NCBI RefSeq assembly: GCF_001078705.1
Contig: NZ_CDMW01000001.1
Coordinates: 625,106 to 689,105, forward strand
Source: Streptococcus sanguinis
Lineage (GTDB): Bacteria > Bacillota > Bacilli > Lactobacillales > Streptococcaceae
Direction of reading: 5' to 3'
DNA length: 64,000 bases
The notes below the pieces were generated by a model that worked only from the letters and a program-made list of their open reading frames with translations, was not told where the DNA came from and searched no databases. Positions 1 to 64,000 of the stretch are shown in pieces (position 1 is the stretch's first letter; each line of letters opens with the position of its first letter). The position numbers and the translations under genes are program-made.

Positions 1-2
1 AT

Positions 3-1640
3 GGTAATGGAGGAGAGTGGGGTTATCACGCACGGCGGGATGGAATCAGAGTTGATAACAAACCAGCTCTCGGCTCAGTTGCATGGTATGATAATCAATA
101 TAAGCATGTTGCCTGGGTTTCAAATGTATTGGGAGATAATGTAGAAATTGAAGAATATAATTGGTTCGGAGATCATCGATATCATCGACAAATTGTACAT
201 AAAAGTACAATTACCGGTTTCATTCATTTCAAAGATATTGCTGGAGGTTCTTCTAATCCAACTCCCCAACCTTCAGATAACCGAGGAATCCCTGCCAGTG
301 GAGTATATCACTTCACTCAAAGAGCCTCCATTAAAGCTGAACCTAAGATGTCTAGTCCTGAATTAGCTTATTATGATGCAGGACAAACTGTTACATATGA
401 TCGCAAATTGGAAGCAGATGGCCATCAATGGATTAGCTATCTCTCCTTTGCTGGAAATCGTAGATATATTGCCATTGGAGTAACAAAGCCAAAGGCTCCT
501 TTAAAGGGAACCTTGACTATCCAAAACAATAATGCTCAGACAGGGACTTTTGATGTCATTGTATCTGATGTCTCTAGCCCGTATGGTGTGAAAGAAGTGA
601 AATTACCAACTTGGTCAAGTGAAAATGGACAAGATGATATTGTTTGGTACACTGCTGCTAAACAGCCTAATGGAACATATAAAATAACTGTCAATGCAAA
701 TAAACATAAAGGTTCTACAGGAGAGTATAATATCCATCTATATTATGTTCAAAATAATGGAGAAATGGTTGGAGCTGGGGGAACGAAGACTACCGTTTCT
801 ATTAAGAAGCCTGAAGGGAAAATTACTATTCAAAATAATAATCCAAAAACAGGAACCTTTGATGTAGTTATATCTAACATTTCCAATCTTGGTGGTGTAA
901 AAGAAGTAAAAGTACCTATATGGTCTAGTGCGAATGATCAAGATGATATTATTTGGTATACTCCTAAAAGACAATCGGATGGCACTTACAAATTGACAAT
1001 AAAGGCTAGCGATCATAAATATTCCACTGGAAAATATAATGTGCATTTATACTATGTTCAAAATAATGGCCAAATGATTTGTGTAACAGGAACGACGACA
1101 GAAGTCTCCTTGGATAAGGAATTAATCCGGCCGACAGGAACTATTACTATTCGGAATAATACTTCAAAGACAGGTACCTTTGATATTATTGTGTCTAATG
1201 TTTCTAATCCTGGTGGTGTAAAAGAAGTAAAGGTACCTACATGGTCTGCTGCCAATGACCAAGATGACGTGGTTTGGTACACTGCTAGCAAGCAACCAGA
1301 TGGGACTTACAAACAGACTGTTAAAGTAAGTGATCATAAAAATTCCACAGGGAAATACAACGTCCACCTGTACTACGTTCAGGATGACGGAAAACTTGTA
1401 GGTGCCGGCTCAGCTACTACGGAAGTCTCATTACCAGCTATATCTATTCCATCAAAAGGGAATTACGTTTTTCAAGGCTATGCTTCTATTCGGTCTGAAG
1501 CTAAAATATCAAGTCCAGAACTAGCAAACTTTGACAAAGGGAGCACAGTCTTTTATGATCAAACTTTTATTGCAGATGGCCATCAGTGGATTAGCTATGT
1601 TGGGTATAGTGGTAGTCGTCGTTATGTGGCAATAAATTAA
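3..1640 (+). CDS. Secreted CHAP-domain protein with SH3b and Bsp-like repeats (5' end missing)
   Basis: The reading frame is open from base 3 with no start in view, so the N-terminus, including any signal peptide and the catalytic Cys region, lies upstream. The first ~50 visible residues (GNGGEWGY, then GSVAWYDNQYKHVAWV) match the C-terminal half of a CHAP amidase/endopeptidase domain. An SH3b module (about 288-476) follows, then three GBS Bsp-like repeats and a second SH3b module (about 1449-1637) closely related to the first (SSPEL..., DGHQWISY...). Family knowledge: CHAP enzymes cut peptidoglycan peptides or amide bonds outside the cell, and SH3b modules bind the wall. No LPXTG motif is present, so retention is probably by SH3b. 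The exact substrate is unknown. Confidence 0.85.
   Translation, partial: GNGGEWGYHARRDGIRVDNKPALGSVAWYDNQYKHVAWVSNVLGDNVEIEEYNWFGDHRYHRQIVHKSTITGFIHFKDIAGGSSNPTPQPSDNRGIPASGVYHFTQRASIKAEPKMSSPELAYYDAGQTVTYDRKLEADGHQWISYLSFAGNRRYIAIGVTKPKAPLKGTLTIQNNNAQTGTFDVIVSDVSSPYGVKEVKLPTWSSENGQDDIVWYTAAKQPNGTYKITVNANKHKGSTGEYNIHLYYVQNNGEMVGAGGTKTTVSIKKPEGKITIQNNNPKTGTFDVVISNISNLGGVKEVKVPIWSSANDQDDIIWYTPKRQSDGTYKLTIKASDHKYSTGKYNVHLYYVQNNGQMICVTGTTTEVSLDKELIRPTGTITIRNNTSKTGTFDIIVSNVSNPGGVKEVKVPTWSAANDQDDVVWYTASKQPDGTYKQTVKVSDHKNSTGKYNVHLYYVQDDGKLVGAGSATTEVSLPAISIPSKGNYVFQGYASIRSEAKISSPELANFDKGSTVFYDQTFIADGHQWISYVGYSGSRRYVAIN
507..1433 (+). repeat. Three tandem GBS Bsp-like repeats inside the CHAP protein gene
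   Basis: Three units of about 98-99 residues lie at 507-803, 816-1109 and 1137-1433. Each begins G(T/K)(L/I)TI(Q/R)NN and carries TGTFD, GGVKEVK or YGVKEVK, QDD(I/V).WYT, DGTYK/NGTYK and (I/V)HLYYVQ. Unit-to-unit identity is high, which suggests internal duplication; the DNA copies could recombine and change repeat number between strains. Confidence 0.85.
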
Positions 1641-1664
1641 TTTTATAATATTTCAACATGATTA

Positions 1665-1693
1665 TTGATTTTATTGATTTAAAATGTTACAAT
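1665..1693 (+). promoter_or_regulatory. Promoter of the lipoprotein gene
   Basis: TTGATT (1665-1670), a 17-bp spacer and TACAAT (1688-1693) with a TG extension; AGGAGG at 1721-1726 serves the ATG at 1735. Confidence 0.7.
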
Positions 1694-1734
1694 AAGATTA
1701 CAAAAAGGTATTAATTCACGAGGAGGCCTCTTTT

Positions 1735-2352
1735 ATGAAAATGCAAAAATTACTGCTTACTAGTACAACGCTTGTTGCGTCCGTTTTCTTACTTATTTCT
1801 TGTGGCAAACAGCAGGAGAAGCAGCTACCTCAAAGTAGTAGCTCTAGTCAAACAGTTCAAACTTCTAAATCAGATGACAAATCTGAAGCGAAAGTTGTTC
1901 AATCAGCTAGCCAAGATGAAACTGATGTGGCATCGGCATCTTCTGAAGCTCAGCCTAAAAATGAAACAAAGTCTGACACGAAAGACCCAGCCACTCCAGC
2001 AGCGGGTATCGATGTCAATGCTTTGGCGGCAGGAGATTTTTCTACTGTGGCTGGTACCTGGCAAAATGATTTGGGGGATCAATTTGTTATTGATGGCAAT
2101 GGTTCAACAGTGCTCAAACGAAGTTCAGGAGAAGTGATTGACAATAATACCTTTTACAATGGTAGAGTTGATAATAATAAATATGTTGTATCTTTTGGGT
2201 ACTATAGCTCTGGTAGCAGTGATCCCTTGTTCTTTATTCCAGAAGGTGCTGCATTGCCCTTGACAGGTAATCCTGCTCCAAAAGAACAATTGCAACTAGG
2301 CAGCGATGCTATCACTGCTTCCCAGCATCCGTATTATCGCGTATCTAATTAG
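1735..2352 (+). CDS. DUF6287-type lipoprotein
   Basis: A 205-residue protein with a type II signal peptide: KMQK, a hydrophobic stretch and the lipobox LISC, with the lipidated Cys near residue 23. Residues ~25-90 are Ser/Gln/Lys/Asp-rich, a typical flexible linker. The C-terminal part (AAGDFSTVAGTWQNDLGDQF onward) resembles the streptococcal DUF6287 domain, a small beta-rich extracellular domain of unknown function. It should sit on the outer face of the cytoplasmic membrane. It has its own promoter and terminator, so it is probably monocistronic. The start is fixed by a perfect AGGAGG 8 bases upstream. The role is unknown. Confidence 0.85.
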   Translation: MKMQKLLLTSTTLVASVFLLISCGKQQEKQLPQSSSSSQTVQTSKSDDKSEAKVVQSASQDETDVASASSEAQPKNETKSDTKDPATPAAGIDVNALAAGDFSTVAGTWQNDLGDQFVIDGNGSTVLKRSSGEVIDNNTFYNGRVDNNKYVVSFGYYSSGSSDPLFFIPEGAALPLTGNPAPKEQLQLGSDAITASQHPYYRVSN

Positions 2353-2361
2353 TGACTGTAT

Positions 2362-2396
2362 AGGTGGGGTTAGGGATGATGTTCCCAGCTCCACCT
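2362..2396 (+). terminator. Terminator after the lipoprotein gene
   Basis: AGGTGGGG pairs with CTCCACCT around an inner GGGA/TCCC stem, followed by TTTATTT. Confidence 0.75.
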
Positions 2397-2430
2397 TTAT
2401 TTGGATAAAAAAACATGAAGGGAGTAAAAA

Positions 2431-2736
2431 ATGGCCACCTTAATGATGAAAAAAATAGCTGAGGACTTAAATAAGATTAGAGTATTGGATGAAAATGGAG
2501 CTTTGGTGGCTTACTATGCCCTTCTGCCGGCTGACTTTTCTGGTGGTGACAGCAAGCTTTATCTTGAAAATCCAACGAGTCAAAGGCGGATGTATAGAAT
2601 TTATCAAAATATGAAACCCTTTTTATTTCCTATTGTCCCAGCTCATGATTGTACCGTGATTTATCTAACATCTGAGGCTGGAGTTGAGATTACAGTCGCA
2701 GAACATCTGGAAGAATATATCTACGATAATCAATAG
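2431..2736 (+). CDS. Conserved small protein of unknown function
   Basis: A 101-residue soluble protein with no signal peptide or membrane segment. It has a mixed alpha/beta look (DENGALVAYYALLPADF, TVIYLTSEAGVEITVAEHL). GGGAG about 8 bases upstream supports the ATG at 2431; ATGs at 2443 and 2446 are alternatives. It is followed by a strong hairpin shared with the convergent nrd operon. I do not recognise the family with certainty and assign no function. Confidence 0.75.
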   Translation: MATLMMKKIAEDLNKIRVLDENGALVAYYALLPADFSGGDSKLYLENPTSQRRMYRIYQNMKPFLFPIVPAHDCTVIYLTSEAGVEITVAEHLEEYIYDNQ

Positions 2737-2752
2737 ATTAATAGTCAGTCAA

Positions 2753-2790
2753 AATCCCTCTTTCCGTATTTTGGAAAGAGGGATTCTTTG
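2753..2790. terminator. Bidirectional terminator between the small gene and nrdF
   Basis: A 13-bp stem (AATCCCTCTTTCC with GGAAAGAGGGATT) lies between two convergent genes, with T-rich sequence on the plus-strand exit. Confidence 0.8.
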
Positions 2791-2792
2791 TC

Positions 2793-3752
2793 TTATAAAC
2801 CGTAATTATAGTCGTCATCCTGCATGGCTTCAACTTCGCCCAGCAGGTAGCCGTTACCTACTTGGGAGAAGAAGTCATGGTTGGAAGTGCCGGTTGAGAT
2901 ACCGTTCATGACGATAGGATTGACATCGTCCGCTGAGTCTGGGAAGAGGGGATCCTGTCCCAGATTCATCAGAGCCTTGTTGGCATTGTAGCGCAGGAAG
3001 GTCTTGACCTCTTCGGTCCATCCGACTGTGTCATACAGGCTTTCAGTATAGCCTTCTTCATTTTCATAGAGGGTGTAGAGCAGGTCGTACATCCATTCTT
3101 TGAGTTTTTCTTGCTCGTCTTCTGGTAGTTCATTAAAACCTAGCTGGAACTTATAGCCGATATAGGTTCCATGGACAGACTCGTCACGGATAATCAGCTT
3201 GATAATTTCAGCGACATTAGCCAGTTTGTTATTACCCAGATAGTAGAGCGGAGTAAAGAAACCAGAGTAGAAGAGGAAGGTTTCTAAGAAAACGCTGGCT
3301 ATTTTCTTTTCCAGAGCTGTACCGTTCAGGTAAATTTCGTTGATAATCTCAGCTTTCTTTTGCAAGTATGGGTTGGTGTTGGTCCAGGCAAAGATTTCAT
3401 CGATTTCTGATTTGGTATTGAGCGTAGAAAAGATAGAAGAGTAAGACTTGGCGTGAACGGACTCCATAAATTGTATGTTGTTGAAGACAGCTTCTTCGTG
3501 GGCTGTGCGGACATCCTTACGTAGGGCATCCACACCAGACTCAGACTGGAGGGTATCCAGCAGTGTCAGGCCACCGAAGACCTTGCCGACCAGGTCTTTT
3601 TCCTTGTGAGACAGCTTTCTCCAGTCATCCAGGTCATTGGATAGGGGAATCCGCGTATCCAGCCAGAATTGCTCGGTCAGTTTTTCCCAGGTGGACTTAT
3701 CGATGACATCTTCAATAGCGTTCCAGTTAATGGCTTTATAGTAAGTTTGCAT
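2793..3752 (-). CDS. nrdF: Class Ib ribonucleotide reductase beta subunit NrdF
   Basis: A 319-residue ferritin-like radical subunit. It carries the metal ligands expected for class Ib: D66, E97, H100, E157, E191 and H194, with the radical tyrosine Y104 in HAKSY. Known role: houses the dimanganese (or diiron) tyrosyl-radical cofactor and passes the radical to NrdE for deoxynucleotide synthesis. Manganese loading in this class needs the flavodoxin NrdI, whose gene is not in this window. AAAGGAG precedes the ATG, and this site overlaps the stop codon of nrdK, so nrdK and nrdF are probably translationally coupled. Last gene of nrdHEKF. Confidence 0.97.
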   Translation of the reverse strand: MQTYYKAINWNAIEDVIDKSTWEKLTEQFWLDTRIPLSNDLDDWRKLSHKEKDLVGKVFGGLTLLDTLQSESGVDALRKDVRTAHEEAVFNNIQFMESVHAKSYSSIFSTLNTKSEIDEIFAWTNTNPYLQKKAEIINEIYLNGTALEKKIASVFLETFLFYSGFFTPLYYLGNNKLANVAEIIKLIIRDESVHGTYIGYKFQLGFNELPEDEQEKLKEWMYDLLYTLYENEEGYTESLYDTVGWTEEVKTFLRYNANKALMNLGQDPLFPDSADDVNPIVMNGISTGTSNHDFFSQVGNGYLLGEVEAMQDDDYNYGL

Positions 3753-3762
3753 TCGTTCTCCT

Positions 3763-3873
3763 TTAGTAGATGGTACGACCTGATGTGGTATCAGCTATCA
3801 CTTCTTGGATACTGTCCCAATGCTCCACGATTTCACCTTCCTGTTCATGATGAGGAAGGTGAAATTGTGACAT
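3763..3873 (-). CDS. nrdK: Small protein NrdK between nrdE and nrdF
   Basis: A 36-codon frame starting MSQFHLPHHEQEGEIV and ending TTSGRTIY fits exactly in the gap between nrdE and nrdF. AAAAGGAAA lies about 8 bases before its ATG. Its TAA is fused to the AAAGGAG of nrdF. The protein is acidic, with three His in its first nine residues. Position and size match the small gene called nrdK in streptococcal nrdHEKF operons; its biochemical role is not known to me. The arms of a strong mRNA hairpin fall inside the gene, so part of its conservation could reflect RNA structure. Easily missed by gene callers because of its length. Confidence 0.75.
   Translation of the reverse strand: MSQFHLPHHEQEGEIVEHWDSIQEVIADTTSGRTIY
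3830..3865 (-). other. Perfect 13-bp hairpin inside nrdK
   Basis: ATTTCACCTTCCT (3830-3842) and its exact reverse complement (3853-3865) flank a 10-base loop. There is no T-run after it on the transcribed strand, so it is not a standard terminator. It lies just after the nrdK start. Confidence 0.8.
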
Positions 3874-3908
3874 GGTCGAATTTCCTTTTCTTTTTCTAAA
3901 ATCTCTTG

Positions 3909-6068
3909 TTAGATGACACAGCTTTCACATTGGTTGGCACCTACTTCGCCGCCATCATCAGTGAAGGTGCGGACGTAGTAGATGGACTTGATTCCCTTGT
4001 TGAAGGCGTAGTTACGCAGGATAGAAAGGTCGCGGGTTGTCTGCTTGCTTTCTTTTTTCCATTCGTAGAGGCCTTTAGGGATATCGCTGCGCATAAAGAG
4101 AGTCAGGGAAAGTCCTTGATCCACGTGCTCAGTTGCTGCTGCATAGACATCGATAACCTTGCGCATGTCCATGTCGTAAGCGCTGGTATAGTAAGGGATA
4201 GTCTCAGTTGACAAACCAGCAGCAGGATAATAGATTTTACCGATTTTCTTTTCTTGACGTTCTTCGATCCGTTGAGTAATTGGATGAATTGAAGCAGAAA
4301 CGTCATTGATATAGCTGATAGAGCCATTTGGCGCAACGGCTAGGCGGTTTTGGTGGTAGAGACCATCAGCCTTGACCTTGTCGCGCAACTCTGCCCAATC
4401 TTCTGCAGATGGGATAAAGATGCCAGCGAAGAGTTCTTTGACACGGTCAGACTTAGGTACAAATTCACCCGTCAGGTACTTGTCAAAGTAAGTGCCGTTA
4501 GCATAGTCAGATTTTTCAAAGTTATGGAAGGTCACGCCACGCTCGCGAGCGATATTGTTAGACTCGACTAAAGTCCAGTAGTTCATGAGCATGAAGTAGA
4601 TGCTAGTGAACTCTACAGCTTCCGCTGATCCATAATCGATCAACTGCTGAGCCAAATAGCTGTGCAGTCCCATAGCTCCCAGACCAAAGGTATGCGCCAG
4701 ACTGTTACCATTGTCTATAGAAGGCACAGCTGTGATGTGTGAGCTGTCAGTGACAAAGGTCAAGGCGCGTGTCATAGTTCGGATGGATTTTCCGAAGTCA
4801 GGCGAAGTCATCATGTTGACAACGTTCGTAGAGCCTAAGTTACATGATACATCTGTTCCTAGGTGAAGATACTCTTGCGCATCATTCAAAAGGCTAGGTT
4901 CTTGCACCTGCAGGATTTCAGAGCAAAGGTTACTCATGACGATTTTACCGTCAATTGGATTTGAACGGTTGGCTGTATCAATGTTTACAACATAAGGATA
5001 GCCAGATTCTTGTTGGAGTTTGGAAATTTCTGTTTCCAAATCGCGGGCCTTGATCTTGGTCTTAGTGATATTTGGATTAGCGACCAACTCATCGTATTTT
5101 TCAGTGATGTCAAGGTAGGCAAATGGCACTCCATACTCACGTTCAACAGAATATGGGCTGAAGAGGTACATTTCTTCATTTTTACGCGCTAATTCGTAGA
5201 ACTTATCCGGAATCACGACACCAAGTGAGAGGGTTTTAACCCGAACTTTTTCGTCAGCATTTTCTTTCTTAGTAGAAAGGAAGGAGATGATATCTGGGTG
5301 GAAGACATTAAGGTAAACAACCCCAGCTCCCTGACGTTGGCCCAGCTGGTTAGAGTAAGAGAAACTGTCCTCAAAGAGTTTCATAACAGGCACAACCCCA
5401 GATGCAGCACCTTCATAGCCCTTGATAGGAGCTCCAGCTTCCCGCAGATTGCTGAGGGAAATACCGACTCCGCCTCCGATACGAGATAGTTGAAGGGCAG
5501 AGTTGATAGAGCGACCGATTGAGTTCATATCATCGGTTACTTGGATGAGGAAGCAGGAAACCAGTTCACCGCGACGAGCCCGACCAGCGTTGAGGAAGCT
5601 TGGTGTCGCCGGTTGGTAGCGTTGGTGGATAATCTCATTGGCAATATCCTTGGCGATTGCTTCATCTCCGTTGGCAAAGTAGAGGGCGTTGAAGAGTACC
5701 CGATCTTCCATGCTTTCCAGATAGTATTCACCATCGTTGGTCTTTAGTGCATACTGGTTGTAGAACTTGTAAGCAGCCATGAAAGATTTAAACTTGAAAT
5801 CTTGAGCATGGATAAAAGCAGTCAGCTCCTCGATGTATTCCGGAGAATAAAGTTCAATAAATTCCTTTTCCAAATAGTTTTCTTCTATTAAATATTTAAT
5901 TTTTTCTGTGATAGAAGAAAATTGCTTGGTGTTTGGCTCAACATTTTCCTTAAAGAAAGCCTCCAGAGCTTCTTTGTCCTTATGGAGCATAATCTGTCCG
6001 TTAATCGGACGGTTGATTTCGTTGTTGAGTCGGAAGTATGTCACATCCTCTAAATGTTTGAGTCCCAT
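3909..6068 (-). CDS. nrdE: Class Ib ribonucleotide reductase alpha subunit NrdE
   Basis: A 719-residue catalytic subunit, the normal length for the family. Visible signatures include the N-terminal Cys region (GELVSCFLIQ), the radical-site segment SNLCSEI, the CNLGSTN motif with the second redox Cys, and the C-terminal shuttle pair CESC ending in VI. Known role: reduces ribonucleoside diphosphates using electrons delivered by NrdH. AAAGGGA precedes the ATG. It is co-directional with nrdH (161 bp upstream, with a small hairpin between) and with nrdK and nrdF downstream. An aerobic enzyme; regulation by NrdR is inferred from the boxes upstream of nrdH. Confidence 0.97.
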   Translation of the reverse strand: MGLKHLEDVTYFRLNNEINRPINGQIMLHKDKEALEAFFKENVEPNTKQFSSITEKIKYLIEENYLEKEFIELYSPEYIEELTAFIHAQDFKFKSFMAAYKFYNQYALKTNDGEYYLESMEDRVLFNALYFANGDEAIAKDIANEIIHQRYQPATPSFLNAGRARRGELVSCFLIQVTDDMNSIGRSINSALQLSRIGGGVGISLSNLREAGAPIKGYEGAASGVVPVMKLFEDSFSYSNQLGQRQGAGVVYLNVFHPDIISFLSTKKENADEKVRVKTLSLGVVIPDKFYELARKNEEMYLFSPYSVEREYGVPFAYLDITEKYDELVANPNITKTKIKARDLETEISKLQQESGYPYVVNIDTANRSNPIDGKIVMSNLCSEILQVQEPSLLNDAQEYLHLGTDVSCNLGSTNVVNMMTSPDFGKSIRTMTRALTFVTDSSHITAVPSIDNGNSLAHTFGLGAMGLHSYLAQQLIDYGSAEAVEFTSIYFMLMNYWTLVESNNIARERGVTFHNFEKSDYANGTYFDKYLTGEFVPKSDRVKELFAGIFIPSAEDWAELRDKVKADGLYHQNRLAVAPNGSISYINDVSASIHPITQRIEERQEKKIGKIYYPAAGLSTETIPYYTSAYDMDMRKVIDVYAAATEHVDQGLSLTLFMRSDIPKGLYEWKKESKQTTRDLSILRNYAFNKGIKSIYYVRTFTDDGGEVGANQCESCVI

Positions 6069-6135
6069 GTTTTCCCTTTTCTATATAAATAAGATAATTA
6101 GCTAGCGGAAAAAGTTCCGCCTTACAAAAGAAACG

Positions 6136-6155
6136 GCCCCTATGAGCATAGGAGC
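6136..6155 (-). other. Hairpin between nrdH and nrdE
   Basis: An 8-bp stem (one G-U pair in the transcript) with a 4-base loop, followed on the transcribed strand by CGTTTCTTTT. It looks like a weak terminator or processing signal that could lower nrdEKF relative to nrdH. Confidence 0.5.
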
Positions 6156-6228
6156 TGCAGTTTGCCCTGATAATATGTCTTTTAGTTTATCTCCCGATCA
6201 AGGCGCGCTGCCCTCAAAATAAACTACA

Positions 6229-6447
6229 TTAAGACAGTTTTTTCAATTTACCAGGTTGGAAACCAGAAAATGCCTCAGTTGCTGTCTGAATCACAGGAGC
6301 AGCATTGAAACCAAGATCTTTGACATGGTCAATAAATTCTGGCTGCTCGTCCAAATTGATTTCGCGATATTCTACATGATTAGTATCTAAGAAGCGCTTG
6401 GTCATTTTGCACTGAACGCAGTTATTTTTTGAGTAAATAGTTACCAT
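6229..6447 (-). CDS. nrdH: Glutaredoxin-like protein NrdH
   Basis: A 72-residue thioredoxin-fold protein with the redox pair C10-V-Q-C13 and a C-terminal GFQPGKL segment typical of NrdH. Known role: electron donor to NrdE, itself reduced by thioredoxin reductase. AGAGGAA lies upstream of the ATG. First gene of the nrdHEKF operon, served by the promoter at 6498-6526 with a leader of about 45 nt. Product assignment is secure from the motif and operon context. Confidence 0.95.
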   Translation of the reverse strand: MVTIYSKNNCVQCKMTKRFLDTNHVEYREINLDEQPEFIDHVKDLGFNAAPVIQTATEAFSGFQPGKLKKLS

Positions 6448-6497
6448 TAAAGATTCCTCTAAACTTTCTTTTTTTTCTTTAAAATAAATACGAACCT

Positions 6498-6526
6498 AGT
6501 ATATCTAAAAGCAAATAGAATGTCAA
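6498..6526 (-). promoter_or_regulatory. nrdH promoter
   Basis: On the minus strand TTGACA (6526-6521), 17 bp, TATACT (6503-6498): almost consensus. Expected transcription start about 6490. Confidence 0.85.
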
Positions 6527-6533
6527 TAGTTTT

Positions 6534-6549
6534 GAACTAAATATTGTAT
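6534..6549 (-). promoter_or_regulatory. Proximal NrdR-type box
   Basis: The core CTAAATATTG matches the NrdR consensus acaCwAtATaTwGtgt at 12 of 16 positions. It sits 8 bp upstream of the nrdH -35. Confidence 0.55.
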
Positions 6550-6575
6550 GATATTTTGTTATAGGATAGATTACA

Positions 6576-6591
6576 ATACAATATATAGTGT
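6576..6591 (-). promoter_or_regulatory. Distal NrdR box
   Basis: ATACAATATATAGTGT matches the NrdR consensus at 15 of 16 positions. It is exactly 42 bp from the proximal box, four helical turns, so the two lie on one face of the DNA. Confidence 0.75.
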
Positions 6592-6788
6592 TTACATAAA
6601 CAATGAAAAGAAGTGAAAAATTGCAGAAAAGGAGCAAAATGCTGATGCGGCAATGCTTAAACAAGTCTTAAAACTTTAGAAAAATGACTGGTGGCTTTTC
6701 CTCCCAAAAATCAAAATCCAATATCTTGTGTTACAGAATTTAGGGAATCACTAGGAGGAGTGGAGGGAGGAGTTTATATCCTTATTTT

Positions 6789-6905
6789 ATGGAAATTAAC
6801 TACTATAAAAATAAGAAATTTATGAAGGAAAACTTGCTGGAAGCAATGTTTGAATAAAAGCTGAAAGATGTGGGATTTAGCTCGAAAATTCTCTCTTCAA
6901 TATAA
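6789..6905 (+). pseudogene. Possible relic of a TetR-like N-terminal helix-turn-helix
   Basis: A frame beginning MEINYYKNKKF and containing KENLLEAMFE is interrupted by TAA at 6855-6857 and continues in the same frame as KLKDVGFSSKILSSI before a second stop. The pattern (K..LLEA, then K.vGF.s..) recalls the first helices of TetR-family regulators. It is short and lacks the recognition helix. The rest of the 6448-7048 gap shows no gene. Speculative; it may be chance. Confidence 0.25.
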
Positions 6906-6958
6906 TAAGAAGAGTTTTCATTTCCTAAGAAATATTTTGTAAGCGGGCTATAAAATTC

Positions 6959-6987
6959 TTGAAAAAGATTTCAAAAGGTGATATAAT
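6959..6987 (+). promoter_or_regulatory. ptsH promoter
   Basis: TTGAAA (6959-6964), 17 bp, TATAAT (6982-6987). A half cre-like sequence TTGTAAGCG (6937-6945) lies just upstream. The leader is about 55 nt. Confidence 0.8.
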
Positions 6988-7048
6988 ATCAACTTGTAAG
7001 GGTTATCACAATAACTCAAAAAGAATTATTTAAAAGGAGAGTCTAACT

Positions 7049-7312
7049 ATGGCTTCTAAAGATTTCCACATTGTAGCAGAAACAGGTATTCACGCACGTC
7101 CAGCAACTTTGTTGGTTCAAACTGCTAGCAAATTCGCTTCAGATATCACGCTTGAATACAAAGGTAAATCAGTAAACCTGAAATCAATTATGGGTGTTAT
7201 GAGTCTTGGTGTAGGTCAAGGTGCAGACGTTGTTATCTCAGCTGAAGGTGCAGATGCAGACGATGCCATCGCTGCAATCTCCGAAACAATGGAAAAAGAA
7301 GGATTGGCTTAA
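7049..7312 (+). CDS. ptsH: Phosphocarrier protein HPr
   Basis: An 87-residue protein with H15 in GIHARPAT (phosphorylated by enzyme I) and S46 in NLKSIMGV (phosphorylated by HPr kinase). Known role: passes phosphate from enzyme I to the sugar-specific EIIA proteins of the phosphotransferase system; HPr-Ser-P is the co-effector of CcpA. AAAGGAGAG precedes the ATG. Its stop is one base before the ptsI start, so the two are co-translated. This gene links the PTS to the catabolite-controlled glg operon nearby. Confidence 0.98.
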
Positions 7313-7313
7313 T

Positions 7314-9047
7314 ATGACAGAAATGCTTAAAGGAATTGCAGCATCTGACGGTGTTGCCGTTGCTAAGGCATATCTATTAGTTCAACCGGATTTATCATTT
7401 GAGACTGTTTCAGTCGAAGATACGAATGCAGAAGAGGCTCGTTTGGATGCAGCTCTTGAAGCTTCACAGAACGAGCTTTCTGTTATCCGTGAGAAAGCAG
7501 TAGATAGCCTTGGTGAGGAAGCCGCTCAGGTATTTGACGCTCACTTAATGGTACTTGCTGACCCTGAAATGGTTGGGCAAATCAAAGAAACAATCCGTGC
7601 GAAAAAGACCAATGCAGAAGCTGGTCTGAAAGAAGTAACGGACATGTTTATCACTCTCTTTGAAAACATGGACGACAATCCATACATGCAGGAACGTGCG
7701 GCTGATATCCGCGACGTGACAAAACGTGTTCTTGCTAACCTTTTGGGCAAGAAGTTGCCAAACCCAGCGTCTATCAATGAAGAATCAGTTGTGATCGCTC
7801 ATGACTTGACTCCTTCTGATACAGCACAGCTGGATAAGAAATTTGTTAAAGCTTTTGTAACTAATATCGGCGGCCGGACAAGCCACTCTGCTATCATGGC
7901 ACGTACGCTTGAAATCGCAGCAGTATTGGGAACTAATAACATTACTGAGCTTGTAAAAGACGGCGATGTGATTGCAGCTAACGGTATCACTGGTGAAGTG
8001 ATTATCAACCCAACTGAAGAGCAAATCGCAGCATTTAAAGCAGCTGGCGAGGCTTATGCTAAGCAAAAAGCTGAATGGGAATTGCTTAAAGATGCTCAGA
8101 CTGTGACTGCAGATGGCAAGCACTTCGAATTGGCAGCCAATATCGGTACGCCAAAAGACGTTGAAGGTGTCAATGCTAACGGTGCAGAAGCAGTTGGTCT
8201 TTACCGGACTGAGTTCCTTTATATGGATTCTCAGGACTTCCCGACAGAAGATGAGCAGTATGAAGCATACAAGGCTGTGCTTGAAGGCATGAATGGAAAA
8301 CCAGTGGTTGTTCGTACAATGGACATCGGTGGAGATAAGGAACTTCCTTACTTCGATATGCCGTATGAAATGAACCCGTTCCTTGGTTTCCGTGCTTTGC
8401 GTATCTCTATCTCTGAAACTGGCGATGCGATGTTCCGTACACAAATCCGCGCCCTCTTGCGTGCATCTGTGCATGGACAATTGCGCATCATGTTCCCAAT
8501 GGTAGCTCTTCTGACAGAATTCCGCAAAGCTAAAGCAGTTTATGACGAAGAAAAAGCTAAGCTGCAGGCTGAAGGCGTTGCAGTAGCGGACAATATTCAA
8601 GTGGGTATCATGATTGAAATCCCAGCAGCAGCTATGTTGGCGGATCAATTTGCCAAGGAAGTAGATTTCTTCTCAATCGGTACCAACGACTTGATCCAGT
8701 ACACTATGGCAGCTGACCGGATGAATGAGCAAGTCTCTTACCTTTATCAACCTTACAACCCATCTATCCTGCGCTTGATCAACAATGTAATCAAGGCAGC
8801 TCATGCTGAAGGCAAGTGGGCAGGTATGTGTGGAGAAATGGCCGGCGACCAAACAGCGGTGCCATTGCTCGTAGGTATGGGATTGGATGAATTCTCTATG
8901 AGTGCGACTTCTGTTCTTCGGACTCGTAGCCTCATGAAGAAGCTGGATACGAAGAAGATGGAAGAACTGGCTCAGCGTGCACTGACTGAATGTGCAACGA
9001 TGGAAGAAGTTCTTGAGCTTGAAAAAGAATATCTGGACTTCGATTAA
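7314..9047 (+). CDS. ptsI: Phosphotransferase system enzyme I
   Basis: I chose the ATG at 7314 ([13 protein letters not shown]), which gives 577 residues, the usual length. An upstream in-frame extension would overlap ptsH and is unlikely. The phospho-accepting histidine is H191 in [12 protein letters not shown]. The C-terminal PEP-binding barrel shows [20 protein letters not shown] and GMCGEMAG. Known role: autophosphorylates from PEP and phosphorylates HPr in the cytoplasm. AGAAGGA inside the end of ptsH acts as ribosome binding site. A clear terminator follows. Confidence 0.98.
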
Positions 9048-9065
9048 TCTGAAAAATGAAGATTA

Positions 9066-9094
9066 GATCAGGAAAATTTTCCTGGTCTTTTTTT
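9066..9094 (+). terminator. ptsHI terminator
   Basis: GATCAGGAAAA pairs with TTTTCCTGGTC (one G-U), followed by seven T. Confidence 0.9.
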
Positions 9095-9227
9095 GTTGTA
9101 GCCTTATAGTAAGAGGAAGCAAAAAGTGGGAACCAAAGAAAAAATAGCAAATAAGCAAGTAGAATATGAACAAACTAAGATTATCTATTTAATTTGTGAA
9201 AAAATTCCTTAAATTTACGAATTTTAG

Positions 9228-9255
9228 TTGAAATTTTCAGAAAATTTGGTAAAAT
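9228..9255 (+). promoter_or_regulatory. gapN promoter
   Basis: TTGAAA (9228-9233), 16 bp, TAAAAT (9250-9255); about 25 nt from the GTG start. Confidence 0.6.
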
Positions 9256-9284
9256 AATATTTAATAAAATTTTGGAGGGGACAC

Positions 9285-10709
9285 GTGACACAATATAAAA
9301 ACTATATAAATGGAGAGTGGAAAGTTTCTGAAAATGAAATTACCATCTCATCTCCTATCAACAATGAAACTTTAGGAACTGTTCCTGCTATGACTCAGGC
9401 AGAGGTAGACTATGCTATGGCGAGCGCTCGTGCGGCTTTGCCAGCTTGGAGAGCTCATTCAGCAGTTGAACGTGCAGCTTATTTGCATAAGGTTGCGGAT
9501 ATTTTGGAGCGTGATCAGGAGAAGATTGGTGAAATCCTTGCAAAAGAAGTTGCCAAGGGGATCAAAGCGGCAGTCGGAGAGGTAGTCCGGACAGCAGACT
9601 TGATTCGCTATGCGGCTGAAGAGGGGATTCGTATCCACGGTCAGGTTATGGAAGGCGGTGGCTTTGAAGCTGCCAGCAAGAAAAAATTGGCTGTGGTCCG
9701 TCGTGAGCCTGTAGGAGTTGTATTGGCTATTGCGCCATTCAACTATCCAGTTAATCTGTCAGCTTCGAAAATTGCTCCTGCCCTTATCGGTGGAAATGTC
9801 GTGATGTTTAAGCCACCTACTCAAGGTTCAATCTCTGGTCTGCTCTTGGCCCAGGCTTTTGCTGAGGCAGGTCTGCCTGCTGGTGTTTTCAATACCATCA
9901 CTGGCCGCGGTTCAGAAATCGGGGACTACATCATTGAGCATAAGGAAGTAAACTACATTAACTTTACCGGCTCCACTCCAATCGGTGAACGCATCGGTAA
10001 GTTGGCTGGTATGCGTCCAATTATGCTTGAATTGGGTGGTAAGGATGCTGCAGTTGTGCTGGAAGATGCCGACTTGGAGCATGCGGCTAAGCAGATTGTT
10101 GGCGGGGCATACAGTTATTCCGGTCAGCGCTGTACCGCTATTAAACGTGTCATTGTCATGGAGAGCGTGGCAGATAAATTAGCGGCGTTGATTAAGGCAG
10201 AGGTAGAGAAACTGACGGTTGGTAATCCCTTTGATAATGCGGATATCACACCAGTCATTGATCATGCATCAGCAGATTTCATCTGGGGCTTGATTGAAGA
10301 TGCTCAAGAAAAGGGAGCGTCAGCCTTGACAGAAATCAAACGTGAAGCAAATCTCATCTGGCCTGCCTTGTTTGACCATGTGACACTGGATATGAAATTA
10401 GCTTGGGAAGAGCCGTTTGGTCCTGTTCTTCCGATTATTCGTGTGACTTCCGTTGAAGAGGCTATCCAAATCTGTAACCAGTCAGAATTTGGTCTTCAAT
10501 CTTCAGTCTTTACAAATGATTTCCCGAAAGCATTTGAAATTGCTGAAAAACTGGAAGTGGGTACTGTACATATCAATAATAAGACCCAACGTGGTCCAGA
10601 TAACTTCCCATTCCTTGGTGTTAAGGGATCTGGAGCCGGAGTGCAAGGGATTCGTTACAGTATCGAAGCGATGACACAAGTGAAATCCATCGTGTTTGAT
10701 GTGAAATAA
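9285..10709 (+). CDS. gapN: NADP-dependent non-phosphorylating glyceraldehyde-3-phosphate dehydrogenase
   Basis: A 474-residue aldehyde dehydrogenase-superfamily protein starting at GTG, set by GGAGGGG five bases upstream. It shows the catalytic Cys in GQRCTAIKRV, the general-base Glu in MLELGGKD, and the nucleotide-binding segment NFTGSTPIGERIG. Known role: oxidises glyceraldehyde-3-phosphate straight to 3-phosphoglycerate with NADP, giving NADPH; streptococci lack a full oxidative pentose pathway and depend on it. Monocistronic, with its own promoter and terminator. Confidence 0.95.
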   Translation: MTQYKNYINGEWKVSENEITISSPINNETLGTVPAMTQAEVDYAMASARAALPAWRAHSAVERAAYLHKVADILERDQEKIGEILAKEVAKGIKAAVGEVVRTADLIRYAAEEGIRIHGQVMEGGGFEAASKKKLAVVRREPVGVVLAIAPFNYPVNLSASKIAPALIGGNVVMFKPPTQGSISGLLLAQAFAEAGLPAGVFNTITGRGSEIGDYIIEHKEVNYINFTGSTPIGERIGKLAGMRPIMLELGGKDAAVVLEDADLEHAAKQIVGGAYSYSGQRCTAIKRVIVMESVADKLAALIKAEVEKLTVGNPFDNADITPVIDHASADFIWGLIEDAQEKGASALTEIKREANLIWPALFDHVTLDMKLAWEEPFGPVLPIIRVTSVEEAIQICNQSEFGLQSSVFTNDFPKAFEIAEKLEVGTVHINNKTQRGPDNFPFLGVKGSGAGVQGIRYSIEAMTQVKSIVFDVK

Positions 10710-10713
10710 TGAG

Positions 10714-10739
10714 AAAGGCGGCTTTGTGCGGCCTTTTTT
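10714..10739 (+). terminator. gapN terminator
   Basis: AAAGGC ... GCCTTT with a G/C-rich loop, then T-run. Confidence 0.75.
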
Positions 10740-10830
10740 CTTACCTTGATGAACTTGTAAATTTAACAAAATTACCGCATAATTTGAAAAGAACCAACTA
10801 TTTATATGTTTAATTGCTTATTATTTTAAA

Positions 10831-10874
10831 ATGTAAATTTACATATTGGTCTATATCTTTATGAAAATTTTCAT
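10831..10874. promoter_or_regulatory. Pair of matched 14-bp palindromes
   Basis: ATGTAAATTTACAT (10831-10844) and ATGAAAATTTTCAT (10861-10874) are both perfect palindromes of the form ATGNAAATTTNCAT, 30 bp apart. They lie in the gapN-glgB gap, about 150 bp before the glgB -35. No regulator is assigned. Confidence 0.55.
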
Positions 10875-10924
10875 CTTTTCCTTGTCTGGAGTAGGTGCCA
10901 TATTTAGAGAAAAAGGAATGAAAA

Positions 10925-10996
10925 ATGATTAAGGGATACAAAATGCAGTGTTTTCTCTCTCATTTATTACTAATTTCAGCTAATGTTCGGTTTTAG
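10925..10996 (+). CDS. Possible 23-residue peptide gene
   Basis: A 23-codon frame (MIKGYKMQCFL..., hydrophobic middle) follows AAAAGGAATG by a few bases. No good promoter was found. Composition would allow a short membrane or secreted peptide. It may be chance; otherwise the 10740-11026 stretch holds only the two palindromes. Confidence 0.2.
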   Translation: MIKGYKMQCFLSHLLLISANVRF

Positions 10997-11026
10997 TAAT
11001 TTTCCGTAAGGATATTTGAAATTTAC

Positions 11027-11055
11027 TTGAAAAAGAGATAAAAATAATGTAGAAT
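11027..11055 (+). promoter_or_regulatory. glg operon promoter
   Basis: TTGAAA (11027-11032), 17 bp, TAGAAT (11050-11055). Predicted start near 11062. Confidence 0.8.
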
Positions 11056-11062
11056 AGTATTA

Positions 11063-11078
11063 TAGAAAACGCTTACAA
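11063..11078 (+). promoter_or_regulatory. Catabolite-responsive element (cre) at the glg start site
   Basis: TAGAAAACGCTTACAA matches the cre consensus in reverse orientation (WTGWWWNCGYTTNCAW) at 15 of 16 positions and covers the predicted +1 to +16. CcpA bound here should repress glgBCDAP when sugar is plentiful. Confidence 0.75.
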
Positions 11079-11094
11079 ATAGAAAGGTGATCGC

Positions 11095-13005
11095 ATGGAT
11101 AAGAACGAAGCATTAAGAACCTTTACAACAGGTGAAAACTTTCATTTACAGCATTATCTAGGGGCGCATCAGGATGAACTGGACGGCAAGTCTGGCTATT
11201 CTTTCCGCGTTTGGGCGCCTAATGCTCAGAGTGTCCATTTGATTGGAGATTTCACCAATTGGTATGAAGAGCAGATCCCTATGGTCCGAAATGAAGCGGG
11301 CGTTTGGGAAGTCTTCACAGAACTGCCTAAGGAAGGAGATATTTACAAGTACAATATCAAGCGCAGCAGTGGTCAGGAAATTTTGAAAATTGATCCGCTG
11401 GCTATCTATATGGAAGAGCGTCCAGGCACGGGAGCAGTTATCCGCACTATTCCTGAGAAGAAGTGGAAAGACGGTCTTTGGCTGGCACGCCGGAAACGCT
11501 GGGGCTTCTTCTCTCGGCCAGTCAATATCTATGAAGTGCATGCCGGCTCGTGGAAACGCAATGAAGACGGCAGTCCTTATAGCTTTGCCCAGTTAAAAGA
11601 AGACTTGATTCCTTATCTGGTGGAAATGAACTACACACATGTGGAATTCATGCCGCTTATGGCTCATCCGCTGGGACTTAGCTGGGGCTATCAGCTTATG
11701 GGCTACTTCGCCTTTGAGCATACCTATGGCACACCTGAGGAATTTCAGGATTTTGTCGAAGAATGTCACTTGAACAATATCGGTGTCATTGTGGACTGGG
11801 TACCAGGTCATTTCACTATTAATGATGATGCTCTGGCCTACTATGATGGGACACCGACTTTTGAGTATCAGGATCACGACCGGGCTCATAACTATGGCTG
11901 GGGTGCTCTCAACTTTGATTTGGGCAAGAATCAAGTTCAGTCCTTCTTGATTTCCAGTATAAAATTCTGGATTGATTTCTATCATCTGGACGGGATTCGG
12001 GTTGATGCTGTCAGCAATATGCTCTATCTAGACTATGACAGCGGCCCATGGCAGCCAAATAAAGATGGCGGCAATCGTAACTATGAGGGCTATTACTTCC
12101 TGCAACGCCTCAATACGGTTATCAAATTAGCTCATCCTGATGTTATGATGATTGCAGAGGAAAGCTCCTCAGAGACCAAGATTACTGGTATGAGAGAGCT
12201 GGGTGGTCTTGGATTTGACTACAAGTGGAATATGGGCTGGATGAATGATATCCTTCGCTTCTACGAGGAAGATCCGATTTATCGTAAGTACGATTTTAAT
12301 CTAGTGACCTTCAGCTTTATGTACGCTTTCTCTGAAAACTTCCTCCTGCCATTCTCGCATGATGAAGTGGTTCATGGCAAGAAGAGTCTTATGCACAAGA
12401 TGTGGGGTGACCGTTACAATCAATTTGCAGGGCTCCGCAACTTGCTGACCTACCAAATCTGCCATCCGGGCAAGAAATTGCTCTTTATGGGCTCAGAATT
12501 TGGTCAGTTCCTAGAATGGAAGTCAGAAGAGCAGCTAGAATGGTCTAATTTGGACGATCAGATGAACAAGAAGATGCAGGGCTTTACTGCTACACTCAAT
12601 GCCTTCTATAAAGACAATCGTCCGCTTTGGGAAATTGATCTGAGCTACGATGGTATCGAAATCATTGATGCGGATAATACCGATCAAAGCGTTCTCTCCT
12701 TTATCCGTAAGACGGAAAAAGGAGATATGTTAGTTTGTGTATTCAATATGGCGCCGGTAGAGCGGAAGAACTTTACCATTGGTGTTCCAGTGGAAGCCAT
12801 TTATGAAGAAGTATGGAACACTGAATTAGAAGAATGGGGAGGTGTTTGGAAGGAACATAACGAAACAGTTCAGTCTCAAGAAGGACTTTGGAAAGATTAT
12901 CCACAGACCTTGACCTTTACGTTGCCAGCTCTTGGAGCCAGCATCTGGAAGATCAAGCGTCGGATTGCTCGAAAAAATGTTAAAAAAGATTCCACAAAGG
13001 AGTAA
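11095..13005 (+). CDS. glgB: 1,4-alpha-glucan branching enzyme
   Basis: A 636-residue GH13 enzyme with an N-terminal CBM48 module ([19 protein letters not shown], about residues 35-125), the GH13 barrel and a C-terminal beta domain. The catalytic Asp304 lies in [12 protein letters not shown], the acid Glu355 in MMIAEESS, and FSHDEVVHG is also present. Known role: cuts alpha-1,4 chains and makes alpha-1,6 branches in glycogen. The N-terminus is the short form, lacking the extra N1 domain. The basic tail ([15 protein letters not shown]) is unusual. First gene of the operon, with AGAAAGGTGA before the ATG; glgC follows after 6 bases. Confidence 0.97.
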
Positions 13006-13011
13006 TAGTCT

Positions 13012-14154
13012 ATGAAGAATGAAATGCTAGCTTTGATTCTTGCCGGCGGGCAAGGAACTCGTCTTGGAAAGCTCACACAGAGTATCGCAAAACCTGCGGT
13101 ACAGTTTGGCGGCCGCTATCGTATTATTGACTTCGCCTTGTCTAACTGTGCCAACTCCGGTATTCACAATGTCGGTGTCATTACTCAATACCAACCACTA
13201 GCTCTGAACAGTCATATCGGAAATGGTTCTAGCTGGGGTCTCGATGGTATAAACTCAGGCGTGTCCATTCTTCAGCCTTATTCTGCGAGCGAAGGAAATC
13301 GTTGGTTTGAAGGTACCAGCCATGCGATTTATCAAAATATCGACTATATCGACAGCATCAATCCTGAGTATGTCCTGATTTTGTCTGGGGACCATATCTA
13401 CAAGATGGACTATGATGACATGCTTCAGTCTCACAAGGACAACAATGCCAGCTTGACAGTTGCCGTTCTGGATGTGCCTCTCAAAGAAGCCAGCCGTTTT
13501 GGTATCATGAATACAGATGCTAATAATCGGATTGTTGAATTTGAAGAAAAACCAGAAAATCCTAAGTCCACCAAGGCTTCTATGGGGATTTATATCTTTG
13601 ACTGGCAGCGTCTGCGCAATATGCTGGTAGCTGCTGAGAAGAGCAATGTGGATATGTCTGACTTTGGTAAGAATGTTATCCCTAACTACCTTGAATCTGG
13701 CGAAAGCGTTTATGCTTATGATTTTGAAGGCTATTGGAAAGACGTTGGTACAGTAGAGTCTCTCTGGGAAGCCAACATGGAATACATCAGCCCAGAAAAT
13801 GCTCTGGACAGCCGCAATCGTCGCTGGAAGATTTATTCTCGCAACTTGATTTCTCCGCCAAACTTCATCAGTGAAAATTCACATGTAGAAGATTCGCTGG
13901 TCGTTGATGGATGTTTCGTTGACGGTACAGTAAAACACTCTATTCTTTCTACTGGTGCTCAAGTCAAAAAGGGTGCAGTCATTGAAGACTCTGTCATCAT
14001 GAGTGGAGCTGTTATTGGCAAAGACGTTAAGATTAAGCGGGCCATTATCGGCGAAGGTGCAATCATCTCTGATGGTGTAGAGATTGATGGTACAGAGGAA
14101 GTATATGTTGTCGGATACAACGAGAAAGTGGGGGTACCAAAAGATGAAGATTGA
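13012..14154 (+). CDS. glgC: Glucose-1-phosphate adenylyltransferase, catalytic subunit
   Basis: A 380-residue nucleotidyltransferase with the N-terminal signature [13 protein letters not shown] and later GDHIYKMDY and FEEKPENP, then a left-handed beta-helix of hexapeptide repeats at the C-terminus. Known role: makes ADP-glucose from ATP and glucose-1-phosphate, the committed step of glycogen synthesis. It pairs with GlgD, encoded immediately downstream with an 11-base overlap. In firmicutes the GlgC/GlgD complex is the active form. Confidence 0.97.
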
Positions 14155-15283
14155 TAAATATTCAGCAATTTTAGGAAACACAGTCGGCTTCCATGATATG
14201 TCAACTTTGACAGATCATCGTCCAGTAGCCAGCTTGCCATTCGGTGGGAAATACCGTTTGATTGACTTCCCGCTTTCAAGTCTTGCCAATGCTGGTATCC
14301 GCAGTGTCTTTGGTATCTTCCAACAGGACAATATCAGCTCTGTCTTTGACCATATTCGTTCTGGTCGTGAGTGGGGTCTGTCTACTTTGCTTAGCCACTA
14401 TTACTTGGGAATCTACAATACCCGTGTAGAAAGCTCTACAGTCGGTGAGGAATACTATAAGCAGCTTTTGACCTACCTGAAACGTTCTGGTTCCAACCAA
14501 ACGGTCGCTCTTAACTGCGATGTCTTGGTTAACATTGACCTCAATCAAGTTTTCCATTTGCACAATACAACAGAGCAGCCGATTACAGTTGTCTACAAGA
14601 AATTGCATAAGGAAAATATTTCGGATGTGAACGCTGTTCTAGATATTGACGAAACTGACCATGTCAGAGGTCATAAACTTTTTGATGGTCGAGAAGATGC
14701 TGAGCTCTTCAATATGTCTACAGACATTTTTGTGGTAGATACTCCTTGGCTGATTGAAAAGCTGGAAGAAGAAGCTAAGAAAGAGCATCCGCAAAAACTT
14801 CGCTATGTCCTGCGTGATTTAGCGACTCAGGAAGGGGCCTTTGCCTACGAATATACAGGCTATCTGGCGAATATCTATTCTGTAGAGACCTACTATAGAT
14901 CTAACATCGATATGCTTGAAAGCAAAAAATTCTACTCTCTCTTCAGTCCTAACCAAAAGATTTACACAAAGGTTAAGAATGAAGAGCCAACTTACTATGC
15001 TGAGTCTTCAAAAGTATCTCGCTCCCAGTTTGCGTCAGGAAGCATTGTGGAAGGTGAGGTCATCAATTCTGTGATTTCGCGGAATACCAAGATTAAGACT
15101 GGAAGCAGTGTTAAACACAGTGTTCTCTTCCCTCGAGTGAAGGTTGGGGAAAAAGCAACTGTCGAGTACGCGATTGTGGACAAGGGTGTTGAAATTGGCG
15201 AAGGAGTGGTGATTCGCGGAACTGCAGAAGACCCAATCGTAGTCAAGAAGAGCCAAAAAGTTACAGAGGACATAATTCGATGA
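14144..15283 (+). CDS. glgD: GlgD subunit of ADP-glucose pyrophosphorylase
   Basis: 379 residues from the ATG at 14144 ([15 protein letters not shown]), which overlaps glgC by 11 bases; a start 60 bases upstream is in frame but would lie deep in glgC, and GTGGGGG precedes the chosen ATG. It is homologous to GlgC ([22 protein letters not shown]) but lacks the GGxGTRL loop needed for catalysis. Known role in firmicutes: non-catalytic partner that activates GlgC. It overlaps glgA by four bases (ATGA). Confidence 0.95.
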
Positions 15284-16710
15284 AGATTTTATTTGCAGCA
15301 GCAGAAGGAGCCCCATTTTCTAAGACAGGTGGTTTGGGAGACGTTATCGGCGCTCTCCCCAAATCACTGGTCAAGGCTGGCCATGAAGTTGGTGTTATTC
15401 TGCCTTACTATGACATGACCCATGCCAAATTTGGCGACCAAGTGGAAGACCTTTTCTACTTTGAAGTCAGTGTTGGCTGGCGTCGCCAGTACGTTGGAGT
15501 CAAGCGACTGGTCTTGAATGGTGTCTCCTTCTATTTTATTGACAATCAGCATTATTTCTTCCGCGGCCATGTTTACGGGGATTTTGATGATGGTGAGCGG
15601 TTTGCTTACTTCCAGTTAGCAGCGGTTGAGCTGATGGAGCGGATTGATTTCATTCCAGATGTTCTGCATGTTCACGATTATCATACAGCTATGATTCCTT
15701 TCTTGGTTAAGGAAAAATACCATTGGATTCAAGCATATCAGAATATCAAGACTGTCTTGACTATCCATAATCTGGAGTTCCAAGGTCAATTCCCGGACAG
15801 CATGCTTTGGGAACTGTTTGGAGTGGGCTATGAGCGCTATGCAGACGGAACCCTGCGTTGGAATGACTGTCTCAACTGGATGAAGGCTGGTATTCTCTAT
15901 GCGGATCGAGTGACGACTGTATCACCAAGCTATGCAGGTGAAATCCGGACACCAGAATTTGGCTGCAATTTGGATCAAATCTTGCGGATGGAGTCTGGTA
16001 AGTTGGTCGGAATTGTCAACGGTATAGATACAGATATCTATAACCCAGAAACGGATCCGCTCTTAGCTCATCACTTTGACAAATCTGACTTATCTGGTAA
16101 ACTAGAAAACAAGCGAGCTTTGCAAGAGCGAGTTGGTCTGCCTGTGCGTGACGATGTGCCAGTAGTTGGGATTGTTTCCCGCCTGACCCGTCAGAAAGGC
16201 TTTGACCTGGTAGTGGAAGAGCTGCACAATCTCCTCCAGGAAGATGTGCAGATTATCCTCTTGGGAACAGGGGATCCAGCTTTTGAACAGGCTTTCGCTT
16301 GGTTTGGTCATGCCTATCCTGATAAGCTTTCAGCCAACATCCTCTTTGATGTGACCTTGGCTCAGGAGATTTATGCTGCCAGCGATATTTTCCTCATGCC
16401 AAGCCGCTTCGAGCCTTGTGGCTTGTCACAAATGATGGCTATGCGCTACGGAACCTTACCTTTGGTGCATGAAGTGGGCGGTCTGCGTGATACCGTCGAG
16501 CCTTACAATGTCTATACAGGACAGGGAACTGGCTTTAGCTTCAATAACTTTTCTGGCTACTGGCTGACTTGGACCTTCAAGGAGGCACTCAAGCTCTATG
16601 CCGATGACAAGGAAGCTTGGAAATCTTTGCAAGAGCGGGCCATGGAGAGAGACTTCTCTTGGGATACAGCCAGCAAGGCATACAGTGATTTATATCAATC
16701 ACTCCTATAA
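15280..16710 (+). CDS. glgA: Glycogen synthase (ADP-glucose)
   Basis: A 476-residue GT5 enzyme. The N-terminal ADP-glucose loop KTGGLGDV (from residue 15), the HVHDYHTA segment and the C-terminal [17 protein letters not shown] with its active-site Glu are all present. Known role: extends alpha-1,4 glucan chains using ADP-glucose. Translationally coupled to glgD by the ATGA overlap. A 213-bp gap with a hairpin separates it from glgP. Confidence 0.97.
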
Positions 16711-16735
16711 CATTTACTTTGGAATCAGTATAAAC

Positions 16736-16770
16736 AAATCCTCTCTTGCCCATGGGACAAGGGAGGATTT
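16736..16770 (+). other. 13-bp hairpin between glgA and glgP
   Basis: AAATCCTCTCTTG and CAAGGGAGGATTT pair with one G-U around a 9-base loop. The following CCGTGAGAAT is not T-rich, so this is not a classic terminator; mRNA processing or protection is more likely. Confidence 0.65.
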
Positions 16771-16923
16771 CCGTGAGAATTACATTTTTATATATTATCA
16801 TACTGTATTGGAGCCCTGTTTTTAGCTTGTGGCTGAAGTGAGCGATTCCCATCTTGATTGAAAAAAGTATTTCTACGTTTAAATCTGCTTCCCGCTATTA
16901 AGAAAGGGAGATAACCATCCACT

Positions 16924-19314
16924 ATGGAACTAACAAAAGAACGTTTTATTCGAGATTTTAAGGACTTGCTGCACGAGCGGACGCTGATTAAGGTTGCTGA
17001 TGCGACTTCAGTGGAGCTCTTTCAAGCTCTGGCTAGCACTGTCCGTAAGTATATCACGCCCCTGTGGCTGGAGCGCCGCAATCAGCTGATTGAGCAGCAG
17101 CAAAAGACAGCTTATTACTTTTCTATCGAGTTTCTTCCAGGACGCATGCTGGAAACAAATCTGCTCAACCTAGGTATCCTTAATACGGTCAAGGAAGGCT
17201 TTGCTGATTTGGGCGTTGACTTTGAGGATGTTAAGAATGCTGAGTATGACATGGCCTTGGGGAATGGCGGTCTGGGCCGCTTGGCGGCAGCCTTCATGGA
17301 CTCGCTGGCAACCACTGGCTATCCAGGGTTTGGAAATGGGATTCGCTATCGCTATGGACTCTTTAAGCAACGCATCGTAGATGGCTATCAGGTAGAAATT
17401 CCTGATGCTTGGTTTGGCAGTCTGGGCAATGTCTGGGAAACCCGTAAGGACCATGATATTGTTGATGTTAAAATCTTCGGAAATGTTTCCCTCCATGCCA
17501 ATGAAAAGGGCCGGATTGTGCCACTTTATGAGAATTCCAAAATCTTGCGGGCCGTTCCTTACGATGTGCCACAGATTGGCTTTGGCAATGACAATGTCAA
17601 CAATCTCCGGCTTTGGGATGTTGAAATTCCAGAGGAGCATGAACTGGACTATCCGACCATTGAAGCTCGTCGCCGGGTGCAAGACATTACTGCCATTCTC
17701 TATCCAGACGACTCTAGCTACGAAGGAAAAGAGCTGCGCCTTATTCAGGAATACTTCATGACTAGCGCAGGGTTGCAGACCATTATCAAATCCTACCTCA
17801 AACAAGGTCGCCCTCTCAAGGATATTCATGAGAAGGTCTCTGTCCATATCAACGATACCCACCCAGCGGTTGCACCGGCTGAATTTATGCGTCTATTGAT
17901 GGATGAGTACGATTTAGAATGGGCAGATGCTTGGAATGCTACAGTTAAAACCATGAGCTACACTAACCATACCATCCTGTCTGAAGCCTTGGAAAAATGG
18001 GATGCAGAGCTCTTTAAGAATGTCCTGCCGCGGGTTTATCAGATTATCCTAGAAATTGACAACCGCTATGTAGCAGAAATGGCAGGACGTGGCCTTGATC
18101 CGCAGGTCATCGAAAATACTCGGATTGTCAAGGATAATCAAATCCACATGGCCCACTTGGCTATCATTGGCGGTCACTCAATCAATGGTGTTGCCAAACT
18201 TCACACCGAACTGCTCAAAGAAGACACCTTGCGTGATTTCTATAGCATTTACCCAGAGAAGTTTAATAACAAGACCAATGGGATTATCCAGCGCCGCTGG
18301 CTGCAGATTGCGGATGAGCCTTTATCAGCTGAGATTGATAAACTAATTGGTAAGGGCTGGAGAAGTGATATCCATGAGTTGCGTAAGCTTTTGGAATTCA
18401 AGGAGCAGGTGCTGGGTGATTTCTACCGAGTGAAGCAGGAAGCCAAGGCCCGTCTGGCTGACTTCATCAAGGAATCAACAGGAGTAGAAGTTTCTACAGA
18501 AGCTATCTTTGATGTCCAGGTGAAACGCCTCCACGCTTATAAGCGTCAGCTGCTCAACCTGCTTCATATCATCAAGCTTTACTGGGATCTCAAGGACAAT
18601 CCTGATAAGGATATGGTGCCGCGCGTCTTTATCTTCGGTGCCAAGGCTGCTCCAGGCTACCACTTTGCCAAGTCGGTCATCAAGCTGATCAATGAAGTAG
18701 CCAATCTGGTCAACAAGGATGAAAGCCTGCAAGGCAAACTTAAGGTTGTCTTTCTAGAAAACTACCGGGTCAGCTTGGCTGAGCTCATCATTCCAGCTGC
18801 GGATGTATCAGAGCAGATTTCTCTGGCCTCCAAGGAAGCTTCTGGTACTTCCAACATGAAGTTCATGATGACTGGTGCCATTACCCTAGCTACACTGGAC
18901 GGAGCCAATATCGAAATAAAGGACGAGGTCGGTGACGACAACATTGTCATCTTTGGGATGGACAAGGACGAGGTTTACGAGCATTATGCTCGCCACGATT
19001 ACTACTCACGCGGTGTCTATGAGAGCAATCCAGACATTCGCCGAGTGGTCGATACCTTTGTCAACGGCACCATTCCAAACGTCCGTGAAGAAGGCTCTGA
19101 AATCTATGAAGCCCTCATCACCCACAATGACGAATACTTCCTCTTGGAAGACTTTCATGCCTATGTAGAAGCTCAAGAGAAGATTGATACCCTCTATCGT
19201 GACAAAGAAAAATGGGCCCGCATGAGCTTGATTAATATCGCTACATCTGACAAATTCACTTCAGATGATACCATTGAGCAATATGCCAAGGAAATCTGGA
19301 ACTTGGAGAAATAA
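16924..19314 (+). CDS. glgP: Glycogen phosphorylase
   Basis: A 796-residue GT35 enzyme. The C-terminal pyridoxal-phosphate site EASGTSNMKFMM holds the Schiff-base Lys, and NGGLGRLAAAFMDS and INDTHPAVAPAEFMRL are conserved. Known role: phosphorolysis of glycogen or maltodextrin to glucose-1-phosphate. AAAGGGAG lies before the ATG, but 11 or more bases away. Last gene of the glg cluster. Streptococci also carry a maltodextrin phosphorylase (malP) elsewhere; the position here argues for the glycogen enzyme. Confidence 0.95.
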   Translation: MELTKERFIRDFKDLLHERTLIKVADATSVELFQALASTVRKYITPLWLERRNQLIEQQQKTAYYFSIEFLPGRMLETNLLNLGILNTVKEGFADLGVDFEDVKNAEYDMALGNGGLGRLAAAFMDSLATTGYPGFGNGIRYRYGLFKQRIVDGYQVEIPDAWFGSLGNVWETRKDHDIVDVKIFGNVSLHANEKGRIVPLYENSKILRAVPYDVPQIGFGNDNVNNLRLWDVEIPEEHELDYPTIEARRRVQDITAILYPDDSSYEGKELRLIQEYFMTSAGLQTIIKSYLKQGRPLKDIHEKVSVHINDTHPAVAPAEFMRLLMDEYDLEWADAWNATVKTMSYTNHTILSEALEKWDAELFKNVLPRVYQIILEIDNRYVAEMAGRGLDPQVIENTRIVKDNQIHMAHLAIIGGHSINGVAKLHTELLKEDTLRDFYSIYPEKFNNKTNGIIQRRWLQIADEPLSAEIDKLIGKGWRSDIHELRKLLEFKEQVLGDFYRVKQEAKARLADFIKESTGVEVSTEAIFDVQVKRLHAYKRQLLNLLHIIKLYWDLKDNPDKDMVPRVFIFGAKAAPGYHFAKSVIKLINEVANLVNKDESLQGKLKVVFLENYRVSLAELIIPAADVSEQISLASKEASGTSNMKFMMTGAITLATLDGANIEIKDEVGDDNIVIFGMDKDEVYEHYARHDYYSRGVYESNPDIRRVVDTFVNGTIPNVREEGSEIYEALITHNDEYFLLEDFHAYVEAQEKIDTLYRDKEKWARMSLINIATSDKFTSDDTIEQYAKEIWNLEK

Positions 19315-19339
19315 TACTCTTCAGAAAACATGAACGATA

Positions 19340-19370
19340 AGAGATTGGGGCATGGTTCTCAGTCTCTTTT
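19340..19370 (+). terminator. glg operon terminator
   Basis: AGAGATTG pairs with CAGTCTCT (one G-U), then TTTT. Confidence 0.7.
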
Positions 19371-19400
19371 GCTATCCATCTACCATCTTGTCTAGAAATG

Positions 19401-19409
19401 TGCTATAGT
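19401..19409 (+). promoter_or_regulatory. Extended -10 promoter of the PAP2 gene
   Basis: TGCTATAGT; no convincing -35. Confidence 0.45.
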
Positions 19410-19456
19410 AGAGAAAGTATGAGAGTCCAACTTTTAGAAAAGCAGGGTAAGCAAGC

Positions 19457-19957
19457 ATGAAAGACTACACGATTTTTTATCAACAATTAACAACTCCTTT
19501 TCGCAGTCGCCCTCAGTGGCTGAAAGGGCTGGTTTACTTCAATCGGGGAATGACCCTGTTCATACCTATCGTTTATGGTCTCGTTCTAATTAGTGCCTTT
19601 CTGACGGAAGGTTGGAAAGGGCTGCTTGCTTCTTTCTTCCTGCCAGCTATTGGATTTGGTTTGTTGTCAGCGATTCGTAAACGGCTGAATCAAGCACGCC
19701 CTTACGAGAAATGGGCTATTCAACCCTTGCTGGCTAAGGATACATCAGGCAAGTCCATGCCCAGCCGCCATGTCTTTTCGGCTACAGTGATTTCCATGTG
19801 CCTGCTCTACTTTTTCTGGCTGCCGGGGCTTATCTGCCTCTTGCTTTCAGCAGGGCTGGCCGTAGTGCGTGTGATTGGCGGTGTGCACTATCCAAAGGAT
19901 GTGCTGGTCGGCTATCTTTGCGGCATTTTCTGGGGAGCTTTACTCTTTTTATTATAA
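19457..19957 (+). CDS. PAP2-family membrane phosphatase
   Basis: A 166-residue membrane protein with about five hydrophobic segments and the three phosphatase motifs of the family: KRLNQARPYE, MPSRHVFSAT (SRH where most members have SGH), and RVIGGVHYPKDVLVG with the catalytic His and Asp. Family knowledge: dephosphorylates lipid phosphates such as undecaprenyl pyrophosphate or phosphatidylglycerol phosphate. The substrate here cannot be told from sequence. The ribosome binding site is weak (GGGTAAG). Probably monocistronic. Confidence 0.88.
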   Translation: MKDYTIFYQQLTTPFRSRPQWLKGLVYFNRGMTLFIPIVYGLVLISAFLTEGWKGLLASFFLPAIGFGLLSAIRKRLNQARPYEKWAIQPLLAKDTSGKSMPSRHVFSATVISMCLLYFFWLPGLICLLLSAGLAVVRVIGGVHYPKDVLVGYLCGIFWGALLFLL

Positions 19958-19979
19958 AGGACCTGTTTTCAGCAGAGAG

Positions 19980-20053
19980 TAGACAAAGGACTTCCAGCTA
20001 TATTATAATAGAAGCAGTAACAACCGTTTCGACACCAAGGATTATTCCTTGGT
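19980..20053 (+). promoter_or_regulatory. manA promoter and leader hairpin
   Basis: TAGACA (19980-19985), 18 bp, TATAAT (20004-20009). A 7-bp hairpin, ACCAAGG/CCTTGGT (20034-20053), lies in the short leader. Confidence 0.55.
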
Positions 20054-20082
20054 GGATCTAAAAAATATTTAAGGAGAAAACT

Positions 20083-21024
20083 ATGTCAGAACCATTATTT
20101 CTACAGTCTGTGATGCAGGAGAAGATCTGGGGCGGAACCAAGCTGCGCGATGTCTTTGGCTATGAGATTCCCAGCGACCATGTAGGAGAGTACTGGGCTA
20201 TTTCGGCTCATCCTAATGGGGTATCAACCGTCAAGAACGGACGATTTGCCGGCCAGAAGTTAGATGCGCTTTATGCCGAGCACCGGGAGCTCTTTGGCAA
20301 TCGCCCAGAGCCAGTTTTCCCGCTTTTGACTAAGATTTTAGATGCCAATGACTGGCTCAGTGTTCAGGTCCATCCTGATGATACCTATGGACTAGAGCAC
20401 GAAGGAGAGCTTGGTAAGACTGAATGCTGGTATGTCATTGCTGCAGAGGAAGGAGCAGAGATTATCTATGGTCACAATGCCAAGAGCAAGGAAGAGCTGC
20501 GCCAGCAGATTGAGAGCAAGGACTGGGACCATCTCCTGACTAAAATCCCAGTAAAAGCTGGCGATTTCTTCTATGTACCAAGTGGCACCATGCATGCCAT
20601 TGGATCAGGTATTCTGATTTTAGAAACTCAGCAGTCCAGTGATACAACCTACCGTGTCTATGACTTTGATCGTAAGGACGATGCTGGCAATCTTCGCGAG
20701 CTGCATTTGGACCAGTCTATTGACGTTCTGACTATCGGTGAGCCAGCTAATAGCCGTCCTGTTACCATTCAGGCAGATAGTTTGACTTATACTCTTTTGG
20801 TGGCCAATGACTTCTTTGCTGTTTACAAGTGGGATATTGCTGGTTCAGTCAATTTTAAAAAGACAGCAGACTATAGCTTGGTCAGCGTCTTGGAAGGTGT
20901 CGGTGAGCTAGAAGTTGATGGAGCAGTCTACCCGCTCGAAAAAGGGGAGCATTTCATCCTGCCTAGCGATGTCACAGAATGGACCTTGTCTGGCGATTTG
21001 CAGCTGATTGTCAGCCATCCATAA
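20083..21024 (+). CDS. manA: Mannose-6-phosphate isomerase, class I
   Basis: A 313-residue cupin enzyme of the short firmicute type. Zinc-site motifs are QVHPDD, GKTECWYV and PSGTMHAIG. Known role: interconverts mannose-6-phosphate and fructose-6-phosphate, feeding PTS-imported mannose into glycolysis. AAGGAGA lies before the ATG. It has its own promoter and a strong terminator, so it is expressed alone. Confidence 0.96.
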   Translation: MSEPLFLQSVMQEKIWGGTKLRDVFGYEIPSDHVGEYWAISAHPNGVSTVKNGRFAGQKLDALYAEHRELFGNRPEPVFPLLTKILDANDWLSVQVHPDDTYGLEHEGELGKTECWYVIAAEEGAEIIYGHNAKSKEELRQQIESKDWDHLLTKIPVKAGDFFYVPSGTMHAIGSGILILETQQSSDTTYRVYDFDRKDDAGNLRELHLDQSIDVLTIGEPANSRPVTIQADSLTYTLLVANDFFAVYKWDIAGSVNFKKTADYSLVSVLEGVGELEVDGAVYPLEKGEHFILPSDVTEWTLSGDLQLIVSHP

Positions 21025-21037
21025 TCGTAGAAAAATC

Positions 21038-21066
21038 AAGAGCAAATAATCACTTTGCTCTTTTTT
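21038..21066 (+). terminator. manA terminator
   Basis: AAGAGCAAA and TTTGCTCTT, 9-bp perfect stem, then a T-run. Confidence 0.9.
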
Positions 21067-21194
21067 CTGTTAAAAATATAGGAAATAAGTAAAATTCTAG
21101 ACGGTTTCTTCTTATTTATATAGCAGAATAGTTTGTATGTTGATAAATATTTAATTGCTTTTGGTAAGAAATTTTATATAACAAAAGAAAAAAA

Positions 21195-21210
21195 CAAAAA
21201 ACGCTTACAA
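21195..21210 (+). promoter_or_regulatory. cre-like half site upstream of atpE
   Basis: The right half ACGCTTACAA is perfect and the left half is degenerate (13 of 16 overall). It lies about 13 bp before the -35. Confidence 0.35.
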
Positions 21211-21222
21211 TTGTGTAAAAGA

Positions 21223-21251
21223 TTGACTATTCGATATTTTAGGAGTAAACT
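21223..21251 (+). promoter_or_regulatory. atp operon promoter
   Basis: TTGACT (21223-21228), 17 bp, TAAACT (21246-21251); about 30 nt of leader. Confidence 0.6.
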
Positions 21252-21288
21252 AAGGAAGTAATTTAAAAAATATTAAGGAGAAGTCATC

Positions 21289-21489
21289 ATGAATTTAACA
21301 TTTTTAGGACTTTGTTTTGCCTGCTTTGGCGTATCAATTGCTGAAGGTTTGATCATGAGTAATTTATTTAAGGCAGCGTCTCGTCAGCCAGAAATTATCG
21401 GTCAATTGAGAAGCCTCCTAATCTTGGGAATTGCCTTTGTCGAAGGTACTTTCTTTGTAACGCTGGCTATGGCCTTTGTTATCAAATAA
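21289..21489 (+). CDS. atpE: F-ATPase subunit c
   Basis: A 66-residue hairpin of two membrane helices. The proton-binding carboxylate is E52 in the second helix (FVEGTFF), and the polar loop carries R-Q-P. Known role: rotor ring of the membrane Fo sector; in streptococci the complex mainly pumps protons out for acid tolerance. Its gene comes first, as in other streptococci. TAAGGAG precedes the ATG. Confidence 0.97.
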
Positions 21490-21524
21490 GAAAGAATTCT
21501 CTTTAGAAAAGGGGGTGTCATCTG

Positions 21525-22241
21525 TTGGAAGAAAGTATCAATCCAACTATCAATGTCGGTCCTGTGACCTTTGATTTGACCCTGCTGGCCATGACACTGC
21601 TGACGGTGCTTGTAACTTTTGGATTTGTTTATTGGGCAAGTCGAAAGATGACGATTAAGCCGTCACGAAAGCAGAATGCTCTGGAATATGTCTATGACTT
21701 TGTCATGGATTTTACCAAGGGAAATATTGGCGAGCATTATATGAAGAATTATTCGCTCTTTCTATTCTCCCTCTTTCTTTTCGTAGTGGTGGCTAATAAC
21801 TTGGGATTGATGGCTAAGGTTCAGACAACCAACGGCTTTAATCTCTGGACATCGCCAACAGCTAATCTCGCTTTTGACTTGGGATTCTCTCTTTTGGTGA
21901 CGATTTTCTGTCATGTTGAAGGAGTCCGACGTCAAGGGATAAAAGGATATCTAAAAGGTTTTGTGACTCCGGGTATCATGACACCCATGAATATCTTGGA
22001 AGAGTTCACTAATTTTGCTTCCTTAGCTTTGCGGATATATGGAAACATTTTTGCAGGTGAGGTACTGGCTGGTTTGCTCCTCATGTGGGCAAATCAAGCA
22101 GCATTTTGGTATCCAATTGCCTTTATTATGAACATGGTTTGGACTGGTTTTTCCATCTTTATTTCCTGTATCCAAGCCTATGTTTTTACCATGCTAACAT
22201 CTATGTATCTTGGTAAAAAGATTAATGGTGAGGAAGAATAA
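21525..22241 (+). CDS. atpB: F-ATPase subunit a
   Basis: A 238-residue polytopic membrane protein starting at TTG, set by AAAGGGGG nine bases upstream. The essential Arg lies in [14 protein letters not shown]. Known role: forms the proton half-channels next to the c ring. The TTG start probably lowers translation relative to atpE, in keeping with one a per many c subunits. Confidence 0.95.
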
Positions 22242-22259
22242 AAAGAAAGGATAGATAAG

Positions 22260-22754
22260 ATGAACATAACCATAGGTGAAATTATTGGCAACTTTATCCT
22301 GATTGCCGGCTCCTTTCTTCTTTTAGTATTTCTCATTAAGAAGTTTGCTTGGGGCAATATTGTCGGGATTTTAGACCAGCGCGCTCAAAAGATTTCAGAC
22401 GATATTGATGGTGCAGAAGCTGCTCGTAAGAAGGCAGAAGACTTGGCGCAAAAGCGCGAGGAAGCTCTGGCAGGAAGTCGTGCGGAAGCCGTTGCTATTG
22501 TTGAGACAGCTAAGGAGACAGCTGAAAAGAACAAGGCTGGAATCCTAGCTGATGCAGCAGAAGAAGCAGGGCGTCTGAAGGCTAAAGCCAATCAGGAAAT
22601 TGCCCAAAATAAGGCAGAGGCTATGAGCAGCATCAAAGGAGAAGTGGCTGACTTGACAGTGACTCTCGCTAGTAAGATTTTGAGTCAGGAACTGGATAAG
22701 GAAGCTCAGAGCGAGCTCATTGACCGCTATATCAAACAGTTAGGAGATGCCTGA
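22260..22754 (+). CDS. atpF: F-ATPase subunit b
   Basis: 164 residues: one N-terminal membrane helix ([15 protein letters not shown]) and a long Ala/Glu/Lys-rich coiled coil. Known role: peripheral stalk tying Fo to F1. AAAGAAAGG lies upstream of the ATG. Its stop overlaps the start of atpH by one base (TGATG). Confidence 0.95.
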
Positions 22755-23290
22755 TGGATAAGAAGCAATATGCAATCATTGAGAAATATGCTTTGCCTTT
22801 TGTTCAGACGGTCTTTGAAAAAGGTCAGCAAGAAGATGTTTTTGAAAAACTGAGTCAGATTAAGGCTGTTTTCGCGGAGACCGGCCTTGCTGACTTTTTG
22901 TCACATATCGGCGTCAGTGACCATGAGAAAGAGAAGAGTCTGCGACTCTTTCAAAACTCTGGTTCGCAGCTGCTTGATAATCTGATTGAAATTGTCATTC
23001 TCAATCATCGTGAGGACCTCTTTTATGAGATTGTGCTGGAGAGTCAGCACCAGCTTGAAAAGATCAGCAATGAGTTTGAGGTGACGCTGCGCTCTGTTCA
23101 GCCTTTGACAGCCAGTCAGAAGGAGAAGATTCGGCCGATTATTGAGCGGAAGATGAGACTAAAGGTTCGCTCGCTCAAGGAAGAATTGGACAGCAGCTTG
23201 ATTGGCGGCTTTGTCATCTCTGCCAATAACAAAACAATTGATGCAAGCATAAAACGTCAATTGCAAGTCGTAAAAGAAAAATTGAAATAG
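22754..23290 (+). CDS. atpH: F-ATPase subunit delta
   Basis: A 178-residue soluble protein with a helical N-domain and the C-terminal family segment SSLIGGFVI. Known role: joins the peripheral stalk to the top of the alpha/beta hexamer. Coupled to atpF by a one-base overlap. Confidence 0.95.
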   Translation: MDKKQYAIIEKYALPFVQTVFEKGQQEDVFEKLSQIKAVFAETGLADFLSHIGVSDHEKEKSLRLFQNSGSQLLDNLIEIVILNHREDLFYEIVLESQHQLEKISNEFEVTLRSVQPLTASQKEKIRPIIERKMRLKVRSLKEELDSSLIGGFVISANNKTIDASIKRQLQVVKEKLK

Positions 23291-23302
23291 AAAGTGGTGT
23301 GA

Positions 23303-24811
<1,509 letters not shown>

Positions 24812-24826
24812 GAATCGAGGTGTCAG

Positions 24827-25708
24827 ATGGCAGTTTCATTAAATGATATTAAAAATAAAATTGCATCCACGAAAAACACCAGTCAAATCACCAATGCCAT
24901 GCAGATGGTTTCTGCTGCTAAGTTGGGAAAGTCTGAGGAAGCAGCTAAAAACTTTCAGGTCTATGCCCAGAAAGTGCGTAAGTTGGTTACGGATATGCTG
25001 CATGGCCACGAGGCAGAAAATGCCCGTCACCACTCAATGCTAATCAGTCGGCCAGTTAAGAAATCAGCCTATATCGTCATCACTTCTGACCGCGGTCTGG
25101 TAGGCGGCTACAATGCGACCATTCTCAAAGCCTTGATGGAGCTGAAAGCTGAGTACCATCCGACAGGAGAGGACTTTGAAGTCATCTGTATCGGAAGTGT
25201 CGGTGCCGATTTCTTCCGAGCTCGGGGCATTCAGCCAGTGTATGAGCTGCGTGGTCTGGCCGATCAGCCTAGCTTTGATGAGGTCCGTAAAATCATTAGC
25301 AAGACCATTGAAATGTATCAGAATGAGCTCTTTGATGAGCTCTATGTCTGCTATAACCACCATGTCAACAGTCTGACCAGTCAGATGCGGGTGGAGCAGA
25401 TGCTGCCAATCATTGACTTGGACCCTAATGAAGCTGATGAAGATTATACGCTGAATCTGGAGCTGGAATCCAGTCGGGATTCTATCCTGGACCAACTGCT
25501 GCCCCAGTTTGCAGAGAGCATGATTTACGGTGCCATTATTGATGCCAAAACAGCTGAGAATGCTGCTGGTATGACTGCTATGCAGACAGCGACAGACAAT
25601 GCTAAAAAGGTCATCAGTGATTTGACTATTCAGTACAACCGCGCTCGGCAGGCTGCCATTACGCAGGAAATTACTGAAATCGTGGCGGGTGCAAGTGCCC
25701 TGGAATAA
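24827..25708 (+). CDS. atpG: F-ATPase subunit gamma
   Basis: 293 residues with the N-terminal helix ([20 protein letters not shown]) and the C-terminal helix ([20 protein letters not shown]) that form the central rotating shaft. GAGGTG precedes the ATG. Known role: couples c-ring rotation to the catalytic sites. Confidence 0.97.
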
Positions 25709-25725
25709 GACCACAAATGAATTAG

Positions 25726-27153
<1,428 letters not shown>

Positions 27154-27163
27154 GAGGTGAATG

Positions 27164-27583
27164 ATGGCTCAAATGACAGTACAAATCGTGACACCGGATG
27201 GTCTTATTTATGATCACCATGCTGCATTTGTTTCCGTAAAGACCATTGATGGTGAGCTAGGGATTTTGCCCCGCCATATCAATACCATCGCTGTTTTAGA
27301 AGTGGATCAGGTTAAGGTGCGTCGGGTTGATGATGACAAGCATATCGACTGGATTGCGGTCAACGGCGGAATCATTGAAATTGCAGACAATGTCATTACC
27401 ATTGTGGCGGATTCAGCTGAGCGTGCGCGTGATATCGACATTAGTCGGGCTGAGCGGGCTAAGCGTCGGGCTGAGCTGGAAATTGAGGAAGCTCAAGACA
27501 AGCACTTGATTGACCAAGAACGCCGGGCTAAGATTGCCCTGCAGCGGGCAATCAACCGAATCAATGTCGGAACAAGAATCTAA
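27164..27583 (+). CDS. atpC: F-ATPase subunit epsilon
   Basis: 139 residues from the second of two adjacent ATGs ([17 protein letters not shown]); the first, at 27161, is too close to GAGGTG (27154-27159). A beta-sandwich N-domain is followed by a two-helix C-domain rich in Arg/Glu. Known role: regulates F1 and connects gamma to the c ring. Last gene of the operon. Confidence 0.94.
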
Positions 27584-27616
27584 GAAGCTCTTCTTGCCTG
27601 GATTGGCAGAAGAATT

Positions 27617-27636
27617 GATCATCTGGTAAGATGATC
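27617..27636 (+). other. Perfect hairpin after atpC
   Basis: GATCATCT-GGTA-AGATGATC, without a T-run; probably part of the 3' end structure. Confidence 0.6.
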
Positions 27637-27660
27637 TCATACATACAAACTGAATAGATA

Positions 27661-27694
27661 AAACTGGGGCAGAAATGTCTCAGTTTTCTTTTTC
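27661..27694 (+). terminator. atp operon terminator
   Basis: AAACTGGG pairs with CTCAGTTT (one G-U), followed by TTCTTTTTC. Confidence 0.75.
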
Positions 27695-27741
27695 AAAGAA
27701 AAAGGGCAGGACTGTTTAGTTCGTCCCTGACTGAAGTCTTG

Positions 27742-27750
27742 TGGTATAAT
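27742..27750 (+). promoter_or_regulatory. Extended -10 promoter next to the DUF1146 start
   Basis: TGGTATAAT ends seven bases before the ATG at 27758. No Shine-Dalgarno site fits, so the mRNA may be leaderless. Confidence 0.6.
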
Positions 27751-27757
27751 AAAAGTT

Positions 27758-27988
27758 ATGGTAGAAGTTATTTTTAAATTATGCAGTCATCTGCTCTTTA
27801 TTTTCTTTGCCTTTCATCTGCTGTCAACGGTTGTTGAGTGGGAGAGGTTTTTTAAGGTTAATGCCGATAATGCCATGAAGATTCGCTTTTTGATTCTCTT
27901 GTTCAGTATCGCCTTGGGCTATTTAGTCAGCCTTTTCTTCATTGGTATTTACGATATGAGCCGGGCGATTTTTAACGGTACTTTATAA
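27758..27988 (+). CDS. DUF1146-family membrane protein
   Basis: A 76-residue protein with two hydrophobic helices (about residues 5-25 and 43-65) separated by a charged loop (WERFFKVNADNAMKIR). This matches the DUF1146/YwzB family, found next to murA in many firmicutes. Function unknown. It has no ribosome binding site and starts seven bases after a TATAAT, suggesting leaderless translation. Confidence 0.85.
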   Translation: MVEVIFKLCSHLLFIFFAFHLLSTVVEWERFFKVNADNAMKIRFLILLFSIALGYLVSLFFIGIYDMSRAIFNGTL

Positions 27989-28007
27989 GGTCATATTTTT
28001 GATTTTA

Positions 28008-28016
28008 TGGTATGAT
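28008..28016 (+). promoter_or_regulatory. Extended -10 promoter of murA
   Basis: TGGTATGAT, about 40 bases before the murA ATG. Confidence 0.5.
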
Positions 28017-28055
28017 AGTATGGATGATTTTAAAAATTTAGAGTAAGGAATCGGT

Positions 28056-29336
28056 ATGGAAAAAATTATTATTCAAGGTGGAGATAATCGCTTGGTCGGA
28101 AAGGTCAAAATTGAAGGAGCAAAAAATGCGGTGCTGCCTCTTTTAGCAGCTACAGTATTGGCCAGCGAGGGCCAGTCAGTTTTGAAAAATGTTCCGGTCT
28201 TGTCTGATGTCTTTACCATGAACAATGTGGTCCGCGGTTTAAACACTCAGGTGGATTTTAATCAGGAAGAAAATACAGTTGTTGTGGATGCCACCCAGCC
28301 CTTGTCCGAGGAGGCACCTTACAAATATGTCAGCAAAATGCGAGCATCTATCGTTGTTTTGGGGCCAGTTCTGGCTCGTAATGGCCATGCTAAGGTTTCT
28401 ATGCCAGGCGGCTGTACGATTGGCAGTCGGCCTATTGACTTGCACCTGAAAGGCTTAGAAGCCATGGGAGCTCAGATTACCCAGACAGCGGGTTACATCG
28501 AAGCGAAGGCAGAGCGGCTCAAGGGAGCTCACATTTACATGGACTTTCCTAGTGTAGGAGCAACGCAAAACATTATGATGGCTGCAACGCTGGCTCAAGG
28601 CACGACAGTGATCGAAAATGCTGCTCGGGAGCCTGAAATCGTTGATCTAGCTCTCTTTTTGAATGAAATGGGAGCCAAGGTCAGAGGAGCAGGTACTGAG
28701 ACTCTGACCATTGTCGGAGTGGATCAGCTGCGAGGGGCCAAGCATAATGTGGTTCAAGACCGTATCGAAGCAGGAACTTTTATGGTTGCTGCAGCTATGA
28801 CCAGCGGTGACCTGCTGATTGAGGATGCCATTTGGGAGCACAACCGTCCCCTGCTTTCCAAAATGCAGGAAATGGGAGTGGAAGTGACAGAGGAAGATGA
28901 AGGGATTCGGATTCGTTCCGATGTTTCGAAGCTGAGACCGGTTTCGGTCAAGACCCTTCCTTATCCGGGCTTCCCTACCGACATGCAGGCTCAGTTTACG
29001 GCGCTCATGGCTATGGCCAAGGGCGAGTCTACGATGATTGAGACTGTTTTTGAGAACCGTTTCCAGCATCTGGAGGAAATGCGTCGGATGGGGCTGCACT
29101 CTGATATCATGCGTGACACAGCTCGCATCTGGGGTGGCGGCAGTCTTCAGGGAGCTGAAGTCATGTCAACAGATCTCCGAGCCAGTGCGACTTTGATTCT
29201 GATGGGCTTGATTGCTGAAGGCGAGACTAAGGTCAGCAAGCTTGTACACTTAGACCGAGGCTACTATAAATTCCATGAGAAATTGGCAGCCTTGGGAGCC
29301 AAAGTGAAGCGTGTAAAGGAAGAAGACGATGAGTGA
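28056..29336 (+). CDS. murA: UDP-N-acetylglucosamine 1-carboxyvinyltransferase
   Basis: 426 residues of the EPSP-synthase-like fold. Cys120 in [15 protein letters not shown] is the PEP-binding/fosfomycin-target residue, and KNAVLPLL is the N-terminal substrate loop. Known role: first committed step of peptidoglycan synthesis, in the cytoplasm. Gram-positives with low GC carry two copies; this is the one near the atp operon. GTAAGGA lies upstream. It overlaps epuA by eight bases. Confidence 0.96.
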
Positions 29337-29511
29337 AAATCTTAAATATTTAGGCCGGCAGATTAGCCTTGTTTTACTGGTTCTCTTGGTAGCCGTGATT
29401 CTCTTTTTCGTGGCTTTGATGATTGGTTATAATGTTATCGGAAACGGCAAGGGCTCTATCTGGTCACCAGAAACCTGGCAAGAATTAATCGGGAAGTTTA
29501 CTGGAAACTAG
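29329..29511 (+). CDS. epuA: EpuA-type small membrane protein
   Basis: A 60-residue protein with one membrane helix ([21 protein letters not shown]) and a short outer tail ([16 protein letters not shown]). Position between murA and endA and its sequence pattern match EpuA, found upstream of endA in pneumococcus; the family is often labelled as RNA polymerase beta-associated, without clear function. It overlaps the 3' end of murA. Confidence 0.85.
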
Positions 29512-29569
29512 CTCCTAGTTGAAAAGACTGGCTGAAATGAATCCAGTTTGCTAAGTTGAAAGAAAGAAG

Positions 29570-30430
29570 ATGAAAAGAAAGACTAGTCAGAAAAGGAATT
29601 CTAAGAGCCTGCAAGGCTGGGCTGGGCTGACTCTGGCCCTGATTTTGGCGCTGGCTGGCTATTTCTGGGGACAGGATGGTCAGCAGCCACTTCAGAGTCC
29701 AAAATCAGAAATCAGAGTTGGGCAAGTCCAAGATCAGGGAACCCCTAGTCGGGAACTGGCTGAGAGCGTTCTGACGGATGCTGTCCGAGCTCAACTCAAA
29801 GGCAGCATTGAATGGAACGGAGCTGGCGCCTTTATCGTGAATGGGAATAAGACGGACTTGGATGCGGGGATTTCTAGTAAACCCTACGCTGTCAATAAGA
29901 CCAAGCTTGTACAAGGACAAAACCTTCCGACAGTGGCGAATGCCTTTTTATCCAAGTCTACCCGCCAGTACAAAAAACGGGAAGAAACTGGAAATGCCAA
30001 CACTTCATGGGTACCGGCAGGCTGGCATCAACTCAAGAACCTCCCTGGTGAGTACAATCACGCTGTGGACCGAGGACATCTCTTGGCCTATTCGCTGATC
30101 GGTGGTTTGAAGGGCTTTGACGCCTCCACCAGCAATCCTGCCAATATTGCTGTGCAGACGGCTTGGTCCAACCAAGCCAATGAAGCAGACTCGACAGGGC
30201 AGAATTACTACGAGACAAAGATCCGGAAGGCTTTGGATAAGAACAAGCGGGTGCGCTACCGGGTAACCTTGATTTATGCTACGGAGACGGATTTAGTGCC
30301 GGTTGGTTCTCATCTAGAGGCCAAGTCCAGCGATGGTAGTCTGGAATTCAATGTCTTTATCCCGAATGTGCAAAAAGGGATTCGCTTGGACTATAATAGT
30401 GGCAGGGTCAGTCTGGATAGAGGTTCTTAA
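29570..30430 (+). CDS. endA: Membrane-anchored DNA/RNA non-specific endonuclease EndA
   Basis: 286 residues: a basic N-terminus ([11 protein letters not shown]), one membrane helix (residues 16-34) and an outer nuclease domain of the beta-beta-alpha-metal type with the DRGH motif (H170) and an Asn-rich segment [16 protein letters not shown]. Known role in pneumococcus: degrades one DNA strand during uptake in competence and can digest neutrophil DNA traps. No competence (com) box was seen upstream. The ribosome binding site is weak (GAAAGAAG). Confidence 0.93.
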
Positions 30431-30607
30431 TTTTATACTCAAAAATGGATTTGCAAAGAGTATTCATTAGAATGAAAAGAAATGGTTGCAGATTTGTAGT
30501 CATTTTCTTTTATAATAATAGATAGAAAGAAGGCTAATTTTTCAGTCTTCTTTAAGAAAGCGGTGGTAAAATCAACGTTCTCTTACAATCTAGTAAAGGA
30601 GGTTGCA

Positions 30608-31327
30608 ATGGGACTTATTTTTAAAAGCATCCGGTTCCTTATGCGTCTGATTGGGCGCGTGGTTTGGGGACTTGCCTGGTCCTTTGTCCTGAGCTTTATG
30701 GTTATTGTCGGAATTTTCTATTTTACCACTTCGACAGAGCCGGGTACAGAGGGACTGACGCAGGCTGTTCAGACAGCTGTTGGCAGAGTGGATCAATTTT
30801 TAAATCACCAAGGCATTTCCACGGGGCTTCACAGCAGTGAGGAGACGCAGACGGATCAGCTGACAGATGAGCATGCAACAACAGGGGCTCGTTGGGATCA
30901 GCCAAGTGCCACGATTTATATCGATACAAATAATGAAACCTTCCGTTCAGCCTATAAGGAGGCCATTGATTCTTGGAATCAAACAGGTGCCTTCACCTTT
31001 CAAATCATCAATGACAAAGACAAGGCGGACATTGTTGCGACGGAGATGAACGATGGTAACGTCAGTGCAGCTGGTGAAGCTGAGTCGCAGACCAATCTCC
31101 TAACCAAGCGGTTTACCCATGTCACGGTTCGCCTTAATAGTTACTACCTGCTGGACAGTCGCTATGCTTATTCCCATGAGCGGATTGTCAATACAGCAGC
31201 GCACGAATTGGGCCATGCTATCGGATTAGACCATAATGAGGAGGAATCAGTGATGCAGTCAGCAGGCTCATTTTACAGTATCCAGCCGACAGATATCCAG
31301 GCTGTAAAAGACTTGTATCAATCGTAA
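30608..31327 (+). CDS. Membrane-anchored matrixin-like zinc metalloprotease
   Basis: 239 residues from the ATG at 30608, chosen because AAAGGAGG lies six bases upstream; a GTG 45 bases earlier has no such site. One membrane helix near the N-terminus (residues ~17-37) is followed by a linker and a catalytic domain with HELGHAIGLDH (the HExxHxxGxxH zinc motif) and the Met-turn VMQSAG. Family knowledge: metzincin proteases of the matrixin type, acting outside the cell. Target unknown; signal processing or surface-protein shedding would fit. Confidence 0.88.
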   Translation: MGLIFKSIRFLMRLIGRVVWGLAWSFVLSFMVIVGIFYFTTSTEPGTEGLTQAVQTAVGRVDQFLNHQGISTGLHSSEETQTDQLTDEHATTGARWDQPSATIYIDTNNETFRSAYKEAIDSWNQTGAFTFQIINDKDKADIVATEMNDGNVSAAGEAESQTNLLTKRFTHVTVRLNSYYLLDSRYAYSHERIVNTAAHELGHAIGLDHNEEESVMQSAGSFYSIQPTDIQAVKDLYQS

Positions 31328-31331
31328 GCCT

Positions 31332-31697
31332 ATGTTAAAATCTATTTTTTACTTGATTCGACACTTTCCAGAGCAAGTTTTTCTCTTTGTTTTTAACTCA
31401 GGAATCTTTGTCTGGCTATGGAAAAGCGGCAATGAGATTGCCAACCAGCTAGGAGTGACAGCGGCTTGGGAAAATCATGTTCCGGCACCCATTCAGGTCT
31501 TCTTCGGTCAGAATATTGAGGCGGTTAAGGGATTTTTTCACAATTCCGCCTTTATGTGGCTAGTTGGATCCATGATTATCCTTCTGGTTATTCGTCTGAT
31601 CAAGGGAATGATTAAATTTGTTGTCTTTGCGGTTCTGATTCTGCTGGGAATTTATCTGATTTTGCAGAATCAATCTATTCTCAATAGTTTTATGTAA
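31332..31697 (+). CDS. Small membrane protein downstream of the metalloprotease
   Basis: A 121-residue protein with an N-terminal hydrophobic segment (QVFLFVFNSGIFVWLW) and two close C-terminal helices (AFMWLVGSMIILLVI and IKFVVFAVLILLGIYLIL). It starts four bases after the protease stop, without a strong ribosome binding site, so it is probably coupled and may act with the protease. I do not recognise the family. Confidence 0.75.
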   Translation: MLKSIFYLIRHFPEQVFLFVFNSGIFVWLWKSGNEIANQLGVTAAWENHVPAPIQVFFGQNIEAVKGFFHNSAFMWLVGSMIILLVIRLIKGMIKFVVFAVLILLGIYLILQNQSILNSFM

Positions 31698-31724
31698 GGC
31701 AGTCTGATATGACTGTCTTTTTTC
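31698..31724 (+). terminator. Terminator after the membrane protein gene
   Basis: GGCAGTC pairs with GACTGTC (one G-U), then six T. Confidence 0.85.
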
Positions 31725-31782
31725 TTTTGGGGGAGCTGAGTTCGCTTTCTCTTGAATTCTGATAGCTGTGCTTCTGGAAATT

Positions 31783-31791
31783 TGCTATAAT
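31783..31791 (+). promoter_or_regulatory. Extended -10 promoter next to the ABC-F start
   Basis: TGCTATAAT ends six bases before the ATG at 31798; leaderless mRNA predicted. Confidence 0.6.
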
Positions 31792-31797
31792 GGTCTT

Positions 31798-33693
31798 ATG
31801 ATTATTTTACAAGCAAGCAAGATTGAGCGCTCTTTTGCAGGGGAGCTTCTTTTTGACAATATTAACCTGCAGGTGGATGAGGGTGACCGGATTGCCCTCG
31901 TCGGTAAAAATGGAGCTGGGAAGTCAACCCTGCTCAAGATTTTTGTGGGCGAGGAAGAGCCTACTTCTGGTCAGATCAATAAAAAACGAGACCTGTCCCT
32001 GTCCTATCTGGCTCAGGACAGCCGCTTTGAGTCGGAGAATACCATCTACGACGAGATGCTGCTGGTCTTTGATAGTCTGCGTCAGCAAGAAAAACGCTTG
32101 CGGCAGATGGAGCTGCAAATGGGAGAATTGTCAGGGGAAGACCTGACGGCTCTCATGACCCAGTACGACCAGCTGTCAGAGGACTTTCGCCAGAAAGGTG
32201 GTTTTACCTATGAGGCCGATATTCGAGCGATTTTGAATGGATTCAAGTTTGACCAGTCCATGTGGCAGATGAAGATTTCTGAGCTTTCGGGCGGGCAGAA
32301 TACCCGTCTGGCTCTGGCTAAGATGCTTTTGGAAAAGCCAGAGTTGCTGGTACTGGACGAGCCGACCAACCACTTGGATATCGAGACCATTGCCTGGCTG
32401 GAGACTTACTTGATTAACTACAGCGGTGCCTTGATCATCGTCAGCCACGACCGCTATTTCCTAGATAAGGTTGCGACCATGACGCTGGATTTGACCAAGC
32501 ATTCCTTGGATCGCTATGTGGGCAATTACTCTAGCTTTGTGGTCCAAAAGGAGCAGAAGTTAGCCACTGAAGCTAAGAACTATGAAAAGCAACAGAAAGA
32601 AATCGCTGCGCTGGAGGACTTTGTCAATCGCAATCTAGTTCGAGCCTCCACTACCAAGCGGGCTCAGTCCCGTCGCAAGCAGCTGGAAAAGATGGAGCGT
32701 TTGGACAGGCCGGAGACCGGCAGTCGATCGGCTAATATGACCTTCAAATCCGATAAGGTTTCGGGCAATGTTGTTCTGACCTTGGAAGACGCAGCTATTG
32801 GCTACGGAGAGGAAGTCCTGTCGGAGCCGATTAACCTTGATATTCGCAAGTTTAATGCGGTAGCTATCGTCGGACCAAATGGGATTGGAAAGACGACCTT
32901 AATTAAATCACTAATCGGGCAAGTGCCCTTCATCAGAGGCAAGGAGCAGCTGGGGGCTAATGTGGAAGTGGGCTACTATGACCAGACCCAGAGCAAACTG
33001 ACTGCCAGCAATACGGTACTTGACGAGCTATGGAATGACTTCAAGCTGACGCCGGAGGTCGAAATTCGCAATCGCTTAGGCGCTTTCCTCTTCTCGGGCG
33101 ACGATGTCAAGAAGTCTGTCGGCATGCTATCGGGTGGAGAGCGGGCGCGTCTGCTTCTAGCCAAGCTGTCTATGGAAAACAACAACTTCCTCATCCTAGA
33201 TGAGCCGACCAACCACCTGGACATTGACAGCAAGGAAGTGCTGGAGAATGCCCTGATTGACTTTGACGGCACCCTGCTCTTTGTCAGCCATGACCGCTAC
33301 TTTATCAACCGCGTGGCCACACAAATCATCGAGCTTTCTGAAACAGGCTCCACCCTTTATCTGGGTGATTATGACTACTATCTGGAGAAAAAGGCAGAGC
33401 AGGAAGCCTTGCGTGAGGAGTCGGAGCAAGCCAGTCCTGACAAGTCAGCACCTGCCAATGACTATCAGCTTCAAAAGGAAAACCAGAAAGAACAGCGTCG
33501 GCTGGCCCGCCGCTTAGAGCAATTGGAAGCGCAAATTGAGGACTTGGACAGTCAGATCAGTCAGCTTCAGGAAGCTATGGAGGCTACCAACGACGCTGGC
33601 GAACTCATGGAGAGCCAGCAGCAAATCGACCAGCTGACCGCCGACCAAGAAGAAGCCATGTTAGAATGGGAAGAGCTAGCAGAGAAGGTGTAG
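31798..33693 (+). CDS. ABC-F family ATPase (ribosome-acting type)
   Basis: 631 residues from ATG 31798 (MIILQASKIERSF). A GTG start ten codons earlier would place the -10 box inside the gene. Two ABC domains with Walker A (GKNGAGKST, GPNGIGKTT), LSGGQ/LSGGE and LDEPTNHLD, a linker of about 80 residues with Arg/Lys-rich coiled coil between them, no membrane segments, and a C-terminal coiled coil. Family knowledge: ABC-F proteins bind the ribosomal E site and adjust translation; some give antibiotic protection. It resembles the housekeeping YdiF-type rather than a known resistance member. No Shine-Dalgarno site. Confidence 0.92.
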   Translation: MIILQASKIERSFAGELLFDNINLQVDEGDRIALVGKNGAGKSTLLKIFVGEEEPTSGQINKKRDLSLSYLAQDSRFESENTIYDEMLLVFDSLRQQEKRLRQMELQMGELSGEDLTALMTQYDQLSEDFRQKGGFTYEADIRAILNGFKFDQSMWQMKISELSGGQNTRLALAKMLLEKPELLVLDEPTNHLDIETIAWLETYLINYSGALIIVSHDRYFLDKVATMTLDLTKHSLDRYVGNYSSFVVQKEQKLATEAKNYEKQQKEIAALEDFVNRNLVRASTTKRAQSRRKQLEKMERLDRPETGSRSANMTFKSDKVSGNVVLTLEDAAIGYGEEVLSEPINLDIRKFNAVAIVGPNGIGKTTLIKSLIGQVPFIRGKEQLGANVEVGYYDQTQSKLTASNTVLDELWNDFKLTPEVEIRNRLGAFLFSGDDVKKSVGMLSGGERARLLLAKLSMENNNFLILDEPTNHLDIDSKEVLENALIDFDGTLLFVSHDRYFINRVATQIIELSETGSTLYLGDYDYYLEKKAEQEALREESEQASPDKSAPANDYQLQKENQKEQRRLARRLEQLEAQIEDLDSQISQLQEAMEATNDAGELMESQQQIDQLTADQEEAMLEWEELAEKV

Positions 33694-33738
33694 TATTTTT
33701 AGGGGCAGTCAGTCCGCCCGCTTTGAAAGGAGCTACTG

Positions 33739-34095
33739 ATGACGACAGAAAACGATTGGTTTATGCGGCAGATCAAGGGAGTGGCCAATATGCTTGGTTC
33801 GGCTCTGCGCCTGACAATCAAGCATTTGGATCTGGGGCAGTTTGAAGATGAGCAAGGCCGGCAGCTTGATGGAGCTGATTATTTGCAAGAGCTGCTGGAA
33901 AGCGAGTATTTTGCAGAGGCAGCTGATTTCGTTCAGGCCCAGATGAAGCGCCTGCCTTTCCATCAATATGAGATACTGGCGGACCAGTTCTTGCTTTATC
34001 TGGCCAGTCTGGAAGCCCCAGTAAAAGACCGGAATGGCTTGGATGAAGCCTATTTACAGGATTTGGAAAAGCAACTGAAAGAATTGAAGTGGTAA
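33739..34095 (+). CDS. DUF6483-type protein
   Basis: A 118-residue, helical, acidic protein (NDWFMRQIKGVANMLGSAL at the start) resembling the DUF6483 family. No membrane segment. GAAAGGAG is placed seven bases before the ATG. Four bases separate it from the following rgg gene, so the two form one unit, starting either from here or from the ABC-F promoter. Function unknown. Confidence 0.75.
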   Translation: MTTENDWFMRQIKGVANMLGSALRLTIKHLDLGQFEDEQGRQLDGADYLQELLESEYFAEAADFVQAQMKRLPFHQYEILADQFLLYLASLEAPVKDRNGLDEAYLQDLEKQLKELKW

Positions 34096-34099
34096 ACAA

Positions 34100-34963
34100 A
34101 TGGAAGATTTAGGCAAAGTTTTTCGTGATTTTCGTTTAAATGGACATTATTCATTGAAGGAAGCGGCGGGTCAGGTTTGCTCGACTTCTCAGCTGTCTCG
34201 TTTTGAGCTGGGTGAGTCGGATATGACCCTCTCGAAATTTTTAGATCTCTTGGACAATATTCATGTGACCCTTGAAAATTTTATGGACAAGGCACGGAAT
34301 TTCCAGCAGCATGAGCACGTGGCCATGATGGGTCAGATTATTCCTCTTTACTACTCAAATGACATCAAGGGATTTCAAGACTTGCAAGCGGAGCAGTTGG
34401 AAAAGGCCGAGGCCAGCAGTGCGCCTCTTTACTATGAACTGAATTGGATTTTGATGCAGGGCTTGATTTGTCAGCGGGACAGTCAGTTTCGCATGAGGCA
34501 AGAGGATTTAGATAAGGTGGCTGATTATCTTTTCCAAGTGGAAGACTGGACTATGTATGAGCTGATTCTCTTTGGCAATCTCTATAGTTTTTATGATGTG
34601 GACTATGTCTACCGTCTGGGCAAGGAAGTTATGGAGCGGGAGGACTACTACAAAGAAATCGGTCGCCATAAGAGACTGGTCTTGATTCTAGCTCTTAATT
34701 GCTACCAGCATTGTTTGGAAAGCTGTTCTTTTGATAAGGCTAGTTATTTTGAGGCTTACGTAGAGAAAATCATTGGCAAAGGCATCAAACTCTATGAACG
34801 CAATGTGTTCCTCTATCTCAAGGGCTTCGCGGCTTATCAGAAGGGGCAGAAGAAGCAAGGGATTCGGCAAATGCAAGAAGCCGTGCACATCTTTGAAGTG
34901 CTGGGACTACCTGAGCAAGTTGATTATTATCAAGAGCATTTCCATAAGTTTGTGAAAATATAA
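34100..34963 (+). CDS. Rgg-family transcriptional regulator
   Basis: 287 residues: an N-terminal helix-turn-helix (RDFRLNGHYSLKEAAG, then STSQLSRFELGESDMTLSKF, residues ~5-60) and a long alpha-helical C-terminal domain of TPR-like repeats. Family knowledge: Rgg/GadR/MutR regulators bind short hydrophobic peptides and control adjacent genes. No obvious peptide (shp-type) gene lies next to it. The nearest likely target is the MFS gene downstream, whose promoter holds a strong dyad. No clear ribosome binding site, suggesting coupling to the preceding gene. Confidence 0.88.
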   Translation: MEDLGKVFRDFRLNGHYSLKEAAGQVCSTSQLSRFELGESDMTLSKFLDLLDNIHVTLENFMDKARNFQQHEHVAMMGQIIPLYYSNDIKGFQDLQAEQLEKAEASSAPLYYELNWILMQGLICQRDSQFRMRQEDLDKVADYLFQVEDWTMYELILFGNLYSFYDVDYVYRLGKEVMEREDYYKEIGRHKRLVLILALNCYQHCLESCSFDKASYFEAYVEKIIGKGIKLYERNVFLYLKGFAAYQKGQKKQGIRQMQEAVHIFEVLGLPEQVDYYQEHFHKFVKI

Positions 34964-34990
34964 TATCCCGAATATGGGAAAAACAAAGAA

Positions 34991-35034
34991 CCTCCCTCTA
35001 TTTCTGATACAATAGTTTCAGAAATGGAAGGAGG
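34991..35034 (+). promoter_or_regulatory. Large dyad enclosing the MFS promoter and ribosome binding site
   Basis: Arms 34991-35007 and 35018-35034 pair over 17 positions with one mismatch and one G-U. The loop holds the -10 TACAAT (35008-35013), with the TG extension in the left arm. The right arm ends in the AGGAGG of the MFS gene. Confidence 0.75.
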
Positions 35035-35041
35035 TATTTTT

Positions 35042-36223
35042 ATGAATCGACATGCTGCACAGCTGATTACACGGGCTGCTATTAATAAAATTGGAAATAT
35101 GCTCTATGACTATGGAAACAGCATCTGGCTTGCTTCTTTGGGAGCTCTGGGACAGAAGGTCTTGGGCATTTATCAGATATCAGAGCTAGTCACTTCCATC
35201 TTATTCAATCCTTTGGGGGGAGCTATTACGGACCGCTTTTCCAAACGTAAGGTGCTGATGGTAACGGACTTGATTTGTGCTGGACTTTGTCTGCTGATTT
35301 CTTTTATTTCTAATGACCAGCTCATGATTGGGGCGCTGATTTTTGCTAATGTGGTCCAGGCTATAGCCTTTGCTTTTTCTAGGCCAGCTAATAAATCTTA
35401 TATTACCGAAATTGTGGACAAGGAAGACATCGTAGCCTATAATTCTCATCTGGAGCTAGCCTTGCAGGTTATCAGTGTCTCAGCTCCAGTTTTGTCTTTT
35501 ATCGTGATGCAGTATGCAAATCTGCGCATCACTCTTCAACTGGATGCCCTTAGCTTCTTTCTGGCTTTCGCCTTGGTTTACTTTCTACCTAATCATGAGC
35601 CAAGCAAACAGAAGTCTCCTATTAATCTTGGCAATATCCTGAGAGATATTAAGGAAGGGCTAGTTTATATCCGTCAGCAAAAAGAAATCTTCTTTCTGCT
35701 CTTGGTAGCTTCCGCCGTCAACTTTTTCTTTGCGGCCTTTAATTACCTACTGCCTTTTACCAATCAGCTCTACGGCAAGACCGGCTCTTATGCGACTATT
35801 TTGAGTTTGGGAGCTGTAGGCTCAATCGTTGGAGCCGTTCTAGCCAGCAAGGTTAAGGCCAGTATAGTAAATCTACTCCTAGCTCTGCTATTGACTGGTG
35901 TTGGAGTCGCAGTCATGGGTGTCTCTGCCTTGCTACCGGTTCATCCATATTTCTCCTATTCTGGTAATCTTATCTGTGAGCTCTTTATGACTGTTTTCAA
36001 CATTCATTTCTTCAGCCAAGTTCAGACCAAGGTGGACAAGCAGTATCTAGGCCGCGTTTTCTCAACGATCTACACGCTAGCAATTCTTTTCATGCCTCCT
36101 GCGACTTTTCTGATGACTCTTCTGCCGAGTGTCCACACCCTTTCCTTTCTTCTGATTGGTTTCGGAGTGGTGGGATTGGCTTTGATTTCCTACCTTTATC
36201 AAAAGAGAATACAAAAAGACTAG
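35042..36223 (+). CDS. MFS transporter
   Basis: 393 residues from ATG 35042, with AGGAGG seven bases upstream; an ATG at 35024 would lie before that site. Twelve hydrophobic segments and the cytoplasmic loop motif DRFSKRKVLM between TM2 and TM3 place it in the major facilitator superfamily, of the kind found among drug and macrolide efflux (H+ antiporter) relatives. Substrate unknown. Adjacent to the rgg gene and with an unusual dyad over its start, so regulated expression is likely. Confidence 0.85.
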   Translation: MNRHAAQLITRAAINKIGNMLYDYGNSIWLASLGALGQKVLGIYQISELVTSILFNPLGGAITDRFSKRKVLMVTDLICAGLCLLISFISNDQLMIGALIFANVVQAIAFAFSRPANKSYITEIVDKEDIVAYNSHLELALQVISVSAPVLSFIVMQYANLRITLQLDALSFFLAFALVYFLPNHEPSKQKSPINLGNILRDIKEGLVYIRQQKEIFFLLLVASAVNFFFAAFNYLLPFTNQLYGKTGSYATILSLGAVGSIVGAVLASKVKASIVNLLLALLLTGVGVAVMGVSALLPVHPYFSYSGNLICELFMTVFNIHFFSQVQTKVDKQYLGRVFSTIYTLAILFMPPATFLMTLLPSVHTLSFLLIGFGVVGLALISYLYQKRIQKD

Positions 36224-36249
36224 GCTGGAGTGATTTCCAACCTAGTTTT
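36220..36249. terminator. Bidirectional terminator between the MFS gene and lapA
   Basis: CTAGGCTGGA pairs with TCCAACCTAG (one mismatch); T-run on the plus exit and TCTTTTTG on the minus exit. Confidence 0.75.
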
Positions 36250-36499
36250 CTGTATGGGAATTTTTAAGTGCTTCTTTGGTTTTTTTAAGCTCTTTTTTCA
36301 GTGAGAAATTTTTCACCATGCTGATGAGAAAAGTCGTGACAGAACCCAGGAGCACTGAAATTAAAATCAATATAATCAAGGGTAGTTTGAAGCTGAACAA
36401 GATAAAGCTAACATTGACACTCTGCATATTGGCCAAGGAAATACTGGCCACCAATAGAATGGTAATTAAAAGCAAGATATAATGCAATTTTTCCTTCAT
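36242..36499 (-). CDS. LapA-domain (DUF1049) membrane protein
   Basis: 85 residues with two membrane helices (about 8-24 and 35-58) and a charged Lys/Glu tail predicted as coiled coil (FSLKKELKKTKEALKNS). The NMQSVNVSFILFSFKLPL pattern is typical of the LapA/DUF1049 family. In Gram-negatives LapA helps lipopolysaccharide assembly; in firmicutes its role is unknown. AGGAGAA precedes the ATG. It lies 18 bases after gatD on the same strand and may be co-transcribed with murT-gatD. Confidence 0.85.
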   Translation of the reverse strand: MKEKLHYILLLITILLVASISLANMQSVNVSFILFSFKLPLIILILISVLLGSVTTFLISMVKNFSLKKELKKTKEALKNSHTEN

Positions 36500-36517
36500 A
36501 ATGATTCTCCTGTTTGT

Positions 36518-37303
36518 CTATTCAAACTCAGCCTTGCTTTTGATATCTCCGTATTCTTCTGGGATTTCTTGGGCAAGGATATCTTCATAAGCAGCCAGTT
36601 TAATATCTGATCCATACTTGTTTTTCAGAGCAGTGGTCACCAGACGGTAGGCCAAGTTCGCATTGCGGGACAAGATGGGGCCATGGAAGTAGGAGCCAAA
36701 GACATTTTTATAATGAACACCTTCGCAACCATCCTCTTGGTTGTTGCCATTTCCATAGACGACTTTGCCCAGAGGTTTTTCATTGTCAGCGAGGAAAGTC
36801 CGTCCTTGATGATTTTCAAAGCCGTAGTAGGTTTCATCGAATTCTTCGTTATGAATCTTGATGTCACCGATATAGCGGTTTTTGGTCTGGTTGAGGGTAT
36901 AGTGACCCATGATGCCCAGACCTTCAATTCGACGGCCAGAAGCCTCGATATAGTATTGGCCTAAAAGTTGGAAGCCACCGCAGATGGCTAGCACTACGCC
37001 GTTTTCATTGATAAAGCTTTCCAAAGCTTCTTTTTTAGCTGGCAAGTCACGAGCCACGATTGTTTGCTCATAGTCTTGACCTCCGCCAAAGAAGACGATG
37101 TCGTAGCTGTCCTTGTCAAAGTCATCTTCTAGAGAGACGATATCGACTTCAACCCTAGCGCCTAGCTTTTCAGCCACATACTTGAGCATGAGGACATTGC
37201 CGTTGTCGCCGTAGGTATTCATGAGATTGCCATAGAGATGAGCAATCTTTATATCATAGCAATAGTCCTGGTTTTCAGGAGAAGTGAGGGATCTGTATAC
37301 CAT
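36518..37303 (-). CDS. gatD: Lipid II isoglutaminyl synthase, glutaminase subunit GatD
   Basis: A 261-residue class I glutamine amidotransferase. The nucleophile Cys108 lies in [12 protein letters not shown] and the catalytic His in GSYFHGPIL. Known role: supplies ammonia to MurT, which amidates D-Glu of lipid II to D-isoglutamine, needed for efficient cross-linking by streptococcal PBPs. Its start overlaps the murT stop by one base (TAATG). Confidence 0.95.
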
Positions 37304-38646
37304 TATTTCATCTCCTTTCTGACCACTTGTCGTTCTGCCAGTAGCTCGCGGAATTCCAGCATAGCAGTATAAGTTGCTAAGATATAGGCATGCTTGGTTT
37401 CTTGCTGTTCAATAGTCTTAAAGACTGCTTCCAAATCTTTGACTTCGGTAATCAGATCTGCTGGATAGCCGGTTACCCGAAGTCGACGAGCAATCTCAGA
37501 GTGGCGCACACCGCCTGCAATGACATGAGGAATCTCCATCTCTAGCATTTTCTCAAAGTCAGCATCCCAGATCCAGCTGGTATCAATGCCGTCTGCATAG
37601 TTGGCATTGAGCAGGACAGACAAGCTAAAGTCAAAGGGCGCAAGCCCAATCATATCAAGTGCTTGGGTCGCCCCAACCGGATTTTTAATCAAGACTAAGG
37701 TACATTCCTTATCGCCGATTTTGAAAGTTTCCTGACGGCCAAAGACAGCCCGGCTCTTGTCAAAACCAGCCTTGATAGTAGCCGGCTCAACGCCAAAGAA
37801 CTGAGCTACTGATACAGCAGCCAAGGCATTGTAGATATTATAAAGACCGCCGATATTGATTTGATAGTCTTGTCCATCAATGGTAAAGGCAGAGCGGTTA
37901 TGCTCAAGTGTTTTGAGAGCGGTCAGGCTGTAGTCAAGTTTAGGACGCTTGAAGCCGCAGTCCTCACAGACATAAGCTCCCAGATTAGCATAGGTGTTGA
38001 GCTCGTACTTGAGGATATGCTCGCACTTGGGACAGAGGATGCCCTCTGTATTGTAGTGAGCCAGCTGAGCCTGGCCTTTCTCGGTATCAAATCCATAGTA
38101 GCGGACAGGATTCTTTAGGCTGACCGAGTTAAAGAGAGGACTGTCGCCATTCATCAGCACAGTCGCTTCAGGAACCTTAGCTGCCGCATCCAGAATCATC
38201 TGGTAGGTCGTGTAGATCTCACCATAGCGATCCATCTGGTCTCGGAAAATATTGGTAAAGACGAAGAGGCTAGGCTTGATATAATCACAAATCCGAGATA
38301 GGCTGGCTTCGTCTATCTCCAGCACAGCGATATTCTTGCCAGATTTGCCTTTCTTAGCGGTCAGGAAGGTTGTGGTAATCCCGGTAATCATATTGGCACC
38401 GCTGGGATTGGTCACCACTTCTCCGAAAGCTTCCTTGAGAATGCCCACTGTCAGAGCTGTAGTCAGAGTTTTCCCATTGGTTCCGGTAATAACCACGACC
38501 TCATAGTTCTTTGCTAGGTTTTGTAAAATGTTTTTGTCAAATGTCAGGGCAACTTTCCCTGGCAGGGTCGAGCCACGTCCCATTTTGCTGAGAACAAAGT
38601 GGGAGGACTTGCCCGCCAAGAGGCCCAAGGCTGTATTTATCTTCAT
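37303..38646 (-). CDS. murT: Lipid II isoglutaminyl synthase, Mur-ligase subunit MurT
   Basis: 447 residues with the P-loop [15 protein letters not shown], a Mur-ligase central domain carrying an inserted four-Cys zinc ribbon (CPKC and CEDC), and a C-terminal DUF1727 domain. Known role: activates and amidates the D-Glu of lipid II using ammonia from GatD. No Shine-Dalgarno site precedes the ATG; an extended -10 ends seven bases upstream, so the message may be leaderless. Confidence 0.95.
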
Positions 38647-38653
38647 AAGAAAT

Positions 38654-38662
38654 ATTTTATCA
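38654..38662 (-). promoter_or_regulatory. Extended -10 promoter next to the murT start
   Basis: On the minus strand TGATAAAAT ends seven bases before the murT ATG. Confidence 0.5.
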
Positions 38663-38702
38663 TAAAAAAGTAAAGAAGGTTACAGAAAAATATTGATAAA
38701 CG

Positions 38703-38711
38703 TGATATAAT
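38703..38711 (+). promoter_or_regulatory. Extended -10 promoter of cdaA
   Basis: TGATATAAT. This leaves a leader of about 160 nt before the cdaA ATG, with a GTCTT/AAGAC hairpin near its start. Confidence 0.5.
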
Positions 38712-38878
38712 GGGTTGGTAAGTCTTTAAGCATTAAGACCCACTGTAAAATAAAAAGAGAGAAGTTAATTGAGTGAACTCTAACTACAAGATAAAATCAG
38801 GCTAATACTAGATTTCATAAGTTCGATTTGTTGCTACAGCTGTTTGATTTTGCTTGTAGAGGAGTAGGAAGTCTAAGT

Positions 38879-39727
38879 ATGAATTTTCAACAACTAACCA
38901 ATCTCCAGTATTGGGCCAGTTTGTTTTCTGACCCTTGGAGGATTGTAATTAATATTATTGACGTCGCTATCGTCGCGTGGATTTTGTATTATCTGATTAA
39001 GGCCATTGCTGGTACGAAGATTATGATTTTGGTCCGCGGTGTGCTCTTCTTTATCTTGGCACAGTTTTTTGCCAATATCATCGGCTTGACCACCATTTCT
39101 TGGCTGATTAATCAGGTCATCACTTACGGGGTTATTGCGACCGTGGTGATTTTCTCGCCTGAGATTCGGGCAGGATTAGAAAAGCTTGGCCGAGCAACGG
39201 ATATATTTTCTACGACGCCCATCAGTAACGAAGAAAAAATGGTTCAGGCCTTTGTCAAGTCTGTTGCCTATATGAGTCCGCGGAAAATCGGGGCTTTGGT
39301 AGCCATTCAAGGAACCCGCACCTTGCAGGAGTACATTGCGACAGGGATTCCTTTAGATGCAGATGTGTCCGGAGAGCTGCTAATCAACATTTTTATCCCC
39401 AATACGCCATTGCACGATGGAGCTGTCATCATAAAAAACAATAAGATTGCGGCTTCCTGTGCCTACCTGCCTCTGACAGAAAGTAGCGGCATCTCTAAGG
39501 AGTTTGGAACCCGTCATCGCGCAGCTATTGGCTTGTCTGAAGTATCAGATGCTTTTACTTTTGTCGTTTCAGAAGAAACCGGCGGTATTTCCACTACACA
39601 CAATGGAATTTTCAAGCATGATTTGACTTTGGATGAGTTTGAGATAGAGCTGAGAAAGGTCTTCTTATCAGAGCAGGACAAGCCAGCAGGTTTGAAAAAA
39701 CGCTTCATGGGAGGATGGAAGAAATGA
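38879..39727 (+). CDS. cdaA: Diadenylate cyclase CdaA
   Basis: 282 residues from ATG 38879 (MNFQQLTNLQYW); GAGGAGTAGGAA lies just upstream, and a TTG 17 codons earlier has no such site. Three membrane helices in the first ~95 residues precede the DAC domain with LHDGAVII and RHRAAIGLSE. Known role: makes c-di-AMP from two ATP, controlling potassium and osmotic balance and wall homeostasis. First gene of cdaA-cdaR-glmM; overlaps cdaR by ATGA. Confidence 0.95.
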   Translation: MNFQQLTNLQYWASLFSDPWRIVINIIDVAIVAWILYYLIKAIAGTKIMILVRGVLFFILAQFFANIIGLTTISWLINQVITYGVIATVVIFSPEIRAGLEKLGRATDIFSTTPISNEEKMVQAFVKSVAYMSPRKIGALVAIQGTRTLQEYIATGIPLDADVSGELLINIFIPNTPLHDGAVIIKNNKIAASCAYLPLTESSGISKEFGTRHRAAIGLSEVSDAFTFVVSEETGGISTTHNGIFKHDLTLDEFEIELRKVFLSEQDKPAGLKKRFMGGWKK

Positions 39728-40479
39728 AAAAACGTAAAAAAATTCTTTATATCATCTCTTCGTTTTTCTTTGCCCTAGTGCTTTTTGTCTATGCAACCTC
39801 TAGCAGTTATCAAAACAATACTGGAGTTCGACAGGTCACATCTGAAACTTATACCAATACGGTTTCCAATGTGCCAATTGACATCAAATATGACAGCGAG
39901 AATTACTTTATCAGTGGCTTTACTTCTGAAGTTTCCGTTGCCCTGACAGGCTCCAACCGGGTCAATCTAGCCAGTGAAATGCAGGAAAGTACTCGGAAGT
40001 TTCGAGTTGTAGCTGATCTTTCCAAGGCTACAGAAGGAACAGTAGAGATTCCGCTAAAAGTGGAAAACCTGCCGAGCGGTCTGACTGCTACAGTCACTCC
40101 CCAGAAGATTTCTGTTAAGATTGGTAAAAAAGCCAGCAAGAAGGTTGAGGTCCGCTACCTCATCACAGACAGCCAGGTGGCTGAAAATGTGTCTATCAGT
40201 GGTGTAACCTTGGAAAATAAGGAAGCTACAGTAACCAGTGACGAGGAGACTCTATCTAAGATTGAGTATGTCGTAGCCATTCTCCCGACCAATGTCATTA
40301 TCACCGGCAACTATAGCGGGACAGCACCGCTGCAGGCTGTTGATGGACAGGGTAATGTCATGCCAAGCGTGGTGACACCATTTGAAACGACTATGCGTGT
40401 CAACACTAAAACAGCAGACAACTCTGGCTCGTCCTCCTCTAACAGCAGCTCAAATACGAGCTCATCAAATAAAAACTAA
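39724..40479 (+). CDS. cdaR: CdaA regulator CdaR (YbbR domains)
   Basis: 251 residues from the ATG at 39724, which overlaps the cdaA stop (ATGA); the ATG at 39715 is too near GGGAGG. One N-terminal membrane helix (ILYIISSFFFALVLFVYAT), then YbbR-like repeats outside the membrane, and a Ser/Asn-rich tail after residue ~230. Known role: extracellular sensor/regulator of CdaA activity. Confidence 0.93.
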   Translation: MKKRKKILYIISSFFFALVLFVYATSSSYQNNTGVRQVTSETYTNTVSNVPIDIKYDSENYFISGFTSEVSVALTGSNRVNLASEMQESTRKFRVVADLSKATEGTVEIPLKVENLPSGLTATVTPQKISVKIGKKASKKVEVRYLITDSQVAENVSISGVTLENKEATVTSDEETLSKIEYVVAILPTNVIITGNYSGTAPLQAVDGQGNVMPSVVTPFETTMRVNTKTADNSGSSSSNSSSNTSSSNKN

Positions 40480-40573
40480 CTAAAATTTTGAAAATAAACT
40501 TGGATTAAAGCGGTCTGCCTTGCTTGCAGCCTAAATCTTTACATCCAGGTCTTATGAAAGGAAACTATTTATA

Positions 40574-41926
40574 ATGGGTAAATACTTTGGAACCGATGGT
40601 GTTCGCGGAGAAGCAAATGTGGAATTAACGCCGGAATTGGCCTTTAAACTCGGCCGTTTTGGTGGTTATGTTCTGAGCCAGCATGAAAGTGAAGTTCCTC
40701 GGGTCTTTGTTGGCCGTGATACTCGAATTTCAGGAGAAATGCTGGAAAGCGCCTTGGTTGCAGGACTTTTGTCCGTTGGGATTCATGTCTATAAACTGGG
40801 TGTCATTGCAACGCCTGGTGTAGCTTATCTGGTCAAGTCAGAGAAGGCCAGCGCCGGAGTCATGATTTCTGCCAGCCACAATCCAGCTTTGGATAATGGT
40901 ATCAAATTCTTTGGTGGTGACGGCTATAAGTTGGATGATGAGCGTGAATTGGAAATCGAAGCTTTGTTGGACGCAGCAGAAGATACCTTGCCACGTCCAA
41001 GTGCCGAAGGTTTAGGTGACTTGGTGGACTATCCAGAAGGGCTGCGCAAGTACCAACAATACTTAGTTTCAACTGGTTTTGAACTAGAAGGAATGCATGT
41101 GGCCTTAGATACGGCCAACGGTGCGGCTTCAACCAGCGCTCGTCAGATTTTTGCAGACCTCGGCGCACAGTTGACCATTATCGGAGAAAATCCAGACGGC
41201 CTCAATATCAATCTGAATGTCGGGTCTACGCATCCTGAAGCTTTGCAGGAAGTTGTTCGTGAGTCTGGTGCAGCGATTGGTCTGGCCTTTGATGGAGATA
41301 GCGACCGCTTGATTGCTGTGGATGAAAATGGTGAGCTGGTAGATGGTGACAAGATTATGTACATTATCGGTAAGTACCTGTCTGAAAAAGGCGAGCTGGC
41401 GCAGAATACCATTGTTACGACCGTCATGTCCAACCTTGGCTTCCATAAGGCTTTGGATCGTGAAGGTATTCAAAAAGCTGTGACAGCAGTCGGTGACCGC
41501 TATGTAGTGGAGGAAATGCGCAAGAATGGCTATAATCTAGGTGGCGAGCAGTCTGGGCATGTTATCATCATGGACTACAATACGACAGGTGACGGTCAGC
41601 TTTCAGCTGTGCAATTGACCAAGGTCATGCAGGAAACAGGTAAGAAACTATCTGAATTGGCTGCTGAAGTAACCATCTATCCGCAGAAACTGGTCAATAT
41701 CCGTGTGGAAAACAGCATGAAGGATAAGGCGATGGAAGTCCCAGCTATCAAGACGGTGATTGAGAGAATGGAAGCCGAAATGGCTGGCAATGGCCGGATT
41801 TTGGTTCGTCCGAGTGGAACTGAGCCTCTGCTGAGGGTCATGGCTGAAGCACCAACTGACGAAGAAGTAAATTATTATGTAGATACCATTGCCAATGTTG
41901 TTCGAGATGAAATTGGAATTGAGTAA
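40574..41926 (+). CDS. glmM: Phosphoglucosamine mutase
   Basis: 450 residues. The phosphoserine is S101 in [12 protein letters not shown]; the metal loop DGDSDR and the phosphate-binding [12 protein letters not shown] are present. Known role: converts glucosamine-6-phosphate to glucosamine-1-phosphate for UDP-GlcNAc. In several firmicutes GlmM binds and inhibits CdaA, which explains the conserved cdaA-cdaR-glmM order. GAAAGGAAA lies upstream. Confidence 0.97.
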
Positions 41927-41938
41927 TAAAACGTAAAG

Positions 41939-41967
41939 AAACTGAGACATAACGTCTTGGTTTTTTT
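41939..41967 (+). terminator. glmM terminator
   Basis: AAACTGAGAC pairs with GTCTTGGTTT (two G-U), then a seven-T run. Confidence 0.85.
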
Positions 41968-42005
41968 ACATTGTTATGAATTTTTAAACACTATGAATAA
42001 AAATG

Positions 42006-42034
42006 TTGATAAATTGCAATACTCTTGGTATAAT
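42006..42034 (+). promoter_or_regulatory. Promoter of the LPXTG protein gene
   Basis: TTGATA (42006-42011), 17 bp, TATAAT (42029-42034). Confidence 0.75.
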
Positions 42035-42055
42035 AAGCTACGAAAGGAGAAAAAG

Positions 42056-43753
42056 ATGAAAAATAAAAATACAATTATTTTTAAAATTCTTATCTTATTA
42101 ACAGCTATTGTTACAGGTTTAGGTTTTGCTGCTCGAACTCAGGCTTCTGAAGTAACTGAATACAGTCAGCAAACCAGCATTACTAAGGATGGTGAGCCAT
42201 TAACAAGTGACTCAACTGTTAAGACTAATGAAACCTTGTCTGTAACAACCAACTTCACATTTCCAGCGGCTCAAAATATAGCTGAAGGGGATACCCTGAC
42301 TTTTAAACTTCCGGAAGAATTAAGTCTGATTACTGCCTTAAACTTCGATGTCTATGATGTTGTTAATCATACGGGAGAGTTAGTCGGTACAGCTCAAACT
42401 GACCCGGCGACTCAGTCAGTTACAGTGACTTTCAGTAACTACTTCACAAACTATACCCAAAAGAAAGAGCTATCTTTGGGCTTTAATGTTCGTATCAATA
42501 ACGAAAAAGTCAAAGAAACAGGTCCTGTTTCCTTCAAATTTGGCCAGACAAACTTTTCTTTCCAATACCAGAAAGAAGAAGGAACTGCTGGTGAGTATGA
42601 AATGAAATATGGCTACCAGGACAGCACTGATCCGAGTATTGTTAAATGGCGTATTATCCTGAATGCAAGACAGGACATGCTTCGTAACATGGTAATTTCA
42701 GACACCTTTGGTGATGGTCTGACACTGGTTCCTGGTACGCTGCGGGCTGTCCGCTATGCTCCTGTAGAAGGTGGTATCCGCAATGAAGCTCATATCCTTA
42801 CTCTGCCTGTAGTTGATAACTTTACTAACAAAGCAGTCCTAACCCAAAACGCTAATGGCGATGCTAACGGTTTTACCATCAACTTTGGTGATAACTATAA
42901 CTGGCCAATGTACATCGAGTACTCTACTCGCGTACCAGAAGGTACAAAAGTGGGCGATGTGGTTAACAACAAGTTATCTTGGACAGCAAAAGGCTTCCCA
43001 GAACGCACTATTACTAAGTCAGTCCGCTTGGAAGAGGGCTCTGGTAAAGGAAGCGCTGTGCTAGCAAAAGATGTGAAGATTCAGGCACAGAAAAAACTTG
43101 TTAATAAAGTGTTAGAGAAGGGTCAATTTACTTTTGGTCTCTTTGACGAAAACGGTGTTTTACTTCAAACAGCTACCAATGAAGCTGATGGTTCTATCAA
43201 TTTCAAAGCCTTGAACTATAATGCAGCTGGGGACTACCGCTACAGCATTAAGGAAATTCCGGGCAATGATGCTAACTACATCTATGATGACAAGGAAGCT
43301 CAGCTGACAGTTACTGTTAAAGATGTGAATGGTGAGTTTTTGGGATCTGTTAAATATGATTTAGATCCAGTCTTTACAAATACCTATAGAGGTAATGATC
43401 CAGGCAAGGCAGTTCAGCCACCTAACCCTGGAAATAACAACAATCCAAACAATCCAAATAACAACCCTAACAATACCCCAAATAATAATCCAAACAACAA
43501 CCCAAATAATACCCCAGACAATGGTAACAATACCCCTGATAAGAGTTCTGATGATCCAAAGGGTGGGACGAATAATCCAGGAAATGGAAATAACAATTCA
43601 AACAATGGTACCAATGATCCGGGTGCTGCAGGAGGCAACAAAAAGGTTCTGCCTAAGACTGGTCAAGAAACGACACTTTGGCTGTCAGTTGCAGGTTTGG
43701 CAATCTTAGTTGGCTTTGGAAGCTATGTCTTTCTTCAAAAAAAGACTAGATAA
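42056..43753 (+). CDS. LPXTG-anchored adhesin with a pilin-type isopeptide domain
   Basis: 565 residues from ATG 42056, with AAAGGAG seven bases upstream. Signal peptide 1-30 (cleavage after RTQA); adhesin-like Ig folds, residues ~31-335, similar in style to collagen/fibrinogen-binding N domains; an FctA-like isopeptide domain (~336-450: VKIQAQKKL, FTFGLFDENG, YRYSIKEIPG); an Asn/Pro/Gly-rich stalk (~455-525); LPKTG at 532-536, hydrophobic helix and KKTR tail. Known for such proteins: sortase A links them to the wall. The ligand is not known. It has its own promoter and terminator. Confidence 0.9.
   Translation: MKNKNTIIFKILILLTAIVTGLGFAARTQASEVTEYSQQTSITKDGEPLTSDSTVKTNETLSVTTNFTFPAAQNIAEGDTLTFKLPEELSLITALNFDVYDVVNHTGELVGTAQTDPATQSVTVTFSNYFTNYTQKKELSLGFNVRINNEKVKETGPVSFKFGQTNFSFQYQKEEGTAGEYEMKYGYQDSTDPSIVKWRIILNARQDMLRNMVISDTFGDGLTLVPGTLRAVRYAPVEGGIRNEAHILTLPVVDNFTNKAVLTQNANGDANGFTINFGDNYNWPMYIEYSTRVPEGTKVGDVVNNKLSWTAKGFPERTITKSVRLEEGSGKGSAVLAKDVKIQAQKKLVNKVLEKGQFTFGLFDENGVLLQTATNEADGSINFKALNYNAAGDYRYSIKEIPGNDANYIYDDKEAQLTVTVKDVNGEFLGSVKYDLDPVFTNTYRGNDPGKAVQPPNPGNNNNPNNPNNNPNNTPNNNPNNNPNNTPDNGNNTPDKSSDDPKGGTNNPGNGNNNSNNGTNDPGAAGGNKKVLPKTGQETTLWLSVAGLAILVGFGSYVFLQKKTR
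43423..43625 (+). repeat. Asn/Pro-rich codon repeats in the LPXTG stalk
   Basis: Imperfect repeats of CCAAATAAC-type codons encode NNPNN, NNTPNN and similar units. Copy number may vary by slippage and change stalk length. Confidence 0.75.
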
Positions 43754-43758
43754 GATTC

Positions 43759-43794
43759 AAAGGTTTTAAGAGTTTTCTCTTAAAGCCTTTTTAC
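43759..43794 (+). terminator. Terminator after the LPXTG gene
   Basis: A 14-bp stem AAAGGTTTTAAGAG/CTCTTAAAGCCTTT with one G-U, then TTT. Confidence 0.9.
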
Positions 43795-43806
43795 ATGCTT
43801 TTCCAT

Positions 43807-43835
43807 TTGAAAAAACGGAGCAATCGTGTTAGAAT
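43807..43835 (+). promoter_or_regulatory. Promoter of the DUF4044 gene
   Basis: TTGAAA (43807-43812), 17 bp, TAGAAT (43830-43835). Confidence 0.7.
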
Positions 43836-43870
43836 AGACCTAGTAATTTTTAAAGGATAGAGGTGTTATC

Positions 43871-43999
43871 GTGGCTTTTGGTGATAACGGACAACGCAAA
43901 AAAACAGGATTTGAAAAATTGACGATGCTGGTCGTGATTATCATGCTCATCGTGACAGTTGGAGCAATCTTTGCTTCCGCTCTCAGCGCAATCTTTTAA
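43871..43999 (+). CDS. DUF4044 mini membrane protein
   Basis: A 42-codon frame starting at GTG (MAFGDNGQRKKTGFEKLTM) with one membrane helix (LVVIIMLIVTVGAIFASALS). AGAGGTG lies upstream. The pattern is that of the DUF4044 family, tiny single-pass proteins of lactic acid bacteria with unknown function. It has a promoter before it and a terminator after it, so it is a real independent gene that is easy to miss because of its size and GTG start. Confidence 0.82.
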   Translation: MAFGDNGQRKKTGFEKLTMLVVIIMLIVTVGAIFASALSAIF

Positions 44000-44002
44000 T
44001 CC

Positions 44003-44024
44003 AAACGCTTCAGGGCGTTTTTTT
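44003..44024 (+). terminator. Terminator between the DUF4044 gene and obgE
   Basis: AAACGC-TTCAGG-GCGTTT, then TTTT. It stands only 26 bases before obgE, so obgE may rely on read-through or on a promoter not recognised here. Confidence 0.75.
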
Positions 44025-44049
44025 AGACTAGAAAAAGAGAATAGAAAAA

Positions 44050-45360
44050 ATGAGTATGTTTTTAGATACGGCCAAGATTCAAGTTAAGGCTGGCAATGGT
44101 GGCGATGGCATGGTGGCCTTTCGCCGTGAAAAATATGTCCCTAATGGCGGTCCTTGGGGCGGGGATGGCGGTCGTGGCGGCAATGTTGTTTTTGTCGTAG
44201 ACGAAGGTCTGCGTACCCTGATGGATTTTCGCTATAATCGCCACTTCAAGGCTCAGTCTGGTGAAAAGGGTATGACCAAGGGAATGCATGGCCGAGGGGC
44301 TGAGGACTTGATTGTTCGAGTGCCACAGGGGACGACGGTTCGTGATGCTGAGACTGGCAAGGTGCTGACGGACCTGGTAGAAAATGGTCAAGAATTTATC
44401 GTAGCGCGTGGTGGCCGAGGCGGTCGAGGAAATATCCGCTTTGCAACGCCTAAAAATCCTGCTCCGGAGATTTCTGAGAACGGAGAACCAGGTCAAGAGC
44501 GAGAGCTTCTGCTGGAGCTCAAGGTTCTAGCAGACGTTGGTTTGGTCGGATTCCCATCTGTTGGAAAATCCACTTTGCTCAGTGTTATCACAGCAGCTAA
44601 GCCTAAGATTGGTGCTTATCATTTTACGACAATCGTGCCCAATCTAGGCATGGTCCGTACTCACTCTGGTGAGTCCTTTGCAGTAGCGGATTTGCCAGGC
44701 TTGATCGAGGGTGCTAGCCAAGGGGTTGGACTGGGAACCCAGTTTCTCCGCCATATTGAGCGGACAAGGGTTATCCTGCATGTCATTGATATGTCAGCAA
44801 GTGAGGGACGTGACCCTTATGAGGACTATCTAGCTATCAATAAAGAGTTGGAATCCTACAATCTTCGTCTCATGGAGCGCCCGCAGATTATTGTTGCAAA
44901 CAAGATGGACATGCCAGATAGTGATGAAAATCTCAAGATATTCAAAGAAAAATTAGCGGCTAATTATGATGAGTTTGCGGAACTACCGCAAATCTTCCCC
45001 ATTTCCAGTCTGACCAAGCAGGGACTTGCGACCCTCTTGGATGCGACCGCAGAATTACTGGACAAGACACCAGAGTTCTTGCTTTACGATGAGTCTGAAA
45101 TGGAAGAAGAAGCTTACTATGGCTTTGACGAAGAAGCGCCAGCCTTTGAAATTTCTCGTGATGATGATGCGACTTGGGTGCTGTCAGGTGACAAGCTTGA
45201 GAAGCTCTTTAATATGACCAACTTTGACCGTGATGAGGCAGTCATGAAATTTGCCCGTCAACTGCGTGGTATGGGCGTTGATGAAGCCCTTCGCGCTCGT
45301 GGAGCCAAGGATGGTGACCTGGTCCGCATCGGCAAGTTCGAGTTTGAATTCGTTGACTAA
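44050..45360 (+). CDS. obgE: Obg-family GTPase
   Basis: 436 residues in three parts: the Gly-rich Obg fold ([20 protein letters not shown]), the G domain ([24 protein letters not shown]) and the OCT C-terminal domain. Known role: essential ribosome-associated GTPase in 50S assembly and the stress response. No strong Shine-Dalgarno site (AGAAAAAGAG). Confidence 0.97.
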
Positions 45361-45371
45361 GGAGGTTTGCA

Positions 45372-45533
45372 ATGGGTGATAAACCAATATCCTTCCGCGA
45401 TGAAAATGGAAATTTTGTCTCTGCAGCCGACGTCTGGAATGCAGAAAAGCTAGAAGAGCTCTTTAACAAACTCAATCCTAAGCGCAAGCTGCGTCTGGAA
45501 AGAGAAGCATTAGCGAAAGCGGAAGAGGAATAA
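45372..45533 (+). CDS. Small charged protein downstream of obgE
   Basis: A 53-codon frame (MGDKPISFRDENGNFVSAAD...) behind a perfect AAGGAGG seven bases upstream, 11 bases after obgE and ending just before a strong terminator. Soluble and helical, with a C-terminal Lys/Arg/Glu-rich stretch (NPKRKLRLEREALAKAEEE). Tandem placement with obgE suggests co-expression. I do not recognise the family. Confidence 0.8.
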   Translation: MGDKPISFRDENGNFVSAADVWNAEKLEELFNKLNPKRKLRLEREALAKAEEE

Positions 45534-45537
45534 GATA

Positions 45538-45582
45538 AAAAGCAGCTGAGCAGGAAATAATCCTACTCAGCTGCTTTTTTTC
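45538..45582 (+). terminator. obgE operon terminator
   Basis: A 13-bp perfect stem AAAAGCAGCTGAG/CTCAGCTGCTTTT followed by T's. Confidence 0.92.
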
Positions 45583-45619
45583 GCCAAAGATGTATTCGTT
45601 AAGGTAATTAACCTTTGTT

Positions 45620-46171
45620 TTAAGCAAAGATTTTAGGACTGACTGCTTTTATTCGAGGGAGAGCAGCTAGGCAGACACCTAGAACGATAAGCTTGTCTGC
45701 ATAATCAGTCAGTATTTGGACGAGGACGATACTAAGGACGGGGTTGGCTCCCATTCCCCGCAGGGCTTGGACGATGAGGCTGGATCCGCTGGATGTTATG
45801 CCTCCGAAGAGCAGGACAGTGATTGCAGAGGCTACTAGGGTACCCGGAAGGGCTACAAAAAGAGTTTTCCAGAGAAGACTGAGCTTTAAGCTTCCTTTTT
45901 CTTTAAAAAACCAAGCTGCTGAAAGAGCAATGATGATAGCGGCAGGCGAGTAGTAGAGAGAAAAGATATCGGTTGTCATCCAGCCAATTAGGGCGCTGAG
46001 AAAGGCAACGCCGGCCCCAGCAAGAGGCCCTAAGGTCAAGCTAGCTAGAATCGTTCCAAAGGTATCTAGATAGACAGGTAATTTCAGAAATAGTGCAATA
46101 TTAGCTCCCACGTAGTTAAGAGCGATACAGATAGACAAAAAGCTTAGGATAAGGGGTGTTGATTTTTTCAT
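45620..46171 (-). CDS. ECF transporter S component
   Basis: 183 residues from the ATG at 46171, with GAGGAAAA upstream; a start 14 codons earlier lies inside the hydrolase gene. Five or six membrane helices; the N-terminal ALNYVGANIALFLKLPVYLDTFGT and GPLAGAGVAFLSALIG are typical of S components of energy-coupling-factor importers. The shared EcfA/T module is not in this window. Substrate is unknown. Being translated after a nucleoside hydrolase suggests a nucleoside or base ligand; queuosine/queuine (QrtT-type) is one candidate. Confidence 0.82.
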   Translation of the reverse strand: MKKSTPLILSFLSICIALNYVGANIALFLKLPVYLDTFGTILASLTLGPLAGAGVAFLSALIGWMTTDIFSLYYSPAAIIIALSAAWFFKEKGSLKLSLLWKTLFVALPGTLVASAITVLLFGGITSSGSSLIVQALRGMGANPVLSIVLVQILTDYADKLIVLGVCLAALPRIKAVSPKIFA

Positions 46172-46184
46172 GATAAAATTTTCC

Positions 46185-47156
46185 TCATAAAAGTGATGAT
46201 AGGTCTCGAGCAATCGTCTCCTTAGGTTGATTCAGGAGGATAGCTAAGAAGTCTTGGAAGAAGAGTGAGGGACTGACTTGAGTTGCAATATAGGCATTGG
46301 CTGGTTTATGATAGAAGTCATAAGCATCAACCACGGTCTGTCCAAGAGCAATGCCTTCGGTTACGACTTCAACATAGGAGTCGAAGCCCATACAAAGGTC
46401 CTCATGCAGAAAATGAGCAATAGCCAGCGGATCATTGATAACACAGCCGATAATGTGTTCATATTTCCAGTGGAAGTCCCAGTAGAAACGCGTGATACGG
46501 CCGACAAACTCAGCTACTTCTGGCTGCAGGAAACGCATGTACTCTAATAGATTGGGGGTTAGGACGATGGCGCGCGTGACATCCAGTCCCACCATCTCGA
46601 TTTTTCGGCCTAACTTTTGATAGACAAATTGAGCGGCGTGTGGGTCACACCAGTAGTTATATTCGGCAACAGGTGAGCAGTTGCCATGAGATTTGTAGCT
46701 GCCGCCCATACTGACAAAGCGTTTGATATGTTTTCCAATTTGTGGATTTTGCTTTATAGCCATTGCTAGATTAGTCAATGGTCCTAAGGTGATAAGGGAA
46801 GTGTCCTGAGTCTTCTGGAAATAGGTAGCCAGAAATTCAGAGGCTTTCTGAGACTGGGGCTGACAATTGCTTGTCCGATTGATTCTGCTCTCGCCTAAAC
46901 CATCCATACCGTGGGTATCTTGAGCTGAAACGAAGTTACGGACTAGAGGCTTGTCTGCCCCTGCATAGACTGGGATATCTAACCGATTCAGTCTTTCTAA
47001 TATTTTAAAGGCATTTTCAACACCAAGGTCTACTGGGACATTTCCAGCGACGATGGTCAGTGCTACTACTTCTAGATCAGGATGTTGAATGGCATAGATT
47101 AAGGCTAGACTGTCATCTATACCAGGGTCACAGTCGATAATGATTTTTCTTTTCAT
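46185..47156 (-). CDS. Nucleoside hydrolase (IunH family)
   Basis: 323 residues from the ATG at 47156, with AAAGGAG upstream. The calcium-binding signature DCDPGIDDSLAL is at the N-terminus, and the late CDPHAAQ and NDPLAIAHFL segments complete the site. Family knowledge: cleaves the N-glycosidic bond of ribonucleosides to base and ribose. Substrate range (purine, pyrimidine or modified nucleosides such as queuosine) cannot be told from sequence. First gene of a two-gene unit with the ECF S component, behind an attenuator-like leader. Confidence 0.92.
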   Translation of the reverse strand: MKRKIIIDCDPGIDDSLALIYAIQHPDLEVVALTIVAGNVPVDLGVENAFKILERLNRLDIPVYAGADKPLVRNFVSAQDTHGMDGLGESRINRTSNCQPQSQKASEFLATYFQKTQDTSLITLGPLTNLAMAIKQNPQIGKHIKRFVSMGGSYKSHGNCSPVAEYNYWCDPHAAQFVYQKLGRKIEMVGLDVTRAIVLTPNLLEYMRFLQPEVAEFVGRITRFYWDFHWKYEHIIGCVINDPLAIAHFLHEDLCMGFDSYVEVVTEGIALGQTVVDAYDFYHKPANAYIATQVSPSLFFQDFLAILLNQPKETIARDLSSLL

Positions 47157-47169
47157 GAGTTCTCCTTTG

Positions 47170-47209
47170 CCTATATAAAAATGAGGTTGAGACAATCGGT
47201 CCCAACCTC
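47170..47209 (-). promoter_or_regulatory. Attenuator-like hairpin in the nucleoside hydrolase leader
   Basis: On the minus strand GAGGTTG pairs with CAACCTC around a GAC/GTC inner stem, followed by ATTTTTATA, only about 25 nt before the ATG. A second hairpin (CTGTC/GACAG, 47214-47237) lies upstream, and its CTCCTC loop could pair with the GAGG of the terminator arm. Confidence 0.6.
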
Positions 47210-47261
47210 TTAACTGTCAGCCTAATCGAGGAGACAGCAAAAAAAACTATGCGCAAGACAT

Positions 47262-47278
47262 TTTATATACAATATAAA
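47262..47278 (-). promoter_or_regulatory. Dyad over the -10 region of the nucleoside hydrolase operon
   Basis: TTTATAT-ACA-ATATAAA, a perfect 7-3-7 inverted repeat that includes the best -10 candidate of the minus strand. Confidence 0.45.
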
Positions 47279-47318
47279 GGCACTTAGTTTTTTATTCTGG
47301 GAAGTTTTCGAACCAGTC

Positions 47319-47334
47319 CAAAACCTAGGTTTTG
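47319..47334. promoter_or_regulatory. 16-bp perfect palindrome in the divergent region
   Basis: CAAAACCTAGGTTTTG lies between the divergent nucleoside hydrolase and ridA promoters. Likely a protein-binding site, regulator unknown. Confidence 0.5.
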
Positions 47335-47416
47335 ATTTCTCTGTTTTTCTATCATAAATAAAAATAAGGAAAAAGTCAATGGGAGTAAGACTAACATGGC
47401 CACCCCCATCTTTTTA

Positions 47417-47425
47417 TGGTATAAT
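47417..47425 (+). promoter_or_regulatory. Extended -10 promoter of ridA
   Basis: TGGTATAAT, about 30 bases before the ATG. Confidence 0.6.
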
Positions 47426-47454
47426 GAAAAAAATAAGTAGGAGAAGTGATAATT

Positions 47455-47835
47455 ATGGCAAAAACGATTCATACAGATAAAGCACCAGCAGCGATTGGAC
47501 CTTATGTTCAAGGAAAAATTGTCGGCAATCTCTTGTTTGCGAGCGGGCAGATTCCCCTGTCTCCTGAAACTGGAGAAATCGTTGGGACGACTATTGAAGA
47601 GCAGACCCAGCAGGTGCTGAAAAATGTTTCAGCCATTTTGGAAGCCGCTGGAACAGACTTTGATCATGTAGTCAAGGCTACATGTTTCTTGAGCGATATC
47701 AATGATTTTGTGGCCTTTAATGAGGTATACAAAACAGCCTTTACAGAAGCATTTCCAGCTCGTTCGGCAGTAGAAGTGGCTCGCCTGCCTAAAGATGTGA
47801 AAATTGAGATTGAGGTTATTGCCGAGATTCTCTAA
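47455..47835 (+). CDS. ridA: RidA/YjgF-family enamine/imine deaminase
   Basis: 126 residues from the ATG at 47455 (MAKTIHTDKAPAAIGPY), with TAGGAGAA upstream; a GTG nine bases earlier is in frame but less likely. The family signature is ARSAVEVARLP (PARSAVEVARLPKD). Known role: hydrolyses reactive 2-aminoacrylate and related imines. Soluble trimer. Monocistronic or read into the rapZ cluster, 54 bases downstream. Confidence 0.92.
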   Translation: MAKTIHTDKAPAAIGPYVQGKIVGNLLFASGQIPLSPETGEIVGTTIEEQTQQVLKNVSAILEAAGTDFDHVVKATCFLSDINDFVAFNEVYKTAFTEAFPARSAVEVARLPKDVKIEIEVIAEIL

Positions 47836-47889
47836 AAAGTGCTGGAGAAAACAGCTTTTTGACGGATTCTATCTGATGAAAGGATTATT

Positions 47890-48780
47890 ATGTCTGAGAA
47901 GAAAATTCAGCTTGTCATTGTGACTGGAATGAGCGGGGCGGGGAAAACCGTAGCCATCCAGTCTTTTGAAGACTTAGGTTATTTTACCATTGATAATATG
48001 CCGCCCACTCTGGTGCCGAAGTTCTTGCAGCTGGTCGAAGGGACCACTGACAATGATAAATTGGCTCTGGTTGTCGATATGCGCAGCCGTTCCTTCTTTT
48101 TGCAAATCCAGAATGTTTTGGATGATTTAGAGCAAAATGAGAATATAGATTTCAAGATTCTTTTCCTAGATGCGGCGGATAAGGAGTTAGTAGCTCGTTA
48201 CAAGGAAACGCGTCGCAGCCATCCGCTGGCAGCTGATGGACGGATTTTAGATGGGATTAAACTGGAGCGCGAACTCTTAGCACCTCTGAAAAATCTTAGT
48301 CAGAATGTTGTGGACACAACAGATTTGACACCACGGGAGCTCAGAAAGACCATCTCTGAGCAATTTTCAAATCAGGATGAGATGCACAGTTTCCGCATTG
48401 AGGTCATGAGTTTTGGTTTCAAATACGGTCTGCCTTTGGATGCAGACTTGGTCTTTGATGTGCGCTTTCTGCCTAATCCCTACTATAAACCTGAGCTGCG
48501 CAATCAAACTGGCTTGGACAAGGATGTCTTTGATTATGTCATGAACCATGCCGAGTCAGAAGAATTTTACCAGCATCTGCTGGGCTTGATTGAGCCAATC
48601 TTGCCGGGCTATCAGAAGGAAGGAAAGTCCATCCTGACCATTGCTGTGGGCTGTACGGGTGGTCAACACCGCAGTGTAGCCTTTGCTCAGCGCTTAGCTG
48701 ATGATTTGGCTAAAAATTGGCCGGTCAATGCTAGTCACCGCGACAAAAACCGTCGGAAAGAAACGGTGAACCGCTCATGA
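47890..48780 (+). CDS. rapZ: RapZ/YvcJ nucleotide-binding protein
   Basis: 296 residues with Walker [11 protein letters not shown] at the N-terminus and the C-terminal signature [13 protein letters not shown]. Known: in E. coli RapZ directs RNase E to GlmZ; in Bacillus YvcJ hydrolyses GTP and affects competence; the firmicute role is less clear. Overlaps yvcK by ATGA, part of the conserved rapZ-yvcK-whiA cluster. Confidence 0.94.
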
Positions 48781-49754
48781 GAAAGCCACGAATTACAGTC
48801 ATCGGCGGTGGGACAGGAATTTCAGTTATTTTAGACAGCCTGCGTAAAAAGGACGTAGAGATTACAGCTATTGTCACAGTAGCAGATGATGGCGGCAGTT
48901 CTGGTGAGCTGCGGAAAAACATTCAGCAACTGACTCCGCCGGGTGATTTGAGGAATGTCTTAGTAGCCATGTCTGACATGCCAAAGTTTTATGAGAAGGT
49001 CTTCCAGTATCGCTTTGCGGAAGGAGACGGCGTGCTAGCGGGGCATCCCTTGGGCAATCTGATTATTGCAGGTATCTCTGAAATGCAGGGTTCAACCTAT
49101 AATGCCATGCAGCTTTTGACCAAGTTCTTCCATACGACAGGTAAAATCTATCCTTCAAGCGACACTCCTCTAACTCTACATGCTGTGTTTACAGATGGGA
49201 CGGAAGTTGTCGGTGAAAGCAATCTGACCAGCAAGAGCGGGATGATCGAGCGGGTTTATGTGACCAATACCTATGATGACAAGAAGCCTGCTGCCAGTAA
49301 AAAGGTGGTCGAGAGCATCTTAGAAAGCGATATGGTGGTTCTGGGACCAGGTTCACTATTTACCTCTATCTTGCCTAATCTCGTTATTGAGGAAATTGGC
49401 CAAGCTCTTCTAGACACCAAGGCTGAAGTGGCCTATGTCTGCAATATCATGACCCAACGCGGTGAAACAGAGCATTTTTCAGACAGCGACCACGTCCAAG
49501 TTCTGCACCGTCATTTGGGCAGGAAGTTTGTAGATACAGTCTTGGTCAATATCGAACCTGTCCCTCATGAGTACATGGACAGCAACCAGTTTGACGAATA
49601 TCTGGTACAGGTGGAACATGATTTTCAAGGGTTACAAGAGCAGGTTCCACGCGTCATTTCTTCGAATTTTCTGCGTTTGGAAAATGGCGGAGCTTTCCAT
49701 GATGGCGAGCTGGTTGTTGACGAATTGATGCAGATTATACAGGTACGAAAATGA
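48777..49754 (+). CDS. yvcK: YvcK/CofD-family protein (gluconeogenesis factor)
   Basis: 325 residues with the nucleotide-sugar-binding start [15 protein letters not shown] and [14 protein letters not shown]. Known role in Bacillus and Listeria: binds UDP-sugars and supports growth and wall synthesis on gluconeogenic carbon. Coupled to whiA by an ATGA overlap. Confidence 0.93.
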
Positions 49755-50662
49755 GCTTTACAGTAAAAGTAAAAGAAGAACTGTTAAGTCTGGCAAGCAG
49801 AGATAAAAATGAGCTGTCAGCCATGATAAAGATGTCTGGTAGTCTGGGCTTGGCCAGCAGTGGTTTGACCTTGTCTGTCACAACAGAAAATGCCAAGATT
49901 GCTCGCCATCTCTATGAGTTACTGTCGGACCTTTATCAGGTCAAGTCAGAAATCCGCCACCATCAGAAGACCAATCTGCGCAAGAATCGCGTTTATACAG
50001 TATTTCTAGATCAGAAAGTGGAAGAAATCCTTTCTGATTTGCACTTGGCTGACTCCTTTTTTGGTATCGAGGCAGGGATTGATCAGGCCATTTTGTCAGA
50101 AGACGAAGCCAGTCGGGCCTACCTCCGGGGAGCCTTTCTCTCAAATGGCAGCATGCGGGAGCCAGACTCAGGCAAGTACCAACTGGAAATCTTGTCCGTT
50201 TATCTGGATCATGCTGAGGATTTGGCTGCTTTGATGCGCCGTTTTCTGCTGGATGCCAAGACCATCGAGCGCAAGAAGGGGGCTGTTACTTATCTGCAGC
50301 GGGCTGAGGATATCATGGATTTTCTCATTGTTATCGGTGCTATGGAAGCCATGGCTGAGTTTGAGTCTCTTAAGCTCATGCGGGAAGCGCGCAATGACCT
50401 CAATCGCGCTAATAATGCGGAGACAGCGAATATCGCTCGTACGGTCACAGCCAGTATGAAAACCATCAACAATATTGCCAAAATCAGCGACAATATTGGC
50501 ATTGAGAGTTTACCTGTAGACCTGCAGGAGGTAGCCCAGCTTCGTATCCAGCATCCGGACTACTCCATCCAGCAGCTAGCTGATAGTCTGAGCCGACCAC
50601 TGACTAAGAGCGGTGTCAATCATCGCTTGAGAAAAATCAATAAAATCGCAGATGAATTATAA
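49751..50662 (+). CDS. whiA: WhiA-family DNA-binding protein
   Basis: 303 residues: an N-terminal LAGLIDADG-like domain ([12 protein letters not shown]) without nuclease residues and a C-terminal helix-turn-helix ([25 protein letters not shown]). Known: sporulation regulator in Streptomyces, cell-division and chromosome factor in Bacillus. Last gene of the cluster. Confidence 0.94.
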
Positions 50663-50663
50663 A

Positions 50664-50697
50664 AGCTGCTGAGCTCGAGCTCGGCAGCTGTTTTTTT
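50664..50697 (+). terminator. whiA terminator
   Basis: AGCTGC...GCAGCT around a self-complementary GAGCTCGAGCTC core, then seven T. Confidence 0.85.
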
Positions 50698-51664
50698 ATA
50701 GGCTTGTAGAATGTTTGGGTTGGACTTTTTGCTCAGGATAGATATGGTTAATGGCATTGTTGACAGCAGTAGGCGCCTCACCTAGCCCAGTCGCAATCAA
50801 GTCAATCTTTCCCTCGTAGCTACAGCAGTCTCCAGCTGCATAGATACCTGGCACGGAAGTTTCTTGCTTGCTATTGACCAAAATCTTGTGACGGTTGAGC
50901 TCCAATCCCCAATCTTTGAGATTGCCAACAGAGGATTTAAAGCCATAGTTGACAAAGAGATGATCCAGCGGCAGAAGCTGACTTTCCTCTCCCTTGACTT
51001 GGCTGATTTCCAAGTGGGTTATCTTGCCGTTTTCGCCGTTCAATCGACTGGGTACAAATGGTGTCTTAATCTCAACACTAGAAGTCTTGAGTTCTTCCAC
51101 ACTATGCTCCAAAGCCCGGAAGTTGTCCCGACGATGAACCAGACTGGTTTCTGCAATCTTTTCAAAAGCTAGCGCCCAGTCAACAGCCGAGTCACCGCCG
51201 CCCAGAACAACAACCTTTTTGCCAGCGTACTGGCTGATGTTTGAAACGTGATAGTGGAGGTTACTGAAAGATTCAGCATCGTCTAACTCCAAAGCTCTCG
51301 GTTTGAAGGCACCGCCTCCCATGGCGATGATAATGGTTTTGGTCTGATGCAGCCCTTTAGAAGTCGTAATAGTGAAGCCAGTATCAGATTTGACGATATC
51401 CAGCACTGTTTCATTGAGGCAAATCTCTGTCTGGAATGTTTCCAGCTGCTCAATCAGACGCTGTGTCAGTTCTTCGCCACTTAGATTGGTAAAGCCCGGT
51501 ACATCCAGAATCTTCTTCTCTGGATAGAGGATGGCCGGCTGACCACCCAGCTGAGGCAGGGAATCAATGATTTTAACCTTGGCTTGGCGCAGATGAGCAT
51601 AAAAAGCTGCGAATAGGCCAACCGGACCGCCGCCGACAATCGTAATATCATACAGTTCAGACAT
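50696..51664 (-). CDS. Ferredoxin/flavodoxin-NADP reductase type 2
   Basis: 322 residues from the ATG at 51664 (MSELYDITIVGGG), with GAGGAAG upstream; a TTG four codons earlier is in frame. It has the FAD-binding GGGPVGLFAAFYAH and NADPH-binding VVLGGGDSAVDWAL motifs of the thioredoxin-reductase fold but no CxxC redox pair, which marks the YumC-type reductase. Known role: reduces ferredoxin or flavodoxin with NADPH. An extended -10 lies at 51710-51718 on this strand. Confidence 0.92.
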   Translation of the reverse strand: MSELYDITIVGGGPVGLFAAFYAHLRQAKVKIIDSLPQLGGQPAILYPEKKILDVPGFTNLSGEELTQRLIEQLETFQTEICLNETVLDIVKSDTGFTITTSKGLHQTKTIIIAMGGGAFKPRALELDDAESFSNLHYHVSNISQYAGKKVVVLGGGDSAVDWALAFEKIAETSLVHRRDNFRALEHSVEELKTSSVEIKTPFVPSRLNGENGKITHLEISQVKGEESQLLPLDHLFVNYGFKSSVGNLKDWGLELNRHKILVNSKQETSVPGIYAAGDCCSYEGKIDLIATGLGEAPTAVNNAINHIYPEQKVQPKHSTSL

Positions 51665-51751
51665 AATCTTCCTCAATCTTTTTAAAATAAACTAGCATTA
51701 TTGTACCACAAAAAGGGGTTGAAATGTAAGCAAATGTTTTGAAGCCATCTT

Positions 51752-51775
51752 AAAAGCCCCATCAGGGGCTTAAAA
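51752..51775 (-). terminator. Terminator of the RclA/Har-like gene
   Basis: AAGCCCC/GGGGCTT stem with a short loop, followed on the minus strand by TTTT. Confidence 0.75.
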
Positions 51776-53092
51776 TTAGATAGCAAATAAATCATTGAGA
51801 TTTTCAGCCAACGTTGGGTGGGTGAAGATTTGCTTGCTCAAGTAGGTGTAAGGAATCTTATTATCCATGGCTACAGTCAAGATATTGATAATTTCCTGAG
51901 CCCCTGCTGAGAAGATTGTTGCTCCGACGATTTCCTTGGTTTCAGTGTTGACAACGGCCTTAAAGGCACCTCGTAAGTCAGCATTGACATGTCCACGAGG
52001 CATTGCTGCGACTGGAATCTCCTTCACTGCAATCGGCAGTCCTTGCTCTTTGGCTTCCTTTTCAGTCAATCCGATTTGAGCCAAAGGCGGTGTGATGAAC
52101 ATGCTGGTAGGAACATTTTTACGGTCTTCCAGTGTGTAGCTGCCATCGCCAGCCAGATAGCTATAAAGGATACGGAAATCATCCAGTGAGATATAAGTAA
52201 ACTGCAGACCGCCATTGACATCGCCCGCTGCAAATACACCAGGTACAGATGTTTCCAAGTGCTTATCGACCTTGATAGCTCCGCGCTCTGTCAGCTCGAT
52301 ATCTGTATTTTCCAACTGCAGTGGCTCAACATTCGGCTTGCGGCCAGTAGCATAGAGCAGGGCGTCAAAACGGAATTCTCCATCCTCAGTTACAACGACA
52401 ACTTCAGCACCATCATTTTTAATCTGCTTGGTTTGTACACTTTGCAGGAGCTGGATTCCGTCTTCTTCCATGTATTGCTTAGCTAGAGCGGCGATAGAAG
52501 GCTCTACTCGAGGGAGAAAGACAGGAGCAGCATCCAGCACAGTCACCTGACTGCCCATTTTATTGTAAAGTCCAGCGAATTCTAAGCCGATGTTACCGCC
52601 ACCCAGAACTCCTAATCGTCTAGGAAGTTCTTTCAGATTTTGGATGCCAGTTGAGTCATAGACATACTCGGTTTCAGTCAGTCCAGAAATTGGCAGGACA
52701 TTGGAAACGGCACCGGTATTGATAACAATAGTTTCAGCCGTCAATTCCTCTTTCTCATCGCCAGCTGTGATTTCGATGACTTTGTTTGAAAGGAAATGAG
52801 CTTCCGCATCAATGATGTCGACACCAGCGCCACTGATTGCTGCGTAGTTCTTCCCGTTGAGACGGCTGGTTACAGCATTCTTCTCAGCCATGACTTGGTC
52901 GAAAGCCAGGCCTTTTTCAGCAGCGACAAGCAGGGTTTTGGTTGGGATGCAGGCGATATTAATGCAGGTTCCCCCGTACATAGCCTTGCTTCGCTCAATC
53001 AAAGCAACTTTTTTTCCTTGGGCCGCCATTTTGGCTGCCAATGTTTTACCGGCCTTACCAAAGCCGATGACAATTAAATCATAGGTTAACAT
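51776..53092 (-). CDS. Flavoprotein disulfide reductase of the RclA/Har type
   Basis: 438 residues with FAD motif VIGFGKAGKTLA, the redox-active pair in GGTCINIACIPTKT (CxxxxC), NAD(P) motif LGVLGGGNIGLEFAGLY, FAD motif VFAAGDVNGG and a C-terminal dimerisation domain ending FTHPTLAENLND. The shape is that of the RclA family; the pneumococcal member Har reduces hypothiocyanous acid, the oxidant made by lactoperoxidase in saliva. I infer this role from the CINIACIP motif and the oral niche. AATGGAGG precedes the ATG; the promoter is at 53117-53125. Confidence 0.85.
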   Translation of the reverse strand: MLTYDLIVIGFGKAGKTLAAKMAAQGKKVALIERSKAMYGGTCINIACIPTKTLLVAAEKGLAFDQVMAEKNAVTSRLNGKNYAAISGAGVDIIDAEAHFLSNKVIEITAGDEKEELTAETIVINTGAVSNVLPISGLTETEYVYDSTGIQNLKELPRRLGVLGGGNIGLEFAGLYNKMGSQVTVLDAAPVFLPRVEPSIAALAKQYMEEDGIQLLQSVQTKQIKNDGAEVVVVTEDGEFRFDALLYATGRKPNVEPLQLENTDIELTERGAIKVDKHLETSVPGVFAAGDVNGGLQFTYISLDDFRILYSYLAGDGSYTLEDRKNVPTSMFITPPLAQIGLTEKEAKEQGLPIAVKEIPVAAMPRGHVNADLRGAFKAVVNTETKEIVGATIFSAGAQEIINILTVAMDNKIPYTYLSKQIFTHPTLAENLNDLFAI

Positions 53093-53116
53093 AAACTACC
53101 TCCATTTTTCAAAAAG

Positions 53117-53125
53117 ATTGTATCA
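53117..53125 (-). promoter_or_regulatory. Extended -10 promoter of the RclA/Har-like gene
   Basis: TGATACAAT on the minus strand, about 25 bases before the start codon. Confidence 0.55.
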
Positions 53126-53244
53126 CATCTAGTCAGAAATTGCTTATTTCTGCTACGCTTTTTTTCTTCAGTATTTTTAGTCACACTTTTTATACAAACT
53201 GTCCATTTTTTTGAGCAAGATTTTCGCAGTTCCAGTCAGTTTGT

Positions 53245-53253
53245 GTTATACTG
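53245..53253 (+). promoter_or_regulatory. Extended -10 promoter of the DUF1304 gene
   Basis: TGTTATACT, about 30 bases before the ATG. Confidence 0.5.
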
Positions 53254-53282
53254 ATTTTCATTATTTATTTTAGGAGAGCGAA

Positions 53283-53639
53283 ATGTCTATTATTACACTG
53301 ACTTTGGCAAGCTTGGTTGCCTTGGAATTTTTCTATATCCTCTACCTGGAGACCATCGCTACGACTTCTGCAGCTACAGCTCGGGTTTTCGGCATTTCGC
53401 AAGAGGAGTTGGAGCGGCAGTCGGTCAATACACTTTTCAAAAACCAAGGAGTTTACAACGGGCTGATAGCTGTTTTGATCTTGATTGCGGCCTTTGTGCA
53501 GCCTAGTCCGGTTTGGCTGGGAATTTTTATGGTTTATATCATCTTGGTGGCAGCTTACGGTGCAGTAACCAGTGACCCCAAAATCCTGTTCAAGCAGGGA
53601 GGGCTGGCTATGCTGACCCTGCTTAGTTTATTTTTCTAA
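53283..53639 (+). CDS. DUF1304 membrane protein
   Basis: 118 residues with four hydrophobic segments and the family pattern LVALEFFYILYLET, VYNGLIA and AAYGAVTSDPKI. Function unknown for the family. TAGGAGAG precedes the ATG. Its own promoter; the next gene has a separate regulated promoter. Confidence 0.88.
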   Translation: MSIITLTLASLVALEFFYILYLETIATTSAATARVFGISQEELERQSVNTLFKNQGVYNGLIAVLILIAAFVQPSPVWLGIFMVYIILVAAYGAVTSDPKILFKQGGLAMLTLLSLFF

Positions 53640-53684
53640 ATAGGGTGAGGAAAATTGATTTCCCACTCTTTTTTTATATAATGA

Positions 53685-53713
53685 TTGACTTTTTTGTTAG
53701 ACAAGTGTAGAAT
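53685..53713 (+). promoter_or_regulatory. Promoter and operator of the BlaI-type gene
   Basis: TTGACT (53685-53690), 17 bp, TAGAAT (53708-53713). GACAAGTGTA (53700-53709), one base off TACANNTGTA, overlaps spacer and -10, so repressor binding would block polymerase. Confidence 0.78.
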
Positions 53714-53754
53714 AAAAGTAGAAATAGCATTAATTTAGAAAGTGCGTGGGAACG

Positions 53755-54132
53755 ATGAAAAGATCTATTAAACGTTTGCCAGACGGGGAATTTACTATTT
53801 TAAAGGTAATTTGGCAGCTGCCTACCCCGACGACCTCTGCCCGTATCATGGAAAAGCTGGGACCAGACAATCACTGGAAGCCCCAGACTTTGCTGACAGT
53901 CTTGGCTCGCTTGACTGAAAAGGGCTTTTTAGAAAGTGTCCGTAAGGGGCGTGAAAGGCAGTATACAGCCTTGATCTCAGAAGATGAGTATCTGGAAGTT
54001 GAGGCTTCGGATTTCTTGAAGCGTCACAGCGGCCGTTCTATGGGCGGGTTTGTCAAAACACTCTTTTCTTCTAACTCCTTTTCGGAAAATGAATTGGATG
54101 AGCTGCGCAGTCTGCTCAATCAAGCAAAGTAG
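53755..54132 (+). CDS. BlaI/MecI/CopY-family repressor
   Basis: 125 residues from the ATG at 53755 (MKRSIKRLPDGEFTIL); a GTG three codons upstream is possible. The N-terminal winged helix carries the family pattern LPDGEFTILKVIWQLPTPTT, TLLTVLARLTEKGFL and GRERQYTALIS. The C-terminal dimerisation part is where BlaR1-type proteases cut family members. No Cys-rich CopY tail (CxCxxxxCxC) is present, so copper sensing is unlikely. Followed after 15 bases by the BlaR1-like gene. Predicted to repress itself and the VTC operon through TACANNTGTA sites. Confidence 0.9.
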   Translation: MKRSIKRLPDGEFTILKVIWQLPTPTTSARIMEKLGPDNHWKPQTLLTVLARLTEKGFLESVRKGRERQYTALISEDEYLEVEASDFLKRHSGRSMGGFVKTLFSSNSFSENELDELRSLLNQAK

Positions 54133-54147
54133 AATGGGGGGATAAAG

Positions 54148-55605
54148 ATGAAACAATTCATTCTTTCTTTCCTGCTGACCAGTCTTTCGACATCTATTTT
54201 GGTTCTTTTGTTAAGCTTGCTCTTTACGGCTTTTAAGACCAAGATTTCGGTCAGAGTGAAGTACTTTATTTGGTTTTTGATATTGCTGAGTTTTCTGTTT
54301 CCATTCCGTCCTCAGTTCGGCTCAGGCCTGATTCGGCTGAATACAGGATCGGTAGTTCAGACAGCAGTGACTGCCACCCAGACAGGTGGAACGCAGGGTG
54401 CCTCTCCAGCAGTTGAAAAAGCTGCCCAACCAAATCTGTGGGAGGCTTTTCTGGGCCTACCTTGGTTTGAAATTCTCTTTGCCATCTGGCTGATTGGCTT
54501 TGTCTTTAGTGTAGGAAGATACGCTTATTCTTATATTCGCTTCAGAAAGATGCTGAAGCGCTGGGGCACGGAGTTTCAGGACGAAGAAGCGATGGCTCAG
54601 CTGCGGGCTGTTCAGCAGGAGATGGGAGTTAAGGGCCAGATTCGTCTGCTCCACTATCCTATGTCCCAAAGTCCTATGCTGCTAGGTTTCAGAGATATTT
54701 TAATCGTGCTGCCAGAACTTGACTACACAGAAGAAGAGCTGCAGCTGATTTTCAAGCATGAGCTGACCCACTATAAGCATCGCGATGTTTTAATCAATCT
54801 TTTGGGGATTTTTGCCAAGAGTCTGCACTGGTTTAATCCGGTTGTCCGCTTTGCCTGCCGTGAAACCCAGGAAGCAGGAGAAATGTACTGTGACTACGAT
54901 GTTCTGAGCTGTAGAGATACAGAGTATCGGACTTTCTACGGTGAAACGATTTTGACCATGATAGACCGCAGTAAGAAGACCCCAATTGCTCTGACGACCT
55001 GCTTTTACTCTGACAAGTTTAATCTCAAGCGTCGGATTGTCGGTATTATGGATAACCGGCTGCCTAAGAGGTTTCTGTCTGCTGCCTTTGTAGTAGCAGT
55101 TCCTCTCCTTTTGCTCTTGGCTAGCTCGGTCTTTGCCTTAGAAAGCCCAGCCGCTCAACAAAGCCAACCTGTGGCGGGTCAAAAACAGCCCCAAGGACTC
55201 AGTCAGCGTCAGGCTCTAGGAGTGGTCTTGAAAGAACTGTCGCTTTCTGAAAAAGATATTAAAGATTTACAAATTTCGCGTGAGAAAGACACTTATAAGA
55301 TTCTCTTCTCTCACGGGCAAACGGCCCATGAAACCATTGTCAATGCTAAGGATGGAAAACTGGTCAAATCCAAGCAGCATACCATTGTCGAAAAGACGGT
55401 AACAGTCGAAAAAGAAGTCAGTCCATCTTCGTCAGCTGCATCAACTCCAGCTGACAACAGCGCTACTGCAGGCGCAGGGAATACGGGAGCAGCGGGCTCG
55501 ACCGGAGCTAGTACAGCGACAGTCCAGACACCTGCTCAGAACAGTTCCTCTCATACGACAGACACTGATGATCCAGATGATGATGATGACCATGATAACG
55601 ATTAA
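54148..55605 (+). CDS. BlaR1/MecR1-like M56 membrane metalloprotease sensor
   Basis: 485 residues. Membrane helices near residues 5-28, 37-55, 105-125 and 310-330 surround an M56 protease domain with HELTH (204-208) and HWFNPVV. After the last helix the outer part is not a penicillin-binding domain: it has a PepSY-like stretch (residues ~351-408), a Ser/Thr/Ala/Gly-rich linker and an acidic tail (DPDDDDDHDND). Family knowledge: signal on the outer domain activates the protease, which removes the BlaI partner. The signal here is unknown; a cation or peptide ligand would fit the acidic tail. Confidence 0.88.
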   Translation: MKQFILSFLLTSLSTSILVLLLSLLFTAFKTKISVRVKYFIWFLILLSFLFPFRPQFGSGLIRLNTGSVVQTAVTATQTGGTQGASPAVEKAAQPNLWEAFLGLPWFEILFAIWLIGFVFSVGRYAYSYIRFRKMLKRWGTEFQDEEAMAQLRAVQQEMGVKGQIRLLHYPMSQSPMLLGFRDILIVLPELDYTEEELQLIFKHELTHYKHRDVLINLLGIFAKSLHWFNPVVRFACRETQEAGEMYCDYDVLSCRDTEYRTFYGETILTMIDRSKKTPIALTTCFYSDKFNLKRRIVGIMDNRLPKRFLSAAFVVAVPLLLLLASSVFALESPAAQQSQPVAGQKQPQGLSQRQALGVVLKELSLSEKDIKDLQISREKDTYKILFSHGQTAHETIVNAKDGKLVKSKQHTIVEKTVTVEKEVSPSSSAASTPADNSATAGAGNTGAAGSTGASTATVQTPAQNSSSHTTDTDDPDDDDDHDND

Positions 55606-55612
55606 ATAAAGG

Positions 55613-55658
55613 ATTCTGCCAGTTTAAGTTTCTTAAAAGCTTAGACTGGTAGAATTTT
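55613..55658 (+). terminator. Terminator of the repressor-protease operon
   Basis: ATTCTGCCAGT pairs with ACTGGTAGAAT (one G-U), followed by TTTATTATC. Confidence 0.75.
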
Positions 55659-55799
55659 ATTATCTTCTCAAAGGGGGATTTGTCAATCCTCCAAGAGCAG
55701 TTAGTCATCAGTTTGTCTTTTATTTTAGGTCGATTTTGCTTACAGTTTGCATTTCGTCTCCTAATGCTAAAAAAACTGAAAGATTATTTATCTTTTTTC

Positions 55800-55828
55800 T
55801 TGACATTTATAAACGACAAGTGTAGAAT
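55800..55828 (+). promoter_or_regulatory. Promoter and operator of the VTC operon
   Basis: TTGACA (55800-55805), 17 bp, TAGAAT (55823-55828), with GACAAGTGTA at 55815-55824. Spacing and operator position are the same as at the repressor gene promoter. Confidence 0.8.
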
Positions 55829-55840
55829 ATAATTATAAAC

Positions 55841-55850
55841 TACATTTGTA
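55841..55850 (+). promoter_or_regulatory. TACANNTGTA operator, leader copy 1
   Basis: TACATTTGTA, perfect match to the CopY-family box, just downstream of the predicted start of transcription; followed by GAAT. Confidence 0.7.
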
Positions 55851-55918
55851 GAATGTTTTTGAAAAATACTGCTTGGAAAGGAGAAGAAAGCAAAGCTTAT
55901 CCAGACGCTTGTAGGTGC

Positions 55919-55932
55919 AGAGCGGAAGCTCT
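55919..55932 (+). other. GGAA-loop hairpin in the VTC leader
   Basis: AGAGC-GGAA-GCTCT, followed by ATTTCTTTT. A GNRA-type tetraloop hairpin, possibly a weak attenuator in the ~150-nt leader. Confidence 0.5.
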
Positions 55933-55953
55933 ATTTCTTTTAAAAACAAAAAC

Positions 55954-55963
55954 TACATTTGTA
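55954..55963 (+). promoter_or_regulatory. TACANNTGTA operator, leader copy 2
   Basis: A second TACATTTGTA with the same flanks (AAACTACATTTGTAGAAT is shared by both leader copies), ending 5 bp before the AAAGGAG of the VTC gene. Confidence 0.7.
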
Positions 55964-55982
55964 GAATTAAAGGAGAATCCAA

Positions 55983-56714
55983 ATGAAACAAAAGCAAATC
56001 CAAACAAACTTCCAACGGATCGAAACTAAGTATATTCTTGACCGAGCAATGCTAGCTCGTCTTGAAGCTGACATGAGACCTCACCTCACCGCAGATGATT
56101 ATGCGACATCAACCATTTCCAATGTATATTTTGATAATGATGAGTTCCAGATGATTCAAGATTCCATTGCCAGAAAAGGTGGTCGCGAAAAGATGCGGAT
56201 GCGCACTTATGCTGAGCAGCCAAATGATGATAGTCAAGTTTTCTTGGAAATCAAGAAGAAACGCGATGAAGTAGGTTTCAAATACCGTTTGGTTTCTAAT
56301 CCTCTCTCTGTGACCAACTATATTGTGAATGGTGTGGCAGACCATACTATTTCTGATGACCGGGTCAAGGCAGAAGTAGAACAGTTGCAGGAGCGCTATC
56401 TGGACTTGAAGCCAAAAATGGTGATTAGCTATGACCGCTACTCTATGAGAGGCTTGGAAGATAAAAAGGTACGTGTGACCGTTGATTCCAACATCCGCTA
56501 TCGAGATTACGATGTAGATTTGGCTTCAGGTCGCTATGGACTGCCCTTGCTGGAAGACGACAAGGTGATTATGGAAATCAAGGTTCCTGGTCAATATCCT
56601 CAGTGGCTGGCTGATATTCTCAACAAATACGGCCTTGAAGACCAGTCCTTCTCAAAATACGGCAAAGCCTACCTGCAAACTAAAGAAAGGCTGACTCAAA
56701 CAGTCAAGGCCTAA
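55983..56714 (+). CDS. VTC-domain protein (polyphosphate polymerase-like)
   Basis: 243 residues forming one VTC/CYTH-like tunnel domain: QRIETKYILD at the start, KGGREKMRMRTY, VFLEIKKKRDEVGFKYR, VISYDRYSMRG, VRVTVDSNIRYRD, VIMEIKVPGQYPQWL and FSKYGKAY, which supply the Lys/Arg and Glu residues expected for triphosphate binding. Eukaryotic Vtc4 makes polyphosphate from ATP; bacterial single-domain relatives are little studied. Soluble, no signal peptide. AAAGGAG lies upstream. Eleven bases separate it from the DUF4956 gene, its usual genomic partner. Confidence 0.88.
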   Translation: MKQKQIQTNFQRIETKYILDRAMLARLEADMRPHLTADDYATSTISNVYFDNDEFQMIQDSIARKGGREKMRMRTYAEQPNDDSQVFLEIKKKRDEVGFKYRLVSNPLSVTNYIVNGVADHTISDDRVKAEVEQLQERYLDLKPKMVISYDRYSMRGLEDKKVRVTVDSNIRYRDYDVDLASGRYGLPLLEDDKVIMEIKVPGQYPQWLADILNKYGLEDQSFSKYGKAYLQTKERLTQTVKA

Positions 56715-56725
56715 GGGGGTAGTCT

Positions 56726-57409
56726 ATGCTTGATCAGTTATTTAACAGTATTTACTCCTCCACGGAAGTCAAGATTAATCCTTTGGCACTGATTTTTTCA
56801 CTAGCAACTAGTGTGGTTTTAGGAATTATCTTGGCCAAGGTCTATAAGCGCCAAACGATTTATACCAAGGAATTTGTCGTCACCCTCTCCCTTTTGCCAG
56901 CTATTATTTCCATTATCATCTTCTTGGTTAATGGAAATCTGGGGACCAGTGTCGCCGTAGCAGGTACTTTTAGCTTGATTCGTTTCCGGTCGGCCGCAGG
57001 TGGCTCCAAGGAGCTCCTAGCTATCTTTATGGCGACGGCTATCGGGATTACAACAGGGATGGGATTTGTAGCATTGGGAATTGTCTTTACTCTAGCTATT
57101 TCAGGCATCTGGATGCTCTTTGAAAAGATGAGCTTTACTTCAGTCAGTCAGACCAGACGTTATGTTCAGGTTCAAGTTCCAGCTGACTTTGACTACGAAG
57201 TACTCTTTGATGCTATCTTTGAAACGGCTTGTAAATCAGCTGAACTGACCTCTCTCAAGTCGGCTGAAAAGAAGTCTATCAAGCTAGACTATGTCGTTGA
57301 CTTGAATCCTGACATGAGCGACAGAGAGCTGATTCAGCAGTTCCTGTTCTACGATAAGGTTCAGGACATTTCCCTTTCCAAAGCCGCTAAGAAGCGTAAA
57401 ACTCTCTAA
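56726..57409 (+). CDS. DUF4956 membrane protein
   Basis: 227 residues: four membrane segments in the first ~135 residues (LALIFSLATSVVLGIILA, then VTLSLLPAIISIIIFLV, and GTSVAVAGTFSLIRFRSA with a conserved polar-Gly turn) and a soluble C-terminal domain (residues ~145-227). This matches the DUF4956 family, commonly encoded next to VTC-domain proteins. Function unknown; it could export, sense or shelter the product of the VTC enzyme. AAGGGGG precedes the ATG. Confidence 0.86.
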   Translation: MLDQLFNSIYSSTEVKINPLALIFSLATSVVLGIILAKVYKRQTIYTKEFVVTLSLLPAIISIIIFLVNGNLGTSVAVAGTFSLIRFRSAAGGSKELLAIFMATAIGITTGMGFVALGIVFTLAISGIWMLFEKMSFTSVSQTRRYVQVQVPADFDYEVLFDAIFETACKSAELTSLKSAEKKSIKLDYVVDLNPDMSDRELIQQFLFYDKVQDISLSKAAKKRKTL

Positions 57410-57419
57410 GCAAAGGAAG

Positions 57420-57447
57420 ACCAGCTGCAGCTTAGCAGTTGGTTTTC
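57420..57447 (+). terminator. VTC operon terminator
   Basis: ACCAGCTGC/GCAGTTGGT (one G-U), then TTTT. Confidence 0.8.
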
Positions 57448-57493
57448 TTATTTGTATAATAAAAAGGGGATACATCATACTTACAGAAAATAC

Positions 57494-57522
57494 TTGACAC
57501 TCTTTTCTATATGTGGTATGAT
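57494..57522 (+). promoter_or_regulatory. rpsU promoter
   Basis: TTGACA (57494-57499), 17 bp, TATGAT (57517-57522). Confidence 0.85.
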
Positions 57523-57556
57523 TATATAGATTTTGGACTTGAAGGGAGTGAAAAAA

Positions 57557-57733
57557 ATGTCAAAAACAGTAGTACGCAAGAATGAATCACTTGATGATGC
57601 ACTTCGTCGTTTCAAACGTGCAGTTACTAAAGCTGGTACTCTTCAAGAAACACGCAAACGTGAATTCTATGAAAAACCTTCTGTAAAACGCAAACGCAAA
57701 TCAGAAGCAGCTCGTAAACGTAAAAAATTCTAA
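57557..57733 (+). CDS. rpsU: Ribosomal protein S21
   Basis: 58 residues from the ATG at 57557 ([20 protein letters not shown]), with GGGAGTG upstream; an ATG eight codons earlier would precede the ribosome binding site. Strongly basic C-terminus. Known role: 30S subunit, near the platform that meets the Shine-Dalgarno helix. Upstream of dnaG-rpoD, though the minus-strand mscL lies between them. Confidence 0.97.
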
Positions 57734-57741
57734 TTGAACAA

Positions 57742-57766
57742 AAAAGCAGGCTCCGGTCTGTTTTTT
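57742..57766 (+). terminator. rpsU terminator
   Basis: AAAAGCAG/CTGTTTTT stem with one G-U, then T's. A separate TCGCACT/AGTGCGA hairpin (57788-57808) follows without T-run. Confidence 0.75.
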
Positions 57767-57820
57767 GTTTTCACCCTTTGGAGGAGGTCGCACTTACTTC
57801 CAGTGCGAGTAGTATGGCAA

Positions 57821-57846
57821 GAAAAAAACACTGATTTTCATCAGTG
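57821..57846 (-). terminator. mscL terminator
   Basis: CACTGA/TCAGTG stem followed on the minus strand by GTTTTTTTC. Confidence 0.8.
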
Positions 57847-57854
57847 AATTCTTT

Positions 57855-58238
57855 TTATTTTTTCTCAGCCAACAAAGCTTTGATTTCTTGCAGGACTTCC
57901 AATTCAGTTGGTCCAGCAGCTTCTTCAGCAGCTTCTTCCTTCTTCTTAGCAAGGCTTTGTGCTTTTTCAGCAGACTTAACGATGAAGAAGAGAACAGTAC
58001 CGATTACCAAGAAGTTAATCACAGCGCTCATGAAGTTACCATAAGCAATCCCGTTCCATTTCAATTGAGAAATTTGCTCCAAGTTTGCAGCTTTCAAAAG
58101 TGGGTTGAGGAAGAGAGGTGTGATAACATCTTCAATCAATGAAGTGACGATTGCTCCAAAGGCGTTGGCGATGATCACACCGACTGCCAAATCAATCACG
58201 TTCCCGCGCAGCAAGAATTCCTTAAGATCTTTTAACAT
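57855..58238 (-). CDS. mscL: Large-conductance mechanosensitive channel
   Basis: 127 residues: N-terminal helix (MLKDLKEFLLRGNVIDLAVGV), TM1 with the family pattern IDLAVGVIIANAFGAIVTSL, a loop, TM2 (FMSAVINFLVIGTVLFFIVKSAEK) and a C-terminal helical bundle rich in Glu/Lys. Known role: opens in hypo-osmotic shock to release solutes. GAAAGGAAAG precedes the ATG. Confidence 0.97.
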   Translation of the reverse strand: MLKDLKEFLLRGNVIDLAVGVIIANAFGAIVTSLIEDVITPLFLNPLLKAANLEQISQLKWNGIAYGNFMSAVINFLVIGTVLFFIVKSAEKAQSLAKKKEEAAEEAAGPTELEVLQEIKALLAEKK

Positions 58239-58353
58239 TCTTTCTTTCCTTTCAAGAATTTATTAATGAGATTATATTATAGCTTATTTATATGACATCT
58301 AGAAGATATTTGTTTGTCAAATATTTTACATTTGCTTCATTTTGTTATAAAAT

Positions 58354-58370
58354 ATAGAATGATATTCTAT
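58354..58370 (+). promoter_or_regulatory. Inverted repeat at the dnaG-rpoD start site
   Basis: ATAGAAT-GAT-ATTCTAT, a perfect 7-3-7 dyad just downstream of an extended -10 (TGTTATAAA, 58343-58351), overlapping the predicted transcription start. Confidence 0.5.
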
Positions 58371-58392
58371 GATAAATTGGAGGTATTGTCTC

Positions 58393-58394
58393 TT
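58393..58394 (+). promoter_or_regulatory. TTG start of dnaG set by its ribosome binding site
   Basis: GGAGG at 58379-58383 lies 9 bases before TTG 58393. The upstream in-frame ATG at 58369 would place this site inside the gene. Confidence 0.65.
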
Positions 58395-60177
58395 GATTGA
58401 TAAAGAAATCATTTCTGAAATTAAAAACAGCGTCAATATCGTCGATGTCATAGGAGAAACGGTGGCCTTGACCAAGGCCGGGCGGAATTATCTAGGGCTT
58501 TGTCCCTTTCACGGTGAAAAGACGCCCTCTTTTAACGTTGTAGAGGACAAGCAGTTTTATCACTGTTTTGGCTGCGGTAAGTCGGGCGATGTCTTCAAAT
58601 TCATTGAGGATTATCGAGGCGTTTCCTTTATGGATGCTGTGCAGATTGTAGCAGAACGGGCAGGGATTCCCTTGGCTGTAGAGACGGCGGGAAATGACCG
58701 ACCGAGACAAAGCCATCCGCATCAGGCTCTCTACGATATCCATACCGAGGCAGCAAAATTTTATCATGCGGTCCTGATGACGACCAAGATGGGAGAGGAA
58801 GCGCGGGCTTATCTCTACCAGCGGGGGCTGACAGATGATGTTCTTAAGCATTTTCAAATCGGGCTGGCTCCTAATGAGGGGAATTATCTTCATAAGAGTA
58901 TGGCTGGCAAGTTTGATGAGAATACCATCATGAACTCGGGTCTATTTAATCTGGCGGAGAATAATCTGGTCTATGATGCCTTTCAGAACCGGATTATGTT
59001 TCCCCTGACCAATGACAGCGGTCAGGTTGTGGCTTTTTCCGGGCGGATTTGGCAGGCGGCGGCTTCAGACGGCCATCAGGCCAAGTACAAAAACAGTCGT
59101 AGCACCGCTATTTTCAATAAAAGCTACGAGCTCTATCATCTGGATAAGGCCAAGCCGGTTATCAAGAAGAGCCATGAGGTTTATCTGATGGAAGGCTTCA
59201 TGGATGTGATTGCGGCTTATCGGGCTGGGATTGAAAATGCGGTTGCCTCTATGGGAACAGCTCTGACACCTGAGCATGTCCAGCATCTGAGTAAGTATTG
59301 CAAGAAGATTATCCTGTCTTACGATGGAGATAGGGCAGGGCAGGCAGCGACTGCAAAGGCTTTGGATGAGCTGAGAGATATGACGGTGGAAATTGTTCGG
59401 ATTCCGGATAATTTGGATCCCGATGAATTTCTGGCTAAAAATTCTGAGGAAGATTTGCAGCATTTGCTGAGTAAAACGCGAATAAGTAATGTGGAGTTTC
59501 TGCTGCATCATCTGAAACCAGATAATATTGAAAATCTGCAGGCTCAGATTGAGTTTGTAGAGAAGATGGCACCGATTATTGCGAAGACCAAGTCCATCAC
59601 AGCTCAGAACTCCTATATTTACATGCTGGCTGAGTTGCTGCCGGACTTTGACTATCAGCAGGTGGAGCAGACGGTAAATAACAGTCGCCTGGCTGAGCGA
59701 TCTAGCCGCAGTCAGGAGGCACCCACTCAGCAGCTTCAGCCAGCCGTCATGCAGTTTTCGCCTTCGAACCGGCTGAGTCGTCTCATGAGGGCGGAAAATC
59801 ATATCTTCCACCGCATGATGCATCATCCTTTGATTTTGAACCAATACCGGCTGAGAGAAGACTTTTTCTTTGACTCGGAGGAATTGCAGACCTTATATGA
59901 GATTTTGCTGGCGAATGGCGAGGTGACACCGCAGGATTTGTCCCAGCTGCCGGACAATGTCCAGCAGGCTTGGTACCGCGTTTTAGAAGAAGACTTGCCT
60001 GATGAGGTTTTGGAAGATGAGTTGAAAGAAGTGGAAGAAACAAGAGAGCGGGAGATTTTGCGCAAGCATAATCAGTTTATTAGTAAGAAGATTCGAGAAG
60101 CCTCTCACAGCGGAGATACGGATACAGCCCTGTCCGAGTTGGAGCGCTTGATTGAGCAAAAAAGAAGAATGGAGTAG
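58393..60177 (+). CDS. dnaG: DNA primase
   Basis: 594 residues from the TTG at 58393 ([21 protein letters not shown]). The CHC2 zinc motif [11 protein letters not shown] and [10 protein letters not shown] are followed by the TOPRIM domain ([23 protein letters not shown]) and a C-terminal helicase-binding domain. Known role: primes Okazaki fragments. Two bases separate it from rpoD, forming the dnaG-rpoD part of the macromolecular synthesis operon. Confidence 0.96.
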
Positions 60178-60179
60178 GA

Positions 60180-61292
60180 ATGGCTACAAAACAAAAAGAA
60201 GTAACAACATTAGACGTTCAAATTGCAGAATTTATCCGCAACCACAAGCAGACAGGGGTTGCGACAGATGATGAAATCAATGACCAACTGGTCATTCCTT
60301 TCACTTTGGACGCTGATGGGATTGAGGATTTGCTACAGCGCATCCAGGATGCTGGCATCTCAATTACAGATAAGGAAGGAAATCCCAGCGCGCGCGTCTT
60401 GAATACTGAAGAGGAAGAAGCGGAGCTGACAGATGAAGAGCTCTTGGGCAGCAATTCGGCCAAGGTCAATGACCCAGTTCGCATGTATCTGAAAGAAATT
60501 GGGGTTGTGCCCCTTCTCAGCAATGAAGAAGAGCAGGAGCTGGCTATCTTGGTAGAACAGGGAGACTTGGAAGCTAAGCAGCGTCTGGCTGAGGCCAATC
60601 TTCGTCTGGTTGTTTCCATTGCTAAGCGCTATGTCGGCCGTGGTATGCAGTTCCTTGACTTGATTCAAGAAGGAAACATGGGGCTGATGAAGGCTGTTGA
60701 TAAGTTTGACTACACCAAAGGATTTAAGTTTTCAACTTATGCAACTTGGTGGATTCGTCAAGCCATTACCCGTGCGATTGCTGACCAAGCTCGGACTATT
60801 CGGATTCCGGTCCACATGGTGGAAACCATTAACAAGCTGGTCCGTGAGCAACGCAATCTCTTGCAGGAATTGGGTCAAGACCCAACACCAGAGCAAATCG
60901 CTGAGCGTATGGATATGACGCCGGACAAGGTTCGTGAGATTCTCAAGATTGCTCAAGAGCCGGTTTCTCTGGAAACACCTATCGGTGAGGAAGATGACAG
61001 CCATCTGGGTGACTTTATCGAAGACGAAGTGATTGAAAATCCAGTTGACTATACAACTCGTGTCGTCCTTCGTGAGCAGCTGGATGAGGTCTTGGATACG
61101 CTGACAGACCGCGAGGAAAACGTCTTGCGTCTGCGCTTTGGTTTGGACGATGGAAAAATGCGGACGCTAGAAGATGTCGGTAAGGTCTTCAATGTCACTC
61201 GCGAGCGGATTCGCCAGATTGAAGCCAAAGCCCTGCGTAAACTCCGCCATCCAAGCCGCAGCAAACCACTCAGAGACTTTATTGAAGATTAA
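60180..61292 (+). CDS. rpoD: Primary sigma factor
   Basis: 370 residues with region 1.2 ([21 protein letters not shown]), region 2 ([21 protein letters not shown]), region 3 and region 4 ([34 protein letters not shown]). Known role: housekeeping sigma factor recognising TTGACA/TATAAT promoters such as those throughout this window. GGAGTAGGA overlaps the dnaG stop, giving translational coupling. Confidence 0.97.
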
Positions 61293-61369
61293 GAAGTGAA
61301 GAGCAAGAAGGGGCAGAAATTTTTCATTAGGAAGCGTCAAGTCGGCAATCTTAGCTGAAAAACAAAGGC

Positions 61370-61396
61370 CCCCTCAAGCTAACTTGAAGTTTTGCC
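61370..61396 (+). terminator. Weak terminator-like hairpin after rpoD
   Basis: CTCAAG-CTAA-CTTGAAG, then TTTT, a few bases before the ribosome binding site of the next gene. Confidence 0.4.
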
Positions 61397-61418
61397 ATAT
61401 CTATAAGGAGGATATTGC

Positions 61419-61757
61419 ATGTCAGAACAAAAATACAGCCCTGAAGAAGTTGAAAAGATTAAAACTCGGATTTTGGAGGCTCTAGAGCAGGTCATCGACC
61501 CAGAGTTGGGAATTGATATTGTCAATCTAGGTCTAATCTATGAAATCCGTTTTGACGAGACCAATGGAGAAACGGAAATCGATATGACCCTGACAACTAT
61601 GGGATGCCCTCTGGCGGATCTTCTGACTGACCAGATTTATGATGCCATGTCAGATGTTCCAGAGGTTACCAAGACGGATGTTAAGTTGGTTTGGTACCCA
61701 GCTTGGACGGTGGAAAAGATGAGCCGTTATGCTCGAATCGCTTTGGGGATTCGCTAA
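61419..61757 (+). CDS. MIP18/DUF59-family Fe-S assembly factor
   Basis: 112 residues with the family core ALEQVIDPELGIDIVNLGLIY and the conserved Cys in TLTTMGCPLADLL. This is the single-domain SufT/PaaD-like form. Family knowledge: helps mature Fe-S proteins, though the streptococcal targets are not established. AAGGAGG lies eight bases before the ATG. Confidence 0.9.
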   Translation: MSEQKYSPEEVEKIKTRILEALEQVIDPELGIDIVNLGLIYEIRFDETNGETEIDMTLTTMGCPLADLLTDQIYDAMSDVPEVTKTDVKLVWYPAWTVEKMSRYARIALGIR

Positions 61758-61776
61758 GAACTGATAGTAAGTGTTG

Positions 61777-61806
61777 GCCTGCTGCGTGCAGGCTTTTGCT
61801 TTTTTT
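61777..61806 (+). terminator. Terminator before tmRNA
   Basis: GCCTGC/GCAGGC stem followed by TTTTGCTTTTTTT. Confidence 0.85.
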
Positions 61807-61815
61807 GGTGGATTC

Positions 61816-61824
61816 TGTTATAAT
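61816..61824 (+). promoter_or_regulatory. tmRNA promoter (-10)
   Basis: TGTTATAAT, 14 bases before the mature 5' end. Confidence 0.65.
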
Positions 61825-61838
61825 GTTCCTATTGTCTC

Positions 61839-62184
61839 GGGGTCGTTACGGATTCGACAGGCATTATGAGGCACATTTTGCAACCCATCTAGCGGATGTA
61901 AAACGCCAGTTAAATATAACTGCAAAAAATAACAATTCTTACGCTGTAGCTGCCTAAAAACCAGCTAGCGTGACCCGATTCGGATTGCTTGTGTCTGATG
62001 ACAGGTCTTATTATAAGCAAGCTACGGCAAAATCTGGTCTAGGGATTTTGCAAGAGATTGATAGACTCGCTTGACTTGGGCTTGAGCTATGTGTCAAAGT
62101 GAAGTTAAACCAATACATAGCCTATGGTTGTAGACAAATGTGCTAGCAGGTGTTTGGACGTGGGTTCGACTCCCACCGGCTCCA
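61839..62184 (+). ncRNA. ssrA: Transfer-messenger RNA
   Basis: The 5' end GGGGTCGTTACGGATTCGAC and the 3' tRNA-like end GTGGGTTCGACTCCCACCGG with terminal CCA define the molecule (346 nt). The tag frame runs from GCA at 61922 to TAA at 61955 and encodes AKNNNSYAVAA (the resume codon gives the first A). Known role: rescues stalled ribosomes with SmpB and tags the product for Clp proteases. Confidence 0.97.
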
Positions 62185-62202
62185 TTATTTTAAAATCTTT
62201 CT

Positions 62203-62228
62203 AAAACGTTGAGAAATCAGCGTTTTTT
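62203..62228 (+). terminator. tmRNA terminator
   Basis: AAAACGTTGA-GAAA-TCAGCGTTTT, then TT. Confidence 0.85.
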
Positions 62229-62353
62229 GCTTATGCAATGTTCAGGAAATCTTGATTTCTGTCTGAAAAAGTAATACAATGATGTTAGTGATGGCAAAGG
62301 AAATGTTTGTATTTCTATTGGGTTGATTTCATAAGTATTAAGGGAAGTTTGAT

Positions 62354-63193
62354 ATGAGTTTTTTTAAGAATCTGTTTGGTAAGAAGCGAGAGGAAGAGAA
62401 AGTAAAAAAGGTAGAAGAAGCAGTGCTTGATGTGCCTTCTGAAGATCCTTTTCCGAGTGAGTGGGGATCTTTCTCGACCTATATAGATGACAAGTTGGCT
62501 AGTATCCGTCTGAATCTAGCTCTTGCTGATGAGGCACCCTATCCTCTCTATGCCTATGCTATGAGGCTCAAGATATCGCTCCTCCAGTACGATGGGGAGA
62601 CGGGTTTTCCATCTAGCAGTGAGTTTGGAGAGCTGAATGTGATTGAGGACCGGCTTACTGAGGCTTTGGGGCAGGTCGGCGGCATTCATGTCGGTGTGAT
62701 TACGACAGATGGAAATATTGAGTTTTACTACTATTTGCAAGACAAGAAAAGCCATCTGGAGCCAATTGCAAACGTGATGCGCGACTTTCCAGACCGCCGC
62801 TACGACTCGGCGACCTTGGAAGATGAGGAGTGGGATCAGTACTTTGACTTTCTCTATCCCAATGAATACGAGTATCAGACCATTCTCAACCAGCGGGTCT
62901 GGTACCAGCTGGAGCAGGACGGCGATGACCATAGTCAGGAGCGCGAGATTGACCATTGGGCCTATTTTGCGTCTGAGGAAGACCGAGATGGTTTCCTAAA
63001 GGAAGTTGAAGAGTTGGGCTATAGCCTCGTATCTGCTGAAAAAATAGAAGATGCGGACAAACCATATCAGCTGCACGTGATTCGTATGGATACGACAGAA
63101 ATCTTCGATTTGAACCAGAATGTTTGGACTTTGGTCGAATTTGTGAAAAAATTTAACGGAAACTATGGCGGTTGGGGCTGTAATGTGGTATAA
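62354..63193 (+). CDS. DUF695-RraB two-domain protein
   Basis: 279 residues. A short basic N-terminus (MSFFKNLFGKKREEEKVKK) leads into a DUF695 domain (residues ~35-175: SIRLNLAL, YYLQDKK, WDQYFDFLYPNEYEYQ) and a C-terminal RraB-like domain (residues ~185-275: SEEDRDGFLKEVEELGY). In E. coli RraB inhibits RNase E, which streptococci lack, so the role must differ, perhaps on RNase Y or J; this is inference. AAGGGAAG lies upstream. It is flanked by tmRNA and tRNA-Ser. Confidence 0.85.
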   Translation: MSFFKNLFGKKREEEKVKKVEEAVLDVPSEDPFPSEWGSFSTYIDDKLASIRLNLALADEAPYPLYAYAMRLKISLLQYDGETGFPSSSEFGELNVIEDRLTEALGQVGGIHVGVITTDGNIEFYYYLQDKKSHLEPIANVMRDFPDRRYDSATLEDEEWDQYFDFLYPNEYEYQTILNQRVWYQLEQDGDDHSQEREIDHWAYFASEEDRDGFLKEVEELGYSLVSAEKIEDADKPYQLHVIRMDTTEIFDLNQNVWTLVEFVKKFNGNYGGWGCNVV

Positions 63194-63231
63194 TGATTAA
63201 AGTTTTGAGAAAGCTAGGCTTTCTCTTTTGT

Positions 63232-63319
63232 GGAAGATTACTCAAGAGGCTTAAGAGGCTGTGTTGGAAACGCAGTAGGCGTGTAAAAGCGTGCGTGGGT
63301 TCGAATCCCATGTCTTCCG
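63232..63319 (+). tRNA. tRNA-Ser (GGA anticodon)
   Basis: 88 nt: acceptor stem GGAAGAT/GTCTTCC, anticodon loop TTGGAAA (GGA), a long variable arm typical of tRNA-Ser and T arm GTGGGTTCGAATCCCAT. CCA is not encoded. Confidence 0.96.
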
Positions 63320-63333
63320 TCATAAGATGCAAG

Positions 63334-63354
63334 AAACGCTGTTTAGCGTTTTTT
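63334..63354 (+). terminator. tRNA-Ser terminator
   Basis: AAACGCT-GTTT-AGCGTTT, then TTT. Confidence 0.88.
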
Positions 63355-63527
63355 CTATTGTAAAAGGTTATGGGAGAATGGTGATTCTTTTTGAATATGA
63401 ATATTTTTGGAAATACTTGAAAACAATTTCAACAAAAAAATAAGTAAATTATTGTTCATTTTATCTAATAGTGTGGTAAAATGGGATTAATGGATTTTTA
63501 AAAAGGATATAAATTAAAGGGAGAATT

Positions 63528-64000
63528 ATGTTTTTTAAACGTCAAAAAGGTAAGTACCACGAAGTAGAGCGTGTGACTCGTTTTAAGCTGATTAAATCGG
63601 GTAAGCATTGGCTACGTGCTGCGACATCACAGTTCGGCCTTTTTAGATCAATGAGAGGGGGAGGCCTTTCAACGATCGAGCTTAAGGTAACCGAGCAACC
63701 AGTTACCGATAAGAAGAGCGGCATAGACTTTTTGAGGGGCATTGTCGCCACGGGGGCCGTCCTGGGCGGTGCTCTTGTGACCAACACAACCGTCCATGCG
63801 GAAGAAGAACAGGCTCTGGAAAAAGTCATTGACACGACAGACGTTTTAGCGACACGTGGTGAAACAGTTTTAGGAGAAGAAAGCAGTGCTGCTGAAGCAG
63901 CAACAGCGACGGCGACGTCTCATACTGAGTCAGAGTCTGTATCTGATACATCCTCAGCCAGTGCCAGTGCTTCTGTCAGTGCATCTATCTCTGCCAGCAT
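63528..64000 (+). CDS. srpA: Serine-rich-repeat adhesin, 5' end
   Basis: 157 codons are visible; the gene runs out of the window. The long signal peptide (residues 1-91) holds the accessory-Sec pattern KxYxxGKxW-type segment FKLIKSGKHWLRA (19-31), a Gly-rich hydrophobic core (GIVATGAVLGGALVT) and cleavage after TVHA. A short region then gives way to Ser/Ala/Thr repeats (SASASASVSASIS). Known for SrpA/GspB/Hsa: heavily glycosylated, exported by SecA2/SecY2, wall-anchored, binding sialoglycans on platelets. AAGGGAGA precedes the ATG. The symbol is inferred from the S. sanguinis-like context. Confidence 0.9.
   Translation, partial: MFFKRQKGKYHEVERVTRFKLIKSGKHWLRAATSQFGLFRSMRGGGLSTIELKVTEQPVTDKKSGIDFLRGIVATGAVLGGALVTNTTVHAEEEQALEKVIDTTDVLATRGETVLGEESSAAEAATATATSHTESESVSDTSSASASASVSASISAS

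What the first reader, a model, noticed from the sequence alone, without database searches (positions are those of the whole stretch)
53685..57447. BlaI/BlaR1-like circuit predicted to control a VTC-DUF4956 membrane operon
The repressor gene promoter and the VTC operon promoter are built the same way: TTGAC(T/A), 17 bp, TAGAAT, with GACAAGTGTA in the same position over the -10. The VTC leader has two more sites that match TACANNTGTA exactly. The repressor is of the family that binds such boxes, and its partner protease is next to it. Together this predicts a stress-sensing circuit that induces a VTC-domain/DUF4956 pair, whose function in bacteria is unsettled. I know of no description of this link.
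Basis: partly seen in the sequence, partly recalled or inferred. Interest (0 to 1): 0.82.

Follow-up and report, generated by a model that had tools for sequence, protein, structure and literature searches.

The report
BlaI–protease switch controlling VTC operon
In Streptococcus sanguinis and some of its relatives, a gene switch built like the one that turns on penicillin resistance, but with a different outside sensor, is predicted to control a membrane operon resembling the yeast polyphosphate-making machine plus a surface lipoprotein.

Summary
Four copies of KACANNTGTAGAAT lie at 53700, 55815, 55841 and 55954 (0.01 expected). Bare TACANNTGTA is at background; the extended box carries the signal.

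The whole genome adds a third promoter with the same 26-bp double box, before a DUF3642 lipoprotein gene 134 kb away.

In 247 sampled streptococcal genomes the double box occurs in 31. All 31 are among the 35 with an ortholog of this BlaI (one broken); none of the other 212 has it. All 41 sites lie before VTC, the lipoprotein, or a PepSY-repeat gene ahead of VTC. Fetched VTC loci beside blaI have boxes in 23 of 23; of 39 inspected elsewhere, 38 have none.

The M56 protease keeps the BlaR1 zinc site but has a PepSY-like domain and acidic tail instead of a penicillin-binding sensor.

Most likely BlaI represses itself, VTC–DUF4956 and the lipoprotein, and an extracellular signal through M56 relieves it. 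No binding, induction or polyphosphate was measured; the signal is unknown. Ten searches of the held papers listed no description (and earlier).

The parts
53685..53713 (+). blaI promoter: TTGACT-N17-TAGAAT
   Evidence: same layout in the 13 other blaI loci listed, with some variation in the -35 letters
53700..53713 (+). operator box GACAAGTGTAGAAT over the -10 of the blaI promoter (predicted autoregulation)
   Evidence: exact box in 27 of 29 fetched blaI loci, one of them with a broken blaI; the other two have degenerate versions by eye
53755..54132 (+). BlaI/MecI-family repressor, 125 aa (an upstream GTG start at 53746 is possible); lacks the C-terminal Cys motif of CopY
54148..55605 (+). 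M56 membrane protease, 485 aa: HELTH zinc motif (H204, E205, H208) plus E245; PepSY-like domain about 346-410; Asp-rich tail
55611..55657 (+). terminator-like hairpin after the blaI-M56 genes
55800..55828 (+). VTC operon promoter TTGACA-N17-TAGAAT
55815..55828 (+). operator box 1 (GACAAGTGTAGAAT) over the -10 of the VTC promoter
55841..55854 (+). operator box 2 (TACATTTGTAGAAT), 26 bp from box 1; the same spacing is found before the lipoprotein
55919..55932 (+). leader hairpin followed by a T-rich stretch, between boxes 2 and 3 (possible attenuator)
55954..55967 (+). operator box 3 (TACATTTGTAGAAT) just before the VTC ribosome-binding site
   Evidence: 13 of the 16 invariant columns in an alignment of 12 leaders lie in this box and the three bases before it
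55983..56714 (+). VTC-domain protein, 243 aa, predicted polyphosphate polymerase fold
56726..57409 (+). DUF4956 membrane protein, 227 aa, 11 bp after VTC
57414..57449 (+). terminator-like hairpin after the VTC operon

Best explanation
This is a dedicated BlaI–M56 regulon. SHOWN from sequence: a BlaI-family repressor gene is followed by an M56 membrane protease gene; blaI, the VTC–DUF4956 operon and a distant DUF3642 lipoprotein gene share a promoter with a KACANNTGTAGAAT box over the -10, and the VTC and lipoprotein promoters add a second box 26 bp downstream; the double boxes occur only in sampled genomes with this BlaI. INFERRED: the BlaI dimer binds the boxes and blocks RNA polymerase. An extracellular signal is read by the PepSY-like domain and acidic tail of the M56 protein. 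The cytoplasm-facing zinc protease is then activated, directly or indirectly removes BlaI, and the boxed genes are transcribed; because blaI has its own box the response resets. The VTC protein, with DUF4956 as membrane partner, probably makes polyphosphate or a similar phosphate polymer at the membrane as part of an envelope response, together with the lipoprotein (or the PepSY-repeat protein in the S. suis group). Confidence: repressor–VTC link about 0.87; M56-dependent induction about 0.65; polyphosphate synthesis about 0.45.
For: Exact 14-mer: 5 sites in the genome, all in these promoter or leader regions. Double box: 31 of 247 sampled genomes, reversed control 0; all 31 are among the 35 with this BlaI ortholog, 0 of 212 others (Fisher 2e-35, not corrected for relatedness). 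All 41 double boxes precede VTC, the PepSY-repeat gene ahead of it, or the lipoprotein. Boxes are kept where VTC has diverged to 49-58% identity (S. minor, S. macacae, S. suis types); 13 of 16 invariant columns of 12 aligned leaders are box 3 and the three bases before it. VTC loci away from blaI: 38 of 39 without a box, including second copies in blaI genomes. The lipoprotein has a box in 22 of 22 close orthologs; 8 of 8 sampled distant relatives have none. The M56 zinc site is invariant in 26 relatives and aligns to BlaR1. PepSY-like domain: HHalign probability 96.7 to the PepSY repeats of the S. suis protein, an alpha-beta4 model, weak Foldseek matches to YpeB (5boi) and 4exr. VTC model matches yeast Vtc4, Foldseek E 4e-13.
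Against: No binding, expression or product data. The genomes share ancestry, so 31 of 35 are not independent; I would guess about five lineages. One genome without the BlaI ortholog (G126) keeps one exact box before its VTC gene. Four of the 35 lack the exact double box: G023 (first box begins TACA), G129 (variant second box), G213 (degenerate boxes) and G102 (VTC lost, one lipoprotein box). Some S. cristatus-type genomes keep blaI but have lost VTC, and most of these also part of M56. Box 3 also scores 9 of 12 as a weak promoter. Pfam does not call PepSY in the window's own M56 protein, and the Foldseek hits for that domain have E 0.056 or worse. The Asn–Phe bond cut in MecI/BlaI (recalled) is not conserved here (T102–L103 by the alignment).
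Confidence: 0.8

Rival explanations
1. CopY, the copper-sensing repressor of the same family in this genome, controls the VTC and lipoprotein boxes, so the operon is part of the copper response.
For: CopY is encoded in this genome (C1:62818) next to copA, and CopY binds TACANNTGTA-type operators (passages of PMC7253601). G126 keeps a VTC box but has only a 29%-identical family member.
Against: 206 of the 212 genomes without this BlaI have some weaker family relative at E 1e-6 (not checked one by one for being CopY), yet none of the 212 has the double box. The cop boxes here read TTACAAATGTAAAC/T and fit the published RNYKACANNTGTARNY; the regulon boxes end in TGTAGAAT and break its last position, compared by eye.
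Confidence: 0.06
2. The shared sequence is only a strong promoter (TTGACA-N17-TAGAAT); similarity at the -10 is fortuitous and BlaI regulates only itself.
For: Box 1 overlaps the -10 at each promoter, so part of its conservation is expected from promoter function. Box 3 is listed as a weak promoter, 9 of 12.
Against: Box 2 is not listed by the promoter scan and box 3 only weakly, yet both keep the same letters across species. The double box appears only in genomes with this BlaI, and 38 of 39 inspected VTC loci elsewhere have no box.
Confidence: 0.05
3. The circuit is a true beta-lactam sensor: M56 detects penicillin and VTC–DUF4956 contributes to beta-lactam tolerance.
For: Best NCBIfam model for the protease is blaR1_generic, residues 5-334, though far below its cut-off (147 against 400 bits).
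Against: Homology to BlaR1 ends at about residue 331; the rest is a 60-70-residue PepSY-like domain and a low-complexity acidic tail, with no penicillin-binding domain found. None of the boxed genes found is a beta-lactamase.
Confidence: 0.07
4. BlaI controls the operon, but VTC–DUF4956 does not make polyphosphate; the VTC fold acts on another triphosphate or phosphorylates a surface polymer.
For: Related folds in the search include putative adenylate cyclases and triphosphatases. In streptococcal Pel loci a polyphosphate-polymerase-like gene and DUF4956 sit with CotH and exopolysaccharide genes (passages of PMC7112168).
Against: Best structural matches are the Vtc4, Vtc3 and Vtc2 subunits. 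Ten charged positions aligned to Vtc4 are invariant in 12 of 12 homologs, although the last three rest on an alignment stretch that is not significant alone; that they are Vtc4 active-site positions, and that one lysine differs, is recalled.
Confidence: 0.35

Closest known systems
BlaI–BlaR1 (and MecI–MecR1) beta-lactam-inducible systems
   Same: Repressor family, operator core, adjacent M56 protease with the same zinc site, box at the repressor's own promoter
   Different: No penicillin-binding sensor found; PepSY-like domain and acidic tail instead; boxed genes are VTC–DUF4956, a lipoprotein or PepSY proteins rather than beta-lactamase or PBP2a
CopY/CopR copper repressors
   Same: Same repressor family and 10-bp operator core; NCBIfam's best hit is CopY_TcrY, below its cut-off (71.5 against 122 bits)
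   Different: No C-terminal Cys motif, no copper genes beside it, different operator flank (GAAT)
Eukaryotic VTC polyphosphate polymerase complex (Vtc4)
   Same: VTC fold and aligned charged residues
   Different: At 243 aa it has only the VTC domain, without the SPX part of the yeast proteins; a separate DUF4956 membrane protein instead; activity not shown
CotH / polyphosphate polymerase / DUF4956 accessory genes of Gram-positive Pel clusters
   Same: Streptococcal pairing of a polyphosphate-polymerase-like gene with DUF4956 (passages of PMC7112168)
   Different: That set carries CotH and DUF4832 beside pel genes; in the window VTC and DUF4956 stand alone between M56 and rpsU, under BlaI-type boxes

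Membership tests
BlaI/MecI repressor family | Penicillinase_R domain (PF03965) over cut-off | tested here: met
   88.2 bits against 22.6; aligns to MecI 1okr over residues 8-123
BlaI/MecI repressor family | Binds a TACANNTGTA-type operator in its own promoter | tested here: inconclusive
   A box is at the promoter in 27 of 29 fetched loci; binding itself not testable here
CopY copper repressor | C-terminal Cys-X-Cys metal-binding motif | tested here: not met
   No cysteines at the C-terminus of the 12 orthologs aligned; present in this genome's CopY
BlaR1/MecR1 sensor-transducer | M56 protease with HExxH and third zinc ligand | tested here: met
   H204, E205, H208 and E245 invariant in 26 sequences; aligned to BlaR1 8exp. 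Which BlaR1 residues bind zinc is recalled
BlaR1/MecR1 sensor-transducer | Extracellular penicillin-binding (transpeptidase-like) sensor domain | tested here: not met
   Homology stops at about residue 331; no such domain in Pfam or the model
PepSY domain | Pfam PepSY (PF03413) over cut-off | tested here: inconclusive
   Not called in the window protein; 23.0 against 24 bits in the S. gordonii ortholog; over cut-off in M56 relatives of Gemella and Clostridia-type records; fold and HHalign support
VTC polyphosphate polymerase | VTC domain (PF09359) and fold | tested here: met
   165 bits against 23; Foldseek to Vtc4 E 4e-13
VTC polyphosphate polymerase | Polyphosphate synthesis activity | not testable with these tools
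   Needs biochemistry

The most novel reading that the evidence does not exclude
BlaI–M56 with PepSY sensors is a separate class of envelope-sensing switch, shared by streptococci, Gemella and Peptostreptococcaceae-type bacteria, whose core targets are exported PepSY or lipoproteins. In streptococci it has captured a VTC–DUF4956 machine that makes phosphate polymer at the membrane as a counter-charge or metal buffer; the acidic tail of M56 reads free cations or cationic peptides outside the cell, closing the loop.
Probability: 0.22. Interest if true: 0.82.

Novelty: new variant of a known kind. Interest (0 to 1): 0.63.

Why it matters
BlaI–M56 pairs are known mainly as beta-lactam resistance switches. 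Here the same kind of switch has a different sensor and a regulon in which no resistance gene was found, with boxes conserved over several streptococcal lineages. It gives the bacterial VTC–DUF4956 pair, whose function is open, a genetic handle: removing one repressor gene should switch it on, so the product and phenotype become testable. It also ties a surface lipoprotein of unknown function and PepSY-repeat proteins to the same signal.

Tried and rejected
Bare TACANNTGTA as the signal: rejected, at background in the genome. CopY as the regulator: rejected on genome distribution and box flank. Promoter-only similarity: rejected because box 2 is not, and box 3 only weakly, promoter-like, yet both are conserved. 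Defence system: no PADLOC hit for the four proteins. Other exact boxes in related genomes: L149, L154, L155 and L171-L173 show no second box and no clear promoter; whether each is inside a gene was not checked. Two 13-mer sites elsewhere in this genome (C1:24667, C1:2220142) are inside long ORFs. Literature: ten searches of the held open-access library gave no paper that, from its listing, describes a BlaI–VTC or BlaI–PepSY link; DUF4956 occurs in 3 papers and DUF3642 in none. Only the top of long listings was seen, and subscription papers and preprints are not held, so this is weak evidence of absence.

Papers seen: passages only of PMC7112168, PMC10657179 and PMC7253601; all others as listings. 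Recalled, not from a call: zinc ligands of BlaR1, the Asn–Phe cleavage site of MecI/BlaI, the Vtc4 active-site residue list, 4exr being a PepSY-type protein.
Full report
OBSERVATION. The blaI-like gene is preceded by TTGACT-N17-TAGAAT with GACAAGTGTAGAAT over the -10; the VTC gene by TTGACA-N17-TAGAAT with the same 14-mer, then TACATTTGTAGAAT 26 bp downstream and again just before the ribosome-binding site. KACANNTGTAGAAT occurs 4 times in the window against 0.01 expected, and 0 of 100 shuffles reach 4. The 10-bp core alone is at background: 28 palindromic sites in the genome against 26 for the reversed control.

WHOLE GENOME. The window is C1:625106-689105 of a 2.31-Mb genome, close to named S. 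sanguinis records. The exact 14-mer occurs five times: the four above and C1:815662. The fifth is followed, again at 26 bp, by TACAAATGTAGAAA, and lies over a TTGACA-N17-TAGAAT promoter of a 156-aa lipoprotein gene, DUF3642 by Pfam. With one mismatch allowed, 22 places are found against 11 for the reversed control, so looser matches were not counted as members. Two other 13-mer matches lie inside long ORFs. The only other full-length family member is CopY, beside copA, with boxes TTACAAATGTAAAC/T; one search also lists one partial match inside an 800-aa frame, not followed.

GENUS SURVEY. In a sample of 247 streptococcal genomes the BlaI protein has intact orthologs in 34 (51-100% identity, 129 bits or more) and a broken one in G035; the next best matches fall to 59 bits. 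The double-box pattern GACANNTGTAGAATN{6,20}KACANNTGTAGAA is found in 31 genomes, 41 sites, with 0 for the reversed control. All 31 are among those 35; none of the 212 others has it (Fisher 2e-35; relatedness not corrected). The four of 35 without it are G023, G102, G129 and G213; G023 and G129 have variant double boxes, G213 only degenerate ones, and G102 keeps a single lipoprotein box. By coordinates, 20 of the 41 sites precede the lipoprotein gene and 21 the VTC gene or the PepSY-repeat gene ahead of it.

LOCI. I fetched 29 blaI loci (28 with intact blaI, and G035) of the 35; 27 have an exact box at the blaI promoter, and 23 have VTC or pieces of it in the same locus; all 23 have boxes between M56 and VTC. 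The other 6 are five S. cristatus-type loci that lost VTC and one contig end. I inspected 39 VTC loci not beside blaI, taken because they scored best, were second copies, or came from genomes with boxes elsewhere: 38 have no box (exact core and at most two differences in GAAT, in the stretch held) and one does, G126. They include this genome's own second VTC gene at C1:2264114. Of 117 VTC-bearing genomes without the BlaI ortholog, 44 have an exact box anywhere; by eye from the coordinates only G126's lies near a VTC gene. The lipoprotein has a box in 22 of 22 close orthologs (73-100% identity; 19 double, 3 single), all in the 35 genomes; 8 of 8 sampled distant relatives in other genomes have none.

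NAMES AND REACH. One scan of named genomes gave 79 loci, the best 80 of 145 relatives; I annotated 52 of the 79 (L178-L229). The blaI–M56–VTC arrangement with boxes is in records titled S. sanguinis, S. cristatus, S. sinensis, S. gordonii, S. suis, S. minor and S. macacae. Gemella, Peptostreptococcaceae and other Clostridia-type records (L200-L207, L211) have a BlaI 59-62% identical to that of S. suis beside an M56 gene, with boxes of the same type near blaI or near PepSY-repeat genes, and no VTC match at E 1e-5 in the stretch held, which is short in some. My reading is that BlaI, M56 and PepSY protein are the older core and VTC a streptococcal addition; no tree was built. A sample of 398 genomes of the class gave 10 with matches at E 1e-25 or better, 3 of them streptococci and the other 7 36-41% identical.

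THE PROTEASE. It aligns with BlaR1 over residues 9-331. H204, E205, H208 and E245 are invariant in 26 relatives. No penicillin-binding domain was found. The model (mean pLDDT 71) shows the BlaR1-like membrane and protease part, a helix plus four strands at 353-412 with pLDDT near 80, and a low-confidence tail. Foldseek finds BlaR1 first (E 7e-9), then, for the small domain, 4exr and the YpeB domain 5boi with high probability but E 0.06 and 0.17. HHalign matches 11 streptococcal domains to the three PepSY repeats of the S. suis protein (probability 96.7; shallow alignments). Distant relatives carry Pfam PepSY repeats at this place, up to six. All 16 streptococcal proteins aligned end in an acidic tail.

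THE TARGET. The VTC model (mean pLDDT 89) matches yeast Vtc4 and its paralogs best. Profile alignment places K16, R72, R74, K91, K100, R152, R164, E198, K200 and K225 on the same residues of Vtc4; the last three lie in a second stretch that is not significant alone. All ten are invariant in the 12 homologs aligned. That these are active-site positions in Vtc4 is recalled. DUF4956 follows 11 bp downstream.

MECHANISM. BlaI most likely sits on the boxes of its own, the VTC and the lipoprotein promoters and blocks them; the M56 protease, signalled from outside, relieves it. The link from BlaI to VTC rests on conserved boxes in several diverged lineages; the M56 step rests on homology to BlaR1; the signal and the product are not shown. 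The aligned position of the MecI cleavage bond is T102–L103 here (the MecI site is recalled), so the cut, if any, has different residues.

KNOWN OR NEW. The parts are known; the combination is a variant: BlaR1 architecture without the beta-lactam sensor, and boxed genes without a resistance gene among them. The published CopY operator (passages of PMC7253601) has the same core but a different flank. The pairing of a polyphosphate-polymerase-like gene with DUF4956 in streptococci is in print for Pel clusters (passages of PMC7112168). No listing in ten searches described the BlaI link.

Noticed in passing
window 55919-55932: A small hairpin followed by a T-rich stretch lies between boxes 2 and 3 of the VTC leader. 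The stem letters differ between clades while a hairpin remains, so it may be an attenuator; judged by eye, no covariation count made.
   Followed up: partly
L121 4467-4855 and L181 7522-7910: In S. sanguinis SK1 (ATCC 10556) blaI reads as two short ORFs while the boxes are kept: a natural strain probably without the repressor.
   Followed up: no
L123, L124, L126, L129, L132 (S. cristatus-type genomes): blaI and its box are kept while VTC is lost, and M56 is shortened or in pieces in four of the five; a lipoprotein box remains in all five genomes.
   Followed up: partly
L257 3998 (genome G126): A VTC gene 72% identical to that of S. macacae keeps one exact box over its -10 although no close BlaI ortholog was found in the genome: a relic, or another repressor uses it.
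   Followed up: partly
L200, L203, L207, L211 (Peptostreptococcaceae- and Bacillota-titled records): PepSY-repeat proteins, up to 7 repeats, lie beside BlaI–M56 with paired boxes of the same type; L203 and L211 have a second BlaI-like gene downstream.
   Followed up: partly
L156 2084 (genome G023): A single box over a TTGACT-N17-TAGAAT promoter stands before a gene that looks by eye like UDP-GlcNAc 2-epimerase; possible extra regulon member or chance.
   Followed up: no
own genome C1:2092319-2092795 and C1:2264114-2264800: A second DUF3642-type lipoprotein (51% identical) and a second VTC gene (41% identical). The VTC copy has no box nearby; the lipoprotein copy was not inspected.
   Followed up: partly
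window 53283-53639: A DUF1304 gene stands just before blaI in the sanguinis, cristatus and gordonii loci but was not matched in the S. suis-type or S. sinensis loci.
   Followed up: no
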